64,000 nt of DNA from Streptococcus sp. M334 (lineage in GTDB: Bacteria; Bacillota; Bacilli; Lactobacillales; Streptococcaceae), in the NCBI RefSeq assembly GCF_000187745.1, contig NZ_GL732486.1, forward strand, positions 544,736-608,735. Direction: 5' to 3'. A program made the translations under genes and the position numbers. How positions within the stretch are numbered: position 1 is the first letter of the stretch; every line of letters starts with the position of its first letter. Positions 1-64,000 of the stretch are shown here, one piece after another. Below the pieces are notes generated by a model. The model was not told the DNA's origin. It did not search any database and was given only the letters and a program-made list of their open reading frames with translations.

Positions 1-104
1 ATTCTTTGTTCTAAATATATTCATCTTTCACTCCAAAATAAAATGATGATTCTATTTTACCATAAATATAGGATATTTGTGAATATTTATAAAATAATTT
101 TCTA

Positions 105-137
105 AAAAATCTGACTACATATTGTAATCAGATTTTT
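105..137 (-). terminator. Terminator after the TlpA-like gene
   Basis: A perfect 10-bp inverted repeat (AAAAATCTGA / TCAGATTTTT) lies 8 bases after the stop codon of the minus-strand lipoprotein gene and ends in a T run on that strand. It closes the ccdA-lipoprotein operon, so no msrAB gene is co-transcribed here. Confidence 0.8.
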
Positions 138-144
138 ATCTATT

Positions 145-711
145 CTAGTTCATTTCTTTAAATGCTGCTTCTGCATCCGCGTTGCTGATGACACCAAATT
201 GAATCTTTCCAATCTTTCCTTGGCTATCAATTAGGTATTCTGTAGGAATGCTTCGAATTTGATAAGCTTGGAAGGTTGTTGCTTTAGTATCATAAAGAAC
301 TGGGATATCCTTATAACCTTGTTCTTGGAACCACTGTGGGAATTGCTCGACAGTTTTTTCACCTTGAATTCCTGGTGCAATGACACTAAGAATTTCGAAA
401 TCGCGATCTGGTTTTGCAGCCAATTCCATCAACTCAGGCATACTTTTCTTACATGGACCACACCATGAAGCCCAAAACTTCAAATAGACTTTTTTACCCT
501 TATAATCAGATAACTTGACTTCTTTGCCATCCATAGATTGCAAGGTGAAGTCTGGAGCTTCTTTTCCAACAGCAATTTGTTGTACAGGCGTTTGTTGCTG
601 TTGTTTTGGGGCTTGTTGTGGTTCTTGAGTCTTTTTAGTTTCTTTCTCACCACAGGCCATCAATACGACTAATGATAAGAGGCTTAAACCAGCAAACATT
701 ATTTTTTTCAT
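145..711 (-). CDS. TlpA/ResA-like thioredoxin-fold lipoprotein
   Basis: Surface thiol-disulfide oxidoreductase of 188 aa. The N-terminus is a lipoprotein signal peptide with the lipobox ending LMAC (Cys20). A Gln/Lys-rich linker follows to about residue 45, then an AhpC/TSA-Redoxin (TlpA-like) domain with the active site WCGPC (Cys84, Cys87) and the cis-Pro region SIPTEY. It would be lipid-anchored outside the membrane. There it would receive electrons from the CcdA membrane protein encoded 11 bases upstream and pass them to client proteins such as methionine sulfoxide reductases. The arrangement matches the ccdA-etrx pairs of pneumococcus. Which paralogue (Etrx1 or Etrx2) it corresponds to is an inference from the CGPC motif and the absence of msrAB next door. 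A good AGGAG lies before the ATG. Confidence 0.88.
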   Translation of the reverse strand: MKKIMFAGLSLLSLVVLMACGEKETKKTQEPQQAPKQQQQTPVQQIAVGKEAPDFTLQSMDGKEVKLSDYKGKKVYLKFWASWCGPCKKSMPELMELAAKPDRDFEILSVIAPGIQGEKTVEQFPQWFQEQGYKDIPVLYDTKATTFQAYQIRSIPTEYLIDSQGKIGKIQFGVISNADAEAAFKEMN

Positions 712-722
712 CTTTTTCTCCT

Positions 723-1430
723 TTATTCAAAAATTCCAGCTAGAACATTTACTTGTCCTAGTATTAACAAAATTCCCATTAAAATAATAAGGAAACCACC
801 AATTTTCTTCAGAAGCATCATATGACGCTTGATTTTACTAAAATAAGGCATCACTACACCTGAAGCTAGAGCCAAGACCAAGAAAGGAATGGCCATCCCC
901 AGAGTGTAAATAAGAGTATAGATGGCTCCTTGCCAAGCACCATTGCCTCCAGAAGCCGCAAGCGCTAAAACAGAACTCAAAACTGGACCAATACAAGGCG
1001 TCCAACCAAAGCTAAAGGTAATACCGAGTAAAAAGGCTGACCAATAACGATTGGCTTCTGATTTCTTAAAAGTTAAGCTTTTTTGAACCTCTAATTTCTT
1101 AAAATGAAAAATTTCCATCTGGTGAAGCCCTAAAATGATGATAATCGTACCCATGGTATAGCGAAACCAATTGGCATAGAGAATATTACCAAAGTAACCA
1201 GCACCAAATCCTAGAATAAAGAAAATAAGAGAAATACCTGCGATAAAGCAAAGTGTGCGAATCAAACCTGACCAGAGAACCTTTCTCCCAAACAAAGAAA
1301 AACTTTTTGCGCTTTCCTGATCATCCAGCAAAATTCCAGTATAAACTGGTAACAGAGGAAAAATACAAGGGGAAAAGAAAGACAAGACCCCTGCTAAAAA
1401 AACGGAGATTGAAAATACTATCGTTTCCAA
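723..1430 (-). CDS. ccdA: CcdA-type cytochrome c biogenesis/thiol transporter
   Basis: Polytopic membrane protein of 235 aa in the DsbD/CcdA family. It carries cytoplasmic reducing power across the membrane to an extracytoplasmic thioredoxin. Six hydrophobic segments are visible, with the two conserved redox cysteines in SPCIFP (Cys22) and TPCIGP (Cys146). The start is a TTG codon: the frame has a TGA stop ten codons upstream and no ATG or GTG between. The gene is followed after 11 bases by its likely partner, the TlpA-like lipoprotein, so both form one operon on the minus strand. No heme-handling genes are present, which fits a role in thiol redox rather than cytochrome c maturation. Confidence 0.9.
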   Translation of the reverse strand: METIVFSISVFLAGVLSFFSPCIFPLLPVYTGILLDDQESAKSFSLFGRKVLWSGLIRTLCFIAGISLIFFILGFGAGYFGNILYANWFRYTMGTIIIILGLHQMEIFHFKKLEVQKSLTFKKSEANRYWSAFLLGITFSFGWTPCIGPVLSSVLALAASGGNGAWQGAIYTLIYTLGMAIPFLVLALASGVVMPYFSKIKRHMMLLKKIGGFLIILMGILLILGQVNVLAGIFE

Positions 1431-1577
1431 TAAAGAACCAACTTTCTTAATAATTCATATCCTATTGTACTATAATCAATTTTATTTGTATGATTTCTGC
1501 TACGCAAATTGAATTAGCCTATATATGAATGGTCATTTCTGCCACTAGTTAATTCAGATTTTGGCTCTAAAGCTACA

Positions 1578-1624
1578 AAAAAGCCTACTGACCAAGCTAG
1601 AAAGCTTGATACAATAGGCTTTTT
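1578..1624 (-). terminator. Terminator of the HU gene
   Basis: AAAAAGCCTA pairs perfectly with TAGGCTTTTT across a 27-base loop, 10 bases after the HU stop codon. The loop contains AGCTAG and CTTGATACAAT, both shared with the hairpin at 5115-5161. Confidence 0.8.
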
Positions 1625-1633
1625 AAAGGCTGA

Positions 1634-1909
1634 TTATTTAACAGCGTCTTTAAGAGCTTTACCAGCTTTGAATGCTGGAACTTTAGAAGCTGCAATTGTG
1701 ATTTCTTTACCAGTTTGTGGGTTGCGACCTTTACGTGCAGCACGCTCACGAACTTCAAAGTTACCAAAACCTATCAATTGAACTTTTTCACCAGCTGCAA
1801 GGTAGTCAGCTACTGCTGCGAATACAGCTTCAACTGCTGCTGCTGAGTCTTTCTTAGTCAATTCTGTAGCTTCTGCTACTTTAGCGATCAAATCTTGTTT
1901 GTTTGCCAT
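1634..1909 (-). CDS. hup: HU-type DNA-binding protein
   Basis: Nucleoid protein of 91 aa, full length for the HU family, binding and bending DNA as a dimer. It shows the typical start MANKQDLI, the GFGNFEV turn and the signature [12 protein letters not shown] in the DNA-binding arm. The gene stands alone with a strong GGAGG before the ATG and its own terminator, as expected for a highly expressed, essential protein (often called hlpA in streptococci). Confidence 0.97.
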
Positions 1910-2026
1910 GTTAATGATTCCTCCAAATTAATTTCTAATTAACAACTATAATCATATCCTAAAATCCCTTTTAGGTCAAGTTAAAAACGCTATTTATTCG
2001 CATTTTCTTTATTTTTTTAGGAGTTT

Positions 2027-2866
2027 TTAGGAATTGTAACGAACTAAAATAGCCCAAGCGTTCTCACCCGTGTGAGTTTGAATAATAGACCCTGTCTCCA
2101 ATACTGAAATTGGCTTTTCAACATAAGGTTGCAAATTGTCTTTCATCTCTTTTGCCCAATCAGAACTACCAGAATATGAAATTCCAATCTCTGCTACAGA
2201 ACGGTCAGAGAGCAATGTTATCAACTCATCCAACCATTTTTTAAAAGTTTTAGCTCCACGCCCTTTAACCATTGGTTGCAATTCATGATCCTTCATCTGC
2301 ATGACAACACGTATATTGAGAAGTGAGCTCAACAATCCAGTTACACGACCAATTCGTCCACCTTTTACTAGATTTTCTAGAGTAGAAACGCCAATATAGA
2401 GCTCCGTATGTTTTTTTACTTCTTCTACATGAGATAAAATTTCCTCCAACTCTTTACCTTCTTGTGCTAACTTCGCAGCCTCAACAACTTGGAATTTCAA
2501 GGCTTGGTCAGTGAAGGAACTATCAATAACTGTCACGTCGGCAGTAGATAAACTAGCACCCTGGCGCGCTGCTTCTACAGTACCTGAAAGGGCATGGGAC
2601 ATATGAATAGCAAGAATCTGACTGCCATCCTTGCACAAGTCTTCAAAAACTTCAGCGAAAACACCTACAGGTGGTTGACTTGTTTTAGGAAGATTCTTAG
2701 CTTCTTGCATCAAGTGAAGAAATTTACCTTCTTCTTTTAAATCAGCATCCGAATAAACAACATTATCAATCATTACAGATAGAGGAACTACCGTGATATC
2801 TAATTGCTTTACTAATTCTGGCTCAATAGTAACAGATGAATCGGTAACAATCTTAATTTTTGTCAT
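2027..2866 (-). CDS. DegV family fatty-acid-binding protein (FakB type)
   Basis: Cytoplasmic lipid-binding protein of 279 aa with the two-domain EDD/DegV fold. The start reads [14 protein letters not shown] and there is a conserved SQPPVG segment near residue 84. Members of this family (FakB) hold a fatty acid for phosphorylation by the kinase FakA, feeding exogenous fatty acids into phospholipid synthesis. Several paralogues with different chain preferences occur in streptococci. Position next to HU suggests the pneumococcal FakB2 equivalent, but that is an inference. It is transcribed away from the YitT gene from a divergent promoter region. Confidence 0.85.
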
Positions 2867-2914
2867 AGTATCAATCTTTCTATTTTAGGATTCAGATTGG
2901 TTTTCTTACTTTTA

Positions 2915-2923
2915 ATTATATCA
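2915..2923 (-). promoter_or_regulatory. Extended -10 promoter for the DegV gene
   Basis: The minus strand reads TGATATAAT (TG dinucleotide, one base, perfect -10 hexamer) about 50 bases before the DegV ATG. No convincing -35 was found, which is normal for extended -10 promoters. Confidence 0.6.
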
Positions 2924-2953
2924 AAAAAAGATTAAAAATCCTAATGGAGTCAT

Positions 2954-2982
2954 TCAAATTTTCCTTAAAAATTTGATATAAT
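2954..2982 (+). promoter_or_regulatory. YitT promoter with overlapping palindrome
   Basis: TGATATAAT (2974-2982) is an extended -10 promoter about 20 bases before the gene's AAGAGGTG ribosome site. Just upstream lie the matched arms TCAAATTTT (2954-2962) and AAAATTTGA (2968-2976), an inverted repeat whose right arm runs into the -10 box. A repressor could act here, but its identity cannot be told from sequence. Confidence 0.55.
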
Positions 2983-3007
2983 CAACTTATAAGAAAAGAG
3001 GTGTCCT

Positions 3008-3856
3008 ATGATTAAAAAAATCTATCCCATTTTAACTATTTTACTAGGTGCTGGCATTTATGCTTTTGGTCTAACCTATTTTGTAGTTCCCCATCATCTC
3101 TTCGAAGGAGGGGCTACAGGCATTACTCTTATTACCTTTTATCTTTTTGAAATCCCTGTTTCCATCATGAATCTGCTGATTAATATTCCTCTATTCATCC
3201 TAGCTTGGAAAATATTTGGAGCAAAATCTCTCTATTCTAGTTTGCTTGGGACCTTGGCTTTATCTGCCTGGTTAGCTTTTTTTGAGCGTATTCCCCTTCA
3301 TATTGATCTTCAAGGTGATTTACTAATTACTGCCCTTATATCTGGAATTCTATTAGGAATTGGTCTTGGAATTATCTTTAACGCTGGAGGTACAACTGGT
3401 GGAACTGATATTCTAGCTCGTATCCTCAACAAATACACTCATTTCTCCATGGGGAAACTACTTTTTATCTTAGATTTTTGTATTCTCATGCTCATTCTCC
3501 TTATTTTTAAGGATTTGAGATTGGTTACTTACACCCTACTCTTTACTTTCATTGTATCCCGAGTGATTGATTTGATTGGGGAAGGAGGATACGCAGGTAA
3601 AGGATTTATGATTATTACCAAACGTCCTGACCAACTTGCTAAGGCTATTAATGATGACCTAGGAAGAGGTGTTACTTTTATCTCAGGGCAAGGCTACTAT
3701 AGTCAAAAAGATTTGAAAATCATCTACTGTATTGTCGGAAGAAATGAAATTGTTAAAATGAAGGAAATGATTCATCGAATCGATCCTCAAGCCTTTATAA
3801 CTATTACAGAAGCCCATGAAATCCTAGGAGAAGGCTTCACCTTTGAAAAAGAATAA
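3008..3856 (+). CDS. YitT family membrane protein (DUF2179)
   Basis: Integral membrane protein of 282 aa. About five hydrophobic helices in the first 190 residues form the YitT_membrane domain, including the conserved FNAGGTTGGTDILA segment near residue 125. A soluble C-terminal DUF2179 domain (about 200-275) follows, with GRGVTFISGQGYYS. The family is widespread in Firmicutes and its transport substrate is not established, so no function is claimed. The ATG at 3008 has a well-placed AAGAGGTG. The gene is monocistronic and ends in a hairpin shared with convergent ribF. Confidence 0.88.
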   Translation: MIKKIYPILTILLGAGIYAFGLTYFVVPHHLFEGGATGITLITFYLFEIPVSIMNLLINIPLFILAWKIFGAKSLYSSLLGTLALSAWLAFFERIPLHIDLQGDLLITALISGILLGIGLGIIFNAGGTTGGTDILARILNKYTHFSMGKLLFILDFCILMLILLIFKDLRLVTYTLLFTFIVSRVIDLIGEGGYAGKGFMIITKRPDQLAKAINDDLGRGVTFISGQGYYSQKDLKIIYCIVGRNEIVKMKEMIHRIDPQAFITITEAHEILGEGFTFEKE

Positions 3857-3928
3857 AAAGAGGTAATGTAGTAACCTCAGAAGTTAGACTAAATCATCTA
3901 CCTTTTGGGTTACAGACAACCTCTTTTT
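3855..3928. terminator. Bidirectional terminator between YitT gene and ribF
   Basis: AAAAAGAGGT (3855-3864) pairs with ACCTCTTTTT (3919-3928), with A and T tracts on both sides, between two convergent genes. A smaller inner hairpin (AGGT..ACCT) sits at its left end. Confidence 0.7.
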
Positions 3929-3943
3929 TATTTATTTAGGCAC

Positions 3944-4861
3944 TTAAGACCAATTGCGAGCTACTTCTTCATCAGCCTTTAACTGATCCACTAATTGATC
4001 AACTGAATCAAATTTGGTCATATCTCGAATGCGATCAAGCCAATAAACCATGACGGTTTCCCCATAAATATCTTGATTAAAATCAAAAATATTGACTTCA
4101 AAACGTGCTTCTTCTCCATCAAAGGTCACATTTTTCCCGACACTAGCCATAGCACGATACTTCTGTCTTTGAATCTCAACATCAACGACATAAACGCCAT
4201 CTGCTGGCATATAAGTACGATCTAAAAGCACCAAATTAGCTGTTGGATAACCAATCGTACGGCCACGAGCATTGCCATGAACCACCATACCTCTTGATGG
4301 AAGCGGTGCCCCCAAAAGTTCTCCTGCTTCTTTCACATTTCCGTCTAAAATAGCTTGACGGATACGTGTTGAACTAATCTTTCCTTTCTCATCTTCTACA
4401 GGTGGGACAATAATGACTTCTCCATCAAAGTAATCCTTCAAATCTTCTGCCGTTTTTTGGTCAGAGCCAAATGTATAATCAAAACCTGCAACAATAATTT
4501 TGGCATTCATAGCCTTAATATAAGTTGCAAAAAATTCTTCTGCCGTGAGACTAGCGAATTGACTACTAAAATCAAGGAGATATAATTCTTCTACACCTTC
4601 ACGCTTTAATTTTCTCTCACGTTCAGCAGGGTTCAAAATATGTAAAAATAGGTCAGGATGATAAGGCTCTAAAGCGATCTTTGGGGATTCATTAAAGGTC
4701 ATAACGACGATAGGCAACAAATCCTTTCTCGCAGCCTTGTTGGCAACACGAAATAATTCTTGATGTCCCTTATGTATACCATCAAAATAGCCAAGAACTA
4801 CGACTGAATCAGATGGTGTGCCAATATCTTTTTGGTTTTTTATAGGAATAGTAATAATCAT
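3944..4861 (-). CDS. ribF: Bifunctional riboflavin kinase / FAD synthetase
   Basis: Makes FMN from riboflavin and ATP, then FAD from FMN and ATP. The protein is 305 aa, normal for RibF. The N-terminal nucleotidyltransferase half shows GYFDGIHKGHQ (about residues 24-34) and the SSTRIRQAI motif. The C-terminal riboflavin kinase half starts near residue 185 with the GRTIGYPTANL motif. It is transcribed alone. The ATG at 4861 has no Shine-Dalgarno. Instead a perfect extended -10 (TGATATAAT) ends just six bases before the start codon, so the mRNA is predicted to be leaderless. Confidence 0.96.
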   Translation of the reverse strand: MIITIPIKNQKDIGTPSDSVVVLGYFDGIHKGHQELFRVANKAARKDLLPIVVMTFNESPKIALEPYHPDLFLHILNPAERERKLKREGVEELYLLDFSSQFASLTAEEFFATYIKAMNAKIIVAGFDYTFGSDQKTAEDLKDYFDGEVIIVPPVEDEKGKISSTRIRQAILDGNVKEAGELLGAPLPSRGMVVHGNARGRTIGYPTANLVLLDRTYMPADGVYVVDVEIQRQKYRAMASVGKNVTFDGEEARFEVNIFDFNQDIYGETVMVYWLDRIRDMTKFDSVDQLVDQLKADEEVARNWS

Positions 4862-4867
4862 AAAATA

Positions 4868-4896
4868 ATTATATCATAGTGATAGCTATTTCTGAA
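4868..4896 (-). promoter_or_regulatory. ribF promoter predicting a leaderless mRNA
   Basis: On the minus strand: TTCAGA as -35 (4891-4896), a 17-base spacer, TGATATAAT as extended -10 (hexamer 4868-4873), then TATTTT and the ribF ATG. Transcription normally starts about seven bases after the -10, which is the A of the ATG. Confidence 0.7.
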
Positions 4897-4961
4897 CCAG
4901 AAAATCTGAAATGACATTTTTTTAACCTGAAGTGTATCATTTTAGAAGAATTTTATTTTTG

Positions 4962-5065
4962 ATACTCTTCGAAAATCTCTTCAAACCACGTCAGCGTCTC
5001 CTTGCCGTACTCAAGTACAGCTTGCGGCTAACTTCCTAGTTTGCTCTTTGATTTTCATTGAGTAT
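4962..5065 (+). repeat. BOX element, short form (boxA-boxC)
   Basis: Starts ATACTCTTCGAAAATCTCTT and ends TTTTCATTGAGTAT, the ends of the streptococcal BOX repeat. It contains the core that the BOXA1R typing primer matches (CGTCAGCGTC..CTTGCCGTA). At 104 bp there is no room for a full boxB, so this copy is A-C. With the ribF promoter and two hairpins it accounts for the 4862-5222 gap. Confidence 0.9.
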
Positions 5066-5114
5066 GAAATCGTAATACAGACCAAGAGATTGAGATAAGA
5101 ATCTTAAAATCAGA

Positions 5115-5161
5115 AAAACACATCATATCAGCTAGTTAAAACTTGATACAATGCGTTTTAT
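5115..5161. terminator. Second hairpin downstream of map
   Basis: AAAAACACATCATATCA pairs with TGATACAATGCGTTTT using several G-U pairs, with A and T tails on both sides. It lies beyond the primary map terminator and may act as backup. It shares AGCTAG and CTTGATACAAT with the HU terminator. Confidence 0.45.
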
Positions 5162-5165
5162 TATA

Positions 5166-5213
5166 AAAAGATCTACTGGATTTTTTATCAAAATAAACTT
5201 CCAGTAGTCTTTT
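5166..5213 (-). terminator. Terminator after map
   Basis: CTACTGGA and TCCAGTAG form an 8-bp perfect stem, extended by AAAAGA/TCTTTT with a one-base bulge. It lies 10 bases after the map stop codon and ends the murA-GNAT-spxR-map operon. Confidence 0.75.
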
Positions 5214-5222
5214 CACTTTTTA

Positions 5223-6083
5223 CTAATAAGTTCCTTCTTCGCCTTGGCTAGTCAAGATAACAGGTCCATCTTTCGTAATGACAAATTGGTGTTCATACTG
5301 ACATGACAATCCACCGTCAATGGTCTTATGCGCCCAACCAGTCTTCATATCTGTATCAATTTCCCAGTCGCCAGTATTAATCATCGGTTCAATGGTCAAG
5401 ACCATTCCTTCACGAAGGCGAAGCCCACGACCTGCAATACCATAGTTAGGCACCATTGGTTCTTCATGCATTGTAGGTCCTACACCGTGGCCTACTAGAT
5501 CTCGGACAACCCCGTAACCACGACTTTCAGCATATTCTTGAATGGCTGCACCGATATCACCAATACGGTTTCCAACAACAGCTTGTTCAATCCCCTTATA
5601 CATGGCTTCTTTAGTTACATCCATCAGATTTTTCACTTCTTCAGACGGTGTACCAACAGCATAAGCCCAACAAGAGTCTGCTAGACCACCAGAGTAACTC
5701 TGAGTGTATTTTTTCATTTGCTCCACATTGTTGAAGTTTAATTTTGAGACATTCAGGTCAGATTTAGCTATAGGACCTCCCAAAACCATATCAACTTTGA
5801 GTAAATCACCATCTTTCAAGATATAGTGACGAGGGAAAGCATGAGCTACTTCATCATTAAGAGAGCAACACGTAGCATAAGGATAGTCCATCATGGCACC
5901 GTCAACTCCAATTTGAAGCGGAAGGAAATTTTCTTCCTTACAACGACGTCGGACATATTCTTCAACTTCCCACATATCTATGCCAGGCTTAATCAAATCA
6001 CGTAAGCCGATATGAATACTTGCTAGAAAATCACCAGCCTTATCCATAGCTTCGATTTCACGAGCTGATTTTAATGTTATCAT
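5223..6083 (-). CDS. map: Type I methionine aminopeptidase
   Basis: Removes the initiator methionine from new proteins; cytoplasmic metalloenzyme of the M24 family, 286 aa. The metal ligands appear as DMVLGG (Asp), SDLN (Asp), GHGVGPTMHEEP (His), TIEPM (Glu) and a C-terminal YEHQF (Glu). The region before the second Asp carries an insertion of about 25 residues relative to E. coli MAP, which I recall as usual for streptococcal enzymes. It is the last gene of the operon murA-GNAT-spxR-map, 15 bases after spxR, with a TAGGAG ribosome site. Confidence 0.95.
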   Translation of the reverse strand: MITLKSAREIEAMDKAGDFLASIHIGLRDLIKPGIDMWEVEEYVRRRCKEENFLPLQIGVDGAMMDYPYATCCSLNDEVAHAFPRHYILKDGDLLKVDMVLGGPIAKSDLNVSKLNFNNVEQMKKYTQSYSGGLADSCWAYAVGTPSEEVKNLMDVTKEAMYKGIEQAVVGNRIGDIGAAIQEYAESRGYGVVRDLVGHGVGPTMHEEPMVPNYGIAGRGLRLREGMVLTIEPMINTGDWEIDTDMKTGWAHKTIDGGLSCQYEHQFVITKDGPVILTSQGEEGTY

Positions 6084-6098
6084 TTTTTCTCCTAGTTT

Positions 6099-7376
6099 CT
6101 AATTAATTTTAACGGTTACATTTGCTTTTGAAACAATCCGGTGACCATGATAAATATCGTAGTCAATAATAGCTGACCGTCTCGTATGATGGATAATCCG
6201 TGCCTGAATGCGCAATATATCATCTATCTGAACAGCCTGCAAAAAGTAGATTAGCATCTGCTCGATAATGAGATTGCGACCACTATTAACAACTAAATCT
6301 TGGGTCATGTGGGTCAAAATTTCTGCCAATACACCATTAGCCAAAACTCCGTTCTTCTCGAGCATAAAGGGTTCAACTGTAATCACTACCTCATCATGGT
6401 GATAAGAGAGCTTTTGTCCAATCTGCTCAGAAAAAGTTGGTAAAGCAGAAACTTGAGAACGGCTCATCTTCTCCATGACATCTCGTCTAGTTACAACGCC
6501 AAGCAAAGTTTGATTGCTTCGAGCAACTGGTACCATTTCAAAGTCTTCGGCAATCATCCGTTGACTCACATTGGCAATATTTGTCGATAATCCAACTAAA
6601 AATAGACTACGAGACATGACTTTATCAATTGTGGTACTTGGTGACTTGTCACCAGCATCTCTCATAGTTACAACTCCAACGACAACCTGATGTTGGTTAA
6701 TAACTGGAAAACGACTGCTTCGATTCTTACGTACTAAGTCCAAATAATCTTTGACTGTGTCAGTCTCTCTCAGAAAACCATATTCATGACTTGGACGATA
6801 AAGTTTCTCAACTGTCAAAATATCAGTCTTGATTTGGACATTTGACAAGGCTTTATTGATCATGGTCGCAACGGTAAAGGTATCATGCTTACTTCTTAAA
6901 ACAGGAATCCCTTTTTGATTAGCCAGTTTTAGCACATCATCATGGACATGAAATCCACCTGTAACGAGAACCGCATTTTCATTTTCCAAGGCTAACAACT
7001 GAATACGGGTTCGGTCTCCGACAATCAAGAGTCCCCCATCATGAAGATAGGATAGGATGTTTTGTTCGGTCATAGCACCAATAGAGAACTTACTAAATTC
7101 TCTTTCTAAACCTTCTTGTCCAGCTAACACCTCAGAAGAAGTTACTTCTGCAATTTCTGCATATGTTAATCTTTCGATAGCAACTTTCTTCGATTTAATG
7201 CGAATTGTTCCACTACGGGGACGAGTCTCTACAATTCCACGATTTTCAGCTTCCTTGATAGCGCGATAGGCCGTTCCATCACTGACTCCCAGATGATTGG
7301 AAATACTACGAACACTGACCCTTTTACCTACTGGTAATTCCTCCAAATAACTTAGAATTTCCTGATGCTTACTCAT
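6099..7376 (-). CDS. spxR: SpxR/YtoI-like regulator: HTH, DRTGG, two CBS, HotDog
   Basis: Cytoplasmic regulator of 425 aa. Domains in order: a winged helix-turn-helix (about 1-60, with VSDGTAYRAIKEAE), a DRTGG domain (about 70-185), paired CBS domains (about 190-310, which usually bind adenine nucleotides), and a HotDog acyl-CoA-type domain (about 315-425). This is the architecture of Bacillus YtoI and of pneumococcal SpxR, which positively controls pyruvate oxidase spxB and strH. The domain mix suggests it senses energy charge and an acyl-CoA. Its start overlaps the GNAT gene by 8 bases, implying translational coupling. The spxR name rests on architecture and memory of the locus, so treat it as probable. 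Confidence 0.8.
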   Translation of the reverse strand: MSKHQEILSYLEELPVGKRVSVRSISNHLGVSDGTAYRAIKEAENRGIVETRPRSGTIRIKSKKVAIERLTYAEIAEVTSSEVLAGQEGLEREFSKFSIGAMTEQNILSYLHDGGLLIVGDRTRIQLLALENENAVLVTGGFHVHDDVLKLANQKGIPVLRSKHDTFTVATMINKALSNVQIKTDILTVEKLYRPSHEYGFLRETDTVKDYLDLVRKNRSSRFPVINQHQVVVGVVTMRDAGDKSPSTTIDKVMSRSLFLVGLSTNIANVSQRMIAEDFEMVPVARSNQTLLGVVTRRDVMEKMSRSQVSALPTFSEQIGQKLSYHHDEVVITVEPFMLEKNGVLANGVLAEILTHMTQDLVVNSGRNLIIEQMLIYFLQAVQIDDILRIQARIIHHTRRSAIIDYDIYHGHRIVSKANVTVKIN

Positions 7377-7920
7377 TGAATTCTCCTTTTACATACCGAA
7401 ATTCAAGATAATCTCGCATTTTCCTTGTATAGCGATCACTGCCTTTAAACTGACGGAACAAACTAAATCCAGACTTAAGAGCAACCTTTTGGCTAGCTTC
7501 ATTTTCAAGATGGGTTATAATAGATAATTGTTTTAAATCAAATTCTTCAAAAGAAAGTTGGCAAAGTTTTTTTACAACTTCTGTCATAAATCCTTGTGAC
7601 CAAGCATCTTTTCTCAAAAAATAGCCAAGCTCTGCTTCTTTTTTGATTTCATCTAACTTCTCAAATTTAATAGAACCAATCATTTGTTGATTTTTCTGGT
7701 CACAAATAGCCCATACTCCTAATGGAGATTTCATAAAATAATTGGCCAGTGCATATTGACTCTCTTCGAGACTAGCTTGACTTGGAAAAATAAATTGAAG
7801 ATTTTCTGGATTCGAAGCTATCTCATAAAAATCCTGGCTATCACTAAAAAAGAAAGGACGCAAATACAAGCGATCCGTTTCAAAAAAAGAAAACATTGCT
7901 AATTTGGTCCAAATATTCAT
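7369..7920 (-). CDS. GNAT family N-acetyltransferase (RimJ/RimL-like)
   Basis: Predicted acetyl-CoA-dependent acetyltransferase of 183 aa with the RimJ/RimL pattern: ETDRLYLRPF at the start, LGYFLRKDAWSQGFMTEV as the acetyl-CoA loop, and ENEASQKVALKSGF near the C-terminus. Its substrate is not known. I place the start at the ATG at 7920, which has AGAGGTG five bases upstream. A GTG six bases earlier falls inside that ribosome site and is less likely. It sits between murA and spxR in one operon. Confidence 0.85.
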   Translation of the reverse strand: MNIWTKLAMFSFFETDRLYLRPFFFSDSQDFYEIASNPENLQFIFPSQASLEESQYALANYFMKSPLGVWAICDQKNQQMIGSIKFEKLDEIKKEAELGYFLRKDAWSQGFMTEVVKKLCQLSFEEFDLKQLSIITHLENEASQKVALKSGFSLFRQFKGSDRYTRKMRDYLEFRYVKGEFNE

Positions 7921-7935
7921 AAACACCTCTACGGT

Positions 7936-9195
7936 TTAATCCTCAACAAGTCTAATATCCGCTCCTAGATTACGTAATTTTTCGATAATATCAGAATAAC
8001 CACGTAAGATAAACTCGATATTGGTAATTTCAGTTTGTCCCTCGGCCATCAAACCAGCAATAACTAAAGCTGCACCAGCTCTCAGGTCAGTCGCTTTAAC
8101 ACTTGCTCCACGCAAACCACGTCCACCTGTGTATAAAATATGACCATTTGTTGTTGATATATCTGCGTCCATCTTAGCTAATTCAAAAACATGGTTTACA
8201 CGTTTTTCGTAAATCGTATCAACAATTGTACCACGACCATTAGCTGTTAGCAAAAGAGGGGTAATCGGTTGTTGCAAATCAGTTGCAAAGCCTGGATAAG
8301 GAGCTGTCTTAATATTGATTGCTTTCAAATTAGACTGTTCTTCGACAAAAATACTGTCTTCAGATACTGTCATTCTCACTCCCATTTCTTCTAACTTAGC
8401 AATAAATCCTTCTAGGTGTTCGTAAAGAACATTATTTATACGAATTCCCTTACCCACTGCAGCAGCTAAGGAAATATATGTTCCCGCTTCAATACGGTCT
8501 GGAATCACCTGATGACGTGTCCCATGTAATCTTTCAACACCATCAATAATGATAATATTGGTTCCAGCACCACGGATATGGGCTCCCATATTATTCAAGA
8601 GAGTGGCAACATCAATAATCTCAGGCTCACGAGCTGCATTTTCAATAATGGTACGCCCATTTGCTTTAACCGCAGCAATCATTGTATTAATCGTCGCACC
8701 CACACTAACCGTATCCATGTAAATACTTGCTCCATGGAGTCCTGTATTTTTAGCAGATAACTTCATGTTATCTCCCTCGTAGCTAACAGTGGCACCCATA
8801 GCTTCAAAAGCCTTAAGGTGTAAGTCAATAGGGCGAGGTCCCAAATCACATCCACCAGGCAAGCCAACAGTGGCTTCCCCAAAGCGACCTAAAAGACTTC
8901 CATAAAAATAATAAGATGCACGAAGACTATTGATTTTCCCATAAGGCATTGGAATATTTTGAACACCTCTTGGATCAATCTCTAACACATCGTCATAACG
9001 CTTAACGGTAGCCCCCATTAACTCCATGATTTCAACAAGACTAGCAACATCAGAAATATCTGGTACACAATCCAAAGTCACCACATCATCAGCCAAGATA
9101 ATAGCTGGAATCAAAGCTACTACACTATTTTTTGCGCCACTAATGGTAATCTCACCTTGCAGGGGCAAACCACCATTGATAACAATTTTTCTCAT
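7936..9195 (-). CDS. murA: UDP-N-acetylglucosamine 1-carboxyvinyltransferase
   Basis: First committed step of peptidoglycan precursor synthesis: transfers enolpyruvate from PEP to UDP-GlcNAc in the cytoplasm. 419 aa, full length. It shows SGAKNS near the N-terminus, the loop [14 protein letters not shown] carrying the catalytic Cys that fosfomycin attacks, and [11 protein letters not shown] near the end. Streptococci have two paralogues. Linkage to the CBS-HotDog gene and map points to the one called MurZ (murA2) in pneumococcus. The leader is A-rich and has no clear Shine-Dalgarno; an extended -10 lies about 50 bases upstream. Confidence 0.95.
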
Positions 9196-9244
9196 TTTTA
9201 ATTTTTAATACTCTTTCAAAATTTCTAAAAAGGTCCTATGTTAA

Positions 9245-9253
9245 AGTATATCA
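9245..9253 (-). promoter_or_regulatory. Extended -10 promoter of the murA operon
   Basis: The minus strand reads TGATATACT about 50 bases before the murA ATG; no good -35 was seen. It should drive murA-GNAT-spxR-map. Confidence 0.5.
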
Positions 9254-9365
9254 TAAATTCACCCTTTTTTCCATCATTTTCAATTATATTAGCTAAATCG
9301 TATTTATTGGTAACTGAGCTTTCTTAAAAAAGTTATGCCCCTTTTTTGCCCCCTGAATACAAAAA

Positions 9366-9394
9366 TAGCCCTTCGGATAAATTCCGAGGGGCTA
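9366..9394 (-). terminator. Terminator after eno (third hairpin in series)
   Basis: TAGCCCTTCGGA and TCCGAGGGGCTA form a 12-bp stem with one G-U pair and a TAAAT loop. On the minus strand it is followed directly by TTTTTG, a typical intrinsic terminator. Two more hairpins (9416-9441 and 9444-9468) lie between it and eno. Confidence 0.85.
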
Positions 9395-9415
9395 GAAACG
9401 TTGTTAAATCAACGG

Positions 9416-9465
9416 CCGAACTTTTGAATTTCAAGGTTCGGGATAAAATAGTTCACTGAACTATT

Positions 9466-9468
<3 letters not shown>
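9416..9468 (-). terminator. Two tandem hairpins at the eno 3' end
   Basis: CCGAAC (9416-9421) pairs with GTTCGG (9436-9441). TAAAATAGTTCA (9444-9455) pairs with TGAACTATTTTA (9457-9468), the latter covering the eno stop codon itself. Neither has a good U run, so they are more likely mRNA-stabilising structures than terminators. Confidence 0.5.
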
Positions 9469-10773
<1,305 letters not shown>

Positions 10774-10808
10774 TTACTCTCCTTATGAGTTAAATTTTTT
10801 ACACCTCT

Positions 10809-10837
10809 ATAATACCTTAAAACCCCTCCTTTTTCAA
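10809..10837 (-). promoter_or_regulatory. eno promoter
   Basis: Minus strand: TTGAAA (-35, 10832-10837), a 17-base spacer, then TATTAT (-10, 10809-10814), followed by a roughly 30-base leader with a strong ribosome site. Confidence 0.75.
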
Positions 10838-10918
10838 GAAAAAACGTTATCTTTGTGCAAATTTTCCTTAACTTTATAAAGTAATCGCTTTCTTTTGTCT
10901 GTTTTATTCTAATTTTTA

Positions 10919-10927
10919 TGATATACT
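10919..10927 (+). promoter_or_regulatory. Extended -10 predicting leaderless DUF1694 mRNA
   Basis: TGATATACT, then GTTTTC, then ATG: six bases separate the -10 hexamer from the start codon and there is no Shine-Dalgarno. Confidence 0.65.
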
Positions 10928-10933
10928 GTTTTC

Positions 10934-11380
10934 ATGACAGATTTATCAAAACAATTACTTGAAAAAGCTCATGGTGGAGCAAAATTAAATCCAGATGAGC
11001 AAAGACGCTATCTTGGTACTTTTGAGGAAAGAGTTCTTGGATATGCAGATATTGATACAGCAAATAGCCCTCAGTTAGAAAAAGGGTTTTTATCTATTAT
11101 AGAAAATCTTCAGGAAAAAGCAGAGCCACTATTTGTGAAGATTTCACCAACTATCGAATTTGACAAACAAGTTTTCTACTTGAAAGAAGCTAAAGAAACT
11201 GATAGCCAAGCCACCATAGTGTCTGAAGAGCATACTTCTTCTCCTTTTGGCCTGATTATTCATAGCAATGCACCGGTTCAAGTAGAAGAAAAGGATCTTC
11301 GACTTGCTTTTGCAAAACTTTGGGAAGTTAAAAAAGAAGAACCAGCCAAAACATCCATCTGGAAGAAATGGTTTGGCTAA
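10934..11380 (+). CDS. DUF1694 (YueI-like) cytoplasmic protein
   Basis: Small protein of 148 aa with the YueI/DUF1694 signature [20 protein letters not shown] near residue 18 and a mixed alpha/beta body, ending in a Lys/Trp-rich tail (SIWKKWFG). No function is established for the family. The ATG is the only plausible start and lacks a ribosome site, so translation probably begins on a leaderless mRNA. Its stop codon overlaps that of the convergent glycerate kinase gene by four bases, with no terminator between them. Confidence 0.85.
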
Positions 11381-12492
11381 ATCTTGCGCATATTTAATAA
11401 ACGCCCAATATTAGCAGCAGTGTGCTCCAGATAGAGACTGGCATTTTTCAAACTGTCTTCTAAAGCTTCACTTTTCTCCAAAATAGAAAAGGCAGCTTGA
11501 ATATTTTGAAATGGTAGGGAAGGTAAATCGTCAGCAAGACTACCACAAATAGCAATAACAGGAACTCCGACAGGGGTTCTTTTTGCTACACCAATTGGTG
11601 CTTTACCTGCTAAACTTTGACGATCTAGTCTCCCTTCTCCAACAATAACCAAATCAGCATCTGAAACTGTCTTATCAAAGTTGATTAGCTCCAAGCAGGT
11701 ATCAATTCCAGACACGATATTTGTCTGAGCAAAGGCACACAAACCCCCAGCAATGCCTCCACCAGATCCTGCTCCTTTAATTTCCAATATTACAGGGGAG
11801 ACTTTTTCATAAAAATCTTGTATTGCCTGATCTACGACTGCAAACATAACAGGATCTAAGCCTTTTTGTTTGCCAAAGGTATAAGTCGCACCTTGAGGAC
11901 CACATAAGGGACTCACGACATCTGCTAAGATACAAATTTGAACATCTTCAGGAATTTCATAGCGATTTTCTATTGAAACAGAAACTAATTTTAGTAAGGA
12001 CTGACCGCAAGCGGGCAAGACATTTCCATCCCTATCATAAAATCGATAACCTAAACCAGCAGCGATCCCAATTCCTCCGTCATTACTGGCCGTGCCACCA
12101 ACTCCGATATAGATATCTTTAATCCCTTGAGCAATGAGATGACGAACCAACTCTCCAATACCACAAGTTTGGATTTGCAGTGGATCTCGTTTCTCTAGCG
12201 GAATTTTCCCAAGGCCAACTAAATCAGCAACTTCAAATAGTGCCAGTTTCCCATTTTGAAAATAACGCATTTCTTCTTTTTGTCCAAAAGGTCCTGTCAC
12301 TTGGACCCATTTTTCTTCAAGATCAAGAGAATGTCGAATAGCATCTACAGTGGCTTCTCCCCCATCACCAACAGGGCAGAGGAAACATTCTACATCTGCC
12401 ATTGATTGTTGGAATCCTCTTTTTATAGCTTTAGCCACCTCTTCGGCAGTCAAGCTTTCCTTAAACGAATCTGGTGCAATTACAATCTTCAT
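11377..12492 (-). CDS. Glycerate kinase (GarK/GlxK family)
   Basis: Phosphorylates D-glycerate with ATP, giving a phosphoglycerate that enters glycolysis. 371 aa, family length. It shows [19 protein letters not shown] at the start, [11 protein letters not shown] near residue 135 and [12 protein letters not shown] near residue 240. I chose the ATG at 12492, which has GAGGGA at correct spacing, over an ATG four codons earlier whose only merit is overlapping the serB stop. It follows serB in one operon. Together the two would join serine and glycerate metabolism, which is an inference. Confidence 0.88.
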
Positions 12493-12500
12493 ATTTTCCC

Positions 12501-13145
12501 TCATTCTAAAAAGTTAATCAAAGGAAGTACTTCTAAAAAATCCCTCTTGTCAACATGATGTTGTATTTCTTTTTTGAGCACTTCTTTGGCACAAAAGGCA
12601 ATTCCAAGTCCCGCCGACTTCAACATCAATAAATCATTGGCCCCATCACCGATTGCTATTGTTCTTTTTTTAGAAAGTTTTAGTTCCTTTCTCCATTGTT
12701 CTAGGGTTGCTTGTTTGACTTCAGGGCTTATAATTGCTCCAACTAATTTTCCTGTTAGAAGACCGTCTTTGACTTCAAGTTGATTGGCAGAGAAATAGGC
12801 AATACCAAGTGATTTCGCTAATCTCTCAACTATTGGTATAAAACCACCTGACACCAGACCAACTAGAATGCCATTCTTTTGGAGAATAGAGATGAATTCT
12901 TGAACATTTGGCGATAGATGAATAGAGTCGAAAACTTTATCAAAGACCGAAATAGGAAGACCTTCCAAGAAGGACACTCTTTTTCGTAAACTCGTTTCAA
13001 ATTCTATCTCTCCTCGCATCGCCTGACTTGTAACCTGCGCAATTTCTTCCTCACAACCTACCTCTCTTCCCAAAAGGTCGATTACTTCTTCTAGGATTAA
13101 GGTTCCATCAACATCCATAACACACAAGCCTTTTACTTGAGACAT
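12501..13145 (-). CDS. serB: Phosphoserine phosphatase (HAD family)
   Basis: Removes phosphate from L-phosphoserine in the last step of serine synthesis; 214 aa. HAD motifs are intact: DVDGTL (nucleophile Asp near residue 11), LVSGGF (motif II), and [10 protein letters not shown] (motif IV). It lacks the N-terminal ACT-like extension of the E. coli enzyme, as in other short Gram-positive forms. Ribosome site GAGGAG is close to the ATG. A strong terminator of the upstream glgA gene lies just before it, so serB probably depends on readthrough or a promoter within that region. Confidence 0.88.
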
Positions 13146-13169
13146 ATCTTCTCCTCTCTAAACAGCCCA

Positions 13170-13198
13170 AAAATCGTATGAAGTCATCATACGATTTT
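13170..13198 (-). terminator. Terminator of the glycogen operon
   Basis: AAAATCGTATGA and TCATACGATTTT form a perfect 12-bp stem around a five-base loop, six bases past the glgA stop codon, with a T run on the minus strand. Confidence 0.85.
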
Positions 13199-13203
13199 AT
13201 CTA

Positions 13204-14637
13204 TTAGTTAACTAAACTATGATACAAGTCAAGGTATGACTTGCAGGCTGTATCCCATGAGAAGTCACACTCCATAGCTTGTTTTTGTAAGTTTCTCCAA
13301 ACGTCAGGATGGTTTCGATACAAGTCCAATGCGGTTTGGAAAGTCCAATTCAACCAGTAAGGAGATAGATTGTCAAAGCTAAAGCCAGTACCGCTTCCTT
13401 CAATCGGATTAAAGGCTTGAACAGTATCTCGCAAGCCACCAACCTCATGAACCAATGGCAAGGTTCCGTAACGCATTGCCATCATTTGAGACAAACCACA
13501 TGGTTCAAAACGACTCGGCATGAGGAAGAGGTCACAAGCAGCGTAGATTTCTTGGGCAAGTTTGACATCAAAAGTGATATTTGCTGATAGCTTGTCTGGG
13601 TAAATCTGAGCAAACCACGAGAAAGCACCTTCAAAGGCTGGATCTCCAGTTCCCAAAAGAACAATCTGAACATCTTCTTGCAAGATATGGTGCAGACTTT
13701 CCACCACCACATCAAAACCTTTTTGACGTGTCAAACGAGAAACAATTCCCACCAGTGGAACGTCAGCTCTAGCAGGCAAGCCAACTCTTTCTTGCAATTT
13801 TGCCTTGTTTTGGGCTTTCCCAGACAAATCTTCCTGATTAAAATGATAGTCTAATAGGGCATCCGTCTGAGGATTATAAAGGTCAGCATCAATCCCATTC
13901 ACGATACCAGAAACTTTACCAGACTCCATTCGAAGAATCTGATCCAAGTTACAGCCGAACTGACTGGTCATAATTTCATGGGCATAGCTAGGCGAGACAG
14001 TTGACACACGATCCGCATAGAGAATACCTGCCTTCATCCAGTTGAGACAGTTGTTCCAGCGAAGGGTACCATCCGCATAACGTTCAAAGCCAACTCCAAA
14101 TAAATCACCCAACATTCCTTCTGAGAATTGTCCTTGGAATTCCAAATTATGAATGGTTAAAACAGTTTTTATTCCTTGATAGGCTTGAATCCAACGGTAT
14201 TTTTCCTTTAACAAGAAAGGAATCATAGCTGTATGGTAGTCATGAACATGGAGAAGGTCAGGGATAAAATTAATTCTTTCCATTGCTTCAATGGCAGCAA
14301 GTTGGAAAAAGGCAAAGCGTTCTCCGTCATCAAAATCACCGTAAACATGACCACGGAAGAAATAATATTGATTGTCAATAAAGTAGAAGGTTACACCATT
14401 TAATACTGTTTTCTTAATTCCACAATACTGTCTGCGCCAACCAACACTCACCTCAAAATGAAGAACATCTTCAATCTGATTTCCAAATTTAGCCTCTACC
14501 ATGTCATAGTAGGGGAGAATCACTGCAACTTCGTGCCCAGCTTTTACCAGTGATTTGGGAAGAGCGCCAATGACGTCTCCCAAACCACCTGTTTTTGAAA
14601 AGGGTGCCCCCTCAGCTGCTACAAATAAAATTTTCAT
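13204..14637 (-). CDS. glgA: Glycogen synthase (ADP-glucose type)
   Basis: Adds glucose from ADP-glucose to the growing alpha-1,4-glucan; GT5 family, 477 aa, normal length. The [11 protein letters not shown]-glucose-binding motif is at residue 16, and the second domain carries [12 protein letters not shown] and the GGLRDTV loop. It is the last gene of glgB-C-D-A, overlapping glgD by four bases (ATGA), so its translation is likely coupled to glgD. Confidence 0.96.
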
Positions 14638-15773
14638 GAATGAATATCCTCTGTTACTTTAGCACCTTTCTTAACGACGACTGGATGTTCTGCAGTTCCA
14701 CGGATCACAACGCCATCCGCAACTTCAACACCCTTGTCCAAGATAGCATATTCTACCTGAGCACCTTCTCCAATAACAACACGAGGGAATAAGATGCTAT
14801 CTTTAACCAAGCTATCCTTATGGACATGAATATTACGTGATAAAACAGAATTAGCCACTTGACCTTCAATAATACTACCAGACGCAAACTGAGAAGTACT
14901 TACCTTAGATGTATTAGCATAGTAAGTTGGTTCTTCGTTTTTAACCTTTGTATAAATCTTTTGGTTTGGTGAGAAAAGAGAATAGAATTTTTGAGATTCA
15001 AGCATATCTTTATTAGCTTGGTAATAAGACTCTACAGAATGAATATTTGCCAAATAGCCTGTGTACTCGTAGGCAAAAGCCCCTTCTTTTGCAGCCAAAT
15101 CCCGTAAAACATAACGCAATTTCTCTGGATGTTCTTTCTTAGCTTCTTCTTCTAAGCGTTCAATCAACCAAGGTGTATCAATAACAAAAATATCTGTAGA
15201 CATATTGAACATTTCTTCTGTTGATTTTCTATCAAATAGCGTGTGAGAACGAACATGGTCTGTTTCATCCACTTCCAAGATTGCGTTCACTTCTGAAATA
15301 TCTTTCTTAGGAAGTTTCTTATAAACAACTGTAATAGGCCTCTTCGTTGTGTTATGAAGATGGAACACTTGGTTCAGATCGATATTAATCAAAACATCAC
15401 AGTTAAGTGACACTGTTTGGTTTGAGCCGGAACGTTTCAAATAAGTAAGAAGCTGTTGGTAGTATTCTTTTCCTACTGTGCTACTCTCAACGCGTGTATT
15501 ATAAATTCCTAGATAATAGTGACTAAGAAGAGTGGACAAGCCCCACTCACGCCCTGAACGGATATGGTCAAAAACAGAACTAATATTATCCTGCTGAAAA
15601 ATACCAAAAACACTACGAACACCAGCATTGGCAAGACTTGATAGCGGGAAGTCAATCAAACGATATTTACCGCCAAATGGCAAACTAGCTACTGGACGGT
15701 GGTCTGTCAGTGTTGACATATCATGAAAACCAACTGTGTTTCCTAAAATGGCAGAATATTTATCAATCTTCAT
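14634..15773 (-). CDS. glgD: GlgD subunit of glucose-1-phosphate adenylyltransferase
   Basis: 379 aa paralogue of GlgC found in Firmicutes. It has the nucleotidyltransferase fold and a C-terminal left-handed beta-helix (hexapeptide) region, but its N-terminus reads [11 protein letters not shown] where GlgC has the active GGQGTRLG loop. It is therefore expected to be a non-catalytic or regulatory subunit that raises GlgC activity in a hetero-oligomer. The start overlaps the glgC end by 11 bases. Confidence 0.93.
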
Positions 15774-16905
15774 CTGTTGCTACCCCCACTACTTCATTAT
15801 ATCCTACAACTTGTACTTCTTCTGTTCCATCAATTTCGACACCATCAGAAATAACTGCACCTTCACCAATAATGGCACGTTTGATTTTAGCTCCGTGTCC
15901 AATAATGGCTCCACTCATGATAACTGAATCAACAACTTCTGCCCCTTCGCGAACTTGCGCACCTGTTGAAAGGATAGAATGTTTAACAGTTCCATCAACG
16001 AAACATCCGTCTACAACCAAGGAATCTTCCACATGAGCATTGGCCCCAAGGAAGTTTGGTGGTGAAATTAAGTTTCTTGAGTAAATCTTCCATTGACGGT
16101 TACGGCTATCCAAGGCATTTTCTGGTGAAATGTACTCCATATTCGCTTCCCAAAGCGACTCAATCGTACCGACGTCTTTCCAGTAACCATTAAATTCGTA
16201 GGCATAGACACTTTCACCTGACTCAAGGTAATTTGGAATGACATTTTTACCGAAGTCTGACATATCGACATTGCTCTTTTCTGCAGCGACTAACATATTG
16301 CGGAGACGTTGCCAATCAAAGATGTAAATTCCCATAGAGGCTTTGGTAGATTTTGGTTGGGCTGGTTTCTCTTCAAATTCTACAATACGATTGTTAGCAT
16401 CTGTGTTCATGATGCCAAAACGGCTAGCTTCTTTAAGAGGAACATCAAGAACTGCTACTGTCAAACTGGCATTATTATCCTTGTGAGACTGGAGCATAGC
16501 ATCGTAGTCCATCTTATAGATATGGTCACCCGAAAGAATCAAAACATACTCAGGATTGACACTATCGATATAGTCGATATTTTGATAAATAGCGTGACTA
16601 GTTCCTTCAAACCAACGATTTCCTTCACTTGCAGAATAAGGTTGAAGGATAGAGACACCAGAATTAATCCCATCTAGACCCCAACTTGAACCATTCCCGA
16701 TATGGTTGTTGAGAGCAAGTGGTTGATACTGTGTGATGACTCCAACATTGTGAATGCCTGAGTTGGCACAGTTTGAGAGAGCAAAGTCAATGATACGGTA
16801 GCGCCCACCAAATTGCACAGCTGGTTTTGCGATGCTTTGAGTGAGTTTACCGAGACGAGTTCCTTGCCCACCAGCAAGAATCAAAGCTAACATTTCATTC
16901 TTCAT
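15763..16905 (-). CDS. glgC: Glucose-1-phosphate adenylyltransferase
   Basis: Makes ADP-glucose from glucose-1-phosphate and ATP, the committed step of glycogen synthesis. 380 aa, with the pyrophosphorylase signature [11 protein letters not shown], the substrate loop KPAVQFGG, and a C-terminal beta-helix domain from about residue 290. It overlaps glgB upstream and glgD downstream by 11 bases each, so the operon is tightly coupled. Confidence 0.97.
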
Positions 16906-18823
16906 TTTCTACTCCTTTTTGGTTTTTACTTGTGACGGTTTTTGCAGATTTCAAGCGACGTTTGATTTTCCAAACACTTGCTCCCATAGCTGGCAGGGTA
17001 AAGGTCAAGGTCTGCTCATAATCTTTCCATAGTCCTTCTTGCGTTTGCACAGTTTGATTATGTTCTTTCCAGACACCGCCCCACTCTTCTAACTCAGTAT
17101 TCCAGACTTCTTCATAAATCCCTGCAACAGGAAGGCCGATTGTAAAATCTTTTCGTTCAACTGGTGCCATATTAAAGACACAGACTAACATGTCGCCCTT
17201 TTTACCCTTACGGATGAAGGACAGAACACTCTGGTCACGATTATCCGCATCGATGATTTCAATACCATCATAGCTGGTATCAATTTCCCACAAACAGCGA
17301 TGGTCTTTGTAAAACTGGTTTAGCTGAGAAGTGAAATACTTCATCTTAGCATTCATTGGGTCTTCTAGATTAGACCATTCCAACTGTTCTTCAGATTTCC
17401 ATTCTAGAAATTGCCCGTATTCACTACCCATGAAGAGCAATTTCTTACCAGGGTGACAAATTTGGTAAGTGTAGAGATTGCGTAAGCCTGCGAATTGATT
17501 GTAGCGTTCTCCCCACATCTTATGCATCATACTCTTCTTGCCATGAACCACTTCATCGTGTGAGAATGGTAAGAGATAATTTTCCTTGAAGACATACATA
17601 AAGCTGAAAGTCACCAAATTAAAGTCATACTTACGGTAAATCGGATCTTCTTCGTAGAAACGGAGGATATCATTCATCCAGCCCATATTCCATTTATAAT
17701 CAAAACCTAGACCATCTGAATCCTTGGTGTCAGTAATCTGAGTAGCTGATGAGCTTTCTTCTGCAATCATCATAACGTCTGGATGAACTTGTTTAATCAC
17801 ATCATTCAAGCGTTGAAGGAAATAATATCCTTCATAGTTGAGATTGCCACCATCTTTATTAGGCGTCCATGGCGCATCATCATAATCAAGATAGAGCATG
17901 TTGCTAACCGCATCCACGCGAATACCATCTAAATGATAAAAATCAATCCAAAACTTAATACTAGAAATCAAGAAAGACTGGACTTCATTCTTTCCAAGGT
18001 CAAAATTGAGTGCTCCCCAACCGTAGTTATGAGCCTTATTATGATCCTGATACTCAAAAGTCGGTGTTCCATCATAATAGGCTAAGGCATCATCATTGAT
18101 AGTAAAGTGACCAGGTACCCAGTCCACGATAACCCCAATATTGTTTAAGTGACATTCCTCAACAAAATCTTGAAACTCTTCAGGGCGACCATAGGCATGC
18201 TCTAAAGCGAAGTAACCCATAAGCTGGTAACCCCAACTCAAACCGAGTGGGTGAGACATCAAGGGCATAAACTCAATGTGAGTATAGTTCATCTCAACCA
18301 AGTAAGGAATGAGTTCATCTTTCAGTTGAGCAAAACTATAAGGGCTACCATCAGGATTTCTCTTCCATGACCCAGCATGTGCTTCATAAATATTAACGGG
18401 ACGCTCTTCAAAGCTCAAGCGTTTTCTACGGGCTAGCCAAAGGCCATCCTTCCATTTTTTCTCTGGGATCTCTGTTAAAATTGCTCCAGTACCAGGTCGT
18501 GCCTCATACCGTACAGCCAAAGGGTCAATCTTCATCAGCTGATGACCATTTGCACGTGTAATATTGTACTTATAAATTTGGCCTTCTTGAGCAAGACTGG
18601 TAAAGACTTCCCAGACTCCAAATTCATTCCGTTCCATCGGAATTTGATTTTCAACCCAATTAGTGAAATCCCCTACCAAGTGAACAGCCTGAGCATTGGG
18701 TGCCCACACACGAAAAGTATAGCCAGACTCTCCATTTTTTTCTTCCCTATGTGCTCCCAGATAGTGCTGGAGGTGAAAATTTTCACCCGTCATAAAGGTT
18801 TCTAAAGCTTGTTTCTTATCCAT
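16895..18823 (-). CDS. glgB: 1,4-alpha-glucan branching enzyme
   Basis: Introduces alpha-1,6 branches into glycogen; GH13 with an N-terminal CBM48 (about 25-110), 642 aa. GH13 motifs are present: [18 protein letters not shown] (nucleophile Asp), AEESS (acid/base Glu) and [10 protein letters not shown]. First gene of glgBCDA, with AGGAGG close to the ATG, a near-consensus promoter and a cre box just inside the transcribed region. Repression by CcpA during growth on preferred sugars is therefore likely. Confidence 0.96.
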
Positions 18824-18837
18824 ACACCCTCCTAATT

Positions 18838-18853
18838 CTGTAAGCGTTTTCTA
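18838..18853. promoter_or_regulatory. cre (CcpA) operator of the glycogen operon
   Basis: TGTAAGCGTTTTCT matches the 14-position cre core TGNAARCGNWWWCW fully. It lies immediately downstream of the predicted transcription start of glgB, where bound CcpA would block elongation. A weaker match with one mismatch (TTGAAAACGAATTGT, 18983-18997) lies further upstream. Confidence 0.75.
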
Positions 18854-18860
18854 TAGATTT

Positions 18861-18889
18861 ATTATACTACCTTTTTAGAGAAGATTCAA
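18861..18889 (-). promoter_or_regulatory. glgBCDA promoter
   Basis: Minus strand: TTGAAT (-35, 18884-18889), 17 bases, TATAAT (-10, 18861-18866). Confidence 0.75.
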
Positions 18890-19065
18890 GTAAATTACTA
18901 TATTTGCTAAAAATTCTTTTGAAAGTCTTCAACAAATTCACTGATGTGTTCACTTGTAAATCAAGAAATTTTCAGAAACGCTTTGAAAACGAATTGTTTT
19001 TTTTACAATACTACCATAAAGTTCGTTATTTTACTAATAAAAGTGTTTCTTTTAACTAAAAAAAG

Positions 19066-19092
19066 AAACCAGGAAACCAATTTCCTGATTTT
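19066..19092 (-). terminator. Terminator after gapN
   Basis: AAACCAGGAAA pairs with TTTCCTGATTT (one G-U) around CCAA, six bases past the gapN stop, with a T-rich tail on the minus strand. Confidence 0.7.
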
Positions 19093-19097
19093 ATCTT

Positions 19098-20522
19098 TTA
19101 TTTCACATCAAAAACAATGGATTTGACATTTGTCATCGCTTCAATGCTATATTTAATTCCTTGAACACCAGCACCAGAACCTTTGACACCAAGGAATGGG
19201 AAATTGTCTGGACCACGTTGGGTTTTATTATTAATATGGACTGTACCCACTTCAAGTTTTTCAGCAATTTCAAAGGCTTTTTTGAAATCATTTGTAAAGA
19301 CTGATGATTGAAGGCCGAATTCAGATTCGTTGGCAAAAGCAATAGCTTCCTCTACACTAGCCACACGAATAATCGGTAAAACTGGACCAAATGGCTCTTC
19401 CCATGCTACTTTCATATCTTTTGTAACTTGGTCAAAAAGCACTGGCCAGAGAAGATTGCCCTCACGTTTGATTGGTGTAAGAGCCTGAGCCCCTTTTTCT
19501 TGTGCATCCTCAATCAAGCCCCAAATGAAGTCAGCTGAAGCATTGTCAATAACTGGTGTGATATCAGCATTGTCGAATGGATCACCTACTGTTAACTTGG
19601 CAACCTCTGCTTGAAGTAAATCAGCTAATGTATCTGCAACACTTTCGAGAGCAATGACACGTTTAATGGCCGTGCAACGTTGACCTGAGTAGCTAAAAGC
19701 TCCTGCAACGATTTGCTTGGCAGCATGTTCCAAATCTGCATCTTCTAGTACAAGAGCCGCATCTTTTCCGCCAAGTTCCAACATGATAGGACGCATACCA
19801 GCTAAACGACCAATACGTTCCCCGATAGGGGTTGATCCTGTAAAGTTGATGAAGTTGACTTCTTTGTGCTCAATGATATAATCCCCAATTTCTGAACCAC
19901 GTCCCGTAATGGTATTGAAAACACCTGCTGGAATCCCCGCTTCTTCAAAGGCTTTAGCCAACAAGAGACCAGAAATAGAACCTTGTGTTGGTGGCTTAAA
20001 CATAACCACATTCCCTGCAATCAAGGCCGGAGCAATCTTAGATCCAGAAAGGTTGACTGGATAGTTAAAGGGAGCAATAGCTAGCACGACTCCAACCGGC
20101 TCACGACGAACAACAGCCAGTTTGTTTTTACTTGCTACCTCAAAACCACCACCTTCCATTGCTTGACCTGTAATCCGTAGCCCTTCTTCTGCAGCATAGC
20201 GGATCAATTCTGCGGTACGCACCACTTCTCCAATAGCTGCTTTAAACCCTTTTGCTACTTCTTTGGCAAGGATAGTACCAATTTCTTCCTTATCGCGTTC
20301 TAAAATAGCTGCTGCCTTATGCAAATAAGCTGCACGCTCAACTGGTGCTAAATCACGCCATGCAGGGAGAGCTGCACGCGCAGCTTGCATAGCCTCATCT
20401 ACTTCTACCTGACTCATAGCAGGTACTGTCCCTAATTCTTCTTGATTGATTGGTGAATAAATCGTAATTTCTTTTTCAGATGATTTCCATTCTCCATTTA
20501 CTAAATTCTGATATCTTGTCAA
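19098..20522 (-). CDS. gapN: NADP-dependent non-phosphorylating G3P dehydrogenase
   Basis: Oxidises glyceraldehyde-3-phosphate straight to 3-phosphoglycerate, making NADPH but no ATP. It is the main NADPH source in streptococci, which lack an oxidative pentose phosphate route in many species. ALDH superfamily, 474 aa. Catalytic Cys lies in SGQRCTAIKRV, the general base Glu in LELGGKDAALV, and there is a Rossmann GSTPIG. Translation starts at TTG: no ATG fits, and AGGAGG sits 8 bases upstream. It has its own promoter (TTGCAA, 16 bases, TAAAAT). Confidence 0.96.
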   Translation of the reverse strand: MTRYQNLVNGEWKSSEKEITIYSPINQEELGTVPAMSQVEVDEAMQAARAALPAWRDLAPVERAAYLHKAAAILERDKEEIGTILAKEVAKGFKAAIGEVVRTAELIRYAAEEGLRITGQAMEGGGFEVASKNKLAVVRREPVGVVLAIAPFNYPVNLSGSKIAPALIAGNVVMFKPPTQGSISGLLLAKAFEEAGIPAGVFNTITGRGSEIGDYIIEHKEVNFINFTGSTPIGERIGRLAGMRPIMLELGGKDAALVLEDADLEHAAKQIVAGAFSYSGQRCTAIKRVIALESVADTLADLLQAEVAKLTVGDPFDNADITPVIDNASADFIWGLIEDAQEKGAQALTPIKREGNLLWPVLFDQVTKDMKVAWEEPFGPVLPIIRVASVEEAIAFANESEFGLQSSVFTNDFKKAFEIAEKLEVGTVHINNKTQRGPDNFPFLGVKGSGAGVQGIKYSIEAMTNVKSIVFDVK

Positions 20523-20553
20523 ATTCTCGTCCTCCTGAAAATTGTTAAGATAT

Positions 20554-20581
20554 ATTTTACCAAATTTTCAGAAAATTGCAA
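20554..20581 (-). promoter_or_regulatory. gapN promoter
   Basis: Minus strand TTGCAA (20576-20581), 16 bases, extended TGG-TAAAAT (-10 at 20554-20559), about 30 bases before the TTG start. Confidence 0.65.
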
Positions 20582-20657
20582 CCCTTTTTTACAATATTTT
20601 TGAGATTATTTTCACAAGCTTAATTTTTCAAACTATTTGAACACTCTTGTTAAGCAG

Positions 20658-20764
20658 TATAGTGGATTGAACCTAAAGTAGTACACTACAGATTCTAAAA
20701 CATTTCTAGAAATTAATTTGACTTTCCTAATCTTGCTGTTCATATCTTATTTCAATCTACTATA
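20658..20764. repeat. RUP element, 107 bp
   Basis: Bounded by TATAGTGGATTGAA and TTCAATCTACTATA, 14-bp terminal inverted repeats with one mismatch. Its length is exactly the 107 bp described for the pneumococcal RUP, thought to be moved by an IS630-type transposase. It sits between the gapN promoter region and the pulA terminator and disrupts no gene. Confidence 0.85.
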
Positions 20765-20774
20765 AGTACAAAAA

Positions 20775-20803
20775 GAAAAGGCTTAGATGAACTAAACCTT
20801 TTT
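20775..20803 (-). terminator. Terminator downstream of pulA
   Basis: AAAAGGCTTAG pairs with CTAAACCTTTT (one mismatch) around ATGAA, between the RUP and pulA. The pulA stop is about 90 bases away. Confidence 0.5.
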
Positions 20804-20893
20804 CATGCTATACTATTTTTCATTGAGTTTTATAATTCGAGTATCAAGATATACTAGAAATTATACGGCCCAATTGAAAACTTTTGATTTCAT

Positions 20894-23173
20894 CTACAAA
20901 ACTTTAAAGACGCTGGCGCTAACGCCACCAACCATGTCTTTATCAGCTAAATGGCTGTTGGTTACCAAGAGTTCTAGATTTCCAGCATTTTCAAACTGGA
21001 AGTCTTGCCCTTTAGCATTAAAGACAACCAATAGATGTTCTTCCCCGTGAATCTCATAAACAATCCAACCACTATGCTCATTTGCTGAATGAACAAAGAC
21101 ATGATGGTAAATTTCTTCATAAGTAGGGTAAGAAAAGGCGCTGGTTTCGGTCTTCAATCGAATCATCTGACGAATAAACTCAATACTATCTTGACGCTCA
21201 TTGATCAAGTCCCAGTTGACTTGATTCACACTGTCAGGAGCATTGTAGCTATTCATAGCACGTTCTCTATCATCATGGGTCAACTCACCATTCTCACCAG
21301 TTGCAACCAGTTTGGTACGACCAAATTCTTGACCGATTTCCATAAAGGCCATCCCTTGCATGAGTAGGTTCATGGCTGTGGCAGTTTCGACCTTGCGCAT
21401 GATTTTCTCTGAACTTTGGTCTGGATGTAGGGTTGCCAACAAATCGTGAAGATTGTAATTGTCATGGGCCTCTACATAGTTAAGCACCTGATTTGGATGT
21501 GTATAGGTTCCTAATTCACGACTGCCTAGGATGGCTTTGGCTAGGATTGGTTCTGTCGCAGCACCACTAACAAAACCTGACTTGATAGCACCATAAACTT
21601 CTCCACCTTTGACAGCATCGCGCTGATTGTCATTAAAGAAACCAATATTTGGCATCTGGTAGGCATTGTCTTTCTTAGCCTTATCATAAGGGGCCAGACC
21701 TGTTCCCATATCCCATCCTTCTCCATAGAGGATAATGTTAGGGTCGATTTCATCCAAACTCTGACGAATCATCTGCATAGTCTTGACATCATGAATCCCC
21801 ATCAAGTCAAAACGGAAGCCGTCAATATTGTATTCCTGCACCCAGTATAGAAGAGAATCAATCATATACTTGCGGAACATTTCGTGTTCGCTGGCTGTTT
21901 CATTTCCAACACCCGTTCCATTCTGGAAGGTACCGTCTGGATTCATACGATAGTAGTAATCAGGGACAGTTGTTTGGAAAGGTGCATCAACAACTGAAAA
22001 AGTATGGTTATAGACTACATCCATAATGACACCAATACCCGCATCGTGATAAGCTTGAACCATGGTCTTCAAATCACGAATAACCTGAGCTGGATCCTCT
22101 GAATTTGTTGAAAGGCTGGTTTCTGGTGCGTTATAGTTTTGTGGATCATAACCCCAGTTGTAGGTTACATTCCCATCAGCATCGTATTCTTTGTGACGGT
22201 CTGCAATTGGTTGCAATTGAACATAATTGTAGCCCAGCTTCTTGATGTGATCAAAAGCAGTTGACTGACCGTACTGGTTAACCGTTCCAGTCTGAGCAGC
22301 ACCCAAGAAAGTTCCTCGAAGATGTTCATCTACACCTGAGGTCGGTGATTTGGTCAAATCACGAATGTGCATTTCACAAATAACTGCCTTACATGGATTT
22401 GCCAAGCGCCAAGTAGCCTCAGAACCATGCTTGACCTCGAAGTTTGCAACTTGCTTTTCTTCATGGCTCAGGATAGCTGAACGTTTGCCATCAGGACTGG
22501 TCGCAATTGTGTATGGGTCGCGTGTCAGTGTTTGGTGATGGGGGAATTGGACTTGATACTGATAAGCCTTACCAGTCAAATCTTCCTCAACATCCAAACT
22601 CCAGACACCGATTGTATTGTCTTTATGGTTATAAGAGTAGCTATTGCCTCTTTCCATCTCAAAAGTTTTCCAAACAGGAGCATCGTTAGTAGCTGATTCA
22701 TAAACGACAACCTGCACTTCTGTCGCTGTTGGAGCCCAGAGAGCAAAATGAGCCTGATTGTCCTCTACACGGCAACCCAATTCACCTTGGTAGCCCCAAT
22801 GATGATCAAAACTAGCACTGTTAATGGCCTTATCAAAGGCAAAAGGATTTTGATTCTTATAGAAAGGACTGGCAATAGCAGGATTTTCAGAATAATAAAT
22901 CCTATCATCCCCTTCCAAAATCCAGACCTCTGTTAAAAGAGGGTAGTGATTAAAACGGATAGCATACTCTTTACTGGTTTGGCCTGTATGAACCACAAAA
23001 TTCAAACTTTCTAGTGGATGAGAACTTGGGTGTTCAAAACTAAATAAAGCGCCAAAATAATCTTCTTTGTAGGTTAGCAAATCAATTCGTTGATCCTGAC
23101 TTTTCACAAAAGAGCAAGTATCGTATTCTCCATTCTTACGATGGTAATGAATGCGCATAGGGTAATTATACAT
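20894..23173 (-). CDS. pulA: Type I pullulanase, intracellular
   Basis: Hydrolyses alpha-1,6 branch points in pullulan, glycogen and limit dextrins; GH13, 759 aa. No signal peptide, so it acts in the cytoplasm, unlike the large surface pullulanase SpuA. An N-terminal carbohydrate-binding/CBM48 region extends to about residue 240. Catalytic motifs follow: YNWGYDP (type I pullulanase), DVVYNHTF, GFRFDLMGIHD, GEGWDMG and EAHDNYNLHD. With the nearby glg operon it supplies both branching and debranching of stored glucan. The start is the ATG at 23173 with AAGGA ten bases upstream; another ATG five codons in is possible. Confidence 0.92.
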   Translation of the reverse strand: MYNYPMRIHYHRKNGEYDTCSFVKSQDQRIDLLTYKEDYFGALFSFEHPSSHPLESLNFVVHTGQTSKEYAIRFNHYPLLTEVWILEGDDRIYYSENPAIASPFYKNQNPFAFDKAINSASFDHHWGYQGELGCRVEDNQAHFALWAPTATEVQVVVYESATNDAPVWKTFEMERGNSYSYNHKDNTIGVWSLDVEEDLTGKAYQYQVQFPHHQTLTRDPYTIATSPDGKRSAILSHEEKQVANFEVKHGSEATWRLANPCKAVICEMHIRDLTKSPTSGVDEHLRGTFLGAAQTGTVNQYGQSTAFDHIKKLGYNYVQLQPIADRHKEYDADGNVTYNWGYDPQNYNAPETSLSTNSEDPAQVIRDLKTMVQAYHDAGIGVIMDVVYNHTFSVVDAPFQTTVPDYYYRMNPDGTFQNGTGVGNETASEHEMFRKYMIDSLLYWVQEYNIDGFRFDLMGIHDVKTMQMIRQSLDEIDPNIILYGEGWDMGTGLAPYDKAKKDNAYQMPNIGFFNDNQRDAVKGGEVYGAIKSGFVSGAATEPILAKAILGSRELGTYTHPNQVLNYVEAHDNYNLHDLLATLHPDQSSEKIMRKVETATAMNLLMQGMAFMEIGQEFGRTKLVATGENGELTHDDRERAMNSYNAPDSVNQVNWDLINERQDSIEFIRQMIRLKTETSAFSYPTYEEIYHHVFVHSANEHSGWIVYEIHGEEHLLVVFNAKGQDFQFENAGNLELLVTNSHLADKDMVGGVSASVFKVL

Positions 23174-23291
23174 TTTTTATTTTTCCTTTTTAATTCTTGA
23201 TTTGTTTCTATTTCACTAATAAATTATTGACCAATTTTGTCACGACTAACAAACATAGTTATATTATCTAAACTCTGGTTTTAAACTATCA

Positions 23292-25286
<1,995 letters not shown>

Positions 25287-25342
25287 ACGAGAAGGGCGGA
25301 AAAAACACTCAGATTGGAATTATTTTTGAAGTCCAAGCAAAC

Positions 25343-26521
25343 TTATGTCTCTTTTTCAAAATGAGTTCGAACATACACGAGGGATAGACAAGACAGGATG
25401 ATAACCCCGCTTCCAATTATCAAGAAAGAAAAGAGATGTACACTTGGTAGCACTGTCATAAAGCCTTTGGCAATAGGCATAAATAGAATGGCTAAGGTAA
25501 AAATTGTGCTTAATACTCTCCCCAAATATTCCCCCTCAACCTTGGTTTGCACCTGAGTAAAAAAGTGAATATTAAAAATTGTCATAAACAATTCACAAAC
25601 TAAATTTCCAGAAAAGGAAAGCAAATTTGGAAGTGGTAATCCCATCATAAGAACTCCGACACCTGTCAAAGCCAGTAAAATCAAAAGATTATAAACATTA
25701 GCTTTAATTTTACTAGCTAGAAGAGCCCCAATGATGGAACCAATAGCCCCCATAGTCAAAATACTTGCGTAAGCTCCTTCTACTCCGTAAAGCCTATTTG
25801 AAAAGGGGAGGAGAAATTCAAAAGCGGCAAAAAAGAAATTAACACTGGAAGCTACTAACAAAAGGAAAAAGATTTCTTTCTGGCGCCAAATATAGCCAAG
25901 TCCATCTTTCATATCAGCAAAAATGGCTTTCCAGCTGAAAGTCTTTTTCTCTTGTTCCTGAGTCTCTTTTTTAGGGAGAAAAGCTACCAAGGTAAATGCG
26001 ATGAAAAAACTAATGGCATCTAAAACAAGCGTCGTATGGAGACTGGCAAATTGTAAAACAAGGAAGGAAAGTACAGGAGAACTTACAGCTACAACCTGCA
26101 AGGCCAACTCTAAACGAGCATTGTAGGTCACAATCTCGTCTTTCTCAACAACCTCAGTTATGATAGCTTTATTGGCTGTACGAGAAAATGCAAATGCAAC
26201 CGCCTGAACAATATTGGCAAAAATCAAAGCCCCAATCATCCAGCTGTCATTCCTTATGAAAGAAATAGTCAGACAAAGAATCCCACAAACAAGGTCTGTC
26301 GTCATTAAAATCTTACGACGAGAAAAACGGTCTGAAATGACTCCGCCAAAAGGATTTACGAGAATAGATGTAACGAGTTCAGAAATCTGATACATTCCTA
26401 AAACAGTCTGCCCGATAGTCCCCATGGAAGCCAACCAGACACTATTTCCATAATCATAGAGCATATTCCCTATCTTGTTAACAGCTCCACGGCTAATTAA
26501 CTGTACTGCATAGCGATTCAT
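25343..26521 (-). CDS. MFS drug-efflux-type transporter
   Basis: Membrane transporter of 392 aa with about 12 hydrophobic helices and the MFS motif-A loop GGVISDRFSRRKIL near residue 60. It resembles the MefA/MFS_3 group of efflux proteins, but the substrate cannot be told from sequence. It lies 80 bases after an Rgg-family regulator and an ABC-F ATPase on the same strand. A TGATACAAT extended -10 lies just before it, and a perfect inverted repeat sits upstream where an activator could bind. Confidence 0.85.
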   Translation of the reverse strand: MNRYAVQLISRGAVNKIGNMLYDYGNSVWLASMGTIGQTVLGMYQISELVTSILVNPFGGVISDRFSRRKILMTTDLVCGILCLTISFIRNDSWMIGALIFANIVQAVAFAFSRTANKAIITEVVEKDEIVTYNARLELALQVVAVSSPVLSFLVLQFASLHTTLVLDAISFFIAFTLVAFLPKKETQEQEKKTFSWKAIFADMKDGLGYIWRQKEIFFLLLVASSVNFFFAAFEFLLPFSNRLYGVEGAYASILTMGAIGSIIGALLASKIKANVYNLLILLALTGVGVLMMGLPLPNLLSFSGNLVCELFMTIFNIHFFTQVQTKVEGEYLGRVLSTIFTLAILFMPIAKGFMTVLPSVHLFSFLIIGSGVIILSCLSLVYVRTHFEKET

Positions 26522-26549
26522 ATGAAAACTCCTCTCAAATTTTGAAACT

Positions 26550-26558
26550 ATTGTATCA
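26550..26558 (-). promoter_or_regulatory. Extended -10 for the MFS gene
   Basis: Minus strand TGATACAAT, about 30 bases before the MFS ATG; no -35 match, suggesting dependence on an activator. Confidence 0.5.
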
Positions 26559-26580
26559 AAACCGAAAGGAGCTTTTTATT

Positions 26581-26600
26581 TTTTCCCTTATTTGGGAAAA
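26581..26600. promoter_or_regulatory. Candidate Rgg operator (inverted repeat)
   Basis: TTTTCCC-TTATTT-GGGAAAA is a perfect 7-bp inverted repeat between the rgg stop codon and the MFS -10, at about -35 to -55. It has no U run on the minus strand and so is not a terminator. Confidence 0.4.
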
Positions 26601-27464
26601 TTAATCTTTGACAAATTTTTCGTAGTGTTCCTGATAGTAGGCTACTTGCTCTGGAAGAGCTAGCACATCAAAAATATGCATGGCCTCTTGCATCTGCTTA
26701 CAGCCTTCTTTACACTGTCCTTTTTGGTACAAGGCAAAACCTTTGAGGTAATGTAAAATATTCCGTTCATAAAGACTAATGTTTTTACCAATAATCTTCT
26801 CTGTATAAGTCTCGAAATAGCTTGCATTGTCAAAAGAAAGATGCTCTAAACAATGCTGATAACAATTGAGGGCCAAAATCAAAACCAATCTCTTATGGCG
26901 ACCAATCTCTTGGTAAAATTCTTCCCTCTCCATAACTTCTCTTCCAATTCGAGTGACATAATCCACATCATAGAAACTATAGAGGTTACCGAAAAGAATC
27001 AACTCATACATGGTCCATTCTTCTGTTTTGAAGAGATAATCTGCCACCTTATCCAGATCATCCTGCTTCATCTCATAAGTCGAATCTCTTTGACAAATCA
27101 GACCCTGTAGCAAAATCCAGTTCAGCTCAAAATAGAGAGGATTTGTCGAACTCTTAGCCTTTTCAAGTTGTTCACTTTGCAGCTTTTGAAAACCTGCAAT
27201 ATCATTTGAATAATAAAGGGGTACAATTTGTCCCATCATGGCAACATGTTCATGATTGTGAAAATTCCTTGCCTTATCCATAAAATTTTCGATTGTTACA
27301 TGAATGTTATCCAAAATCTCAAAGAAACGTGAGACTGCTAGGTCAGACTCCCCAAGTTCAAAGCGAGATAACTGAGAGGTTGAACAGGATTCCCCGGCAG
27401 CCTCCTTTAAAGAATAATTTCCACTTGTTCGAAATTCACGAAATACTTTTCCAAGATGTTCCAT
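26601..27464 (-). CDS. Rgg/GadR/MutR family transcriptional regulator
   Basis: 287 aa, standard Rgg length. The N-terminal XRE helix-turn-helix (about 5-60) contains CSTSQLSRFELGES; the rest is the alpha-helical repeat domain that binds peptides in Rgg proteins. I place the start at the ATG at 27464, whose AGGTG overlaps the last codons of the ABC-F gene. A longer reading adds ten residues but has no ribosome site. No short hydrophobic peptide (shp) gene is seen beside it. It may regulate the MFS gene downstream. Confidence 0.85.
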   Translation of the reverse strand: MEHLGKVFREFRTSGNYSLKEAAGESCSTSQLSRFELGESDLAVSRFFEILDNIHVTIENFMDKARNFHNHEHVAMMGQIVPLYYSNDIAGFQKLQSEQLEKAKSSTNPLYFELNWILLQGLICQRDSTYEMKQDDLDKVADYLFKTEEWTMYELILFGNLYSFYDVDYVTRIGREVMEREEFYQEIGRHKRLVLILALNCYQHCLEHLSFDNASYFETYTEKIIGKNISLYERNILHYLKGFALYQKGQCKEGCKQMQEAMHIFDVLALPEQVAYYQEHYEKFVKD

Positions 27465-27466
27465 CT

Positions 27467-29368
27467 TTACACCTGCTCTGATAATTCTTCCCACTCAAGC
27501 ATGGCTTCTTCCTGACGGTGGCTGATTTTGTCCAGCTCAACCTGCAATTCCATCAGTTTTTCGGCATCGTTTGTTTCCAACATTTGTTCAGAAATGACTT
27601 GACTTTGACTTTCTAGCTCTTCAATTTCAGCTTCTAGACTTTCGATTTGTCGCATGAGCTTACGAACTTCTTTTTGACTTTCTTTCTGGGCTTGATAATC
27701 ATTGACTGGACTTGCTTCTTTTACTTGATTGTTAGTTGAAGCTTCCTCTGTCAGACTCATTTCTACTTCTGCTTTCTTCTCGACATAGTAGTCGTAATCA
27801 CCCAAGTAAAGAGTCGAGCCATTCTCAGACAATTCCAAAACATGAGTTGCCACACGATTGATAAAGTAACGGTCGTGGCTGACAAAGAGCAAGGTCCCAT
27901 CAAAGTCAATCAAGGCATTTTCCAACACTTCCTTGCTATCAATATCCAAGTGGTTGGTCGGCTCGTCAAGGATCAAGAAGTTGTTGTTTTCCATAGACAA
28001 TTTAGCTAAAAGCAAACGAGCTTTTTCGCCACCAGATAACATGCCGACTGATTTTTTAACATCATCTCCTGAGAAAAGGAAGGCACCTAGACGGTTGCGA
28101 ATTTCAACTTCCGGCGTCAGTTTAAAATCATTCCAGAGTTCATCTAATACAGTATTACTTGGTGTCAGCTTACTTTGGGTTTGGTCATAGTAACCAACCT
28201 CAACATTGGCGCCAAAGCGCTTTTCACCCTTGATAAAAGGAATTTGATCCACAATAGACTTGATAAAGGTTGACTTGCCGATACCATTTGGTCCAACAAT
28301 AGCAACAGCATTCATTTTACGAAGGTCTAGGTTGATAGGCTCTGACAATACTTCCCCATCATAACCAATAGCCGCATTTTCAACAGTCAAGACAATATTA
28401 CCCGAGGTTTTCTCAGACTGGAAGGTCATGTTGGCTGATTTCTTACCAGCTTCAGGCTTGTCCAAACGTTCCATTTTTTCCAGTTGTTTTCGACGAGATT
28501 GGGCACGTTTGGTCGTTGAAGCTCGGACTAGATTACGATTGACAAAGTCTTCTAGAGCTGCAATTTCCTTCTGTTGCTTTTCATAGTTTTTTGCCTCAGT
28601 AGCTAGTTTTTGCTCTTTCAACTCGACAAAACGAGAGTAGTTGCCCACATAGCGATCCAAGGAATGCTTGGTCAAATCTAGCGTAATTGTCGCAACCTTA
28701 TCCAAGAAATAACGGTCGTGACTGACAATAATGAGGGCACCGCTATAATTTATCAAGTAATTCTCTAGCCAAGCAATAGTTTCAATATCCAAGTGATTGG
28801 TTGGCTCGTCCAAGACCAAGAGATTGGGCTTTTCAAGAAGCATTTTAGCAAGAGCCAAGCGAGTATTTTGACCACCTGAAAGTTCGGCAATTTTCATCTG
28901 CCACATAGATTCGTCAAACTTGAATCCATTCAAAATCACTCGAATATCAGTTTCATAGGTAAAGCCACCTGCCTGACGAAAATTTTCAGATAAGCGGTCG
29001 TAATCTGACATCAGTTTATCCAAATCATCACCAGACTTTTCACCCATCTCCAACTCCATCTGACGAAGTTGTTTCTCCGTCCGACATAAGTCATCAAAGA
29101 CATGAAGCATCTCATCGTAGATGGTATTTTCAGACTCAAAACGGCTATCTTGGGCTAGGTAAGACAGAGAAATATCTTTTTTCTTATTGATTTCTCCACT
29201 AGTTGGCTCCTCTTCTCCAACCAAAATCTTCAAAAGAGTAGACTTACCTGCTCCATTTTTCCCAACAAGAGCAATCCTGTCTCGTTCATCAACTTGCAGA
29301 TTGATATTATCAAAAAGAACCTCTCCTGCAAAAGAACGTTCAATTTTATTAGCTTGTAAAATAATCAT
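27467..29368 (-). CDS. ABC-F family ribosome-associated ATPase
   Basis: 633 aa cytoplasmic protein with two ABC domains and no membrane segments. Walker A motifs GKNGAGKST and GPNGIGKST, signatures LSGGQNTRLALAK and LSGGEKARLLLAK, and Walker B LVLDEPTNHLD / LILDEPTNHLD. A charged linker joins the domains and a C-terminal coiled coil rich in Glu/Lys runs from about residue 540. ABC-F proteins act on translating ribosomes; some protect from antibiotics, others relieve stalling. It most resembles the housekeeping YdiF/Uup group. The start is the ATG at 29368, placed six bases after a strong -10; readings that add 21 residues upstream would begin before the promoter. Confidence 0.9.
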   Translation of the reverse strand: MIILQANKIERSFAGEVLFDNINLQVDERDRIALVGKNGAGKSTLLKILVGEEEPTSGEINKKKDISLSYLAQDSRFESENTIYDEMLHVFDDLCRTEKQLRQMELEMGEKSGDDLDKLMSDYDRLSENFRQAGGFTYETDIRVILNGFKFDESMWQMKIAELSGGQNTRLALAKMLLEKPNLLVLDEPTNHLDIETIAWLENYLINYSGALIIVSHDRYFLDKVATITLDLTKHSLDRYVGNYSRFVELKEQKLATEAKNYEKQQKEIAALEDFVNRNLVRASTTKRAQSRRKQLEKMERLDKPEAGKKSANMTFQSEKTSGNIVLTVENAAIGYDGEVLSEPINLDLRKMNAVAIVGPNGIGKSTFIKSIVDQIPFIKGEKRFGANVEVGYYDQTQSKLTPSNTVLDELWNDFKLTPEVEIRNRLGAFLFSGDDVKKSVGMLSGGEKARLLLAKLSMENNNFLILDEPTNHLDIDSKEVLENALIDFDGTLLFVSHDRYFINRVATHVLELSENGSTLYLGDYDYYVEKKAEVEMSLTEEASTNNQVKEASPVNDYQAQKESQKEVRKLMRQIESLEAEIEELESQSQVISEQMLETNDAEKLMELQVELDKISHRQEEAMLEWEELSEQV

Positions 29369-29374
29369 ACAAGT

Positions 29375-29403
29375 AGTATAGCATGTTTCCCTGAGGCATT
29401 CAA
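29375..29403 (-). promoter_or_regulatory. abcF promoter predicting a leaderless mRNA
   Basis: Minus strand: TTGAAT (-35, 29398-29403), 17 bases ending in TGC, TATACT (-10, 29375-29380), then ACTTGT and ATG. Both boxes and the spacing are good, so transcription should start at the ATG. Confidence 0.75.
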
Positions 29404-29454
29404 GACTTGATAAACCAGCATATGACACCACTTTTCTGAAAATTATGCTACCGT

Positions 29455-29483
29455 TTTACTAAAACGCTAAAAAGTGCTATAAT
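29455..29483 (+). promoter_or_regulatory. pgm promoter
   Basis: TTTACT (29455-29460), 17 bases ending in TGC, TATAAT (29478-29483). A 33-base leader with AAGGAG follows. Confidence 0.75.
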
Positions 29484-29521
29484 GTGAACGGTTAAAACAA
29501 TTTACAAAAAGGAGAATGTTA

Positions 29522-31240
29522 ATGTCTTACCAAGAAAATTACCAGAAATGGGTTGATTTTTCGGAGCTTCCTGACTACCTTCGTCAAGATTTGGAAAATA
29601 TGGACGAAAAAACTAAGGAAGATGCCTTCTATACAAATCTTGAATTTGGTACTGCAGGCATGCGTGGCTTGATTGGTGCTGGTACCAACCGCATCAACAT
29701 TTACGTTGTTCGCCAAGCTACTGAAGGATTGGCTCGTTTGATTGAATCAAAAGGTGGAAATGAAAAAGAACGTGGTGTCGCAATCGCCTACGATAGCCGT
29801 CACTTCTCACCAGAGTTTGCCTTTGAATCTGCGGCAGTTCTTGCTAAACACGGCATCAAATCTTACGTATTTGAAAGCCTTCGTCCAACTCCAGAACTAT
29901 CATTTGCAGTTCGTCATCTCAACTGTTTCGCAGGTATCATGGTCACAGCCAGCCACAACCCTGCTCCATTTAACGGTTATAAGGTTTACGGTGAAGACGG
30001 TGGACAAATGCCTCCACACGACGCGGACGCTTTGACTACTTATATCCGTGCAATCGAAAACCCATTTGCGGTAGAAGTTGCTGATGTGGAAGCTGAAAAA
30101 GCTTCTGGCTTGATTGAAGTTATCGGCGAAGCTGTTGACGTAGAATACCTTAAAGAAGTTAAGGACGTAAACATCAATCCAGCCTTGATTGAAGAATTTG
30201 GTAAAGACATGAAGATTGTCTACACACCACTTCATGGTACTGGTGAAATGTTGGCTCGTCGTGCTCTTGCCCAAGCAGGATTTGACTCTGTTCAAGTCGT
30301 TGAAGCGCAAGCAACTGCTGACCCAGACTTCTCAACTGTAAAATCTCCAAACCCAGAAAGCCAAGCAGCCTTTGCCCTCGCTGAAGAACTTGGTCGTCAA
30401 GTTGGTGCAGATGTTCTTGTGGCAACTGACCCTGATGCTGACCGTGTTGGTGTTGAAGTTCTTCAAAAAGATGGTAGCTACCTCAACCTATCAGGTAACC
30501 AAATCGGTGCTATCATGGCAAAATACATCTTGGAAGCCCACAAAAACGCTGGAACTCTTCCTGAAAATGCAGCCCTATGTAAATCTATCGTATCAACTGA
30601 CTTGGTAACGAAGATTGCTGAAAGCTACGGCGCAACTATGTTCAACGTTTTGACAGGTTTCAAATTTATCGCTGAAAAAATCCAAGAATTCGAAGAAAAA
30701 CACAATCACACATACATGATGGGATTTGAAGAAAGCTTCGGTTACTTGATTAAACCATTCGTACGTGATAAAGACGCTATCCAAGCTGTTCTTGTCGTTG
30801 CTGAACTTGCCGCCTACTACCGTTCACGCGGTTTGACACTTGCTGACGGTATCGAAGAAATCTACAAAGAGTACGGCTACTATGCAGAAAAGACAATCTC
30901 TGTTACCCTTTCAGGTGTCGATGGTGCAGAACAAATCAAAGCGATTATGGCTAAATTCCGCAACAATGCTCCAAAAGAATGGAACACAACAGCTATCACT
31001 GTCGTAGAAGACTTCAAGGCTCAAACTGCTACTGCTGCTGACGGAACTGTTACAAACTTGACAACTCCTCCAAGTGATGTGTTGAAATACACACTTGCTG
31101 ACGGTTCATGGATTGCCGTTCGCCCTTCAGGTACAGAACCAAAAATCAAGTTCTACATTGCAGTTGTAGGGGAAACCAACGAAGAATCACAAGCTAAGAT
31201 TGCTAATATCGAAGCAGAAATCAATGCTTTTGTAAAATAA
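29522..31240 (+). CDS. pgm: Phosphoglucomutase (alpha-D-phosphohexomutase family)
   Basis: Interconverts glucose-6-phosphate and glucose-1-phosphate, feeding capsule, teichoic acid and glycogen synthesis. 572 aa. It shows the phosphoserine loop VTASHNPAPFNGYK near residue 145, metal-binding DPDADRVG near 305, the sugar loop GFEESFGY near 400 and phosphate-binding RPSGTEPKIKFY near the end. The start is the ATG at 29522, seven bases after GGAG; the ATG two codons earlier touches the ribosome site. Transcribed alone, with promoter and terminator visible. Confidence 0.96.
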   Translation: MSYQENYQKWVDFSELPDYLRQDLENMDEKTKEDAFYTNLEFGTAGMRGLIGAGTNRINIYVVRQATEGLARLIESKGGNEKERGVAIAYDSRHFSPEFAFESAAVLAKHGIKSYVFESLRPTPELSFAVRHLNCFAGIMVTASHNPAPFNGYKVYGEDGGQMPPHDADALTTYIRAIENPFAVEVADVEAEKASGLIEVIGEAVDVEYLKEVKDVNINPALIEEFGKDMKIVYTPLHGTGEMLARRALAQAGFDSVQVVEAQATADPDFSTVKSPNPESQAAFALAEELGRQVGADVLVATDPDADRVGVEVLQKDGSYLNLSGNQIGAIMAKYILEAHKNAGTLPENAALCKSIVSTDLVTKIAESYGATMFNVLTGFKFIAEKIQEFEEKHNHTYMMGFEESFGYLIKPFVRDKDAIQAVLVVAELAAYYRSRGLTLADGIEEIYKEYGYYAEKTISVTLSGVDGAEQIKAIMAKFRNNAPKEWNTTAITVVEDFKAQTATAADGTVTNLTTPPSDVLKYTLADGSWIAVRPSGTEPKIKFYIAVVGETNEESQAKIANIEAEINAFVK

Positions 31241-31248
31241 GGCCCTAT

Positions 31249-31278
31249 AAAAGATGAGACTAACCAATCTCATCTTTT
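31249..31278 (+). terminator. pgm terminator
   Basis: AAAAGATGAGA and TCTCATCTTTT form a perfect 11-bp stem with an 8-base loop and a T tail. Confidence 0.9.
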
Positions 31279-31351
31279 TTTCGTATCAAATCTAAGCAAT
31301 TTTAGAAACTTTATGGCATACTAGACTTATCAATGAAAGCGAGGTAATCTC

Positions 31352-31699
31352 ATGGAACAATTTTTAGATAATATCAAAGACCTTGAAGTCACTACAGTTG
31401 CGCGTGCGCAAGAAGCTCTTGATAATAAAGAAACTGCAACCTTCTTCATCGGTCGCAAAACTTGCCCTTACTGCCGTAAATTTGCTGGTACCTTGGCAGG
31501 TGTCGTAGCTGAAACTAAAGCTCACATCTACTTCATCAACAGTGAAGAAGCAAGCCAACTCAATGAGTTGCAAGAATTCCGCTCACGCTACGGAATTCCA
31601 ACTGTACCAGGCTTCGTTCACATTGCAGATGGACAAATCAGTGTTCGTTGTGACTCTTCAATGTCAGCACAAGAAATCAAAGAATTTGCAGGATTGTAA
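31352..31699 (+). CDS. Thioredoxin-like protein (bacteriocin accessory/PedC type)
   Basis: 115 aa cytoplasmic thioredoxin-fold protein with redox motif RKTCPYCRKF (CPYC at about residues 37-40) and cis-Pro GIPTVP. It matches the family called bacteriocin transport accessory protein (PedC/BrcD). No bacteriocin genes are near, so a general thiol role is more likely here. A GAGGT ribosome site precedes the ATG. Confidence 0.85.
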   Translation: MEQFLDNIKDLEVTTVARAQEALDNKETATFFIGRKTCPYCRKFAGTLAGVVAETKAHIYFINSEEASQLNELQEFRSRYGIPTVPGFVHIADGQISVRCDSSMSAQEIKEFAGL

Positions 31700-31706
31700 A
31701 AGATAT

Positions 31707-31734
31707 AAAAAAGAAGGCCCTCGCCTTCTTTTTT
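31707..31734. terminator. Bidirectional terminator
   Basis: AAAAAAGAAGGC and GCCTTCTTTTTT form a perfect 12-bp stem around CCTC. It serves the thioredoxin-like gene on plus and the helicase gene on minus, whose stop codon lies inside it. Confidence 0.85.
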
Positions 31735-34700
31735 AATTATTTTCAAAATAGGAATCAACCAACTCCTGAATTCTTCCTTCTTTGGCAGCAGGAATGGTAT
31801 CTTCTAAAACAAAGTTCTTTCTACTGATATCTTGAGAGAGATTTCCAAAGATAAAATTAGTCGAGATGTTATAGATAATCTCTGAAGGTGCAAATCCATA
31901 AACTTGATTTTCCAGGATATGCTTTAAGCGTTCCTCAGAATTTGGAAATACATCTTTCAAGCCTTCGCTATTATATAGTCGCTTAACAAGCTCAGCAATA
32001 TAGAGACCAGACTTCATGTACAAATCAATGAATGTCTTAAATGGATCATCAAATATTCCTGGATTTTCTTTTTCAAGATCATCTACCATCCTCTTCACTA
32101 CCCGTTTAGGAGTAAAAATCTGGTTGGTTTTCTGTGGTGGAATATAGTCAAAAATATCTTCTTTTTGATCTTTAAAATAATCCGCCAACTCCTCTTTCTT
32201 ACGAAGAAATTCTTGGATTGCTTCATTAAATGTTGCTCGATCAAAGAGATGCCCTGCAAAATCTTGCCCACCATCTCTTAGGTAACGAAATTGGTCAATC
32301 GTGATTCCCGTTACTTCATAAAAAACATGCTCAGGTACAAAGGTATCAAAATTATCAAGCGTTAGAGATTTATCACCATAGGCCATGATAAAACTAGGGA
32401 TTGTTCGTGCAAAGCCTCGAAGGTGATCACGAATCTCATCCTGAGCTGATTGTTTCAACTGTTCAACACGTTTTATCTCAACCTGTTCGATAAACTTCTC
32501 AGGCATTTTTTCCACTTCTTTTTTAAGTGTTTGCTCTAGTTTTTCTTTGTGGATGAGATTATTTTCTTCTATTCGTCTTTCAAGATCTTCTTGAATCTTA
32601 TCTTTCTGCTCCTTATCATTTACTTCCTTGAGCTGTTGCTGCAACTCTTCCTTGATATGAGCTTCAGTAATTTTACGTTCTATCTCATTTTTTCGAACTT
32701 CATTCTCAAATGTTGCTACAATTTGCTTCTTGATTTGATCTGTTTCTCGAGTTTTAAGGTTGTATTCACCTTTCAAATCTTCTACAATCACTGAAGAAAC
32801 TGTCTTGCTCAAATCATTAACCAGCTGTTTTTGAGTTCTGTCCTCATCCTTAGTGAACAAATCTGTCACAGATTGACTAAGTCCATAGACTTTTTCACCA
32901 AAAAGTCGCATTTGCTGATTAATTACAATTTCATGGTCTACTACTGCATTTCCTTCATCATCTACTGTAACATCTGAAAAATCTAGTAAATCAGAAGGTG
33001 TTTGTAACTTGCCTTCCTTTTCAACTGGCAGCTCATTTAAAATATCTAGAACTGTTTGACTAGCTTGGAAAATACCGCTGATATTATCAAATAAGAGATT
33101 GGACATAAAGCCTCGTTTGAGGACTTCCCTAGCTTTTATCTGACGCGGTATAGTCAGAACTGCCTTGGCATCAATTTCAACCATCTTACCAGCACGATCT
33201 TCAGCTATGACAGGGAAGAAATTTAGTAATTCTCTGATATTTTCTTCACGAGTTGCAGAAGTCCCACCACCTCCTACAGTTGCTAGTGATAAGTTGTTAG
33301 CAAACTCATCAAAGAGAATTAAGGTCCTTTCTGGCGCAAAGTCAAATACATAGGCTCTTTCTTTGCGGAAGTGATTTCCTTTGTTATCGCTCCATGAGTA
33401 TGGATTTTGAGCACGGAAGGTAGCCTGCATATAAAGTGCAGGTGATTTCATGTTCGATAACATCAATACACCTGTCCACTCAGGGATAGTGACACCTGTC
33501 GTCAATTGACCGACGGATAGGGTGATAGTTTTATCATTCTCTGCTATCGCTTTTCTAACCAAGTCTAAGGATTTGAGTTTGACTTTATCGTCTTCTTCGG
33601 ACATGCGTCCGTCACCAGCAGCTAGAACAATCTCATAGTTTTCATAGATTGGGTGTTCTTCTAGTAGTGCTTTTAAGGCTTTAGCTGAGGCTACACGTTC
33701 TAAAAGCCAAAAAGTATGTTTGAGTTCATTTCGAAGTTCTTTAGTTGAAAATGGATATTTTTCATTGCTAGATAGAGTATCTAACCAATTTCTGACATCT
33801 TGCTCATGGATAAATTTCCCTTTATCATCTGTAGCGAAAAATTCACTTAAGTCAAAAGCATAGTCAATATTTTCACCATCAAGTTGAGCGCCTTTTTCTA
33901 ACTCTTCACCAATCATCTGAGACATTTGATAGGTAAAGAGATTTAACTGAGGTAAGGTTTCATATGGATTTTCCTCTTCTTGCTCAGAAGACCAAGTCGA
34001 TTTAGCAGACTGTTCATCCGCATAAGACCAGTTGTAGATTTGATCCTCTGTAAAATCTCCTTTGGCCAATGCCTTAAATGGTGTACCTGACAAATGCAGA
34101 GTGAAATTCCGCCGAATCTTATTAAAAGCTTGGTCTGTCTTAAAGGTATCAACTCCTTCGTGAGCCTCATCGATAACCAATAAATCCCAGTGGAGATCTG
34201 TAACCCATTTAAGTTTGTTATGCTCTCCACCTAGATAAGCAGAGCCTTTCAAGTCTTGAAGACTGATAAAAGCAAGTTGTCTTACATCGTCATCTAAAAT
34301 ACCAACAAATTCTTTTCGTGACAAGGTTGGACGACTCTTAAGGCTGTCTGATTCAGAAACAAACTTATAAGTCGTTTGACCTGCTATGAATGTTTCGAAA
34401 TCATCATACCATGAGTTAGCTATTGCAGGTCTGTTGGTTACAATTAAGACATTGACAGCCTCCATCCGTCGAGCTAAGTCATAGGTAGATAAGGTTTTAC
34501 CAAAACGTGGCTTGGCATTCCAGAGGAACTTACCTCCTAGATGATTCTGGAAATAAGCTAAGGTCTTAGAAACTGCTTCTTCTTGCTCTTGTCGAAGAGT
34601 ATAGTCCTGTCCTTGCCCAGGCTGATAACCTGACAAATCATGCTGAACAAACTTATCAAAAAGATTTTTTGATTTTTCAGGAGTTCCATTAAAGTAAAAC

Positions 34701-34987
34701 CATTCCGTCTTAGGACGACGTTCCACATCATGGAAAGAAAGGAAATGGTGAAAATCATGGTCCTTAAAAGTCTTTCCCTTATCAGGTTCTTCCGTATAAG
34801 CTGCATCTCCAGTCCATAAAACATCTGTATCTATATGAGCTGTATGCGTTTGTTCTTTAATCCGTTGTCTGACATCACGCTCCGTATAACCAATCTTAAT
34901 CCAGCCCTCATTGCTGGTTACCGTCGGTGTAGTGTAGGCATAGATTTTAGGATGAATTTCTTTAGTTGTTTTAATTTCTACTGGCAT
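31733..34987 (-). CDS. Restriction helicase: T5orf172 + SF2 helicase + methylase-like tail
   Basis: 1084 aa. An N-terminal T5orf172/GIY-YIG-like domain (about 10-105: WIKIGYTERDVRQRI, FHHFL, EWFYF) is followed by an SF2 DEAD/DEAH motor. The motor has motif I AKPRFGKT (GKT 163-165), DEAH at 273-276, SGTP at 300-303, and the arginine-finger region QATFRAQNP. A highly charged coiled-coil stretch (roughly 730-880) follows. The last 127 residues look like the front half of an adenine methylase: IFTPKRVV (motif X), then DLYMKSGLY where a SAM-binding DPxCGSG is expected, then YGFAPSE, but no NPPY. It most likely drives ATP-dependent restriction with the methyltransferase encoded upstream. The nuclease activity of the N-terminal domain is inferred, not shown. 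AAAGGA precedes the ATG. Confidence 0.8.
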   Translation of the reverse strand: MPVEIKTTKEIHPKIYAYTTPTVTSNEGWIKIGYTERDVRQRIKEQTHTAHIDTDVLWTGDAAYTEEPDKGKTFKDHDFHHFLSFHDVERRPKTEWFYFNGTPEKSKNLFDKFVQHDLSGYQPGQGQDYTLRQEQEEAVSKTLAYFQNHLGGKFLWNAKPRFGKTLSTYDLARRMEAVNVLIVTNRPAIANSWYDDFETFIAGQTTYKFVSESDSLKSRPTLSRKEFVGILDDDVRQLAFISLQDLKGSAYLGGEHNKLKWVTDLHWDLLVIDEAHEGVDTFKTDQAFNKIRRNFTLHLSGTPFKALAKGDFTEDQIYNWSYADEQSAKSTWSSEQEEENPYETLPQLNLFTYQMSQMIGEELEKGAQLDGENIDYAFDLSEFFATDDKGKFIHEQDVRNWLDTLSSNEKYPFSTKELRNELKHTFWLLERVASAKALKALLEEHPIYENYEIVLAAGDGRMSEEDDKVKLKSLDLVRKAIAENDKTITLSVGQLTTGVTIPEWTGVLMLSNMKSPALYMQATFRAQNPYSWSDNKGNHFRKERAYVFDFAPERTLILFDEFANNLSLATVGGGGTSATREENIRELLNFFPVIAEDRAGKMVEIDAKAVLTIPRQIKAREVLKRGFMSNLLFDNISGIFQASQTVLDILNELPVEKEGKLQTPSDLLDFSDVTVDDEGNAVVDHEIVINQQMRLFGEKVYGLSQSVTDLFTKDEDRTQKQLVNDLSKTVSSVIVEDLKGEYNLKTRETDQIKKQIVATFENEVRKNEIERKITEAHIKEELQQQLKEVNDKEQKDKIQEDLERRIEENNLIHKEKLEQTLKKEVEKMPEKFIEQVEIKRVEQLKQSAQDEIRDHLRGFARTIPSFIMAYGDKSLTLDNFDTFVPEHVFYEVTGITIDQFRYLRDGGQDFAGHLFDRATFNEAIQEFLRKKEELADYFKDQKEDIFDYIPPQKTNQIFTPKRVVKRMVDDLEKENPGIFDDPFKTFIDLYMKSGLYIAELVKRLYNSEGLKDVFPNSEERLKHILENQVYGFAPSEIIYNISTNFIFGNLSQDISRKNFVLEDTIPAAKEGRIQELVDSYFENN

Positions 34988-35009
34988 AAGTATTCCTTTT
35001 TTTAAAAAA

Positions 35010-35960
35010 CTAAGATAATTTTTCTAACTCTGTTAAATCGATTCCCATCGTGTTTAAAATGTCATCAAACACTACAGTTTTAAATTCATCAGCATACTGA
35101 TTGAATAGATTCATTAAAGCTTTATATAATCTTTGAAAATCTTTCTTATCAAGTACAATTTTTAAAAATAGAATAACCACTATAAAACGTTTATTATCAT
35201 ATCTCCTTATCCCAAAATGATTTGCTATTTGAGATATTCTGACATTTCTTAAATTAACATTATACAGTCGTTCATCATGTGCACAGATATTTCTAACTAG
35301 GTTAGCCACTTTCAAACATGCACTTAAATCTGCACTAGATAGTCTAAATGTATTGTCTTTATTTTGTGTTCTATATTTATCTGTATAAAATTTTGCAATA
35401 ATATTCTTTGTACTATCCGTTAAAATATTGTAAAAATTAGCAATGTTTCCCATTGTAAGAAAATTAACTAAAACCCAAAGTGGTACTTCCCCATGTTCTT
35501 CAATGTAATGTTTAATAGCGCCAGTTCTATCTACCTTATCATGAATCGTCTTGGTTAAGATAGAGATTTGTTGAAGAACTTTTTTAGGATCATTGTCTAC
35601 AAAATTTGCAATATCTAAATAAGCATTCTTACGAGGGTGTTTTTTAGAGAATTCATATGCAACTGTTGTCTTTATTGAATTTTCGAATATCAATAAATAT
35701 TTCAATAATAATATCCTTAATTCTCTATCAAATAAAAACAAGGCCTTTAGTTCGTTAAAGTGAGTTCCTTTTTGATAAATTTCAGGTTCAACAGGTCGAT
35801 TATTGCTGTCCTTTACTAAAAATAAATCTTTATAACCGTTTATAACATTGTAATAGTTTTCTTGTTCTAAAAATCTCTTTGGCTTCCCATTCGTTGGTAC
35901 TACAACACCCCTATTTCTTAAGATTGTTAACTGTTGATTAAATGTTTTATGTTCCTTCAA
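35010..35960 (-). CDS. Abi_2 (AbiD/AbiF-like) family protein with HEPN motif
   Basis: 316 aa abortive-infection-type protein. The N-terminal region carries the family pattern (LTILRNRGV, KRFLEQENYYNVINGYKDLF). Residues 223-228 are RNICAH, the R-x4-H signature of HEPN ribonucleases, in the expected place. The role would be RNA cleavage on phage infection; this is family-based inference. Translation starts at TTG with AGGAG six bases upstream. It lies between the methyltransferase and helicase genes, 22 bases from the latter and after a terminator of the former. Its base composition is more AT-rich than the flanking genes, which suggests separate acquisition. Confidence 0.82.
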   Translation of the reverse strand: MKEHKTFNQQLTILRNRGVVVPTNGKPKRFLEQENYYNVINGYKDLFLVKDSNNRPVEPEIYQKGTHFNELKALFLFDRELRILLLKYLLIFENSIKTTVAYEFSKKHPRKNAYLDIANFVDNDPKKVLQQISILTKTIHDKVDRTGAIKHYIEEHGEVPLWVLVNFLTMGNIANFYNILTDSTKNIIAKFYTDKYRTQNKDNTFRLSSADLSACLKVANLVRNICAHDERLYNVNLRNVRISQIANHFGIRRYDNKRFIVVILFLKIVLDKKDFQRLYKALMNLFNQYADEFKTVVFDDILNTMGIDLTELEKLS

Positions 35961-35983
35961 ACTTATCTCCTATAAAATAAAAA

Positions 35984-36012
35984 GGGTCAGGGCATCGTAT
36001 GCTTCCTGACCT
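35984..36012 (-). terminator. Terminator between methyltransferase and Abi genes
   Basis: GGTCAGG (35985-35991) and CCTGACC (36005-36011) form the stem; the minus strand continues CCTTTTTATTTT. It should reduce transcription into the Abi and helicase genes. Confidence 0.7.
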
Positions 36013-36069
36013 AATCCTATGTGTCTATTATAGATCACTGAGCGCTATTTGTCAAATAAAAATACTTCT

Positions 36070-37947
36070 CTAATCCATCTCCCTTACATGTGTCTCAATA
36101 AAGGCAATTTCCTCTGGAGAAAGACCATATTTTTGATAGAGCTGACGGTCAATATCAGCCACTGATTGTGTCCAATCAATGTCTGAATTGACCGTAAAGT
36201 CTTGGAGAGGGACATATTTCCATTTATCTTTAGTATTATCTTGGGTAATTTTTAAAATTCCAAGCATTGTGCGCAAAAACTTAGATTTAATATATTTTAA
36301 ACAAGCCTCCGCCTCTTCTAAAGAATCAAATTCACCAACAGAAATAAATGTCTCTGTGTACCCGATGACGGGGGACCCGATGACGGGGGTCGATAGGACT
36401 TCGCCAATCGCCCCACTTCCATTTGCTTTTGGAAGAATTATTTTATACTTTTCAAAATTTGATGGGCATGTTACATAATCTTTTCTAAACCATTTATATA
36501 CACGTTCATTATTAAAACGTCCATATATTTTAATATACTCATTACCATCTTCAGGTTTTATATCGAAAAATAATTCAGGCAATTTTTCAAAAGCATTAGA
36601 GGCAACTCTCCTATCAGAAACTCTGCTCATTAGTTTAGGAAAATCTGTATAAATCAAATCAGAATAGCGATATGATCCTCTATTAGTAACAAACTGATCA
36701 ATAGATTCAAAATTTTTCTTTATAACTTTCTTTCTAATTGAATTCATTTCTATAAAGGGAACAAAAACTTCAATTGGTTCAAATTCTCGTTCAGCATCAT
36801 AATAAGTAACTGCTACCCCTCCTTTTATATCAGTTCCAGGAAATACATTACCGCTCTTTTGTTCAAAAAAAGATACCTTTACATGCTGATTATTCAACAT
36901 TTGTTGATTCCAAGTTTTTGGAGTCCCTCCAGCATTTGATAAAAATCTTGCAGGAGTTATTAAAGATGCTTTTTTAGAAATTTTATATGATTCTGAAATA
37001 AATTTATGATATATAGGCATATCCTTTGTACTTGTTCCCTGTGCCTCCTCTTGGTAAGGCGGATTTCCTATCACGACATCAAATTTCATTTCACTTTCCT
37101 CACTTGATAGGCGCTCAAAACCTATCATTTTATTCTTTTTCCAGTCTTTGATTTGGGTTTTAGATTCTTCTACTTCTTGGACTTCTAGCTCATCTGAAAA
37201 CAAGCTTAACTGTTGAGATTGCTCTTGTTTAGCCGAGTAAGGACTATTTTTTTCCAATCCATCCATCTGAAAGACATTGTAGGATATAATAGTCGCAATT
37301 TCTTTCTTTTGCTCTAAGGTTGGTTGATTTCCAATATTTGCAAGATAGTAGTCCTCAAATGTTGCTAAAAGATTTTCACGCGCCAAAAGGAGAGAATCTC
37401 CTTGATACTCATAACCATAAGAAGCACGATAAGCTTTTTTTACAAGTTCATAGAAGGTAGCTTCGTCCGAAACCTCACGACTAATGCGCTGCAATTTTCT
37501 ATCAACAAAACCAACTCGTTCAGATAATGGAATTTCCTCACCAGTTACGGTATCATAGCGCGTTACCATATAAGGTGCTTCACCACAGGTAATTTCTAGC
37601 CAGCGTAATTGGATATAATCTTCAAGATCCAGAGATTCAAGCTCAGCTTCCACGTAACCATTTTGCTTTTCAACTAACCAAGTTGGCGTAAAAACTTCGG
37701 CTCTAATCTTAGTTCGATCTTTTTGTTCATACTTGGACTTTTCTGATCGGGGTTGAACCAAGTCTGCATAGGTTCCCGTCACCTTACTTGCATTGATGCG
37801 ATCACTTGGAGCAAATCCCTTTCCTAACAATTCATAAGAATGCGTTGCCCAAACAATATTTTTCTTGGTCGTTCGATCTTTTAAAAGAATTTTTAATAAG
37901 TCGGCAGACTCCATAGCCAAACTTTCTTCACTAATATCTATTGTCAT
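36070..37947 (-). CDS. Eco57I-type adenine-N6 DNA methyltransferase
   Basis: 625 aa. It has motif X-like AEVFTP (FTP at 86-88), a SAM motif I in the unusual form LEITCGEAPYM (about 117-127), and catalytic motif IV NPPY at 295-298 in FDVVIGNPPYQEE. Residues beyond about 400 look like a target-recognition region. They contain a perfect duplication of five residues (PVIGS/PVIGY near 520-529). It should methylate adenine at the system's target and protect host DNA; whether it also sets specificity for the helicase protein is inferred. Start ATG at 37947 with GAGAGG six bases away; a TTG two codons upstream is less likely. An extended -10 lies about 30 bases before it. Confidence 0.85.
   Translation of the reverse strand: MTIDISEESLAMESADLLKILLKDRTTKKNIVWATHSYELLGKGFAPSDRINASKVTGTYADLVQPRSEKSKYEQKDRTKIRAEVFTPTWLVEKQNGYVEAELESLDLEDYIQLRWLEITCGEAPYMVTRYDTVTGEEIPLSERVGFVDRKLQRISREVSDEATFYELVKKAYRASYGYEYQGDSLLLARENLLATFEDYYLANIGNQPTLEQKKEIATIISYNVFQMDGLEKNSPYSAKQEQSQQLSLFSDELEVQEVEESKTQIKDWKKNKMIGFERLSSEESEMKFDVVIGNPPYQEEAQGTSTKDMPIYHKFISESYKISKKASLITPARFLSNAGGTPKTWNQQMLNNQHVKVSFFEQKSGNVFPGTDIKGGVAVTYYDAEREFEPIEVFVPFIEMNSIRKKVIKKNFESIDQFVTNRGSYRYSDLIYTDFPKLMSRVSDRRVASNAFEKLPELFFDIKPEDGNEYIKIYGRFNNERVYKWFRKDYVTCPSNFEKYKIILPKANGSGAIGEVLSTPVIGSPVIGYTETFISVGEFDSLEEAEACLKYIKSKFLRTMLGILKITQDNTKDKWKYVPLQDFTVNSDIDWTQSVADIDRQLYQKYGLSPEEIAFIETHVREMD
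36360..36389 (-). repeat. Perfect 15-bp tandem duplication in the methyltransferase
   Basis: ACCCGATGACGGGGG occurs twice back to back (36360-36374 and 36375-36389). It is in frame and adds five residues. It is GC-rich within an AT-rich gene. Confidence 0.95.
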
Positions 37948-37975
37948 AAGCAACCTCTCTTATATTGTAAGCCCT

Positions 37976-37984
37976 ATTATATCA
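37976..37984 (-). promoter_or_regulatory. Methyltransferase promoter
   Basis: Minus strand TGATATAAT, about 28 bases before the ATG, preceded by AT-rich DNA. Confidence 0.6.
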
Positions 37985-38021
37985 TATTTTAAAGAATGAA
38001 AATTTACTTGAAAAAAGTAAT

Positions 38022-38285
38022 TCAATAAATATCTCTCCGATGACCAACTTCTAGAGTAGCAATGACTAATTCATTATCTATAATTTGTACGATAACTCGA
38101 TAATTACCAATTCTATAGCGCCATTGACCAACGCGATTACCAACCAAAGGCTTTCCGTGTCGTCTTGGGTCTTCCAAAACATTGGTTTGTAAATAGTTTG
38201 TAATTAGCTTCTGCGTATAACGGTCCAATTTTTTTAATTGCTTGATGAAGCGTCTTGTCGGAACTAATTTATACAAATTATTCAT
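38022..38285 (-). CDS. relE: RelE-type mRNA interferase toxin
   Basis: 87 aa toxin of the RelE/ParE superfamily that cleaves mRNA on the ribosome. The family pattern is clear: KLVPTRRFIKQLKKL, DPRRHGKPL, GQWRYRIGNYRVI and the C-terminal GHRRDIY with basic catalytic-type residues. It corresponds to the pneumococcal RelBE2 toxin by sequence and by position beside walJ. The start codon overlaps the antitoxin gene by 8 bases, giving coupled translation. Confidence 0.92.
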   Translation of the reverse strand: MNNLYKLVPTRRFIKQLKKLDRYTQKLITNYLQTNVLEDPRRHGKPLVGNRVGQWRYRIGNYRVIVQIIDNELVIATLEVGHRRDIY

Positions 38286-38520
38286 CCTCCAAGCCTAAAT
38301 CATGCATCATTTCTTCCCAAGTAATGGGTTCAACTCCTTTTTCCAAGTCTTCTAAATACTCTTGATAAGCTAAATCTGCCACACGAGCGTCGTATTCGTC
38401 TTCTAAAGCTTCAAGAGTTTTGGTGCGGACAAGTTCCGACAGAGAAACTCCTTCAAACTTAGCCATTGCTTTCATAAATGTTTTATCAGCTTCAGAAACT
38501 TTTAATGTAATAGTAGTCAT
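38278..38520 (-). CDS. relB: RelB-type antitoxin (ribbon-helix-helix)
   Basis: 80 aa. The N-terminal ribbon-helix-helix MTTITLKVSEADKTF and SLSELVRTKTLEAL binds the operator; the acidic C-terminal half (from about residue 45) should wrap the RelE toxin. I start it at the ATG at 38520, just after AAAGGGAG. A reading that adds 20 residues would start upstream of the -10 box and include the operator. Promoter and palindromic operator are visible directly upstream, so autorepression is expected. Confidence 0.92.
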   Translation of the reverse strand: MTTITLKVSEADKTFMKAMAKFEGVSLSELVRTKTLEALEDEYDARVADLAYQEYLEDLEKGVEPITWEEMMHDLGLEDE

Positions 38521-38539
38521 CTTTTGTACTCCCTTTTTT

Positions 38540-38554
38540 AATGGTAACACCATT
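38540..38554. promoter_or_regulatory. relBE operator palindrome
   Basis: AATGGT-AAC-ACCATT: perfect 6-bp arms that overlap the -10 box by three bases, well placed for RelB/RelBE autoregulation. Confidence 0.65.
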
Positions 38555-38580
38555 GTATTACTTTTTAGGTGTTCAGTCAA
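38552..38580 (-). promoter_or_regulatory. relBE promoter
   Basis: Minus strand TTGACT (38575-38580), 17 bases, TACAAT (38552-38557). Confidence 0.75.
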
Positions 38581-38616
38581 TATAAAAAGAACACCTTCTC
38601 AGCATTCTTTTTATAT
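38580..38616 (-). terminator. Hairpin at the end of walJ
   Basis: ATATAAAAAGAA and TTCTTTTTATAT are perfect 12-base arms; the walJ stop codon lies inside the right arm. Weak stem (AT only), next to the relBE -35 box. Confidence 0.5.
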
Positions 38617-39420
38617 ATCTGTCAATGGTGTTGCAGTATCTGGTGAGGTATCGTAAACCTTAAAGTCTACTCCAACTCCCAGATCCGCTTGGGCTAGCTG
38701 GTTGACCATGGTCATGTGAGCCAGCTCCTTGATATTGTTTTCCTTAGACAAGTGACCAAGATAGATTTTCTTAGTGCGATTTCCTAGGGTCCGAATCATA
38801 GCTTCAGCACCGTCCTCGTTAGAAAGGTGACCTAGATCAGATAGGATTCGTTGTTTGAGTCGCCAAGCGTAAGAACCTGCTCGCAAAATCTCTACATCAT
38901 GGTTGGACTCGATAAGATAGCCATCCGCATTTTCGACAATTCCTGCCATACGGTCACTGACATAACCTGTATCTGTCAAAAGGACAAAACTCTTATCATC
39001 CTTCATAAAGCGATAAAACTGCGGTGCGACTGCATCATGGCTAACCCCAAAACTCTCAATATCAATATCTCCAAAGGTTTTGGTTTTGCCCATTTCAAAG
39101 ATATGCTTTTGTGAAGAATCTACCTTGCCAAGGTATTTGCTATTTTCCATAGCTTGCCAAGTTTTTTCATTGGCATACAAATCCATACCATACTTGCGAG
39201 CCAAAACCCCCACACCGTGAATATGGTCTGAATGCTCATGGGTAATCAAGATGGCATCCAGGTCTTCTGGTTTGCGATTGATTTCAGCAAGTAGGCTGGT
39301 GATTTTCTTACCAGACAAACCTGCATCTACTAAAAGCTTCTTTTTTGGGGTTTCCAGATAAAAGGAATTTCCACTGGAACCCGACGCTAAAATACTGTAT
39401 TTAAAGCCTGTTTCACTCAT
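38611..39420 (-). CDS. walJ: WalJ (VicX/YycJ) metallo-beta-lactamase-fold protein
   Basis: 269 aa metal-dependent hydrolase with the HxHxDH motif ITHEHSDHIHG (about 58-68) and later ligands LTDTGYVSD and GHLSKEN. Exact substrate is unsettled; homologues are tied to DNA processing and cell-wall control. It is the third gene of walR-walK-walJ, starting one base after the walK stop. Confidence 0.93.
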   Translation of the reverse strand: MSETGFKYSILASGSSGNSFYLETPKKKLLVDAGLSGKKITSLLAEINRKPEDLDAILITHEHSDHIHGVGVLARKYGMDLYANEKTWQAMENSKYLGKVDSSQKHIFEMGKTKTFGDIDIESFGVSHDAVAPQFYRFMKDDKSFVLLTDTGYVSDRMAGIVENADGYLIESNHDVEILRAGSYAWRLKQRILSDLGHLSNEDGAEAMIRTLGNRTKKIYLGHLSKENNIKELAHMTMVNQLAQADLGVGVDFKVYDTSPDTATPLTDI

Positions 39421-39421
39421 T

Positions 39422-40771
39422 CTAGTCTTCTACTTCGTCCTCCCATACTTCTTCTTTCACTGCATCCTTATCATAAGGGAGCACAATGGTAAAGGTCGAT
39501 CCCTTACCGTATTCACTCTTAGCCCAAATAAAGCCCTTATGTTGTTTGATAATTTCTTTAGCAATAGCTAGTCCTAAACCAGTACCACCTTGGGCACGAC
39601 TTCTAGCACGATCCACACGATAAAAACGGTCAAAGATACGTGGTAAATCCTGCTTTGGTATCCCCAATCCTTGGTCTGAAATGGATAAAATCATCTGATC
39701 ATCAGTTGTCTTCATGGTCACTGTGATTTTCCCACCATCTGGAGAATATTTAATGGCATTGTTGAGAATATTATCAATCACCTGTGTCATCTTGTCTGTA
39801 TCAATTTCAATCCAGACTGAGGTAATTGGGTAATCTCTCACCAGTTCATATTTCTTCTCTTCATCCTGCCCTCTTATCTGATCAAAACGGTTGAGAATAA
39901 AGGTTATAAAGGCAGTAAAATTAATCAATTCCACATCCAGATGACTGGTTGCATTATCAATTCGAGAAAGATGAAGAAGGTCTGTTACCATCCGCATCAT
40001 ACGGTTGGTTTCGTCTAGAGACACCTTGATAAAGTCTGGTGCTACAGGTTCTGACAAGGCACCCTCATCCAAGGCTTCAAGATAGGATTTTACGCTAGTC
40101 AGAGGTGTCCGTAGCTCATGACTAACGTTGGAAACAAAGAGTCTCCGTTCCCGTTCTTCCTTCTCCTGCTCCGTCGTATCGTGTAAAACTGCAACCAAAC
40201 CTGAGATAAAGCCAGACTCACGACGAACCAAGGCAAAACGTACACGAAGGCTTAGATACTCTCCATTGGCATCCTGAGAATCAATCATAAGCTCAGGAAT
40301 CTGGGTGATCAAATCGCGAAGTTCATACTCGTCTGCAATCTTAAGCAATTCTAGAATACTTTTATTAAGAACCTCTTCCTTCTGAACGCCTAGCTGTTTC
40401 TTAGCCATATCATTAATCATGGTAATCTTACCACGACGATTGGTCGCAAGAACTCCGTCCGTCATGTATGAGAGGATACTATGCAATCGTTTACTCTCTT
40501 GTTCCAGATTTTCTTGAGTCAAGCGAATTACTTCTGATAAATCATTGAGATTATTGGTAATATTAGTGATTTCAGAGCTTCCCTGCATGTCCAATACCTG
40601 AGAATAATCTCCTGCAATTAGGTCTTTTATCTTTTGATTGATTTGTTTCAGTCGAATATTATCCCGACGATTTTCTAGCAAGAGTAAGGTCACAACTAAA
40701 ATAAAGCCAAGTAAAATGAGGCTAAAGATAAAATCACTGGTTAAAACTATGTCTTTAATTAGTTTAATCAT
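39422..40771 (-). CDS. walK: WalK (VicK) sensor histidine kinase
   Basis: 449 aa. A single membrane span (about 12-33) instead of the two spans and extracellular loop of Bacillus WalK, as is typical of streptococci. Then HAMP (about 35-85), PAS (about 95-195), the phosphoacceptor [12 protein letters not shown], and the ATPase motifs [10 protein letters not shown] and [16 protein letters not shown]. With WalR it controls peptidoglycan hydrolases and surface genes. The PAS domain suggests an intracellular signal. Overlaps walR by 8 bases. Confidence 0.95.
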
Positions 40772-41468
40772 TATTTCTCATATAATAACCAACACCACGA
40801 CGTGTTAGGATATACTCTGGACGGCTTGGTGTGTCTTCAATCTTCTCACGCAAACGTCTGATCGTTACGTCGACTGTTCGAACATCTCCGAAATAATCAT
40901 AACCCCAGACCGTTTCAAGCAAGTGTTCACGCGTAATTACTTGACCGATATGAGACGCCAAGTGATACAAAAGCTCAAATTCACGGTGAGTTAAGTCTAG
41001 TTCTTCACCGTATTTTTTAGCTACATAGGCTTCTGGAACAATCTCCAAGTCGCCAATTTGGATAGGCTGAGGTTTGCTATCTGCTTCCTGCTCATCTACT
41101 GGTATAGGATGAGAACGCCGAAGAAGAGCTTTAACACGCGCCTGCAACTCACGATTTGAGAAGGGTTTTGTCACATAGTCATCTGCCCCAAGCTCTAAAC
41201 CGATAACCTTATCAAATTCACTGTCTTTAGCAGAAAGCATGATAATAGGTACACTACTTGTCTTGCGAATGGTCTTAGCAACTTCTAAACCATCAATTTC
41301 TGGAAGCATCAAATCCAGAATAATAATATCTGGCTGCTCTGCTTCAAATTGTTCTAGCGCTTCACGACCGTTAAAAGCAGTTACAACCTCGTAACCTTCC
41401 TTGGTCATATTAAACTTGATAATATCCGAGATTGGTTTTTCATCATCTACAATTAATATTTTTTTCAT
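40764..41468 (-). CDS. walR: WalR (VicR) response regulator
   Basis: 234 aa OmpR/PhoB-type regulator. Receiver domain with phosphoacceptor Asp in IIILDLMLP (about residue 52), switch LSAKD, KPF; C-terminal winged helix with [21 protein letters not shown]. Essential in pneumococcus through control of PcsB. First gene of the operon, with AAAGGTG ribosome site and an extended -10 (TGATATAAT, 41490-41498). Confidence 0.96.
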
Positions 41469-41489
41469 TTGTTCACCTTTTTCTCTACT

Positions 41490-41498
41490 ATTATATCA
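41490..41498 (-). promoter_or_regulatory. walRKJ promoter
   Basis: Minus strand TGATATAAT about 25 bases before the walR ATG. Confidence 0.6.
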
Positions 41499-41523
41499 AA
41501 AAAATAACAAGAAAACACAATAG

Positions 41524-42699
41524 CTAGTCTTTGCTACTGTCTAAGTTGGCTTTTGCATAAGCCTGCCAGATTTTTTGTTGGGGTTTAGCAAGCGGAACAT
41601 CCTTAAACTCTTCTGGTGAAAGCCAGCGAACTTCCCTATCTGAAAAATTATGGAAATCACTCACCTGACCTGCTACAATTTGAACATGCCATTTACGATG
41701 GCTAAAGACATGCTTGACAGTCTCAAAATAAACATCAAGCCAATCAACATCTAGGTCGTAGTCCTGCTGGAAACTCTCTTCTGGACTTGGGCCAAAGTTC
41801 ACACTTTCTTCTGCAACCTGATGAAAGAGGTCAAACTGCTCTTCTTGCGAAAAGTCATCTACTTCTATCAAGGGAAAATGCCAAAATCCTGCTAACAACT
41901 TTTCGCTTTCATTTTTTTCAAGAAGAAATTTTCCCTGACTATTTTTTACCACCAAGGCTTTAAGATAAATAGGAACAGGCTTTTTCTTGGGAGCCTTGAT
42001 TGGATAACGGTCCATGGTTCCATTCTGATATGCCGCACTGAAGTCCTTCACTGGACTCTCTTCTGGTCTAGGATTTACAGGAGCCTCAATGTCTGAACCC
42101 AAGTCCATCAAGGCTTGATTAAAATCACCTGGACGTTCTGGGTCAATCAAGATTTCCATCATTGCCTGAAAAATTTTGCGATTACTTGGAATACCAATAT
42201 CGTGGTTGACTTCAAATAGACGCGCCAAGACCCGCATGACATTACCATCTACAGCTGGCTCAGGCAAGTTAAAAGCAATACTAGAAATGGCTCCTGCAGT
42301 GTAAGGACCAATTCCTTTTAAACTGGAAATTCCTTCATAGGTGTTTGGAAATCGACCACCAAAATCAGCCATAATCTGTTGAGCAGCAGCCTGCATATTG
42401 CGAACTCGAGAATAATAGCCCAATCCCTCCCAAGCCTTCAACAAACTTTCCTCAGGGGCATTTGCCAAACTTTCCACTGTTGGAAACCAGTCCAAGAATC
42501 GTTCGTAGTAAGGAATAACCGTATCAACTCTAGTCTGCTGGAGCATAATTTCAGATACCCAGATATGATAAGGATTTTTACTTCTACGCCAGGGTAAATC
42601 TCTTTTGTTTTCATCATACCAAATGAGAAGTTTCTCACGGAAAGAAACAATCTTCTCCTTTGGCCACATGACGATACCGTATTCTTTCAAATCTAACAT
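41524..42699 (-). CDS. mutY: Adenine DNA glycosylase MutY, apparently clusterless
   Basis: Removes adenine paired with 8-oxoguanine. 391 aa with the HhH-GPD fold: catalytic Glu in WVSEIMLQQTRV, hairpin LKGIGPYTAGAI and catalytic Asp in AVDGNVMRV; the C-terminal NUDIX-like domain (about 245-385) reads the 8-oxoG side. After LMDLGSDIEAP there is no Cys-x6-Cys-x2-Cys-x5-Cys, so the usual [4Fe-4S] cluster cannot form. The ATG has no ribosome site; TGTTATACT ends six bases upstream, predicting a leaderless mRNA. Confidence 0.93.
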   Translation of the reverse strand: MLDLKEYGIVMWPKEKIVSFREKLLIWYDENKRDLPWRRSKNPYHIWVSEIMLQQTRVDTVIPYYERFLDWFPTVESLANAPEESLLKAWEGLGYYSRVRNMQAAAQQIMADFGGRFPNTYEGISSLKGIGPYTAGAISSIAFNLPEPAVDGNVMRVLARLFEVNHDIGIPSNRKIFQAMMEILIDPERPGDFNQALMDLGSDIEAPVNPRPEESPVKDFSAAYQNGTMDRYPIKAPKKKPVPIYLKALVVKNSQGKFLLEKNESEKLLAGFWHFPLIEVDDFSQEEQFDLFHQVAEESVNFGPSPEESFQQDYDLDVDWLDVYFETVKHVFSHRKWHVQIVAGQVSDFHNFSDREVRWLSPEEFKDVPLAKPQQKIWQAYAKANLDSSKD

Positions 42700-42705
42700 A
42701 TCTCT

Positions 42706-42714
42706 AGTATAACA
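42706..42714 (-). promoter_or_regulatory. mutY promoter predicting a leaderless mRNA
   Basis: Minus strand TGTTATACT, then AGAGAT, then ATG. A partial -35 (AGGACA, 42730-42735) lies 18 bases further up. Confidence 0.6.
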
Positions 42715-42748
42715 CAGAAGATTCTAACTGTCCTTTTCCTAGTATTAA

Positions 42749-42898
42749 TACTCTTCGAAAATCTCTTCAAACTACGTCAACGTCGCCTTGCCGTAGGTAT
42801 GGTTCCTGACTTCGTCAGTCTTATCTACAACCTCAAAGCAGTGCTTTGAGCAGCCTGCGGCTAGTTTCCTAGTTTGCTCTTTGATTTTCATTGAGTAT
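42749..42898 (+). repeat. BOX element, full form (boxA-boxB-boxC)
   Basis: 150 bp from ATACTCTTCGAAAATCTCTT to TTTCATTGAGTAT. The extra middle part relative to the 4962 copy contains the boxB hairpin CTCAAAGCAGTGCTTTGAG. It fills most of the mutY-pta gap. Confidence 0.92.
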
Positions 42899-42901
42899 AA
42901 A

Positions 42902-42925
42902 AAGCCTCTTCCCAAGGGAAAGAGG
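42902..42925 (-). terminator. Terminator after pta
   Basis: CCTCTT and AAGAGG arms with an inner CCC/GGG; the minus strand continues GCTTTTTATA. It is placed directly against the BOX element. Confidence 0.65.
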
Positions 42926-42933
42926 ACTAAATC

Positions 42934-43908
42934 TTATTGATGAACAGCTTGGGCTGCTGTGATAAGGGTCAACTTGTAAACATCATCAGCATTACATCCA
43001 CGAGAAAGATCGTTAACTGGCTTGTTCAAACCTTGCAAAACAGGACCTACGGCCGCAAAGCCACCAAGACGTTCTGCCATCTTGTAGCCGATATTTCCTG
43101 CCTCGATACCTGGGAAGATGAAGACATTTGCTTGACCAGCTACCGTACTTCCAGGAGCTTTCAGAGCTGCAGTTTCAGGAACAAAGGCTGCATCAAATTG
43201 CAACTCACCATCGATTTCAAGGTCAGGACGCAAGTCGTGAGCAATTTTAGTTGCTTCAACAACCTTATCAACACTTTCTCCAAATCCTGAACCTTTAGTA
43301 GAATAGCTTAGCATAGCAATTTTAGGTTCGATACCAAACATCTTAGCTGTAATTGCTGAGTTGATGGCAATTTCAGCCAAAGCTTCCGCGTCTGGATTGA
43401 TGTTGATGGCACAGTCTCCAAACAGGTAACGTTCCGTACCACGAACCATGAGGAAGGCACCTGATGTACGCGTTACATTTGGACGAGTTTTGATAATTTG
43501 AAGGGCTGGACGTACTGTTGAAGCTGTTGAGTGAATCGCACCTGATACCATTCCATCAACCAAGCCCATGTATACTAACATAACACCAAAATAGTTGACA
43601 TCTTCAACCAAAACCTTGCGTGCATCTTCTTCAGACATTTTGCCCTTGCGACGCTCCACCAAAGCAGCAACCATTTCTTCAAATTGAGGATAATGTTGAG
43701 GGTCAATGACTTCATAACCATCCATGATCCCTTCAATTTCAAGATAAATTTTAATTTTTTCAGGATTTCCAAGCAAAACAGGAATCACTTCTGTTTCTTT
43801 TACCAAGCGTTTAGTTGCTTGAAGAATACGAGGCTCTTCCCCTTCAGGGAGAACGATACGAGCATTTTTGCCAACAAGGTTGGCTTTGAGACTTTCAAAA
43901 ACTTCCAT
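42934..43908 (-). CDS. pta: Phosphate acetyltransferase
   Basis: Converts acetyl-CoA and phosphate to acetyl phosphate, the step before acetate kinase makes ATP. 324 aa, the short bacterial form without N-terminal regulatory domains. Family motifs VSGAIHSTASTVRPAL (about 123-138) and GNIGYKMAERLGG near the end are present. It follows the pseudouridine synthase gene after 43 bases, at the end of relQ-nadK-rlu-pta, with GGAG before the ATG. Confidence 0.96.
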   Translation of the reverse strand: MEVFESLKANLVGKNARIVLPEGEEPRILQATKRLVKETEVIPVLLGNPEKIKIYLEIEGIMDGYEVIDPQHYPQFEEMVAALVERRKGKMSEEDARKVLVEDVNYFGVMLVYMGLVDGMVSGAIHSTASTVRPALQIIKTRPNVTRTSGAFLMVRGTERYLFGDCAININPDAEALAEIAINSAITAKMFGIEPKIAMLSYSTKGSGFGESVDKVVEATKIAHDLRPDLEIDGELQFDAAFVPETAALKAPGSTVAGQANVFIFPGIEAGNIGYKMAERLGGFAAVGPVLQGLNKPVNDLSRGCNADDVYKLTLITAAQAVHQ

Positions 43909-43951
43909 GAGTTTTCTCCTTTAAAATAATAATTATACTCTGAATCAGTTT

Positions 43952-44848
43952 TTATAGAGTATTAGTTGATAACTGTTTAATAAGGTTACTGAAATCATCC
44001 GGCAAGGGACTTTCTAACTGCAAGTCTTGCTCTAAAAATGGATGATAAAAAGATAGGTAATGGCAATGCAGGGCCTGACGTTGGATGCCGTCGTCCAGAC
44101 TACCACCATACAAATCATCTCCCAACAAAGGAAAACCAATATGAGAAAAATGGACTCGGATTTGGTGGGTTCGTCCAGTATGCAGGCGAATGTCAACCAA
44201 GTGAATATTCCCATAAGATGCCACAATCTTGTATGAAGTATGGGCATACTTTCCACCTTTGGCCACACGTCTAGTAATAATGGAGTCTTCATCACGCGCA
44301 ATCGGAGCAATAATTTCCCCCTCTGACTCCAAATATCCATCACCTTTAACCAAAGCAAAGTAGCGTTTTTCAATGGACTTCTTCTGCAACTGCTTGTCTA
44401 ATCGTGCGTGGGCATAGCCGTGCTTGGCAAAGAGCATCAAGCCAGAAGTGTCCCTATCAAGCCTAGTCACAATGTGAACCTGCTGATTTTCATAGTCTTG
44501 CTTGACGTAGTAACCCTTGATAAAATTGGCAATTGTATTGGAGTGGTTGACACTAGGAATAGAAGCCACTCCATAGGGTTTGTTCAAGACTAGAAAATGG
44601 TCATCCTCATAGAGAATATTCAGTGGGCGCTCGATAGCTTCTAGAGTTTCAAAGCCTTCCTCAGCAGGAATATTGATGATAACTCGGTCTCCAATATCCA
44701 ATAGATAAGTTGCATTTTGCGGTTGGTCATTGACCAGAATAGCTCCGCCTCGAAACTTAATCTTGGCCAGCAGCCCTTTAGAAACCTCGTGCTTTTTTAA
44801 GAAGGTCTTAACCTTTACATGCTCATCTGCGATAAATTCAAACCTCAT
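43952..44848 (-). CDS. RluA/RluD family pseudouridine synthase
   Basis: Modifies uridines in rRNA or tRNA. 298 aa. An S4-like RNA-binding segment (about 14-60) precedes the catalytic domain, whose Asp lies in [13 protein letters not shown]; the RTHQIRVHF motif follows. Target site cannot be told from sequence. Its start overlaps nadK by four bases. Confidence 0.9.
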
Positions 44849-45675
44849 TCGTCCACCTCGCCGATAAATGCATCCTTAACACGATTCCAGAAACTGGTGT
44901 GGCTCGGTGACGCGACAAAGTGAATCTTATGATGATCGATTTGATACTCAATACGCTCAATATTGCGGAATGAATAAACGCTATTGTCAACAGAAATGGT
45001 ATGGTAATCGTTTCTCGTTGGAATGAGTTCAATCTTATCCTTTTTAGGAACAATAATGGAAGAACCCAGCGTTCGATAGACACGATTGTTTAGGCTGGCA
45101 ATTTCCGTCAACTGAAGAGCTTCAATGGTAGGGTGTAAAACAGCTCCACCAAGTGATTTGTTATAGGCTGTACTACCAGTCGGTGTCGAAACTGTTAGCC
45201 CATCTCCTCGAAAACGTTCAAAGGGGACACCATTGATTACAATATCTGTTACCATTGTTCGATCCGACCTGCGGATACTGGCTTCATTTAGTGCCCTGAA
45301 AATCTTCACTTCACCATTTTCAAGAAAGACCTTCACATTTAGAACAGGGTAAGAGACTCTTGCTCCCGTATCTAGCTGCAAATTAGTCACTAGCTTATCC
45401 AACTCAAAATCACGGTAGTCCGTATAGAAGCCCAGATGTCCCGTATGAACACCAATAAAGCGTACCTTGTCAAGTTGGTTTTCATACTTATGAAAGGCCG
45501 ACAAGAGCATACCATCCCCACCAATGGAGATGACAATGTCCGGATTGGTATCATTGAGTATAAACTGATTTCTCTTCAAACGATCTCGCAATTCATACAA
45601 AACCCTTTGACTCTGTGGTTTTCTATTGGCTATCAGGTCAATTCGTTTACCTGTATTCTTCATCTGTATCGTCAC
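44845..45675 (-). CDS. nadK: NAD kinase
   Basis: Phosphorylates NAD+ to NADP+. 276 aa; the family [11 protein letters not shown] motif (near residue 50) and the [15 protein letters not shown] loop are intact. Its start overlaps relQ by 29 bases, so translation is probably coupled. Confidence 0.95.
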
Positions 45676-46318
45676 TGTTTCCTACACCGTCATTTAATTT
45701 TCTACTCAAAGGATCAAACAGAGCCTGGGCTTCCTGGATATCATCACGAATTTTACCCATTTCTTCATCCAACTGATGGGCAATCTTGGCAGTAATTTCC
45801 AGTCGCTTTTTAATCTCCTCTGGGAAATCCCCTTGGTACTTGTAGTTGAGAGAATGTTCTATTGTTGCCCAGAAATTCATGGCCAAGGTACGTATTTGAA
45901 TTTCTGCTAAAATTGTCTTAGCACCATTAATGGTATCAACCGTATATTCTACTACCATATGGTAGGAACGATAGCCTGAGGATTTTCGATGAGTAATGTA
46001 ATCTCGCTCCTGTATGATCCGCATATCCTGACGTTTGCGCAAAATCTCCACTACTTCCTTGACGTCATCTACAAACTGAACCATCACACGCAAACCAGCA
46101 ATATCTTGCAAATCGTGCTCTAAGGTCGCATAAGTAATGCCACGCCGAGCCATTTTTTCCTTGATACTTTCAATTGGCTTGACTCGACCAGTCACAAACT
46201 CAATCGGAGAATGCTTATTTTGCTTGCGATATTGCTTACGAATACCACGTAGTTTAATCTTTAACTCACCAACAGCTTGAATGTAAGGATCTAGAAATTC
46301 TTCCCATTCTAAGGTCAT
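45647..46318 (-). CDS. relQ: Small alarmone synthetase RelQ
   Basis: Transfers pyrophosphate from ATP to GTP or GDP, making (p)ppGpp. 223 aa, the synthetase-only form without hydrolase or TGS domains. It shows [14 protein letters not shown], the [11 protein letters not shown] segment, and [10 protein letters not shown], plus the E-rich [17 protein letters not shown] motif. First gene of relQ-nadK-rlu-pta with AAGGGAGA before the ATG. A prophage is inserted on its upstream side. Confidence 0.94.
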
Positions 46319-46400
46319 ATATTCTCCCTTATTCTCATATTATCCTTCAAAAATATCTTTGATTTTTTCTCCAGATTCATATACAATAAATACAATGCTT

Positions 46401-46429
46401 ATTATACCATAAGTGAAAAACGTTTACAA
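46401..46429 (-). promoter_or_regulatory. relQ promoter at the prophage boundary
   Basis: Minus strand TTGTAA (46424-46429), 17 bases, TATAAT (46401-46406), about 80 bases before the relQ ATG. The -10 overlaps the candidate attL core, so the -35 may be supplied by prophage DNA. Confidence 0.55.
46402..46412 (+). repeat. Candidate attL core
   Basis: TTATACCATAA is repeated exactly at 52918-52928, outside the paired arm-type repeats at both ends of the element. At 11 bp it is short, so this is a suggestion only. Confidence 0.35.
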
Positions 46430-46513
46430 ATAGTTGTCATTGCTTTTCAATAGTTGAGTTTTTACTTATTTTTCTTTTAAATCATTTCTATTAATTTCTA
46501 CCGTTTTTTAAAA

Positions 46514-46534
46514 TCGTATTCATCTTCGTATTCA
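46514..46534 (+). repeat. Left integrase arm-type direct repeat
   Basis: TCGTATTCA-TCT-TCGTATTCA. The same 9-mer pair with a 3-base gap occurs at 52839-52859, right after the integrase gene. Confidence 0.55.
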
Positions 46535-46736
46535 TTTTCATAGTCATCTTTGCCCGTATAGTTGAGAAGGTGTCAATTTACTTCTAATAGTTTACAAAAG
46601 AATCAGTGAGCAATTTCACTGTTTTTATTTTTGACAAAACCACTACTCCTCCAAGCAGATGATTTTACTCATTTGAAATGCGTTTATTCGATTTACATTT
46701 CTTGGATTTTAAATCCATTTTTAAGCAAACAAAAAA

Positions 46737-46758
46737 ACCGCAAGCCTGAGCCTGCGGT
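46737..46758 (-). terminator. Terminator after the lysozyme
   Basis: ACCGCA and TGCGGT arms with an inner GC pair set; the minus strand continues TTTTTTTGTTT. Confidence 0.85.
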
Positions 46759-46805
46759 CTAGTGTACTATATTTTTGACTTTATACAGGTTTTTTAGTGA
46801 GTTCA

Positions 46806-47725
46806 TTAAGAAAGCAATTCATTAACTCGATTTTGAACCGCTTGTGCGTCGTAACCAGCGCTCGATAAATTATCATATCTTTCTTGACCGTTCCCCCACA
46901 AGCCTTGTAGCACTTCATTTGCTACGGTATCAAGGTCTGACTTAGCGTTTCCACCATTTAAAAGACTATTCACTCTGTCTTGTACAGCTTGTGCGTCATA
47001 ACCAGCGTTTGTTAAGTTGTCGAAACGTTCTTGTCCATTGCCCCACAAACCCTGTAATACTTCTTGTGCTACGCTGTCAAGGTCTGAATTAGCGTTTCCA
47101 CCATTTAGAAGACTATTCACTCTGTCTTGTACAGCTTGTGCTTTGGGCTTAGCTTCTTCATCATCTAGTAAAACAATGTTCTTGTCGTAAGGATTTGAAG
47201 AGTATTGCCACCAGCGAATACTATCCATGGATGGGAAATATTCAAAGTCAGCGTTCCCATCGTTCAAGCCATATCCTGCAATCCAAAGGCTATTTGGGAA
47301 TTTTGCAAGAATCTGTTCATAATAGATATTATTAAGTGTAAATGGCTTGTAGCTGTAATAGATTGGCTCATAGCCGTTTTCTTTGAGGATTTCCATAAAG
47401 CGAATACAAGCATCTGTGTTTGCCTGTTTATCTCCACTAGCGTGATCTTCGTAATCAAGACACAAGTATTTTACTTTTTGAGGTACATTATTAAGAAAGT
47501 AGCGTGCCTCTCGTTCGGCTTCTTCAATGTCACCTCCAAACCATGCGAAATGATAAAATCCAACAGGGGTTGATTGCTCAACTTGAGCGGACAGGCAAGG
47601 GTTGATATAGCTTGTACTTTCAGAAATTTTGATAATAGTATTCTGTGTACCCATGTCAGCCAAAATACCTGTAATATCGTATCCATTGTGGCTAGATACA
47701 TCGATGAATAAGTCGTTTTCTTCAT
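46806..47725 (-). pseudogene. Frameshifted GH25 lysozyme with CW_7 repeats (Cpl-7 type)
   Basis: Phage endolysin that would cleave the glycan strand of peptidoglycan. AGGAGG, six A, then ATG (47725) AAG AAA gives a perfect start. The lysozyme frame (NDLFIDVSSHNGYDITG) begins one base out, as if one A were lost from AAG AAA AAC. That frame has a TAG just upstream and no start codon until after the catalytic N-terminal segment. The rest is intact: GH25 body, then two full CW_7 cell-wall-binding repeats of 48 aa (DLDSVAQEVLQGLWGNGQER type) and part of a third. CW_7 binding does not need choline, unlike most pneumococcal lysins. With the base restored it would be about 306 aa. Confidence 0.88.
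46850..47145 (-). repeat. Tandem CW_7 coding repeats, 144 bp each
   Basis: Two nearly identical 144-bp units plus a partial unit, encoding the CW_7 modules of the lysozyme. They are prone to unequal recombination; Cpl-7 itself has three. Confidence 0.75.
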
Positions 47726-48460
47726 TTTTTTCCTCCTAGTCTTCGCCTTCGCTTGGCTAAAAGCGTTCAGTTCCATAATCTTCATCTTGGTATTAGTGCT
47801 TGGCTCCCACGTCATCCAGTAAGCTAAAGCAGCGTCCGCATGCTTCTTGGGTAGCAGGTCATAGCGACTAATATTGAAGTGGTCTTTAAAGTCAATCTCA
47901 GCTTGTCTAAAGACTGACTGAGCGAAAATCTTATCCGCATAAGCTGGACTGTCGATACCACCCAGGCATGCCACGACCCTAGCCTTACGCTTCTTCAGGA
48001 GCGATTGAGCATAGCTTGGATGAATCGGTTGCTCACTCTTCAAATAGTCAATATCTTCCAGCATGGTAGCCTGTTGCTCACGCAATTTCTTTTGACCAGT
48101 AAACAGAGCGATGAAAGCATCCTCGTCCAAATCCTCACGGATAAATCCGCCCTGCTTACGAATAGCTGGCAAGACCTCTGATGTCACCCAGCGTTTGAAC
48201 TCCTTGGCCTGAGGCAACTTGCTGGATAAGATAAGAGAGTAGAGCCCAGATTCATTGATGATGATAGTTTCTTGAACCCTTCCTAAATTATCTGTGAGGC
48301 CCTGTTTTAGGGCGTCATCTTCATCAACGTGAAGAGCAATTGCATTTCTAGCCTTGCTATATCCTAGGATGTCCGCAACATCTTTCCCAACGAACCACGG
48401 CTCGTCATCAATTGTCAAAGTACGGACTTCCTGCCCGTGAAAGTTAAAAATTTCGTTCAT
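47471..48460 (-). CDS. Phage antirepressor (Bro-N + ORF6C), reading into lysozyme
   Basis: Bro-N domain (about 1-100: EVRTLTIDDEPWFVGKDVAD, GLYSLILSSKLPQAKEFKRW) and an ORF6C-like C-terminal domain (about 130-235). Such proteins lift CI repression by binding repressor or DNA. From residue 246 (the Met at 47725) the frame runs through the lysozyme gene in the wrong phase to residue 329. The last 84 residues are therefore almost surely not native. The junction suggests that a large deletion fused the early region to the lysis region. AAAGGAA precedes the ATG. Confidence 0.82.
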   Translation of the reverse strand: MNEIFNFHGQEVRTLTIDDEPWFVGKDVADILGYSKARNAIALHVDEDDALKQGLTDNLGRVQETIIINESGLYSLILSSKLPQAKEFKRWVTSEVLPAIRKQGGFIREDLDEDAFIALFTGQKKLREQQATMLEDIDYLKSEQPIHPSYAQSLLKKRKARVVACLGGIDSPAYADKIFAQSVFRQAEIDFKDHFNISRYDLLPKKHADAALAYWMTWEPSTNTKMKIMELNAFSQAKAKTRRKKMKKTTYSSMYLATMDTILQVFWLTWVHRILLSKFLKVQAISTLACPLKLSNQPLLDFIISHGLEVTLKKPNERHATFLIMYLKK

Positions 48461-48478
48461 AGTATTCCTTTCTAAATT

Positions 48479-48487
48479 TGGTATAAT
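48479..48487 (+). promoter_or_regulatory. Promoter of the NDT-like gene
   Basis: TGGTATAAT, extended -10, 27 bases before an ATG with GGAGAG; the gene has its own promoter, independent of the phage early operon. Confidence 0.65.
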
Positions 48488-48513
48488 GAAAATAAAACGA
48501 TTGGAGAGAAAAT

Positions 48514-49134
48514 ATGACTGAAAGAATTTGTTTTATTGTAACTGCTATCGGTGAATCTGGAACAGAAACTAGAGATAGAGCAGATGAGGTTTTTTCTTAC
48601 CTGATAGCCCCAGTCTGTGAGGAATTAGGATATAAACCAGTACGAGTTGACCAAGTAGATGCAGTTGATAATATCAATGAAACTATTATCAACTACCTTA
48701 AGACTGCCCCTATGGTTGTAGCAGATATGACAGGACACAATCCGAATGCATTTTATGAATTAGGATTTCGACAAGCAAAAGAACTCCCCTTAGTTCCTAT
48801 CATACAAGCAGGTAATGGACTTCCTTTTGATGTTATATCCCAAAGAACTGTTTTCTATAACCTTTCTGTTGGAAAAATCGAGCAATCCAAAAAGGATTTA
48901 AAAGCTAAAATGAAAAGCTTTGAAAACTTTGAAATGCCTGAGAATCGTGCCGAAAGAGATCTTACACTTGAGGATCTCAATGACAATTTGAACAAAAAGC
49001 TAAACAAGATACTAAATCTGTTAGAGAAGCAACAGTCTTATTCTCCTCTCGTACACACGCATGATTTTGAAACATCGCATGACGGTAAGGTAATTATTAC
49101 ACGAACTAGAAAGAACCGTCCATTATTCCCCTAA
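48514..49134 (+). CDS. Nucleoside 2-deoxyribosyltransferase-like fold protein
   Basis: 206 aa. Residues 1-125 have the NDT/TIR-related Rossmann-like pattern: FIVTAIGESGTETRDRADEVF, MVVADMTGHNPNAFYELGFRQA (near 69-90) and PFDVISQRTVFY. A Lys/Asp-rich helical stretch follows (about 125-180), then a short beta tail. The fold can act on nucleosides or NAD-like molecules, and related domains serve as effectors in some bacterial defence systems. It lies in the opposite direction to the surrounding early genes with its own promoter, as morons do. A role in phage exclusion is a guess; the catalytic function is not established. Confidence 0.65.
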   Translation: MTERICFIVTAIGESGTETRDRADEVFSYLIAPVCEELGYKPVRVDQVDAVDNINETIINYLKTAPMVVADMTGHNPNAFYELGFRQAKELPLVPIIQAGNGLPFDVISQRTVFYNLSVGKIEQSKKDLKAKMKSFENFEMPENRAERDLTLEDLNDNLNKKLNKILNLLEKQQSYSPLVHTHDFETSHDGKVIITRTRKNRPLFP

Positions 49135-49252
49135 GATAAGAAATAGCTAGCTCTTGTTGACTTTGCAGTTCCCCAATCTCAGCAACTTTTTCATTTATAA
49201 GTCTAACGGTCCTCAATACTTCATTGAGGGCTGTTCTTTCTAGTTCGTTCAT
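49106..49252 (-). CDS. Small phage early protein, 48 aa
   Basis: Encodes MNELERTALNEV... to ...GIMDGSF. AGGAGGGG sits three bases before the ATG, one of the best ribosome sites in the prophage. It is predicted mostly helical, not recognised. Its 3' end overlaps the convergent NDT-like gene by 29 bases. It follows the 65-aa gene on the same strand by nine bases. Confidence 0.6.
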   Translation of the reverse strand: MNELERTALNEVLRTVRLINEKVAEIGELQSQQELAISYLRGIMDGSF

Positions 49253-49261
49253 CTTCCCCTC

Positions 49262-49459
49262 CTACTCCAGCACCTTACTGCCAACTACCAATCGTTTAAC
49301 GACAACGTCCATCTCCTTAAATTCGGCATTCTCTGCACAGTAGCGGACGCTCTCGCTAATGATGTGACAAATAGAAACGCCGTACTCGTTCGCCAGCTCC
49401 GTAGCAATCTCCCAGGCATCTTTGTCAATCCGTGTTACTTTTTGCGCTGCATTGTTCAT
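49262..49459 (-). CDS. Small phage early protein, 65 aa, possibly ribbon-helix-helix
   Basis: First gene of the early (antirepressor) transcript, in the position of cro. It reads RIDKDAWEIATELANEYGVS and HIISESVRYCAENAEF, a strand-helix-helix pattern like Arc/MetJ proteins, but no firm family match can be claimed. GAGGA lies seven bases before the ATG. It is transcribed divergently from the CI-type repressor across the operator region. Confidence 0.6.
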   Translation of the reverse strand: MNNAAQKVTRIDKDAWEIATELANEYGVSICHIISESVRYCAENAEFKEMDVVVKRLVVGSKVLE

Positions 49460-49509
49460 ACTATTTCCTCATTCTCTAACTATTTTCCCATCTGTGTTAT
49501 AATTCAATT

Positions 49510-49553
49510 AGTAATTTTTGATATGCGCCTGATTGCCGTCAGGTGCTTTTTTT
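49510..49553 (+). ncRNA. Candidate 44-nt RNA or attenuated leader
   Basis: An extended -10 TGTTATAAT (49495-49503) on the plus strand is followed about 20 bases later by a strong terminator: GCGCCTGA (49525-49532), TTGCCG, TCAGGTGC (49539-49546), then seven T. The transcript would be about 44 nt and contain no ORF. It is antisense to the leader of the 65-aa gene and points toward the repressor gene. Confidence 0.4.
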
Positions 49554-49565
49554 GGTTTTAATTAC

Positions 49566-49592
49566 ATTGTTACGGTTAAACCGCAATGTCAA
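49566..49592 (-). promoter_or_regulatory. Early (lytic-side) promoter
   Basis: Minus strand TTGACA, perfect -35 (49587-49592), followed directly by operator O1; the best -10 is AACAAT (49566-49571) at a short 15-base spacing. Repressor on O1 would cover the spacer. Confidence 0.5.
49570..49586. promoter_or_regulatory. Repressor operator O1
   Basis: TTGCGGTTTAACCGTAA on the minus strand: 17 bp of the form TTGCG-N7-CGYAA, occupying the spacer of the early promoter. Confidence 0.75.
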
Positions 49593-49599
49593 GTATTTT

Positions 49600-49616
49600 T
49601 TGCGTTTTTTTCGCAA
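49600..49616. promoter_or_regulatory. Repressor operator O2
   Basis: TTGCGTTTTTTTCGCAA, 17 bp, the same TTGCG-N7-CGYAA form with perfect outer arms. Confidence 0.75.
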
Positions 49617-49640
49617 TTTTTTATTTTATTCTTTACTTTT

Positions 49641-49657
49641 TTGCGTTTTTGCCGTAA
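49641..49657. promoter_or_regulatory. Repressor operator O3
   Basis: TTGCGTTTTTGCCGTAA, 17 bp, just upstream of TATACT (49660-49665), the likely -10 of the repressor gene, and so suited to autoregulation. Confidence 0.7.
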
Positions 49658-49683
49658 AATATACTATGTAAGGAGGGGCGGAA

Positions 49684-50433
49684 ATGAAAGTCGAAAACAA
49701 AGAAATTTTTGCCAATAATCTAAGTTTTTACATGGAGCAAAAAGGAGTAGACAGAAATACATTATGTGCAGACTTGGATTTGAAATACACTACAGTTCGT
49801 GACTGGCTAAAAGGAATAACTTATCCTCGGATTGGTAAAATTGAACTTTTGGCAAACTATTTTAATATAAATAAATCTGACCTTATCGAAAACAAAATTT
49901 CTACTGCTCAACCGTCAGACTCCCTTTTAGAAGAAATTACAAACACCGCTCGAAAATTATCCCCTGAAAATAAAAAAATCGTTCTACGAACGTCTGAGGA
50001 GCTTCTGGAGAGTCAAAACGAAGAAGAAACGAAGGAAAACGAAGTGTCGGAAGTCATCCAGCTTTATAGTTACGACTACTACGACCATGCTGCTTCTGCA
50101 GGTACAGGCCAGTATTTGAACGATGTAAGAGTGGAACGGATTGAGTTACCAGTAGATATCGATGCCGACTTTGTCATTCCGATCAAAGGGGACTCCATGG
50201 AGCCAGACTATCACGATGGCGACCTGGTATTTATCCAGACCAGTGTGGACTTAAATAACGGTGTTATCGGAGTGTTCAACTATAACGGTGATGCTTATAT
50301 CAAGCAGCTTGTCATCGACAAAGACCAGGCATACCTACATAGCCTAAACCCAGCTTACAAAGATATGCCAATCACACCCGACACCGACTTCCGAATTATC
50401 GGCGAAGTCGTGGATTTGTATAGAGAGAAATAA
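49684..50433 (+). CDS. CI/LexA-type phage repressor
   Basis: 249 aa. N-terminal XRE helix-turn-helix (about 8-62, with KYTTVRDWLKGITYPRIGK), linker, then S24 peptidase domain. The auto-cleavage site Ala139-Gly140 (ASAGTG), catalytic Ser171 (GDSMEP) and Lys207 (AYIKQL) are all present. RecA-triggered self-cleavage and prophage induction would therefore be possible. AAGGAGG precedes the ATG. The three TTGCG-N7-CGYAA sites upstream are its likely operators. Confidence 0.92.
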   Translation: MKVENKEIFANNLSFYMEQKGVDRNTLCADLDLKYTTVRDWLKGITYPRIGKIELLANYFNINKSDLIENKISTAQPSDSLLEEITNTARKLSPENKKIVLRTSEELLESQNEEETKENEVSEVIQLYSYDYYDHAASAGTGQYLNDVRVERIELPVDIDADFVIPIKGDSMEPDYHDGDLVFIQTSVDLNNGVIGVFNYNGDAYIKQLVIDKDQAYLHSLNPAYKDMPITPDTDFRIIGEVVDLYREK

Positions 50434-50457
50434 AAGTAATATAAGAAAGGAAAAAAT

Positions 50458-51351
50458 ATGGGAAGTAACAGAACTAACCAAGAAATAGCTATCTATACTG
50501 CAACGATAATACAAGAACTGGAGGATTATCTTCACCACCTTCAGAGAATGAACGACGAAGAGAGTAAACGATCTGATAAAATAGCGCAATGGATAGAGAA
50601 TTGGGTAAAATACCTAAAGCTTGAGAAAGTTTTTAACTCGCGAAGTATTCCGGCTTTAAAAAGAGGAAGTATCGTTTATGCTGATTTTGGTTTCAATGTT
50701 GGCAGAGAATATGGAGGACTTCATTATGCAATAGTTCTGAATAAAACAGATGCACGTTCAAACCATCTTCTTCATGTATTGCCTTTAACCTCTGTAAAAG
50801 AAACAACTGATATGTCTAATTTAAAATATTTTCAATTTCCAATTGGCGACGAAGTGTTTCAATTGTTAAAAAATGAGGCTACTCAAAAAATTATAGAATT
50901 AACTAAATTATATAAACGTTTTTCAAACAAAGATGCTGAATTACGCGAAAGAGCTGTAATAGTTGAATCACTAATCGATGATAATATAAAAGCTTTTGAA
51001 GTGATTAAAAACTTACCAGCTTCTGATAGAGACGATTCTTTTCTCGAACAAATACGAACTATTAATAAAAATATAGACTTTACAAATGCTGAAGCAGATA
51101 AAATAAAACAAGAATTGAAAGATAATACAGCTTTGCTGTCAGAACTTGATGAGAAAATAGAGTATGCTAATAAATTTATTCTAAAAATAAAAAATATGAA
51201 CAAAGATAGCATTGTTTTATTGAATCAGGTTACAACAATTAGTAAAATGAGACTCTATGATCCCAAAAATAATAAATCAATTTTGAATGGTATTGTACTG
51301 TCTAATAATACTATGAACAAAATAGATGAGGCGCTGAAAAATATTTTTTAA
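50458..51351 (+). CDS. PemK/MazF-like protein with coiled-coil insert
   Basis: 297 aa, 24 bases after the repressor and likely in its operon (lysogenic expression). Residues 67-115 have the MazF start: LKRGSIVYADFGFN, GREYGGLHYAIVLN, LHVLPLTSVK. The MazF end is found only at 248-297: KDSIVLLNQVTTISKMRL and the final helix. Between them (about 130-245) lies a charged, coiled-coil-like insert; residues 1-60 are also helical. MazF proteins cleave RNA as dimers. No antitoxin gene is seen, so it may be a silent or self-inhibited toxin, or have another role. Expression in a lysogen suggests superinfection defence or addiction; this is inference. Confidence 0.75.
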   Translation: MGSNRTNQEIAIYTATIIQELEDYLHHLQRMNDEESKRSDKIAQWIENWVKYLKLEKVFNSRSIPALKRGSIVYADFGFNVGREYGGLHYAIVLNKTDARSNHLLHVLPLTSVKETTDMSNLKYFQFPIGDEVFQLLKNEATQKIIELTKLYKRFSNKDAELRERAVIVESLIDDNIKAFEVIKNLPASDRDDSFLEQIRTINKNIDFTNAEADKIKQELKDNTALLSELDEKIEYANKFILKIKNMNKDSIVLLNQVTTISKMRLYDPKNNKSILNGIVLSNNTMNKIDEALKNIF

Positions 51352-51454
51352 AATTCGAGTATTTTTATTGACTTTTCTTAAAATTAGGGTTAGAATTAAA
51401 TCATAAGGTCGCTTGACGACAAAATATATGATACTGTCCCAAGAGGACAATTCT

Positions 51455-51482
51455 AGCCCTGCTCTTATGAGTTGGGCTTTTA
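51455..51482 (+). terminator. Terminator of the repressor operon
   Basis: AGCCCTGCTC and GAGTTGGGCT pair around TTAT, followed by TTTTAATTTTT. Confidence 0.8.
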
Positions 51483-51499
51483 ATTTTTATCTAGCAACT

Positions 51500-51516
51500 G
51501 TTTCCATTTTGGAAAC
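51500..51516. repeat. 17-bp palindrome upstream of the integrase
   Basis: GTTTCCA-TTT-TGGAAAC, perfect 7-bp arms. It lies between the repressor-operon terminator and the integrase and may be a protein-binding site. Confidence 0.5.
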
Positions 51517-51527
51517 AACTCAAAAAA

Positions 51528-51567
51528 ATCCCCACACTCTCCGACGGCCATCTTTGAGTGTGAGGAT
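51528..51567. repeat. Long-armed hairpin upstream of the integrase
   Basis: ATCCCCACACTC and GAGTGTGAGGAT, 11 of 12 paired, with a 16-base loop. With the terminator and palindrome it accounts for the 333-base gap before int; no gene seen. Confidence 0.55.
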
Positions 51568-51684
51568 TCAACCCTCCATCTAGCAAGCAATGGAAAGGAT
51601 GATAAAAAAATACAACTATAGTTTATCATAAGTTCGACACCTTTTCAACTATGCGGGCAAGCAATCGAAAAGAAAGGGCTTTTT

Positions 51685-52830
51685 ATGATAAAAAAATATA
51701 TTACAAAAAAAGGAGAGACTAGATATCTCTTTCAAACATATCTGGGTATAGACCCTGCTACTGGAAAAGAAAAGCGCACAACAAGACGTGGATTTAAAAC
51801 CATTAAAGAGGCAAAGGTTGCCGAACGTGACCTTCTCTTAGACGTTGAAGAAAATGGTTTTTCAAACAATGAAGATTTCCAGAACCCTACTTTCGCTGAA
51901 GTCGCTGAGTTATGGCTTGATAGCTATAAAAACACCGTAAAACCAACAACCTATCAGAACGTTAAGAAAAAACTTGATGTTATGATTGACTTGTATTTTA
52001 CAGATATGAAAATCCAGCAGATCAGTGTAGCTTATTGTCAAAAAGTTGCTATCCAGTTAAGTAATCGCTATATCCTCTATGCCAATTACTACTCTGTCAT
52101 CAGCCGTATTTTCAAGTATACCACTTCTATTGACATTATTAAGTCAAATCCCTTAGATAAGATTATCAAGCCTAAAAATAGGCCATTAAAGGGCAAAGAA
52201 AACTACTATACAAAACAGGAACTAACCGAGTTCCTTAAAGTTTACAAAGCAAATTGCAAACCAGTAGACTATACCTTTTTTCACTTACTCGCTTTTTCTG
52301 GATTGAGAACTGGAGAAGCAATCGGCCTCATGTGGTCAGATGTTGACTTTGAAAATAAACGATTAAGCATTTCTCGGACGGCTGTCGTTGTTAATAAAAA
52401 ACAAACTGTTCAGGACCCTAAAACCAAAATGAGTAAGAGGGTTATCACTTTAGATGATGAAACTCTAAATGTATTGAAATTCTGGAAGCGTCAGCAGATA
52501 AAAGAGTATTTTCGGGCTAGTGTGCCTTACAAACATGATTCAAATTATATCTTTACGAATAGTTTCGGAGGATGGATTTCTCCTTCAGCTGTTAAAGAGA
52601 GACTTAGAAGATTCTTTTATGAACATAAGGATGTCAAAAAAATCACTCCTCACGGTTTCAGGCACACACACGCTTCTCTCCTCTTTGAAGCAGGTGTTAC
52701 AGCCAAAATCATTTCGGACAGATTAGGTCACAACAATGTCCAAACCACTCTTGATATGTACACCCACATCAATGACAATCAACGTGTTGAAGTCGTTGAT
52801 CAGCTTATGACTTTTATCCGTTCAAGCTAA
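51685..52830 (+). CDS. int: Phage tyrosine recombinase (integrase)
   Basis: 381 aa. An N-terminal arm-binding domain (AP2-like, about 1-60), a SAM-like core-binding domain (about 65-165) and the catalytic domain with Arg in SGLRTGEAIGL, His-x2-Arg in HGFRHTHASLL, His in LGHNNVQTTLDMYTH and the Tyr nucleophile in that last motif. It appears intact. It sits at the right end of the element next to arm-type repeats, as integrases normally do. AAAGGG precedes the ATG. Confidence 0.95.
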   Translation: MIKKYITKKGETRYLFQTYLGIDPATGKEKRTTRRGFKTIKEAKVAERDLLLDVEENGFSNNEDFQNPTFAEVAELWLDSYKNTVKPTTYQNVKKKLDVMIDLYFTDMKIQQISVAYCQKVAIQLSNRYILYANYYSVISRIFKYTTSIDIIKSNPLDKIIKPKNRPLKGKENYYTKQELTEFLKVYKANCKPVDYTFFHLLAFSGLRTGEAIGLMWSDVDFENKRLSISRTAVVVNKKQTVQDPKTKMSKRVITLDDETLNVLKFWKRQQIKEYFRASVPYKHDSNYIFTNSFGGWISPSAVKERLRRFFYEHKDVKKITPHGFRHTHASLLFEAGVTAKIISDRLGHNNVQTTLDMYTHINDNQRVEVVDQLMTFIRSS

Positions 52831-52838
52831 AAGTAAAG

Positions 52839-52859
52839 TCGTATTCAATCTCGTATTCA
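52839..52859 (+). repeat. Right integrase arm-type direct repeat
   Basis: TCGTATTCA-ATC-TCGTATTCA, matching the pair at 46514-46534 in unit and spacing. Confidence 0.55.
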
Positions 52860-52917
52860 CTTTTAGATATACACTGTAAAACCAATGATTTCAAGGGTAC
52901 AGGGAACCGTGAGCAGT

Positions 52918-52928
52918 TTATACCATAA
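52918..52928 (+). repeat. Candidate attR core
   Basis: TTATACCATAA, identical to 46402-46412. Lies 34 bases before the CYTH gene. Confidence 0.35.
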
Positions 52929-52961
52929 TCCGCTTTCAACGATAAAGAAAAGGTAAGAAAA

Positions 52962-53531
52962 ATGAAACATTTAGAAATTGAATTGAAAACACTCTTGAAA
53001 AAAGATGAATACAATCGTCTAAAAGACCAATTCACAGGTGTCACTCCTGTTCTTCAAAAAAATTACTACATCGACACACCTGATTTTGAACTGCGAGAAA
53101 AGAAAGTCGCTATGCGCATTCGAACCTTTGAAGACTGGGCAGAATTGACACTCAAAGTCCCGCAAAGTGTTGGAAACATGGAATACAACCAAAAATTGCA
53201 ACTAAAAGATGCTGAAAACTATCTGAACAAAAAAGAGCTTCCTCAAGGGCTTGTGCTAGATGAATTAGCAAAACATGGTATCCAAAGCAAGAAATGGCAG
53301 GTGCTTGGTTGTCTCACAACACTTCGCTATGAAATGCAAACAGCTATTGGTCTCATGGCACTAGATGAGAGTCAGTACTTTGATATTACAGATTACGAGT
53401 TGGAGCTTGAAGTGGAAAATCATGAGCAAGGCAAACAGGATTTCCAACAATTTTTAGAGGAAAATCAGATTTCCTACCAAAAAGCTCCTTCAAAATTGGT
53501 TCGATTTGTCAAAAGCATGAAAAATAGCTGA
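52962..53531 (+). CDS. CYTH domain triphosphate tunnel protein
   Basis: 189 aa with the N-terminal EIELKT (ExExK-type) signature and basic residues lining an eight-strand barrel (MRIRTFEDWAELTLK). The family hydrolyses inorganic or organic triphosphates. Without the prophage it would be divergent from relQ with a shared short promoter region, so a link to nucleotide-alarmone metabolism is tempting but unproved. AAAAGG precedes the ATG. Confidence 0.85.
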   Translation: MKHLEIELKTLLKKDEYNRLKDQFTGVTPVLQKNYYIDTPDFELREKKVAMRIRTFEDWAELTLKVPQSVGNMEYNQKLQLKDAENYLNKKELPQGLVLDELAKHGIQSKKWQVLGCLTTLRYEMQTAIGLMALDESQYFDITDYELELEVENHEQGKQDFQQFLEENQISYQKAPSKLVRFVKSMKNS

Positions 53532-53556
53532 AATAATCTCCATTTTTTGGTAAAAT
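53528..53556 (+). promoter_or_regulatory. prs promoter
   Basis: CTGAAA (53528-53533), 17 bases ending in TGG, TAAAAT (53551-53556). The -35 overlaps the CYTH stop codon. Confidence 0.6.
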
Positions 53557-53577
53557 AGAAAAGATAAAAATACACAC

Positions 53578-53615
53578 ATCCTAGTTCATATATGTAAGGC
53601 AGATATAACTAGGAT
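53578..53615 (+). promoter_or_regulatory. Leader hairpin of prs
   Basis: ATCCTAGTT (53578-53586) pairs perfectly with AACTAGGAT (53607-53615), extended by ATA/TAT past a bulge, within the roughly 80-base prs leader. No U run follows, so it is not a terminator. Confidence 0.5.
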
Positions 53616-53643
53616 TTATAAAGTTTACAGAGGACGGTCTATA

Positions 53644-54603
53644 ATGTCAGATAGAAAAAACATGAAACTTTTCGCACTCAACTCTAACCAAGAGATTGCA
53701 CAAAAAATTGCTCAAGCTGTTGGTGTCCCACTTGGAAAACTGTCATCACGTCAATTTTCTGATGGAGAGATACAAGTTAATATCGAAGAGAGTGTCCGTG
53801 GTTATGATGTTTACATCATCCAATCTACAAGTTTTCCTGTTAACAACCACCTAATGGAATTGTTAATCATGGTCGACGCTTGTGTGCGTGCAAGTGCTCA
53901 CAGTATCAACGTTGTCCTTCCATATTTTGGCTATGCACGTCAAGATAGAATTGCATCATCTAGAGAACCACTAACAGCTAAACTAGTTGCTAACATGCTG
54001 GTTAAGGCTGGTGTTGACCGTGTCCTTACTCTTGATTTGCATGCCGTTCAAGTTCAAGGCTTCTTTGATATTCCTGTAGATAATCTTTACACTGTTCCTC
54101 TCTTTGCTAAACACTACTGTGATAAAGGATTAAGAGGTTCAGATGTTGTTGTCGTTAGCCCTAAAAATTCAGGTGTGAAACGTGCTCGTAGCCTGGCTGA
54201 ATATCTTGATGCTCCTATCGCCATTATCGACTACCCTCAAGACGACGCAACTCGTAACGAAGGCTATATCATCGGTGATGTTGAAGGTAAAAAAGCCATC
54301 TTGATTGATGATATTTTAAATACAGGACGTACCTTCTCTGAAGCAGCTAAAATCGTTGAACATGAAGGGGCTACAGAAATTTATGCTGTTTCTAGCCACG
54401 GTCTCTTCGTTGAAGGTGCTGCTGAACTTCTTGATAATACTAATATTAAAGAAATTCTTGTGACTGATTCAGTAGCAACAAAAGAAAAAACTCCTAAAAA
54501 CGTATGCTACATCACTGCTAGTGAGTTAATTGGTGATGCCATCGTCCGTATTCACGAAAGAAAACCAGTCAGCCCACTCTTTGCCTACAACAAAAAGAAA
54601 TAA
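53644..54603 (+). CDS. prs: Ribose-phosphate pyrophosphokinase
   Basis: Makes PRPP from ribose-5-phosphate and ATP for purine, pyrimidine, His, Trp and NAD synthesis. 319 aa, class I, with the flexible loop YARQDR, the PRPP signature [17 protein letters not shown] and the ribose-phosphate loop [12 protein letters not shown]. First gene of an operon with the cysteine desulfurase and two small genes. Confidence 0.96.
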
Positions 54604-54612
54604 GGTGATTCT

Positions 54613-55728
54613 TTGATTTATTTGGACAATGCTGCAACGACTCCCATGTCAGCAGTTGCTATTTCAGCTATGACCGAGGTTATGCAAGAAATCTATGGAA
54701 ATCCTTCTAGTATTCATGCTCATGGTCGTCAAGCTGGCAAACTCTTGCGAGAAGCCCGTCAGGAACTAGCCCAGTTACTGGGGACAAAACCTCAACATAT
54801 CTTTTTCACTTCTGGTGGGACTGAAGGCAACAATACTGCTATCATTGGTTACTGCCTTCGTCACCAAGAACAAGGAAAACATATCATCACAACTGCTATT
54901 GAGCACCATGCCGTTCTTGAAACCATTGATTACTTGGTTCAGAACTTTGGGTTTGAAGTAACCATTATCCAACCAGAAAAGCAAGAAATCACTGCCCAGC
55001 AAATTCAAGAGGCCTTACGTGACGATACGATTTTGGTTTCTACCATGTTTGCCAATAATGAGACTGGAAACCTACTGCCCATTGCTGAAATTGGCCAAAT
55101 ACTCAAACAACACCCTGCTGCCTATCATGTCGACGCAGTTCAGGCTATTGGCAAACTCCCTATTCATCCAGAAGAATTGGGTATTGATTTTCTCACTGCT
55201 TCTGCCCACAAGTTCCATGGGCCTAAGGGAATCGGTTTTCTCTACGCTTCTAGCATGGACTTTGACTCCTATCTACATGGCGGAGATCAGGAACAGAAGA
55301 AACGTGCAGGAACTGAAAATCTGGCTGCCATCGTAGGCATGGTTGCTGCCCTAAAAGAAGACCTAGAAAAGCAAGAAGAACATTTTCAACATGTACAAAA
55401 TCTAGAAACTGTCTTTTTGGCAGAGTTAGAGGGCATTCAATATTACTTGAATAGAGGACAACACCATCTCCCTTATGTCCTCAATATTGGATTTCCTGGG
55501 CAGAAAAACGACCTCTTACTCCTTCGGCTAGATTTAGCTGGCATTTCTATCTCTACTGGATCAGCCTGTACGGCAGGCATTGTCCAATCCAGCCATGTTC
55601 TTGAAGCCATGTACGGGGCAAATTCAGAACGCTTGAAGCAATCCGTTCGCCTCAGTCTCTCGCCACAAAATACTGTTGAAGACCTACAAACCCTCGCAAA
55701 AAACTTAAAAGAAATTATCGGAGGTTAG
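54613..55728 (+). CDS. Cysteine desulfurase (NifS/IscS-like)
   Basis: PLP enzyme that takes sulfur from cysteine for tRNA thiolation or Fe-S assembly. 371 aa. MIYLDNAATTP at the start, PLP Lys in SAHKFHGPKG, and the catalytic Cys in SGSACTAG. Starts at TTG, nine bases after the prs stop, with AAGGTG upstream. Several such paralogues exist in streptococci; the partner is not encoded here. Confidence 0.92.
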   Translation: MIYLDNAATTPMSAVAISAMTEVMQEIYGNPSSIHAHGRQAGKLLREARQELAQLLGTKPQHIFFTSGGTEGNNTAIIGYCLRHQEQGKHIITTAIEHHAVLETIDYLVQNFGFEVTIIQPEKQEITAQQIQEALRDDTILVSTMFANNETGNLLPIAEIGQILKQHPAAYHVDAVQAIGKLPIHPEELGIDFLTASAHKFHGPKGIGFLYASSMDFDSYLHGGDQEQKKRAGTENLAAIVGMVAALKEDLEKQEEHFQHVQNLETVFLAELEGIQYYLNRGQHHLPYVLNIGFPGQKNDLLLLRLDLAGISISTGSACTAGIVQSSHVLEAMYGANSERLKQSVRLSLSPQNTVEDLQTLAKNLKEIIGG

Positions 55729-55732
55729 CCAT

Positions 55733-56080
55733 ATGGCATTTGAAAAAACCATTCAGTTAAAAAATTGTCGTTACGACTACACTCTTAGCCCTTCTGTTAA
55801 AAAATTCACCCTCAAGGACAACACCTTTTTTGAGACTAAGGTTGGTAACTATGAACTGACTCGCCTTTTGGAAAAAGTGCCAAACAGCGGTGAAGGATTC
55901 CAACTCAAAATCATCATTAACAAGGAACTTACAGGTGCTAAAATCAATATCACTGACAAGTTCGGACTACGTCTGGTTGATATTTTCAAATCAGAAGACC
56001 ACCACATTCATCAGGAAAAATTCTATTTCCTCATGGATAGCTTGGTAGAACGTGGTGTCTTTACAAAATCAGAAAGATAG
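55733..56080 (+). CDS. DUF1831 family protein
   Basis: 115 aa cytoplasmic protein with the DUF1831 pattern (FEKTIQLKNCRYDYTLSPS...YELTRLLEKVP). Function unknown. Always follows the cysteine desulfurase in streptococci as far as I recall, which suggests a linked role. GGAGG precedes the ATG. Confidence 0.8.
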   Translation: MAFEKTIQLKNCRYDYTLSPSVKKFTLKDNTFFETKVGNYELTRLLEKVPNSGEGFQLKIIINKELTGAKINITDKFGLRLVDIFKSEDHHIHQEKFYFLMDSLVERGVFTKSER

Positions 56081-56087
56081 AGCCAAA

Positions 56088-56303
56088 ATGTTTGAACTAA
56101 CCTATAAGGATAGCTACCAAGTAGAGCGTACACTCAAATATGAAGATCATGAAGCTCTCATGCTGGCTCTGTCAGGATGCGTGACCCTACCAGATACACT
56201 TTATGTGACTTCTTTGACCTTTAAGAGCCAGAAAGTTTATCAAGGTCTGATCGGAGACCTCTACCGTTTTCTATCACAAGCAGAATTTTTACATCAAAAC
56301 TAA
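56088..56303 (+). CDS. DUF4649 family small protein
   Basis: 71 aa (MFELTYKDSYQVERTLKY...). Start placed at ATG 56088, eight bases after the previous stop, which implies coupled translation; a reading 12 codons longer overlaps the DUF1831 gene and has no support. Function unknown. Confidence 0.72.
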   Translation: MFELTYKDSYQVERTLKYEDHEALMLALSGCVTLPDTLYVTSLTFKSQKVYQGLIGDLYRFLSQAEFLHQN

Positions 56304-56320
56304 GATTTTTCTTAGTTTTT
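56296..56320 (+). terminator. Terminator of the prs operon
   Basis: AAAACTAAG and CTTAGTTTT pair around ATTTTT, followed by more T. The left arm overlaps the end of the DUF4649 gene. Confidence 0.8.
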
Positions 56321-56331
56321 TCTTATTTTTG

Positions 56332-56360
56332 TTGATTTTTTCACAATGTTTCTATAAAAT
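56332..56360 (+). promoter_or_regulatory. rex promoter
   Basis: TTGATT (56332-56337), 17 bases, TAAAAT (56355-56360). A TTCACAA half-site of the Rex box lies in the spacer (56340-56346), but the opposite arm is poor. Confidence 0.6.
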
Positions 56361-56385
56361 AGAAGAATAGAAAGGTTGTGATTTT

Positions 56386-57027
56386 GTGAAAGATAAACAG
56401 TCTGCTATTCCAAAAGCTACAGCGAAAAGACTCTCTCTCTACTATCGAATTTTTAAGAGATTTCATGCAGAAAAGATTGAACGTGCCAACTCTAAACAAA
56501 TTGCAGAGGCCATCGGTATTGATTCAGCGACAGTTCGTCGTGATTTTTCCTATTTTGGTGAACTAGGTCGTCGTGGTTTTGGCTACGATGTCAAAAAACT
56601 GATGACGTTTTTTGCCGATTTGCTCAATGATAACTCCATCACCAATGTCATGCTTGTGGGAATTGGAAATATGGGCCATGCCCTTCTCCACTATCGCTTC
56701 CACGAGCGTAACAAGATGAAGATTATCATGGCCTTTGATCTAGATGACCACCCTGAGGTCGGGACCCAAACTCCTGATGGGATTCCCATTTACGGAATTT
56801 CTCAAATCAAGGATAAAATCAAGAATGCCGATGTCAAAACTGCGATCCTAACTGTTCCCAGCGTCAAGTCACAAGAGGTTGCCAATCTCTTGGTGGATGC
56901 TGGCGTGAAAGGAATTCTCAGCTTTTCACCTGTCCATCTGCATTTACCAAAAGACGTGGTCGTTCAATATGTCGATTTGACAAGTGAACTCCAAACCCTC
57001 CTCTATTTCATGAGAAGAGAGGATTAG
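56386..57027 (+). CDS. rex: Redox-sensing repressor Rex
   Basis: Senses the NADH/NAD+ ratio and controls fermentation genes. 213 aa; N-terminal winged helix (about 15-80 with [22 protein letters not shown]) and Rossmann domain with [10 protein letters not shown]. Starts at GTG with AAAGG ten bases upstream; no ATG fits. Confidence 0.96.
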
Positions 57028-57044
57028 AAAGCGAAAATCATTTT

Positions 57045-57734
57045 ATGAAAAAACCAGTTATTGGGATTACAGGAAACGAAAAAACTCATCCAGATGATGA
57101 CATCATGATGAGCTACGCAGCAAAAGGCTTTGTTGAAGGCGTTAAAAACGCTGGAGGGATTCCCATCATCCTACCGATTGGTGATCAAGAAATGGTCTGC
57201 CACTATATCAGTATGATTGACAAGCTCATCTTGACAGGTGGGCAAAATGTTGATCCAAAATTCTATGGTGAACCAAAAACCATTGATAGCGATGACTACC
57301 ACCTTCAAAGAGACATCTTTGAACTGGCCCTCATCAAGGAAGCTATTAAACAGAAAAAGCCTATTTTCTCCGTCTGTCGTGGGACTCAACTCTTTAACGT
57401 TGCCATGGGTGGAACTCTGTACCAAGATATCGAAGACCACTGGCAGGATTGTTCTGCCGAGTACACAACTCAACGCTTGGTGACAGAACCAAATACTGTT
57501 CTTCGAGAAATCTATGGAGAAATTTCCCATATCAACTCCTTCCACCATCAGAGCATCAAGGATTTAGCACCAAATTTAAAGATTGCGGCTTATGATCCTA
57601 AGGATGGTATCATTGAAGCTGTTATGAGTACAGATGATGTTGCCTTTCTCGGTGTCCAATGGCATCCAGAATTTCTATTTGAAAATCGTCCCAAAGATAA
57701 AAACCTCTTTGACTATGTCGTTAATGACCTTTAG
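57045..57734 (+). CDS. Class I glutamine amidotransferase (peptidase C26, PuuD-like)
   Basis: 229 aa. Triad Cys in [10 protein letters not shown], His and Glu in QWHPEF; it resembles gamma-glutamyl-GABA hydrolase. The natural substrate is unknown here. It follows rex by 17 bases and may be in its transcript. Its stop overlaps radC's stop by four bases on the opposite strand. Confidence 0.85.
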
Positions 57735-58411
57735 ATTAAATCCGTCTTTTCACGGTAACTAAAGTAACTAGAGTGAGAGACGATCAAATGGTCCAAAAGG
57801 ACAATTCCCATCAGGTCGCAGGCTTCTTTAACAAGTTTAGTGACATGATCATCATTTCGGCTAGGGGCTACCGCTCCCGAAGGATGATTGTGAACCAAGA
57901 TGAGAGAGGTCGCCATATGCTTGATGGCATAGTGAAGAATCTCTCGCGGTTCAGCAATACTGCGAGTGGCAGAACCGATAAAAATGGTCTGTTGATGGAT
58001 GATTTGATTTTGAGTATTGAGATAGAGCGCCACCAGGTGCTCTTGTTTTTTGTCCCCCAATTCCTGTTGCATCTTCTTGGCCAACTTTTGACTACTGAGA
58101 ATACTTTCCATTTCAAGGGTCTCGTGTTTGTGAATACGATGCCCCAGTTCGATCATAGCTTGTAACTCTATAGCCTTAACACGACCGATACCAGATAGAC
58201 TCTGCAACTCCTGCAGGGTCATTTTTTTCAAATCCGTTAGACTTGAAAGATTGCTCAAGACTTTCTGGGCAATTTCAAAAACACTAGACTGACGTGTTCC
58301 TGTTCTAAGTAGAATAGCTAGCAACTCTTGGTTACTGAGCGCTTCCACTCCTTCTTGGGCAAGTCTTTCTCTTGGTAATAATGAATCTTCTTGGAATGAA
58401 ATACTGTACAT
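57731..58411 (-). CDS. radC: RadC (JAB/MPN-domain) protein
   Basis: 226 aa. Helix-hairpin-helix segment ([15 protein letters not shown]) and a C-terminal JAB metalloprotease-like domain with [14 protein letters not shown]. The historic DNA-repair role is disputed. I start it at ATG 58411, seven bases after GAGGAGG; a reading five codons longer begins inside the ribosome site. That ribosome site is buried in a terminator-like hairpin. Confidence 0.92.
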
Positions 58412-58415
58412 AAAA

Positions 58416-58447
58416 ATCCTCCTCACTTTATTATTCGTGAGAAGGAT
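58416..58447 (-). terminator. pcrA terminator overlapping the radC ribosome site
   Basis: ATCCTCCTCAC and GTGAGAAGGAT pair (one G-U or mismatch) and on the minus strand are followed by TTTTT and the radC ATG. The 3' arm contains the radC GAGGAGG. Confidence 0.65.
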
Positions 58448-58453
58448 GGAAAA

Positions 58454-60745
58454 TTAGATTTTTTTCTCAATTGGGGCTACACTAGCTAAAAGTTTTTTCA
58501 AACCTACTTCTGGGAAATTGATTTTTAATTCCTGAGTAGCTCCGTTACCTGAAACTTCCAGAACAGTTCCCTCTCCCCATTTCTTGTGGAGAGCAATGTC
58601 ACCAATGGACCAATTTGTCTCGCTAGACGCTGATTTTGCACCAGCTGAAAATTGACTAAACGGAAGGCCACTTGACTGGATAGTTTTTAGGGCCGCACTG
58701 CGTTTACGGTCTTGGAGGGCCTGGGCAAGACTCATACCTTGACCGAAGGCAAGGCCACCACTGCTATATGATGCCTTAAAGCTTGTATTTGCTGGACGAG
58801 CCAATCCTTGATACTCAAGCAATTCTGAACTGATTTCGTTAATAAAACGAGTCGGACGGTTGTAGTTGGTACGACCAAAAAGCAGGCGCGAGTTGGCATT
58901 TGTCAGATAGAGAATTTTCTCTGCACGCGTAATTCCTACATAGGCCAGACGGCGTTCTTCTTCCAATTCATCTGGATCTTCAGCCGCACGACTAAGCGGA
59001 AAGACATTTTCTTCCATCCCAATCAAAAAGACAACTGGAAACTCGAGACCTTTGGCAGCATGCAGGGTCATCAGGGTCACTTCTGATGTCTCATGACTAC
59101 CTGAATCTGTGTCTGCAATTAAGGCCAAATCATTTAAGAAACGACTCAGTTTATCCAGACCAGTTTCCTCTTCTGACACATCAGAGGTGTCATCAAAGTT
59201 TTTCGTCACAGAAAGGAACTCTTCGATATTTTCAACCCGAGCCTTGCTTTCTAGAGTCGCTTGGGCATTAAGAATATCGACGTAACCTGTTTTTTCTAGA
59301 ACCGCCTCAACCAACTCAGTAATGCTTAAGTGGTCCAGTTGCTCTCGTAAATCTAGAATCATATTGGCAAAATCCCAGATAGACTGGGCTACTTTACCCT
59401 TGATACCAGATAACATGATATTGGCTGAAGCATCTAGCATAGACATGTCTTGCATATTCGCAAAGTCACGGATTTTCTCAACTGTACCTGGCCCAATTCC
59501 ACGTTTCGGTTCGTTGATAATACGCTCAAAACTGATATTGTCACTCAAATTGGCAATGAGGTTGAGATAAGCGATAATATCACGAATTTCCTTACGACTG
59601 TAGAATTTAGTTCCGCCAACCATGGTATAAGGAATATTGGACTTGAGCAGGGATTCCTCAATAGTACGGGACTGCGCATTTGTACGATAGAGAACTGCAA
59701 AATCCTTGTGAAGGAAGTTTTGACTCCGACCAAGTTCATCGATAGTTCTGGCTACAAATACAGCCTCATCTAGCTCATCATTGGCACGATAGTAAACGAT
59801 TTGTTCACCATCAGCGTTTTGAGTCCAGAGATTCTTAGGACGGCGGTTTTTATTGTTTTTAATGACCTCGTTGGCCGCTTGAAGAATGGTTTTAGTGGAA
59901 CGGTAATTCTCCTCCAACAAAACAACCTTGGCTTGAGGATAATCCTTTTCAAAATCCAAGATATTCTGCATATCAGCACCACGCCAACCGTAGATAGACT
60001 GGTCCGCATCCCCAACCACACAGATATTTTTAAAACGGGAAGCCAAGAGTTTGACCAGTTGGTACTGAGCATGGTTGGTATCTTGGTACTCATCAACATG
60101 AATGTACTGAAACTTCTGCTGGTAGTAGGTCAAAACATCAGGATTCTGATCAAAGAGACGCAAGGTCAGCATAATCAAATCATCAAAGTCAACCGACTCT
60201 GACTGACGAAGCTCTTTTTGGTAAGCCGTGTAACACTGAGCCACGATTTGTGTATACATATCACCTGCTTGGGCAGCATAAGCTACATCATCAATCAAGT
60301 CATTCTTGGCATTGGAAATAGTCCCTAAGATGCTTCGTTCATTCCATTTTTTCGGATCCAAGTTCAACTGCTTGAGAATCCGTTTCATGAGAGTTCGCTG
60401 TTCACCAGGATCTACAATAGTGAAATTGCGGTTGTAGCCAATATGGTCCGCATCACGACGCAGAATACGAACACACATGGAGTGAAAGGTCGCAATCAAA
60501 CAGTCCTGGGTTGATGGATTAAGATTATAGGCACGCTCTTTCATCTCACGCGCAGCCTTATTAGTAAAGGTAATAGCCAAGATATTCCATGGATTGACCA
60601 GCTTTTCATCTATCAAATAAGCGATACGATGGGTTAAAACACGGGTCTTTCCAGAACCAGCCCCTGCCATGATTAACAAGGGACCTTCTGTCGTTTGCAC
60701 CGCCTCAGCCTGACGTTCATTCATTCCATTTAATAATGCGTTCAT
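58454..60745 (-). CDS. pcrA: ATP-dependent DNA helicase PcrA/UvrD
   Basis: SF1A 3'-5' helicase for repair and plasmid/rolling-circle replication. 763 aa. Walker [12 protein letters not shown], motif II DEYQDTN, motif [16 protein letters not shown], and [14 protein letters not shown]-type motif V. The extreme C-terminus holds a Tudor-like RNA-polymerase-binding segment ([15 protein letters not shown]). AAGGAAG before the ATG and an extended -10 at 60779-60787. Confidence 0.97.
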
Positions 60746-60778
60746 CTTCTCTTCCTTACTCTTGAAGTCAATATTTCT

Positions 60779-60787
60779 ATTATATCA
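60779..60787 (-). promoter_or_regulatory. pcrA promoter
   Basis: Minus strand TGATATAAT about 35 bases before the ATG. Confidence 0.6.
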
Positions 60788-60852
60788 GAATTCAGGGAAA
60801 ATATCTTTACCTAGACTGGTTGCGTGTAGAAGACGACTCCTTATATCTAGAT

Positions 60853-60891
60853 AAAAAATGAGCTTGGATATTATTTCCAAACTCATTTTTT
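60853..60891 (-). terminator. fhs terminator
   Basis: AAAAAATGAG-C-TTGGA pairs with TTCCAA-A-CTCATTTTTT; it sits past the BOX element downstream of fhs. Confidence 0.75.
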
Positions 60892-61039
60892 ACTCAATGA
60901 AAGTCGAAGTGCAAACTAGGAAGCTAGCCGCAGGTTGCTCAAAGCACTGCTTTGAGGTTGTAAATAAGACTGACGAAGTCAGTCACATATATAATCCAAG
61001 GTGAAGCTGACGTGGTTTGAAGAGATTTTCGAAGAGTAT
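60890..61039 (-). repeat. BOX element, full form, opposite orientation
   Basis: Reads boxC-boxB-boxA on plus (TACTCAATGAAAGTCGAAGT ... GATTTTCGAAGAGTAT), 150 bp. With the terminator and pcrA promoter it fills 60746-61057. Confidence 0.92.
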
Positions 61040-61057
61040 AAAGTCAATTTCAATATA

Positions 61058-62728
61058 CTAGAACAATCCTAGGACTGTTCCGTCACTTTCAACATCCATG
61101 TTGAGAGCTGCTGGTCGTTTTGGAAGTCCTGGCATGGTCATGACATCACCAGTTAGGGCAACGATAAAGCCTGCCCCTAATTTTGGTACTAATTCACGAA
61201 TGGTAATTTCAAAGTTTTCAGGTGCTCCAAGTGCATTTGGATTGTCAGAGAAACTGTACTGAGTTTTAGCCATACAGATTGGTAATTTGTCCCATCCGTT
61301 TTGAACGATTTGAGCGATTTGTGTTTGAGCTTTCTTCTCAAAGTTCACTTTGCTACCACGGTAGATTTCAGTAACAATCTTTTCAATCTTTTCTTGGACA
61401 GAAAGGTCATTATCATACAAACGTTTGTAGTTAGCTGGGGTTTCAGCAATAGTTTTGACAACTGTTTCGGCAAGTGCTACTCCACCTTCTGCACCATCAG
61501 CCCAGACACTTGCTAGTTCAACTGGCACATCAATTGAGGCACAGAGTTCTTTCAAGGCTGCGATTTCATCTTCTGTATCAGAAACAAATTCGTTGATAGC
61601 TACTACTGCTGGAATACCGAACTTACGGATATTTTCAACGTGGCGTTTCAAGTTAGCAAAACCTGCACGAACTGCCTCTACATTTTCTTCAGTCAGAGCG
61701 TCTTTAGCCACACCACCATTCATCTTAAGGGCACGAAGGGTTGCGACAATGACAACTGCATCTGGAGATGTTGGCAAGTTTGGTGTCTTGATATCAAGGA
61801 ATTTCTCAGCACCAAGGTCTGCACCAAAACCAGCTTCAGTAACTGTATAATCAGCCAAGTGAAGAGCTGTTGTAGTTGCCAAGACTGAATTACATCCATG
61901 AGCAATATTGGCAAATGGACCACCGTGTACAAAGGCAGGTGTACCGTAAATTGTCTGAACCAGGTTCGGCTTAATCGCATCCTTCAAGATCAAAGCTAAA
62001 GCACCTTCAATCTGCAAATCACCTACAGAAACAGGTGTACGATCATAGCGATAACCAATAACGATATTCGCCAAACGGCGTTTCAAGTCCTCGATGTCTG
62101 TTGCCAAGCAAAGAATTGCCATGATCTCTGAAGCAACTGTAATGTCAAAGCCATCCTCACGTGGAATACCATTTAGAGGGCCACCAAGCCCAACGGTCAC
62201 ATGGCGAAGAGCACGGTCGTTCAAGTCTACAACACGTTTCCAGAGGATACGACGTTGGTCAATTCCCAACTCATTCCCTTGGTGCAAATGGTTGTCAATC
62301 AAGGCAGAAAGAGCATTGTTGGCAGTCGTAATGGCATGCATGTCCCCCGTAAAGTGGAGGTTGATGTCTTCCATTGGCAGAACTTGAGCATACCCACCAC
62401 CAGCAGCACCACCCTTAATCCCCATTACAGGACCAAGAGATGGTTCGCGGATAGCAATCATGGTTTTCTTGCCAATTTTATTCAAGGCATCCGCCAGACC
62501 AATGGTAATGGTTGATTTTCCTTCACCTGCAGGTGTTGGATTGATGGCAGTAACCAAAATCAATTTCCCAACTGGATTGCTCTCAACTGCACGAATTTTA
62601 TCAAAGCTGAGCTTAGCCTTGTACTTTCCATACAACTCCAAATCGTCGTAAGAAATACCAAGTTTCTCTACAACATCAACGATTGGCTTCAACTCAATAC
62701 TCTGTGCGATTTCAATATCTGTTTTCAT
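61058..62728 (-). CDS. fhs: Formate-tetrahydrofolate ligase
   Basis: Makes 10-formyl-THF from formate, THF and ATP for purine and formyl-Met synthesis. 556 aa. P-loop [18 protein letters not shown] near residue 68 and the [11 protein letters not shown] loop are present. Monocistronic, with GAGGAG before the ATG. Confidence 0.97.
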
Positions 62729-62918
62729 TCAAAACTCCTCTAACCTCTTATATGATAATTCATTATATCACAAAACAAGATTTTTAACATCCTTAAACTA
62801 TCTAAACGTTCGTAAATATCTCTATTTTTAAGGTTTTTAGACTCCTTTCTTAAATTTTATATGGCTTTATAGTTTGAAACTATATTCTTTTCTTTTACCA
62901 AATTTTTATCACTTTCAT

Positions 62919-62947
62919 TTTACTTACCGTTTATTTTTGTGTACAAT
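62919..62947 (+). promoter_or_regulatory. coaB promoter predicting a leaderless mRNA
   Basis: TTTACT (62919-62924), 17 bases, TACAAT (62942-62947), then AGTGCT and ATG. Confidence 0.7.
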
Positions 62948-62953
62948 AGTGCT

Positions 62954-63643
62954 ATGAAAATTTTAGTTACATCGGGCGGTACCAGTGAAGCTATCGATAG
63001 CGTCCGCTCTATCACTAACCATTCCACAGGTCGCTTGGGGAAAATCATCACAGAAACCCTGCTTGCTGCAGGGCATGAAGTTTGTTTGATAACAACAAAA
63101 CGAGCTTTGAAGCCAGAATCCCATCCCAACCTAAATATTCGAGAAATTAACAATACCAAGGACCTTCTACTAGAAATGCAAGAACGTGTTCAGGATTATC
63201 AGGTCTTGATTCACTCAATAGCTGTTTCTGACTACACTCCTGTTTATATGACTGGGCTAGAAGAAGTTCAGGCTAGCTCCAATCTAGAAGAATTTTTAAG
63301 CAAGCAGAATCATCAAGCCAAGATTTCTTCAACTGACGAGGTTCAGGTTTTGTTCCTAAAAAAGACACCCAAAATCATCTCTCTAGTCAAGGAATGGAAT
63401 CCTGCTATTCATCTGATTGGTTTCAAACTGCTGGTTGATGTTACCGAAGACCATCTGGTTGACATTGCTAGAAAAAGTCTTATCAAAAACCAAGCTGACT
63501 TAATCATTGCAAATGACCTGACTCAAATTTCAGCAGATCAGCATCGAGCTATCTTTGTTGAAAAAAATCAGCTTCAATCTGTTAATACTAAAGAAGAAAT
63601 TGCAGAACTCCTCCTTGAAAAAATTCAAGCCTACCATTCATAG
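62954..63643 (+). CDS. coaB: Phosphopantothenate-cysteine ligase (split form)
   Basis: Second enzyme of CoA synthesis from 4'-phosphopantothenate: joins cysteine using CTP or ATP. 229 aa, a stand-alone CoaB, as in streptococci, rather than the fused CoaBC of most bacteria. It shows KILVTSGGTSEAIDSVR and NHSTGRLG at the start and LIIANDL near residue 185. Start at ATG 62954, six bases after a -10 and with no ribosome site. Confidence 0.92.
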   Translation: MKILVTSGGTSEAIDSVRSITNHSTGRLGKIITETLLAAGHEVCLITTKRALKPESHPNLNIREINNTKDLLLEMQERVQDYQVLIHSIAVSDYTPVYMTGLEEVQASSNLEEFLSKQNHQAKISSTDEVQVLFLKKTPKIISLVKEWNPAIHLIGFKLLVDVTEDHLVDIARKSLIKNQADLIIANDLTQISADQHRAIFVEKNQLQSVNTKEEIAELLLEKIQAYHS

Positions 63644-63654
63644 AAAGGAAAGCT

Positions 63655-64000
63655 ATGGCAAACATTCTCTTGGCTGTAACAGGATCAATCGCCTCTTACA
63701 AGTCGGCAGATTTAGTCAGTTCTCTAAAAAAACAAGGTCATCAAGTCACTGTCTTAATGACTCAGGCTGCTACAGAGTTTATCCAACCTTTGACACTACA
63801 GGTACTCTCACAGAATTCCGTCCACTTAGATGTCATGAAAGAACCCTATCCTGATCAAGTCAATCATATCGAACTTGGAAAAAAAGCAGATTTATTTATC
63901 GTGGCCCCTGCAACAGCTAACACTATTGCAAAACTAGCCCACGGCTTTGCGGACAACATGATAACCTGTATGGCTCTGGCCTTGCCAAGTCATATTCCTA
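63655..64000 (+). CDS. coaC: Phosphopantothenoylcysteine decarboxylase, 5' part
   Basis: Third step of CoA synthesis, an FMN-dependent decarboxylase. Begins MANILLAVTGSIASYKSADL, with VAPATANTIAKLAHGFADN as the flavin/substrate region. Twelve bases after coaB with AAAGGA, hence one operon. Truncated by the window end. Confidence 0.93.
   Translation, partial: MANILLAVTGSIASYKSADLVSSLKKQGHQVTVLMTQAATEFIQPLTLQVLSQNSVHLDVMKEPYPDQVNHIELGKKADLFIVAPATANTIAKLAHGFADNMITCMALALPSHIP

Follow-up and report, generated by a model that had tools for sequence, protein, structure and literature searches.

The gene examined here lies between a CI-like repressor gene and a tyrosine integrase gene of a prophage remnant in the window, that is, the whole 64,000-nucleotide stretch of DNA that was analysed (Table 1). 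Its reading frame was recovered as placed in the initial annotation. The gap to the repressor gene was 24 nt, and no terminator-like site was found on the + strand from 49684 to 52830 in a simple scan, so that the co-transcription of the two genes proposed earlier is plausible from the sequence. In the same remnant, a 206-aa protein (48514–49134, +) matched the PADLOC TIR effector model with an E value of 2.6e-18 and no Pfam family over cut-off; this gene fits a defence role but does not prove one. At 46806–48460 (–), a Bro-N/ORF6C antirepressor reading frame was found to overlap a GH25/CW_7 endolysin reading frame in a different frame, which probably marks where a deletion reduced the prophage to 6.3 kb.

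Table 1. Features of the locus, with positions in the window
Feature	Position	Strand	Basis
Imperfect direct repeat, probable attachment-site half	46509..46538	.	repeat search (D2)
CI-like HTH/S24 repressor	49684..50433	+	ORF, Pfam
MazF/PemK-fold protein, 297 aa, PHROG 1412, proposed toxin	50458..51351	+	ORF, Pfam, PHROG, AlphaFold2
N-terminal helical hairpin, residues 7-56	50476..50625	+	AlphaFold2; also in arm-less relatives
MazF barrel, first part, residues 66-131	50653..50850	+	Pfam, AlphaFold2, structure alignment
Glu84, place of MazF Glu20; 68/68 rows	50707..50709	+	row comparison
His89, place of catalytic Arg25; His in 64/68 N-terminally extended rows	50722..50724	+	row comparison
Thr111-Ser112, place of catalytic Thr48; Thr/Ser at 111 in 66/68 rows	50788..50793	+	row comparison
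Inserted helical hairpin arm, residues 132-245	50851..51192	+	AlphaFold2, divergence (dN, dS)
MazF barrel, second part and C-terminal helix, residues 246-297	51193..51348	+	Pfam, AlphaFold2, structure alignment
Promoter-like site of RNA cassette, 10/12 matches, spacer 17	51368..51396	+	scan; same place in relatives
Structured RNA, proposed antitoxin, model R1	51397..51485	+	folding, covariation, covariance model
Small hairpin 1: loop of 5 nt, stem of 4 pairs that are invariant in 8 distinct rows	51408..51420	+	
Small hairpin 2: loop of 5 nt, stem of 4-5 pairs, two of them with both partners changed in relatives	51436..51448	+	
Terminator hairpin, then T-rich tail	51455..51478	+	terminator scan, folding, covariation
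Tyrosine integrase	51685..52830	+	ORF, Pfam
Imperfect direct repeat (83%), probable attachment-site half	52834..52863	.	repeat search (D2)

The Pfam model PemK_toxin (PF02452) matched the protein in two stretches with 45.8 bits, against a curated cut-off of 23.1, and the PHROG 1412 profile, spanning most of the protein, matched residues 19–297 at 1.1e-45. The AlphaFold2 model, made from a 44-row alignment, had a pLDDT of 90.8 and showed helices at residues 7–30, 33–56, 132–184, 194–245 and 283–296, and strands at 71–76, 88–93, 104–112, 126–130, 251–254, 259–262 and 266–268. Taken together, the two barrel parts could be aligned with the solved MazF structures 4mzt_A (Z 12.6, rmsd 2.5, 108/114 residues) and 4mdx_A (Z 11.5, rmsd 2.9, 108/115 residues). 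Because the two parts align jointly with solved MazFs, the modelled protein is a MazF fold interrupted by a 114-residue helical hairpin, the arm, which takes the place of the β4–β5 turn. This agrees with the earlier description of MazF-like strands bracketing a helical insert of ~115 residues, and structure prediction, which had been proposed as a check, returned a MazF-like fold. In structure searches the arm matched generic helical hairpins with Z of 12–13, a common arrangement, and the N-terminal hairpin was barely covered by matches. Beyond the initial annotation, the analysis brought out this N-terminal hairpin, a His at the place of the catalytic Arg, an RNA downstream and the membership of the gene in a family.

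Glu20, Arg25 and Thr48 are reported to matter in other MazFs (PMC7354611, PMC8634880). The catalytic positions were compared in the 68 rows whose N-terminal extension has at least 50 residues. The Glu and Thr/Ser expected of the PemK/MazF superfamily were present in the window protein as Glu84 and Thr111, and the expected Arg was found to be His89. The loss of MazF catalytic residues, which had been named as counting against a MazF, thus concerned the Arg position and not the other two. Lys263 was kept in 64 of the 68 rows. Arg or His could not serve as a strict mark of the extended class, since Arg was found in 4/66 extended rows and His in 4/27 short PemK/MazF rows, the latter drawn from top-scoring hits. 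One His-type locus (L146) had an 83-aa upstream ORF that was AbrB-like by eye and had no Pfam match.

The prevalent His raised the possibility that the protein binds RNA through a MazF fold that has lost catalysis. PemK-Sa6, which has non-canonical catalytic residues, is reported to be inactive (PMC11915791). A dead fold nevertheless appears very unlikely, given the retention of Glu in all and of Thr/Ser in nearly all extended rows, the low dN/dS of the core given below, and the Lys reported at the Arg place of M. tuberculosis MazF4 (PMC7354611).

When the window gene was compared with that of a relative (L114), dN/dS was 0.06 in each core part and 0.35 in the arm; it was 0.07 in the N-terminal hairpin, where dS was saturated. 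The core/arm contrast was weaker against a second relative (L112), for which dS was uneven. Of 22 disjoint pairs, which partly share clusters, 19 had a higher dN in the insert than in the core. Judged by these substitution rates, the MazF core is under purifying selection and the arm is the fastest-changing part of the protein. Within the arm, identical residues were found at 16/45 hydrophobic and 33/69 other positions, so that the variation extends beyond polar positions.

For the PHROG 1412 family, tblastn at E ≤ 1e-5 returned 58 Staphylococcus and 42 Streptococcus records of phages or satellites, 100 in all, and 10 plasmid records were found as well. Scanning yielded 71 loci from viral and 26 from genome contigs; the family was present in 14 of 197 genus genomes, the own genome counted, and the nearest matches (73–79%) were in Streptococcus. 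All 44 aligned members matched PHROG 1412. Family proteins are already annotated as PemK/MazF toxins, and papers on Staphylococcus phages list among virulence genes pemK/mazF genes (PMC6507118, PMC11018700) that probably belong to this family. Literature searches on the protein side brought up no experimental work on the family. One viral contig (L087) carried two family members side by side, at 3839–4492 and 4623–5588, and gene copies were disrupted or shortened at L128, L134, L200, L142, L199 and L037, the first three being broken.

After dereplication at 95% identity, 60 family loci were left, 45 of which had a co-directional ORF of at least 120 aa within 1.5 kb downstream. Integrases made up 31 of these 45 neighbours (26 Phage_integrase and 5 Resolvase matches). 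Upstream ORFs of at least 110 aa (n = 52) matched HTH_3 in 23 cases, Peptidase_S24 in 22 and Phage_integrase in 3 (L028, L061 and L075).

Relatives without the arm were found on plasmids and at L131, all of them with the N-terminal extension. The AlphaFold model of L131 (pLDDT 85.9) had the same layout minus the arm and could be aligned with 1ne8 (Z 14.6, rmsd 2.3, 109/116 residues). The plasmid PemK-like proteins of B. subtilis, Sutcliffiella, Acinetobacter and Natranaerobius (L033–L036) share the N-terminal extension and the MazF core with the window protein but lack the arm, and the Acinetobacter form keeps Arg. In a quick and weak core-only tree of 93 rows and 97 columns, the arm label needed 5 changes, 2 of them forced by starred branches. 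Eight extended rows fell on the canonical side of this tree, so that the extension may have more than one origin. One row (L164) was hand-labelled as paired in the tree and counted as unpaired in the upstream-ORF count described next.

No protein antitoxin gene of the kind expected in a type II pair was found adjoining the window gene, and profile searches of the genome found no MazE, RHH_1 or second PemK gene. After dereplication at 80%, 93 PemK/MazF rows were examined for an upstream ORF of antitoxin-like size and place (50–130 aa, within 35 nt), which was present in 6/66 extended rows compared with 21/27 short rows; the rows are related, so p values here and below are descriptive. Three of the six matched M78 peptidase (L141, L007 and L029) and three had no Pfam family (L039, L002 and L034). 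The tables of residues and upstream ORFs, promoters and hairpins leave out L142, L102 and the second L087 ORF, and a separate survey of upstream ORFs leaves out L128, L134, L200 and L149. The arm-less forms L033, L035 and L036 on plasmids and L131 were also without such an ORF, and arm-less L034 had a 73-aa upstream ORF of no known family. Because arm-less relatives mostly lack a protein antitoxin as well, the arm is not what replaced it, contrary to the suggestion that the insert is a built-in inhibitor standing in for an antitoxin. A role of the arm as a sensor, also suggested there, is possible.

These counts bear on a further alternative, that of a single protein restrained by its own N-terminal hairpin or arm and freed by infection, for which CapRel is a precedent (PMC9712102). 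The extension accompanies the missing upstream ORF and the arm evolves fastest, as such a protein might. Against this, the RNA described below accounts for the missing protein antitoxin without any self-restraint, eight extended rows lie on the canonical side of the weak tree, and the arm varies at more than its polar positions. We therefore regard self-restraint as quite improbable, and the arm or N-terminal hairpin as antitoxin substitute was lowered as a candidate by the RNA evidence.

Inspection of the segment behind the gene revealed a cassette (51368–51485) of a promoter-like site, two tandem small hairpins and a terminator. The stretch 51352–51490 was 95.6% identical to that of L112 (135 nt) and 89.8% to that of L114 (137 nt), despite a dS of 1.09 between the genes of the window and L114. 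The 94-nt RNA folded at –26.6 kcal/mol, with z scores of –4.0 (window), –4.2 (L112) and –4.2 (L114). In an alignment of nine sequences, 8 of them distinct, 96.5% of the pair cells were standard and 5/18 pairs were changed on both sides; these two values were matched by 0 and 2 of 500 shuffles, and across the observed values the number of shuffles that reached them ranged from 0 to 13 of 500. No variation was seen in helix 1, and some of the covariation sits in the terminator. The same hairpin pair was found 40–90 nt behind the stop codon in the window (L001) and in L002, L006, L114, L009, L007 and L021, and the same cassette layout in L002, L007, L009 and L021. None of the 11 Rfam matches up to E 10 in 51300–51700 was over cut-off, and the genome holds one copy of the RNA. 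As a candidate protein partner, a 56-aa ORF 61 nt downstream was rejected: it had no family match, differed in length in L112 and L113, and was not listed for L114. Because this ORF is not kept, the segment was taken as non-coding. The earlier statement that there is no antitoxin thus stands for a protein antitoxin and is probably wrong as a whole, in view of the structured RNA directly behind the gene.

It was found that promoter, hairpins and terminator recur in the 170 nt behind 48 other members, with differing sequences; two near-copies of one hairpin are often present, for example at L040, L038 and L027. A promoter-like site lay in the first 90 nt behind 34/65 extended genes compared with 1/27 short genes. 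The median z of the downstream fold was –3.4 for extended and –1.9 for short genes; the stretches preceding those extended genes gave –0.5. Terminators were found behind 51/65 extended and 16/27 short genes, a difference that was not significant (p 0.07); one row was unusable in these comparisons. At least three hairpins at nt 15–150 were found behind 33/47 arm-bearing, 4/18 arm-less extended and 2/27 short genes, and upstream of 5/47 arm-bearing genes; the mean behind arm-bearing genes was 2.85, compared with 0.98 after shuffling. Two hairpins more alike than 95% of shuffles were present behind 27 arm-bearing, 5 arm-less extended and 2 short genes. The pattern was already known when the hairpin tests were devised, the loci are related, and the window locus itself fails the hairpin-count test (2 hairpins, p 0.27). 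Behind arm-less extended genes the cassette was weak, as the count of 4/18 indicates, and behind plasmid L033, L034 and L036 it was not significant by simple tests.

A covariance model of the RNA (R1) hit 10 of the 197 genus genomes, and each of the ten hits followed a PemK gene directly or at a short distance. In five (G000, G064, G122, G149 and G157) a family gene ended 40–50 nt before the hit; these or near copies of them were part of the model, and the other five (L228–L232) were unseen by it. The unseen hits lay behind a PemK_toxin gene of another kind, with the His motif and without the arm. In four of them the matching stretch began 8 nt after the PemK stop codon; in L232 a distance of 190 nt separated the RNA from a PemK ORF that has 83 aa and may be shortened. 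The RNA at these loci was nearly the same, at 92–94% over 150 nt or more. In L228, L229, L231 and L232, a conserved 198-aa ORF to which no function is assigned lay between RNA and integrase. Since the hits track two kinds of PemK gene and the integrase is not always adjacent, these sequence searches indicate that the RNA goes with the PemK toxin gene and not with the integrase. The near-identical RNA behind arm-less PemK genes also makes the RNA a better candidate than the insert for the place of the antitoxin.

The RNA might instead be a regulator or target, bound or cut by the protein or acting in trans, that controls repressor, integrase or lytic genes as a lysis–lysogeny device. Such a device would suit the integrases found in 31/45 downstream and also in 3/52 upstream neighbours, and a link between MazEF and the control of lysogeny is reported for SPbeta-type phages (PMC10516654). 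However, the RNA lies behind PemK even where the 198-aa ORF precedes the integrase, L028 carries its integrase upstream and the cassette nonetheless behind the gene, and related cassettes differ in sequence. A regulator of this kind is therefore considered unlikely, and an integrase leader was likewise lowered as a candidate by L028 and L228–L232.

The explanation we favour, with a chance that we put at about one half, is a type III-like toxin–antitoxin pair in reversed gene order, formed by the MazF/PemK-fold protein and the two-hairpin RNA downstream. It builds on the computed fold, the conserved positions, the covarying cassette, its association with PemK genes and the absence of a protein antitoxin; expression of the RNA, its binding and the neutralisation of the protein are what we infer. 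The toxin would be the His-type, RNase-like protein, and the antitoxin the small RNA made from its own promoter directly downstream and ended by the terminator. In the lysogen the RNA would be produced, and the protein would bind and perhaps cut it and stay inactive. If the supply of RNA dropped, through loss of the element or shutdown by an infecting phage, the protein would cut RNA and growth would stop; the prophage would be kept in place and the lysogen defended. The arm would be an optional, fast-changing extra, perhaps a sensor.

ToxIN is a protein–RNA pair, and type III toxins have a MazF/Kid-like fold, with a repeat RNA upstream of the toxin gene. The window locus would resemble ToxIN in its proposed pairing of a protein of RNase fold with an adjacent RNA that ends in a terminator; the conserved cassette has two hairpins of similar shape, which may be tandem units. 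It differs in that its RNA lies downstream, has a putative promoter of its own and contains two hairpins. This order, together with the His in place of the catalytic Arg, a residue whose change in R25A abolishes the activity of one MazF (PMC8634880), was counted against the RNA-antitoxin reading. No ToxN family match was found among the Pfam hits up to E 1, a search that a distant relative could escape. The fold and the Glu and Thr/Ser positions are shared with canonical type II MazF/EndoA, from which the protein is distinguished by its N-terminal hairpin, its arm, His for Arg and the lack of a protein antitoxin. It is classed here in PHROG 1412, with a MazF fold; it is not placed in type II, and it would work like type III without being a member of it. 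PHROG 1412, labelled 'antitoxin mazE-like', includes PemK-like phage proteins such as that of Staphylococcus phage 77; among them the window protein, matching the family over 19–297, is long through its 114-residue arm. MazF-mx of Myxococcus xanthus is likewise a MazF without a mazE gene (PMC4803016), but it is a host developmental gene.

With slightly less assurance, it is suggested that a widespread, unrecognised type III-like class exists in Gram-positive prophages, satellites and perhaps plasmids, in which His-type PemK/MazF toxins would be paired with promoter-driven two-hairpin RNA antitoxins, the RNA would be swapped between PemK toxins, and some toxins would carry a fast-evolving coiled-coil arm. 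Solo toxins are a long-standing puzzle (PMC2701414), and the annotation of many PemK/MazF genes is that of a type II toxin whose partner is missing. If the RNA is the partner, the apparently orphan toxins in Staphylococcus and Streptococcus phages would be explained, one toxin superfamily would be served by both protein and RNA antitoxins, and neither 'antitoxin mazE-like' nor 'type II toxin' would be a fitting label any longer.

Two further groups of PemK-like genes were observed. Eight loci from the window's class (L148, L151–L153 and L155–L158) encode PemK-like proteins of 233–266 aa that are extended at the N terminus, carry His where Arg is expected and end in a charged tail in place of an arm. 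In Geobacillus virus E3 (L041), two PemK-like genes are followed by a gene annotated as a putative immunity protein.
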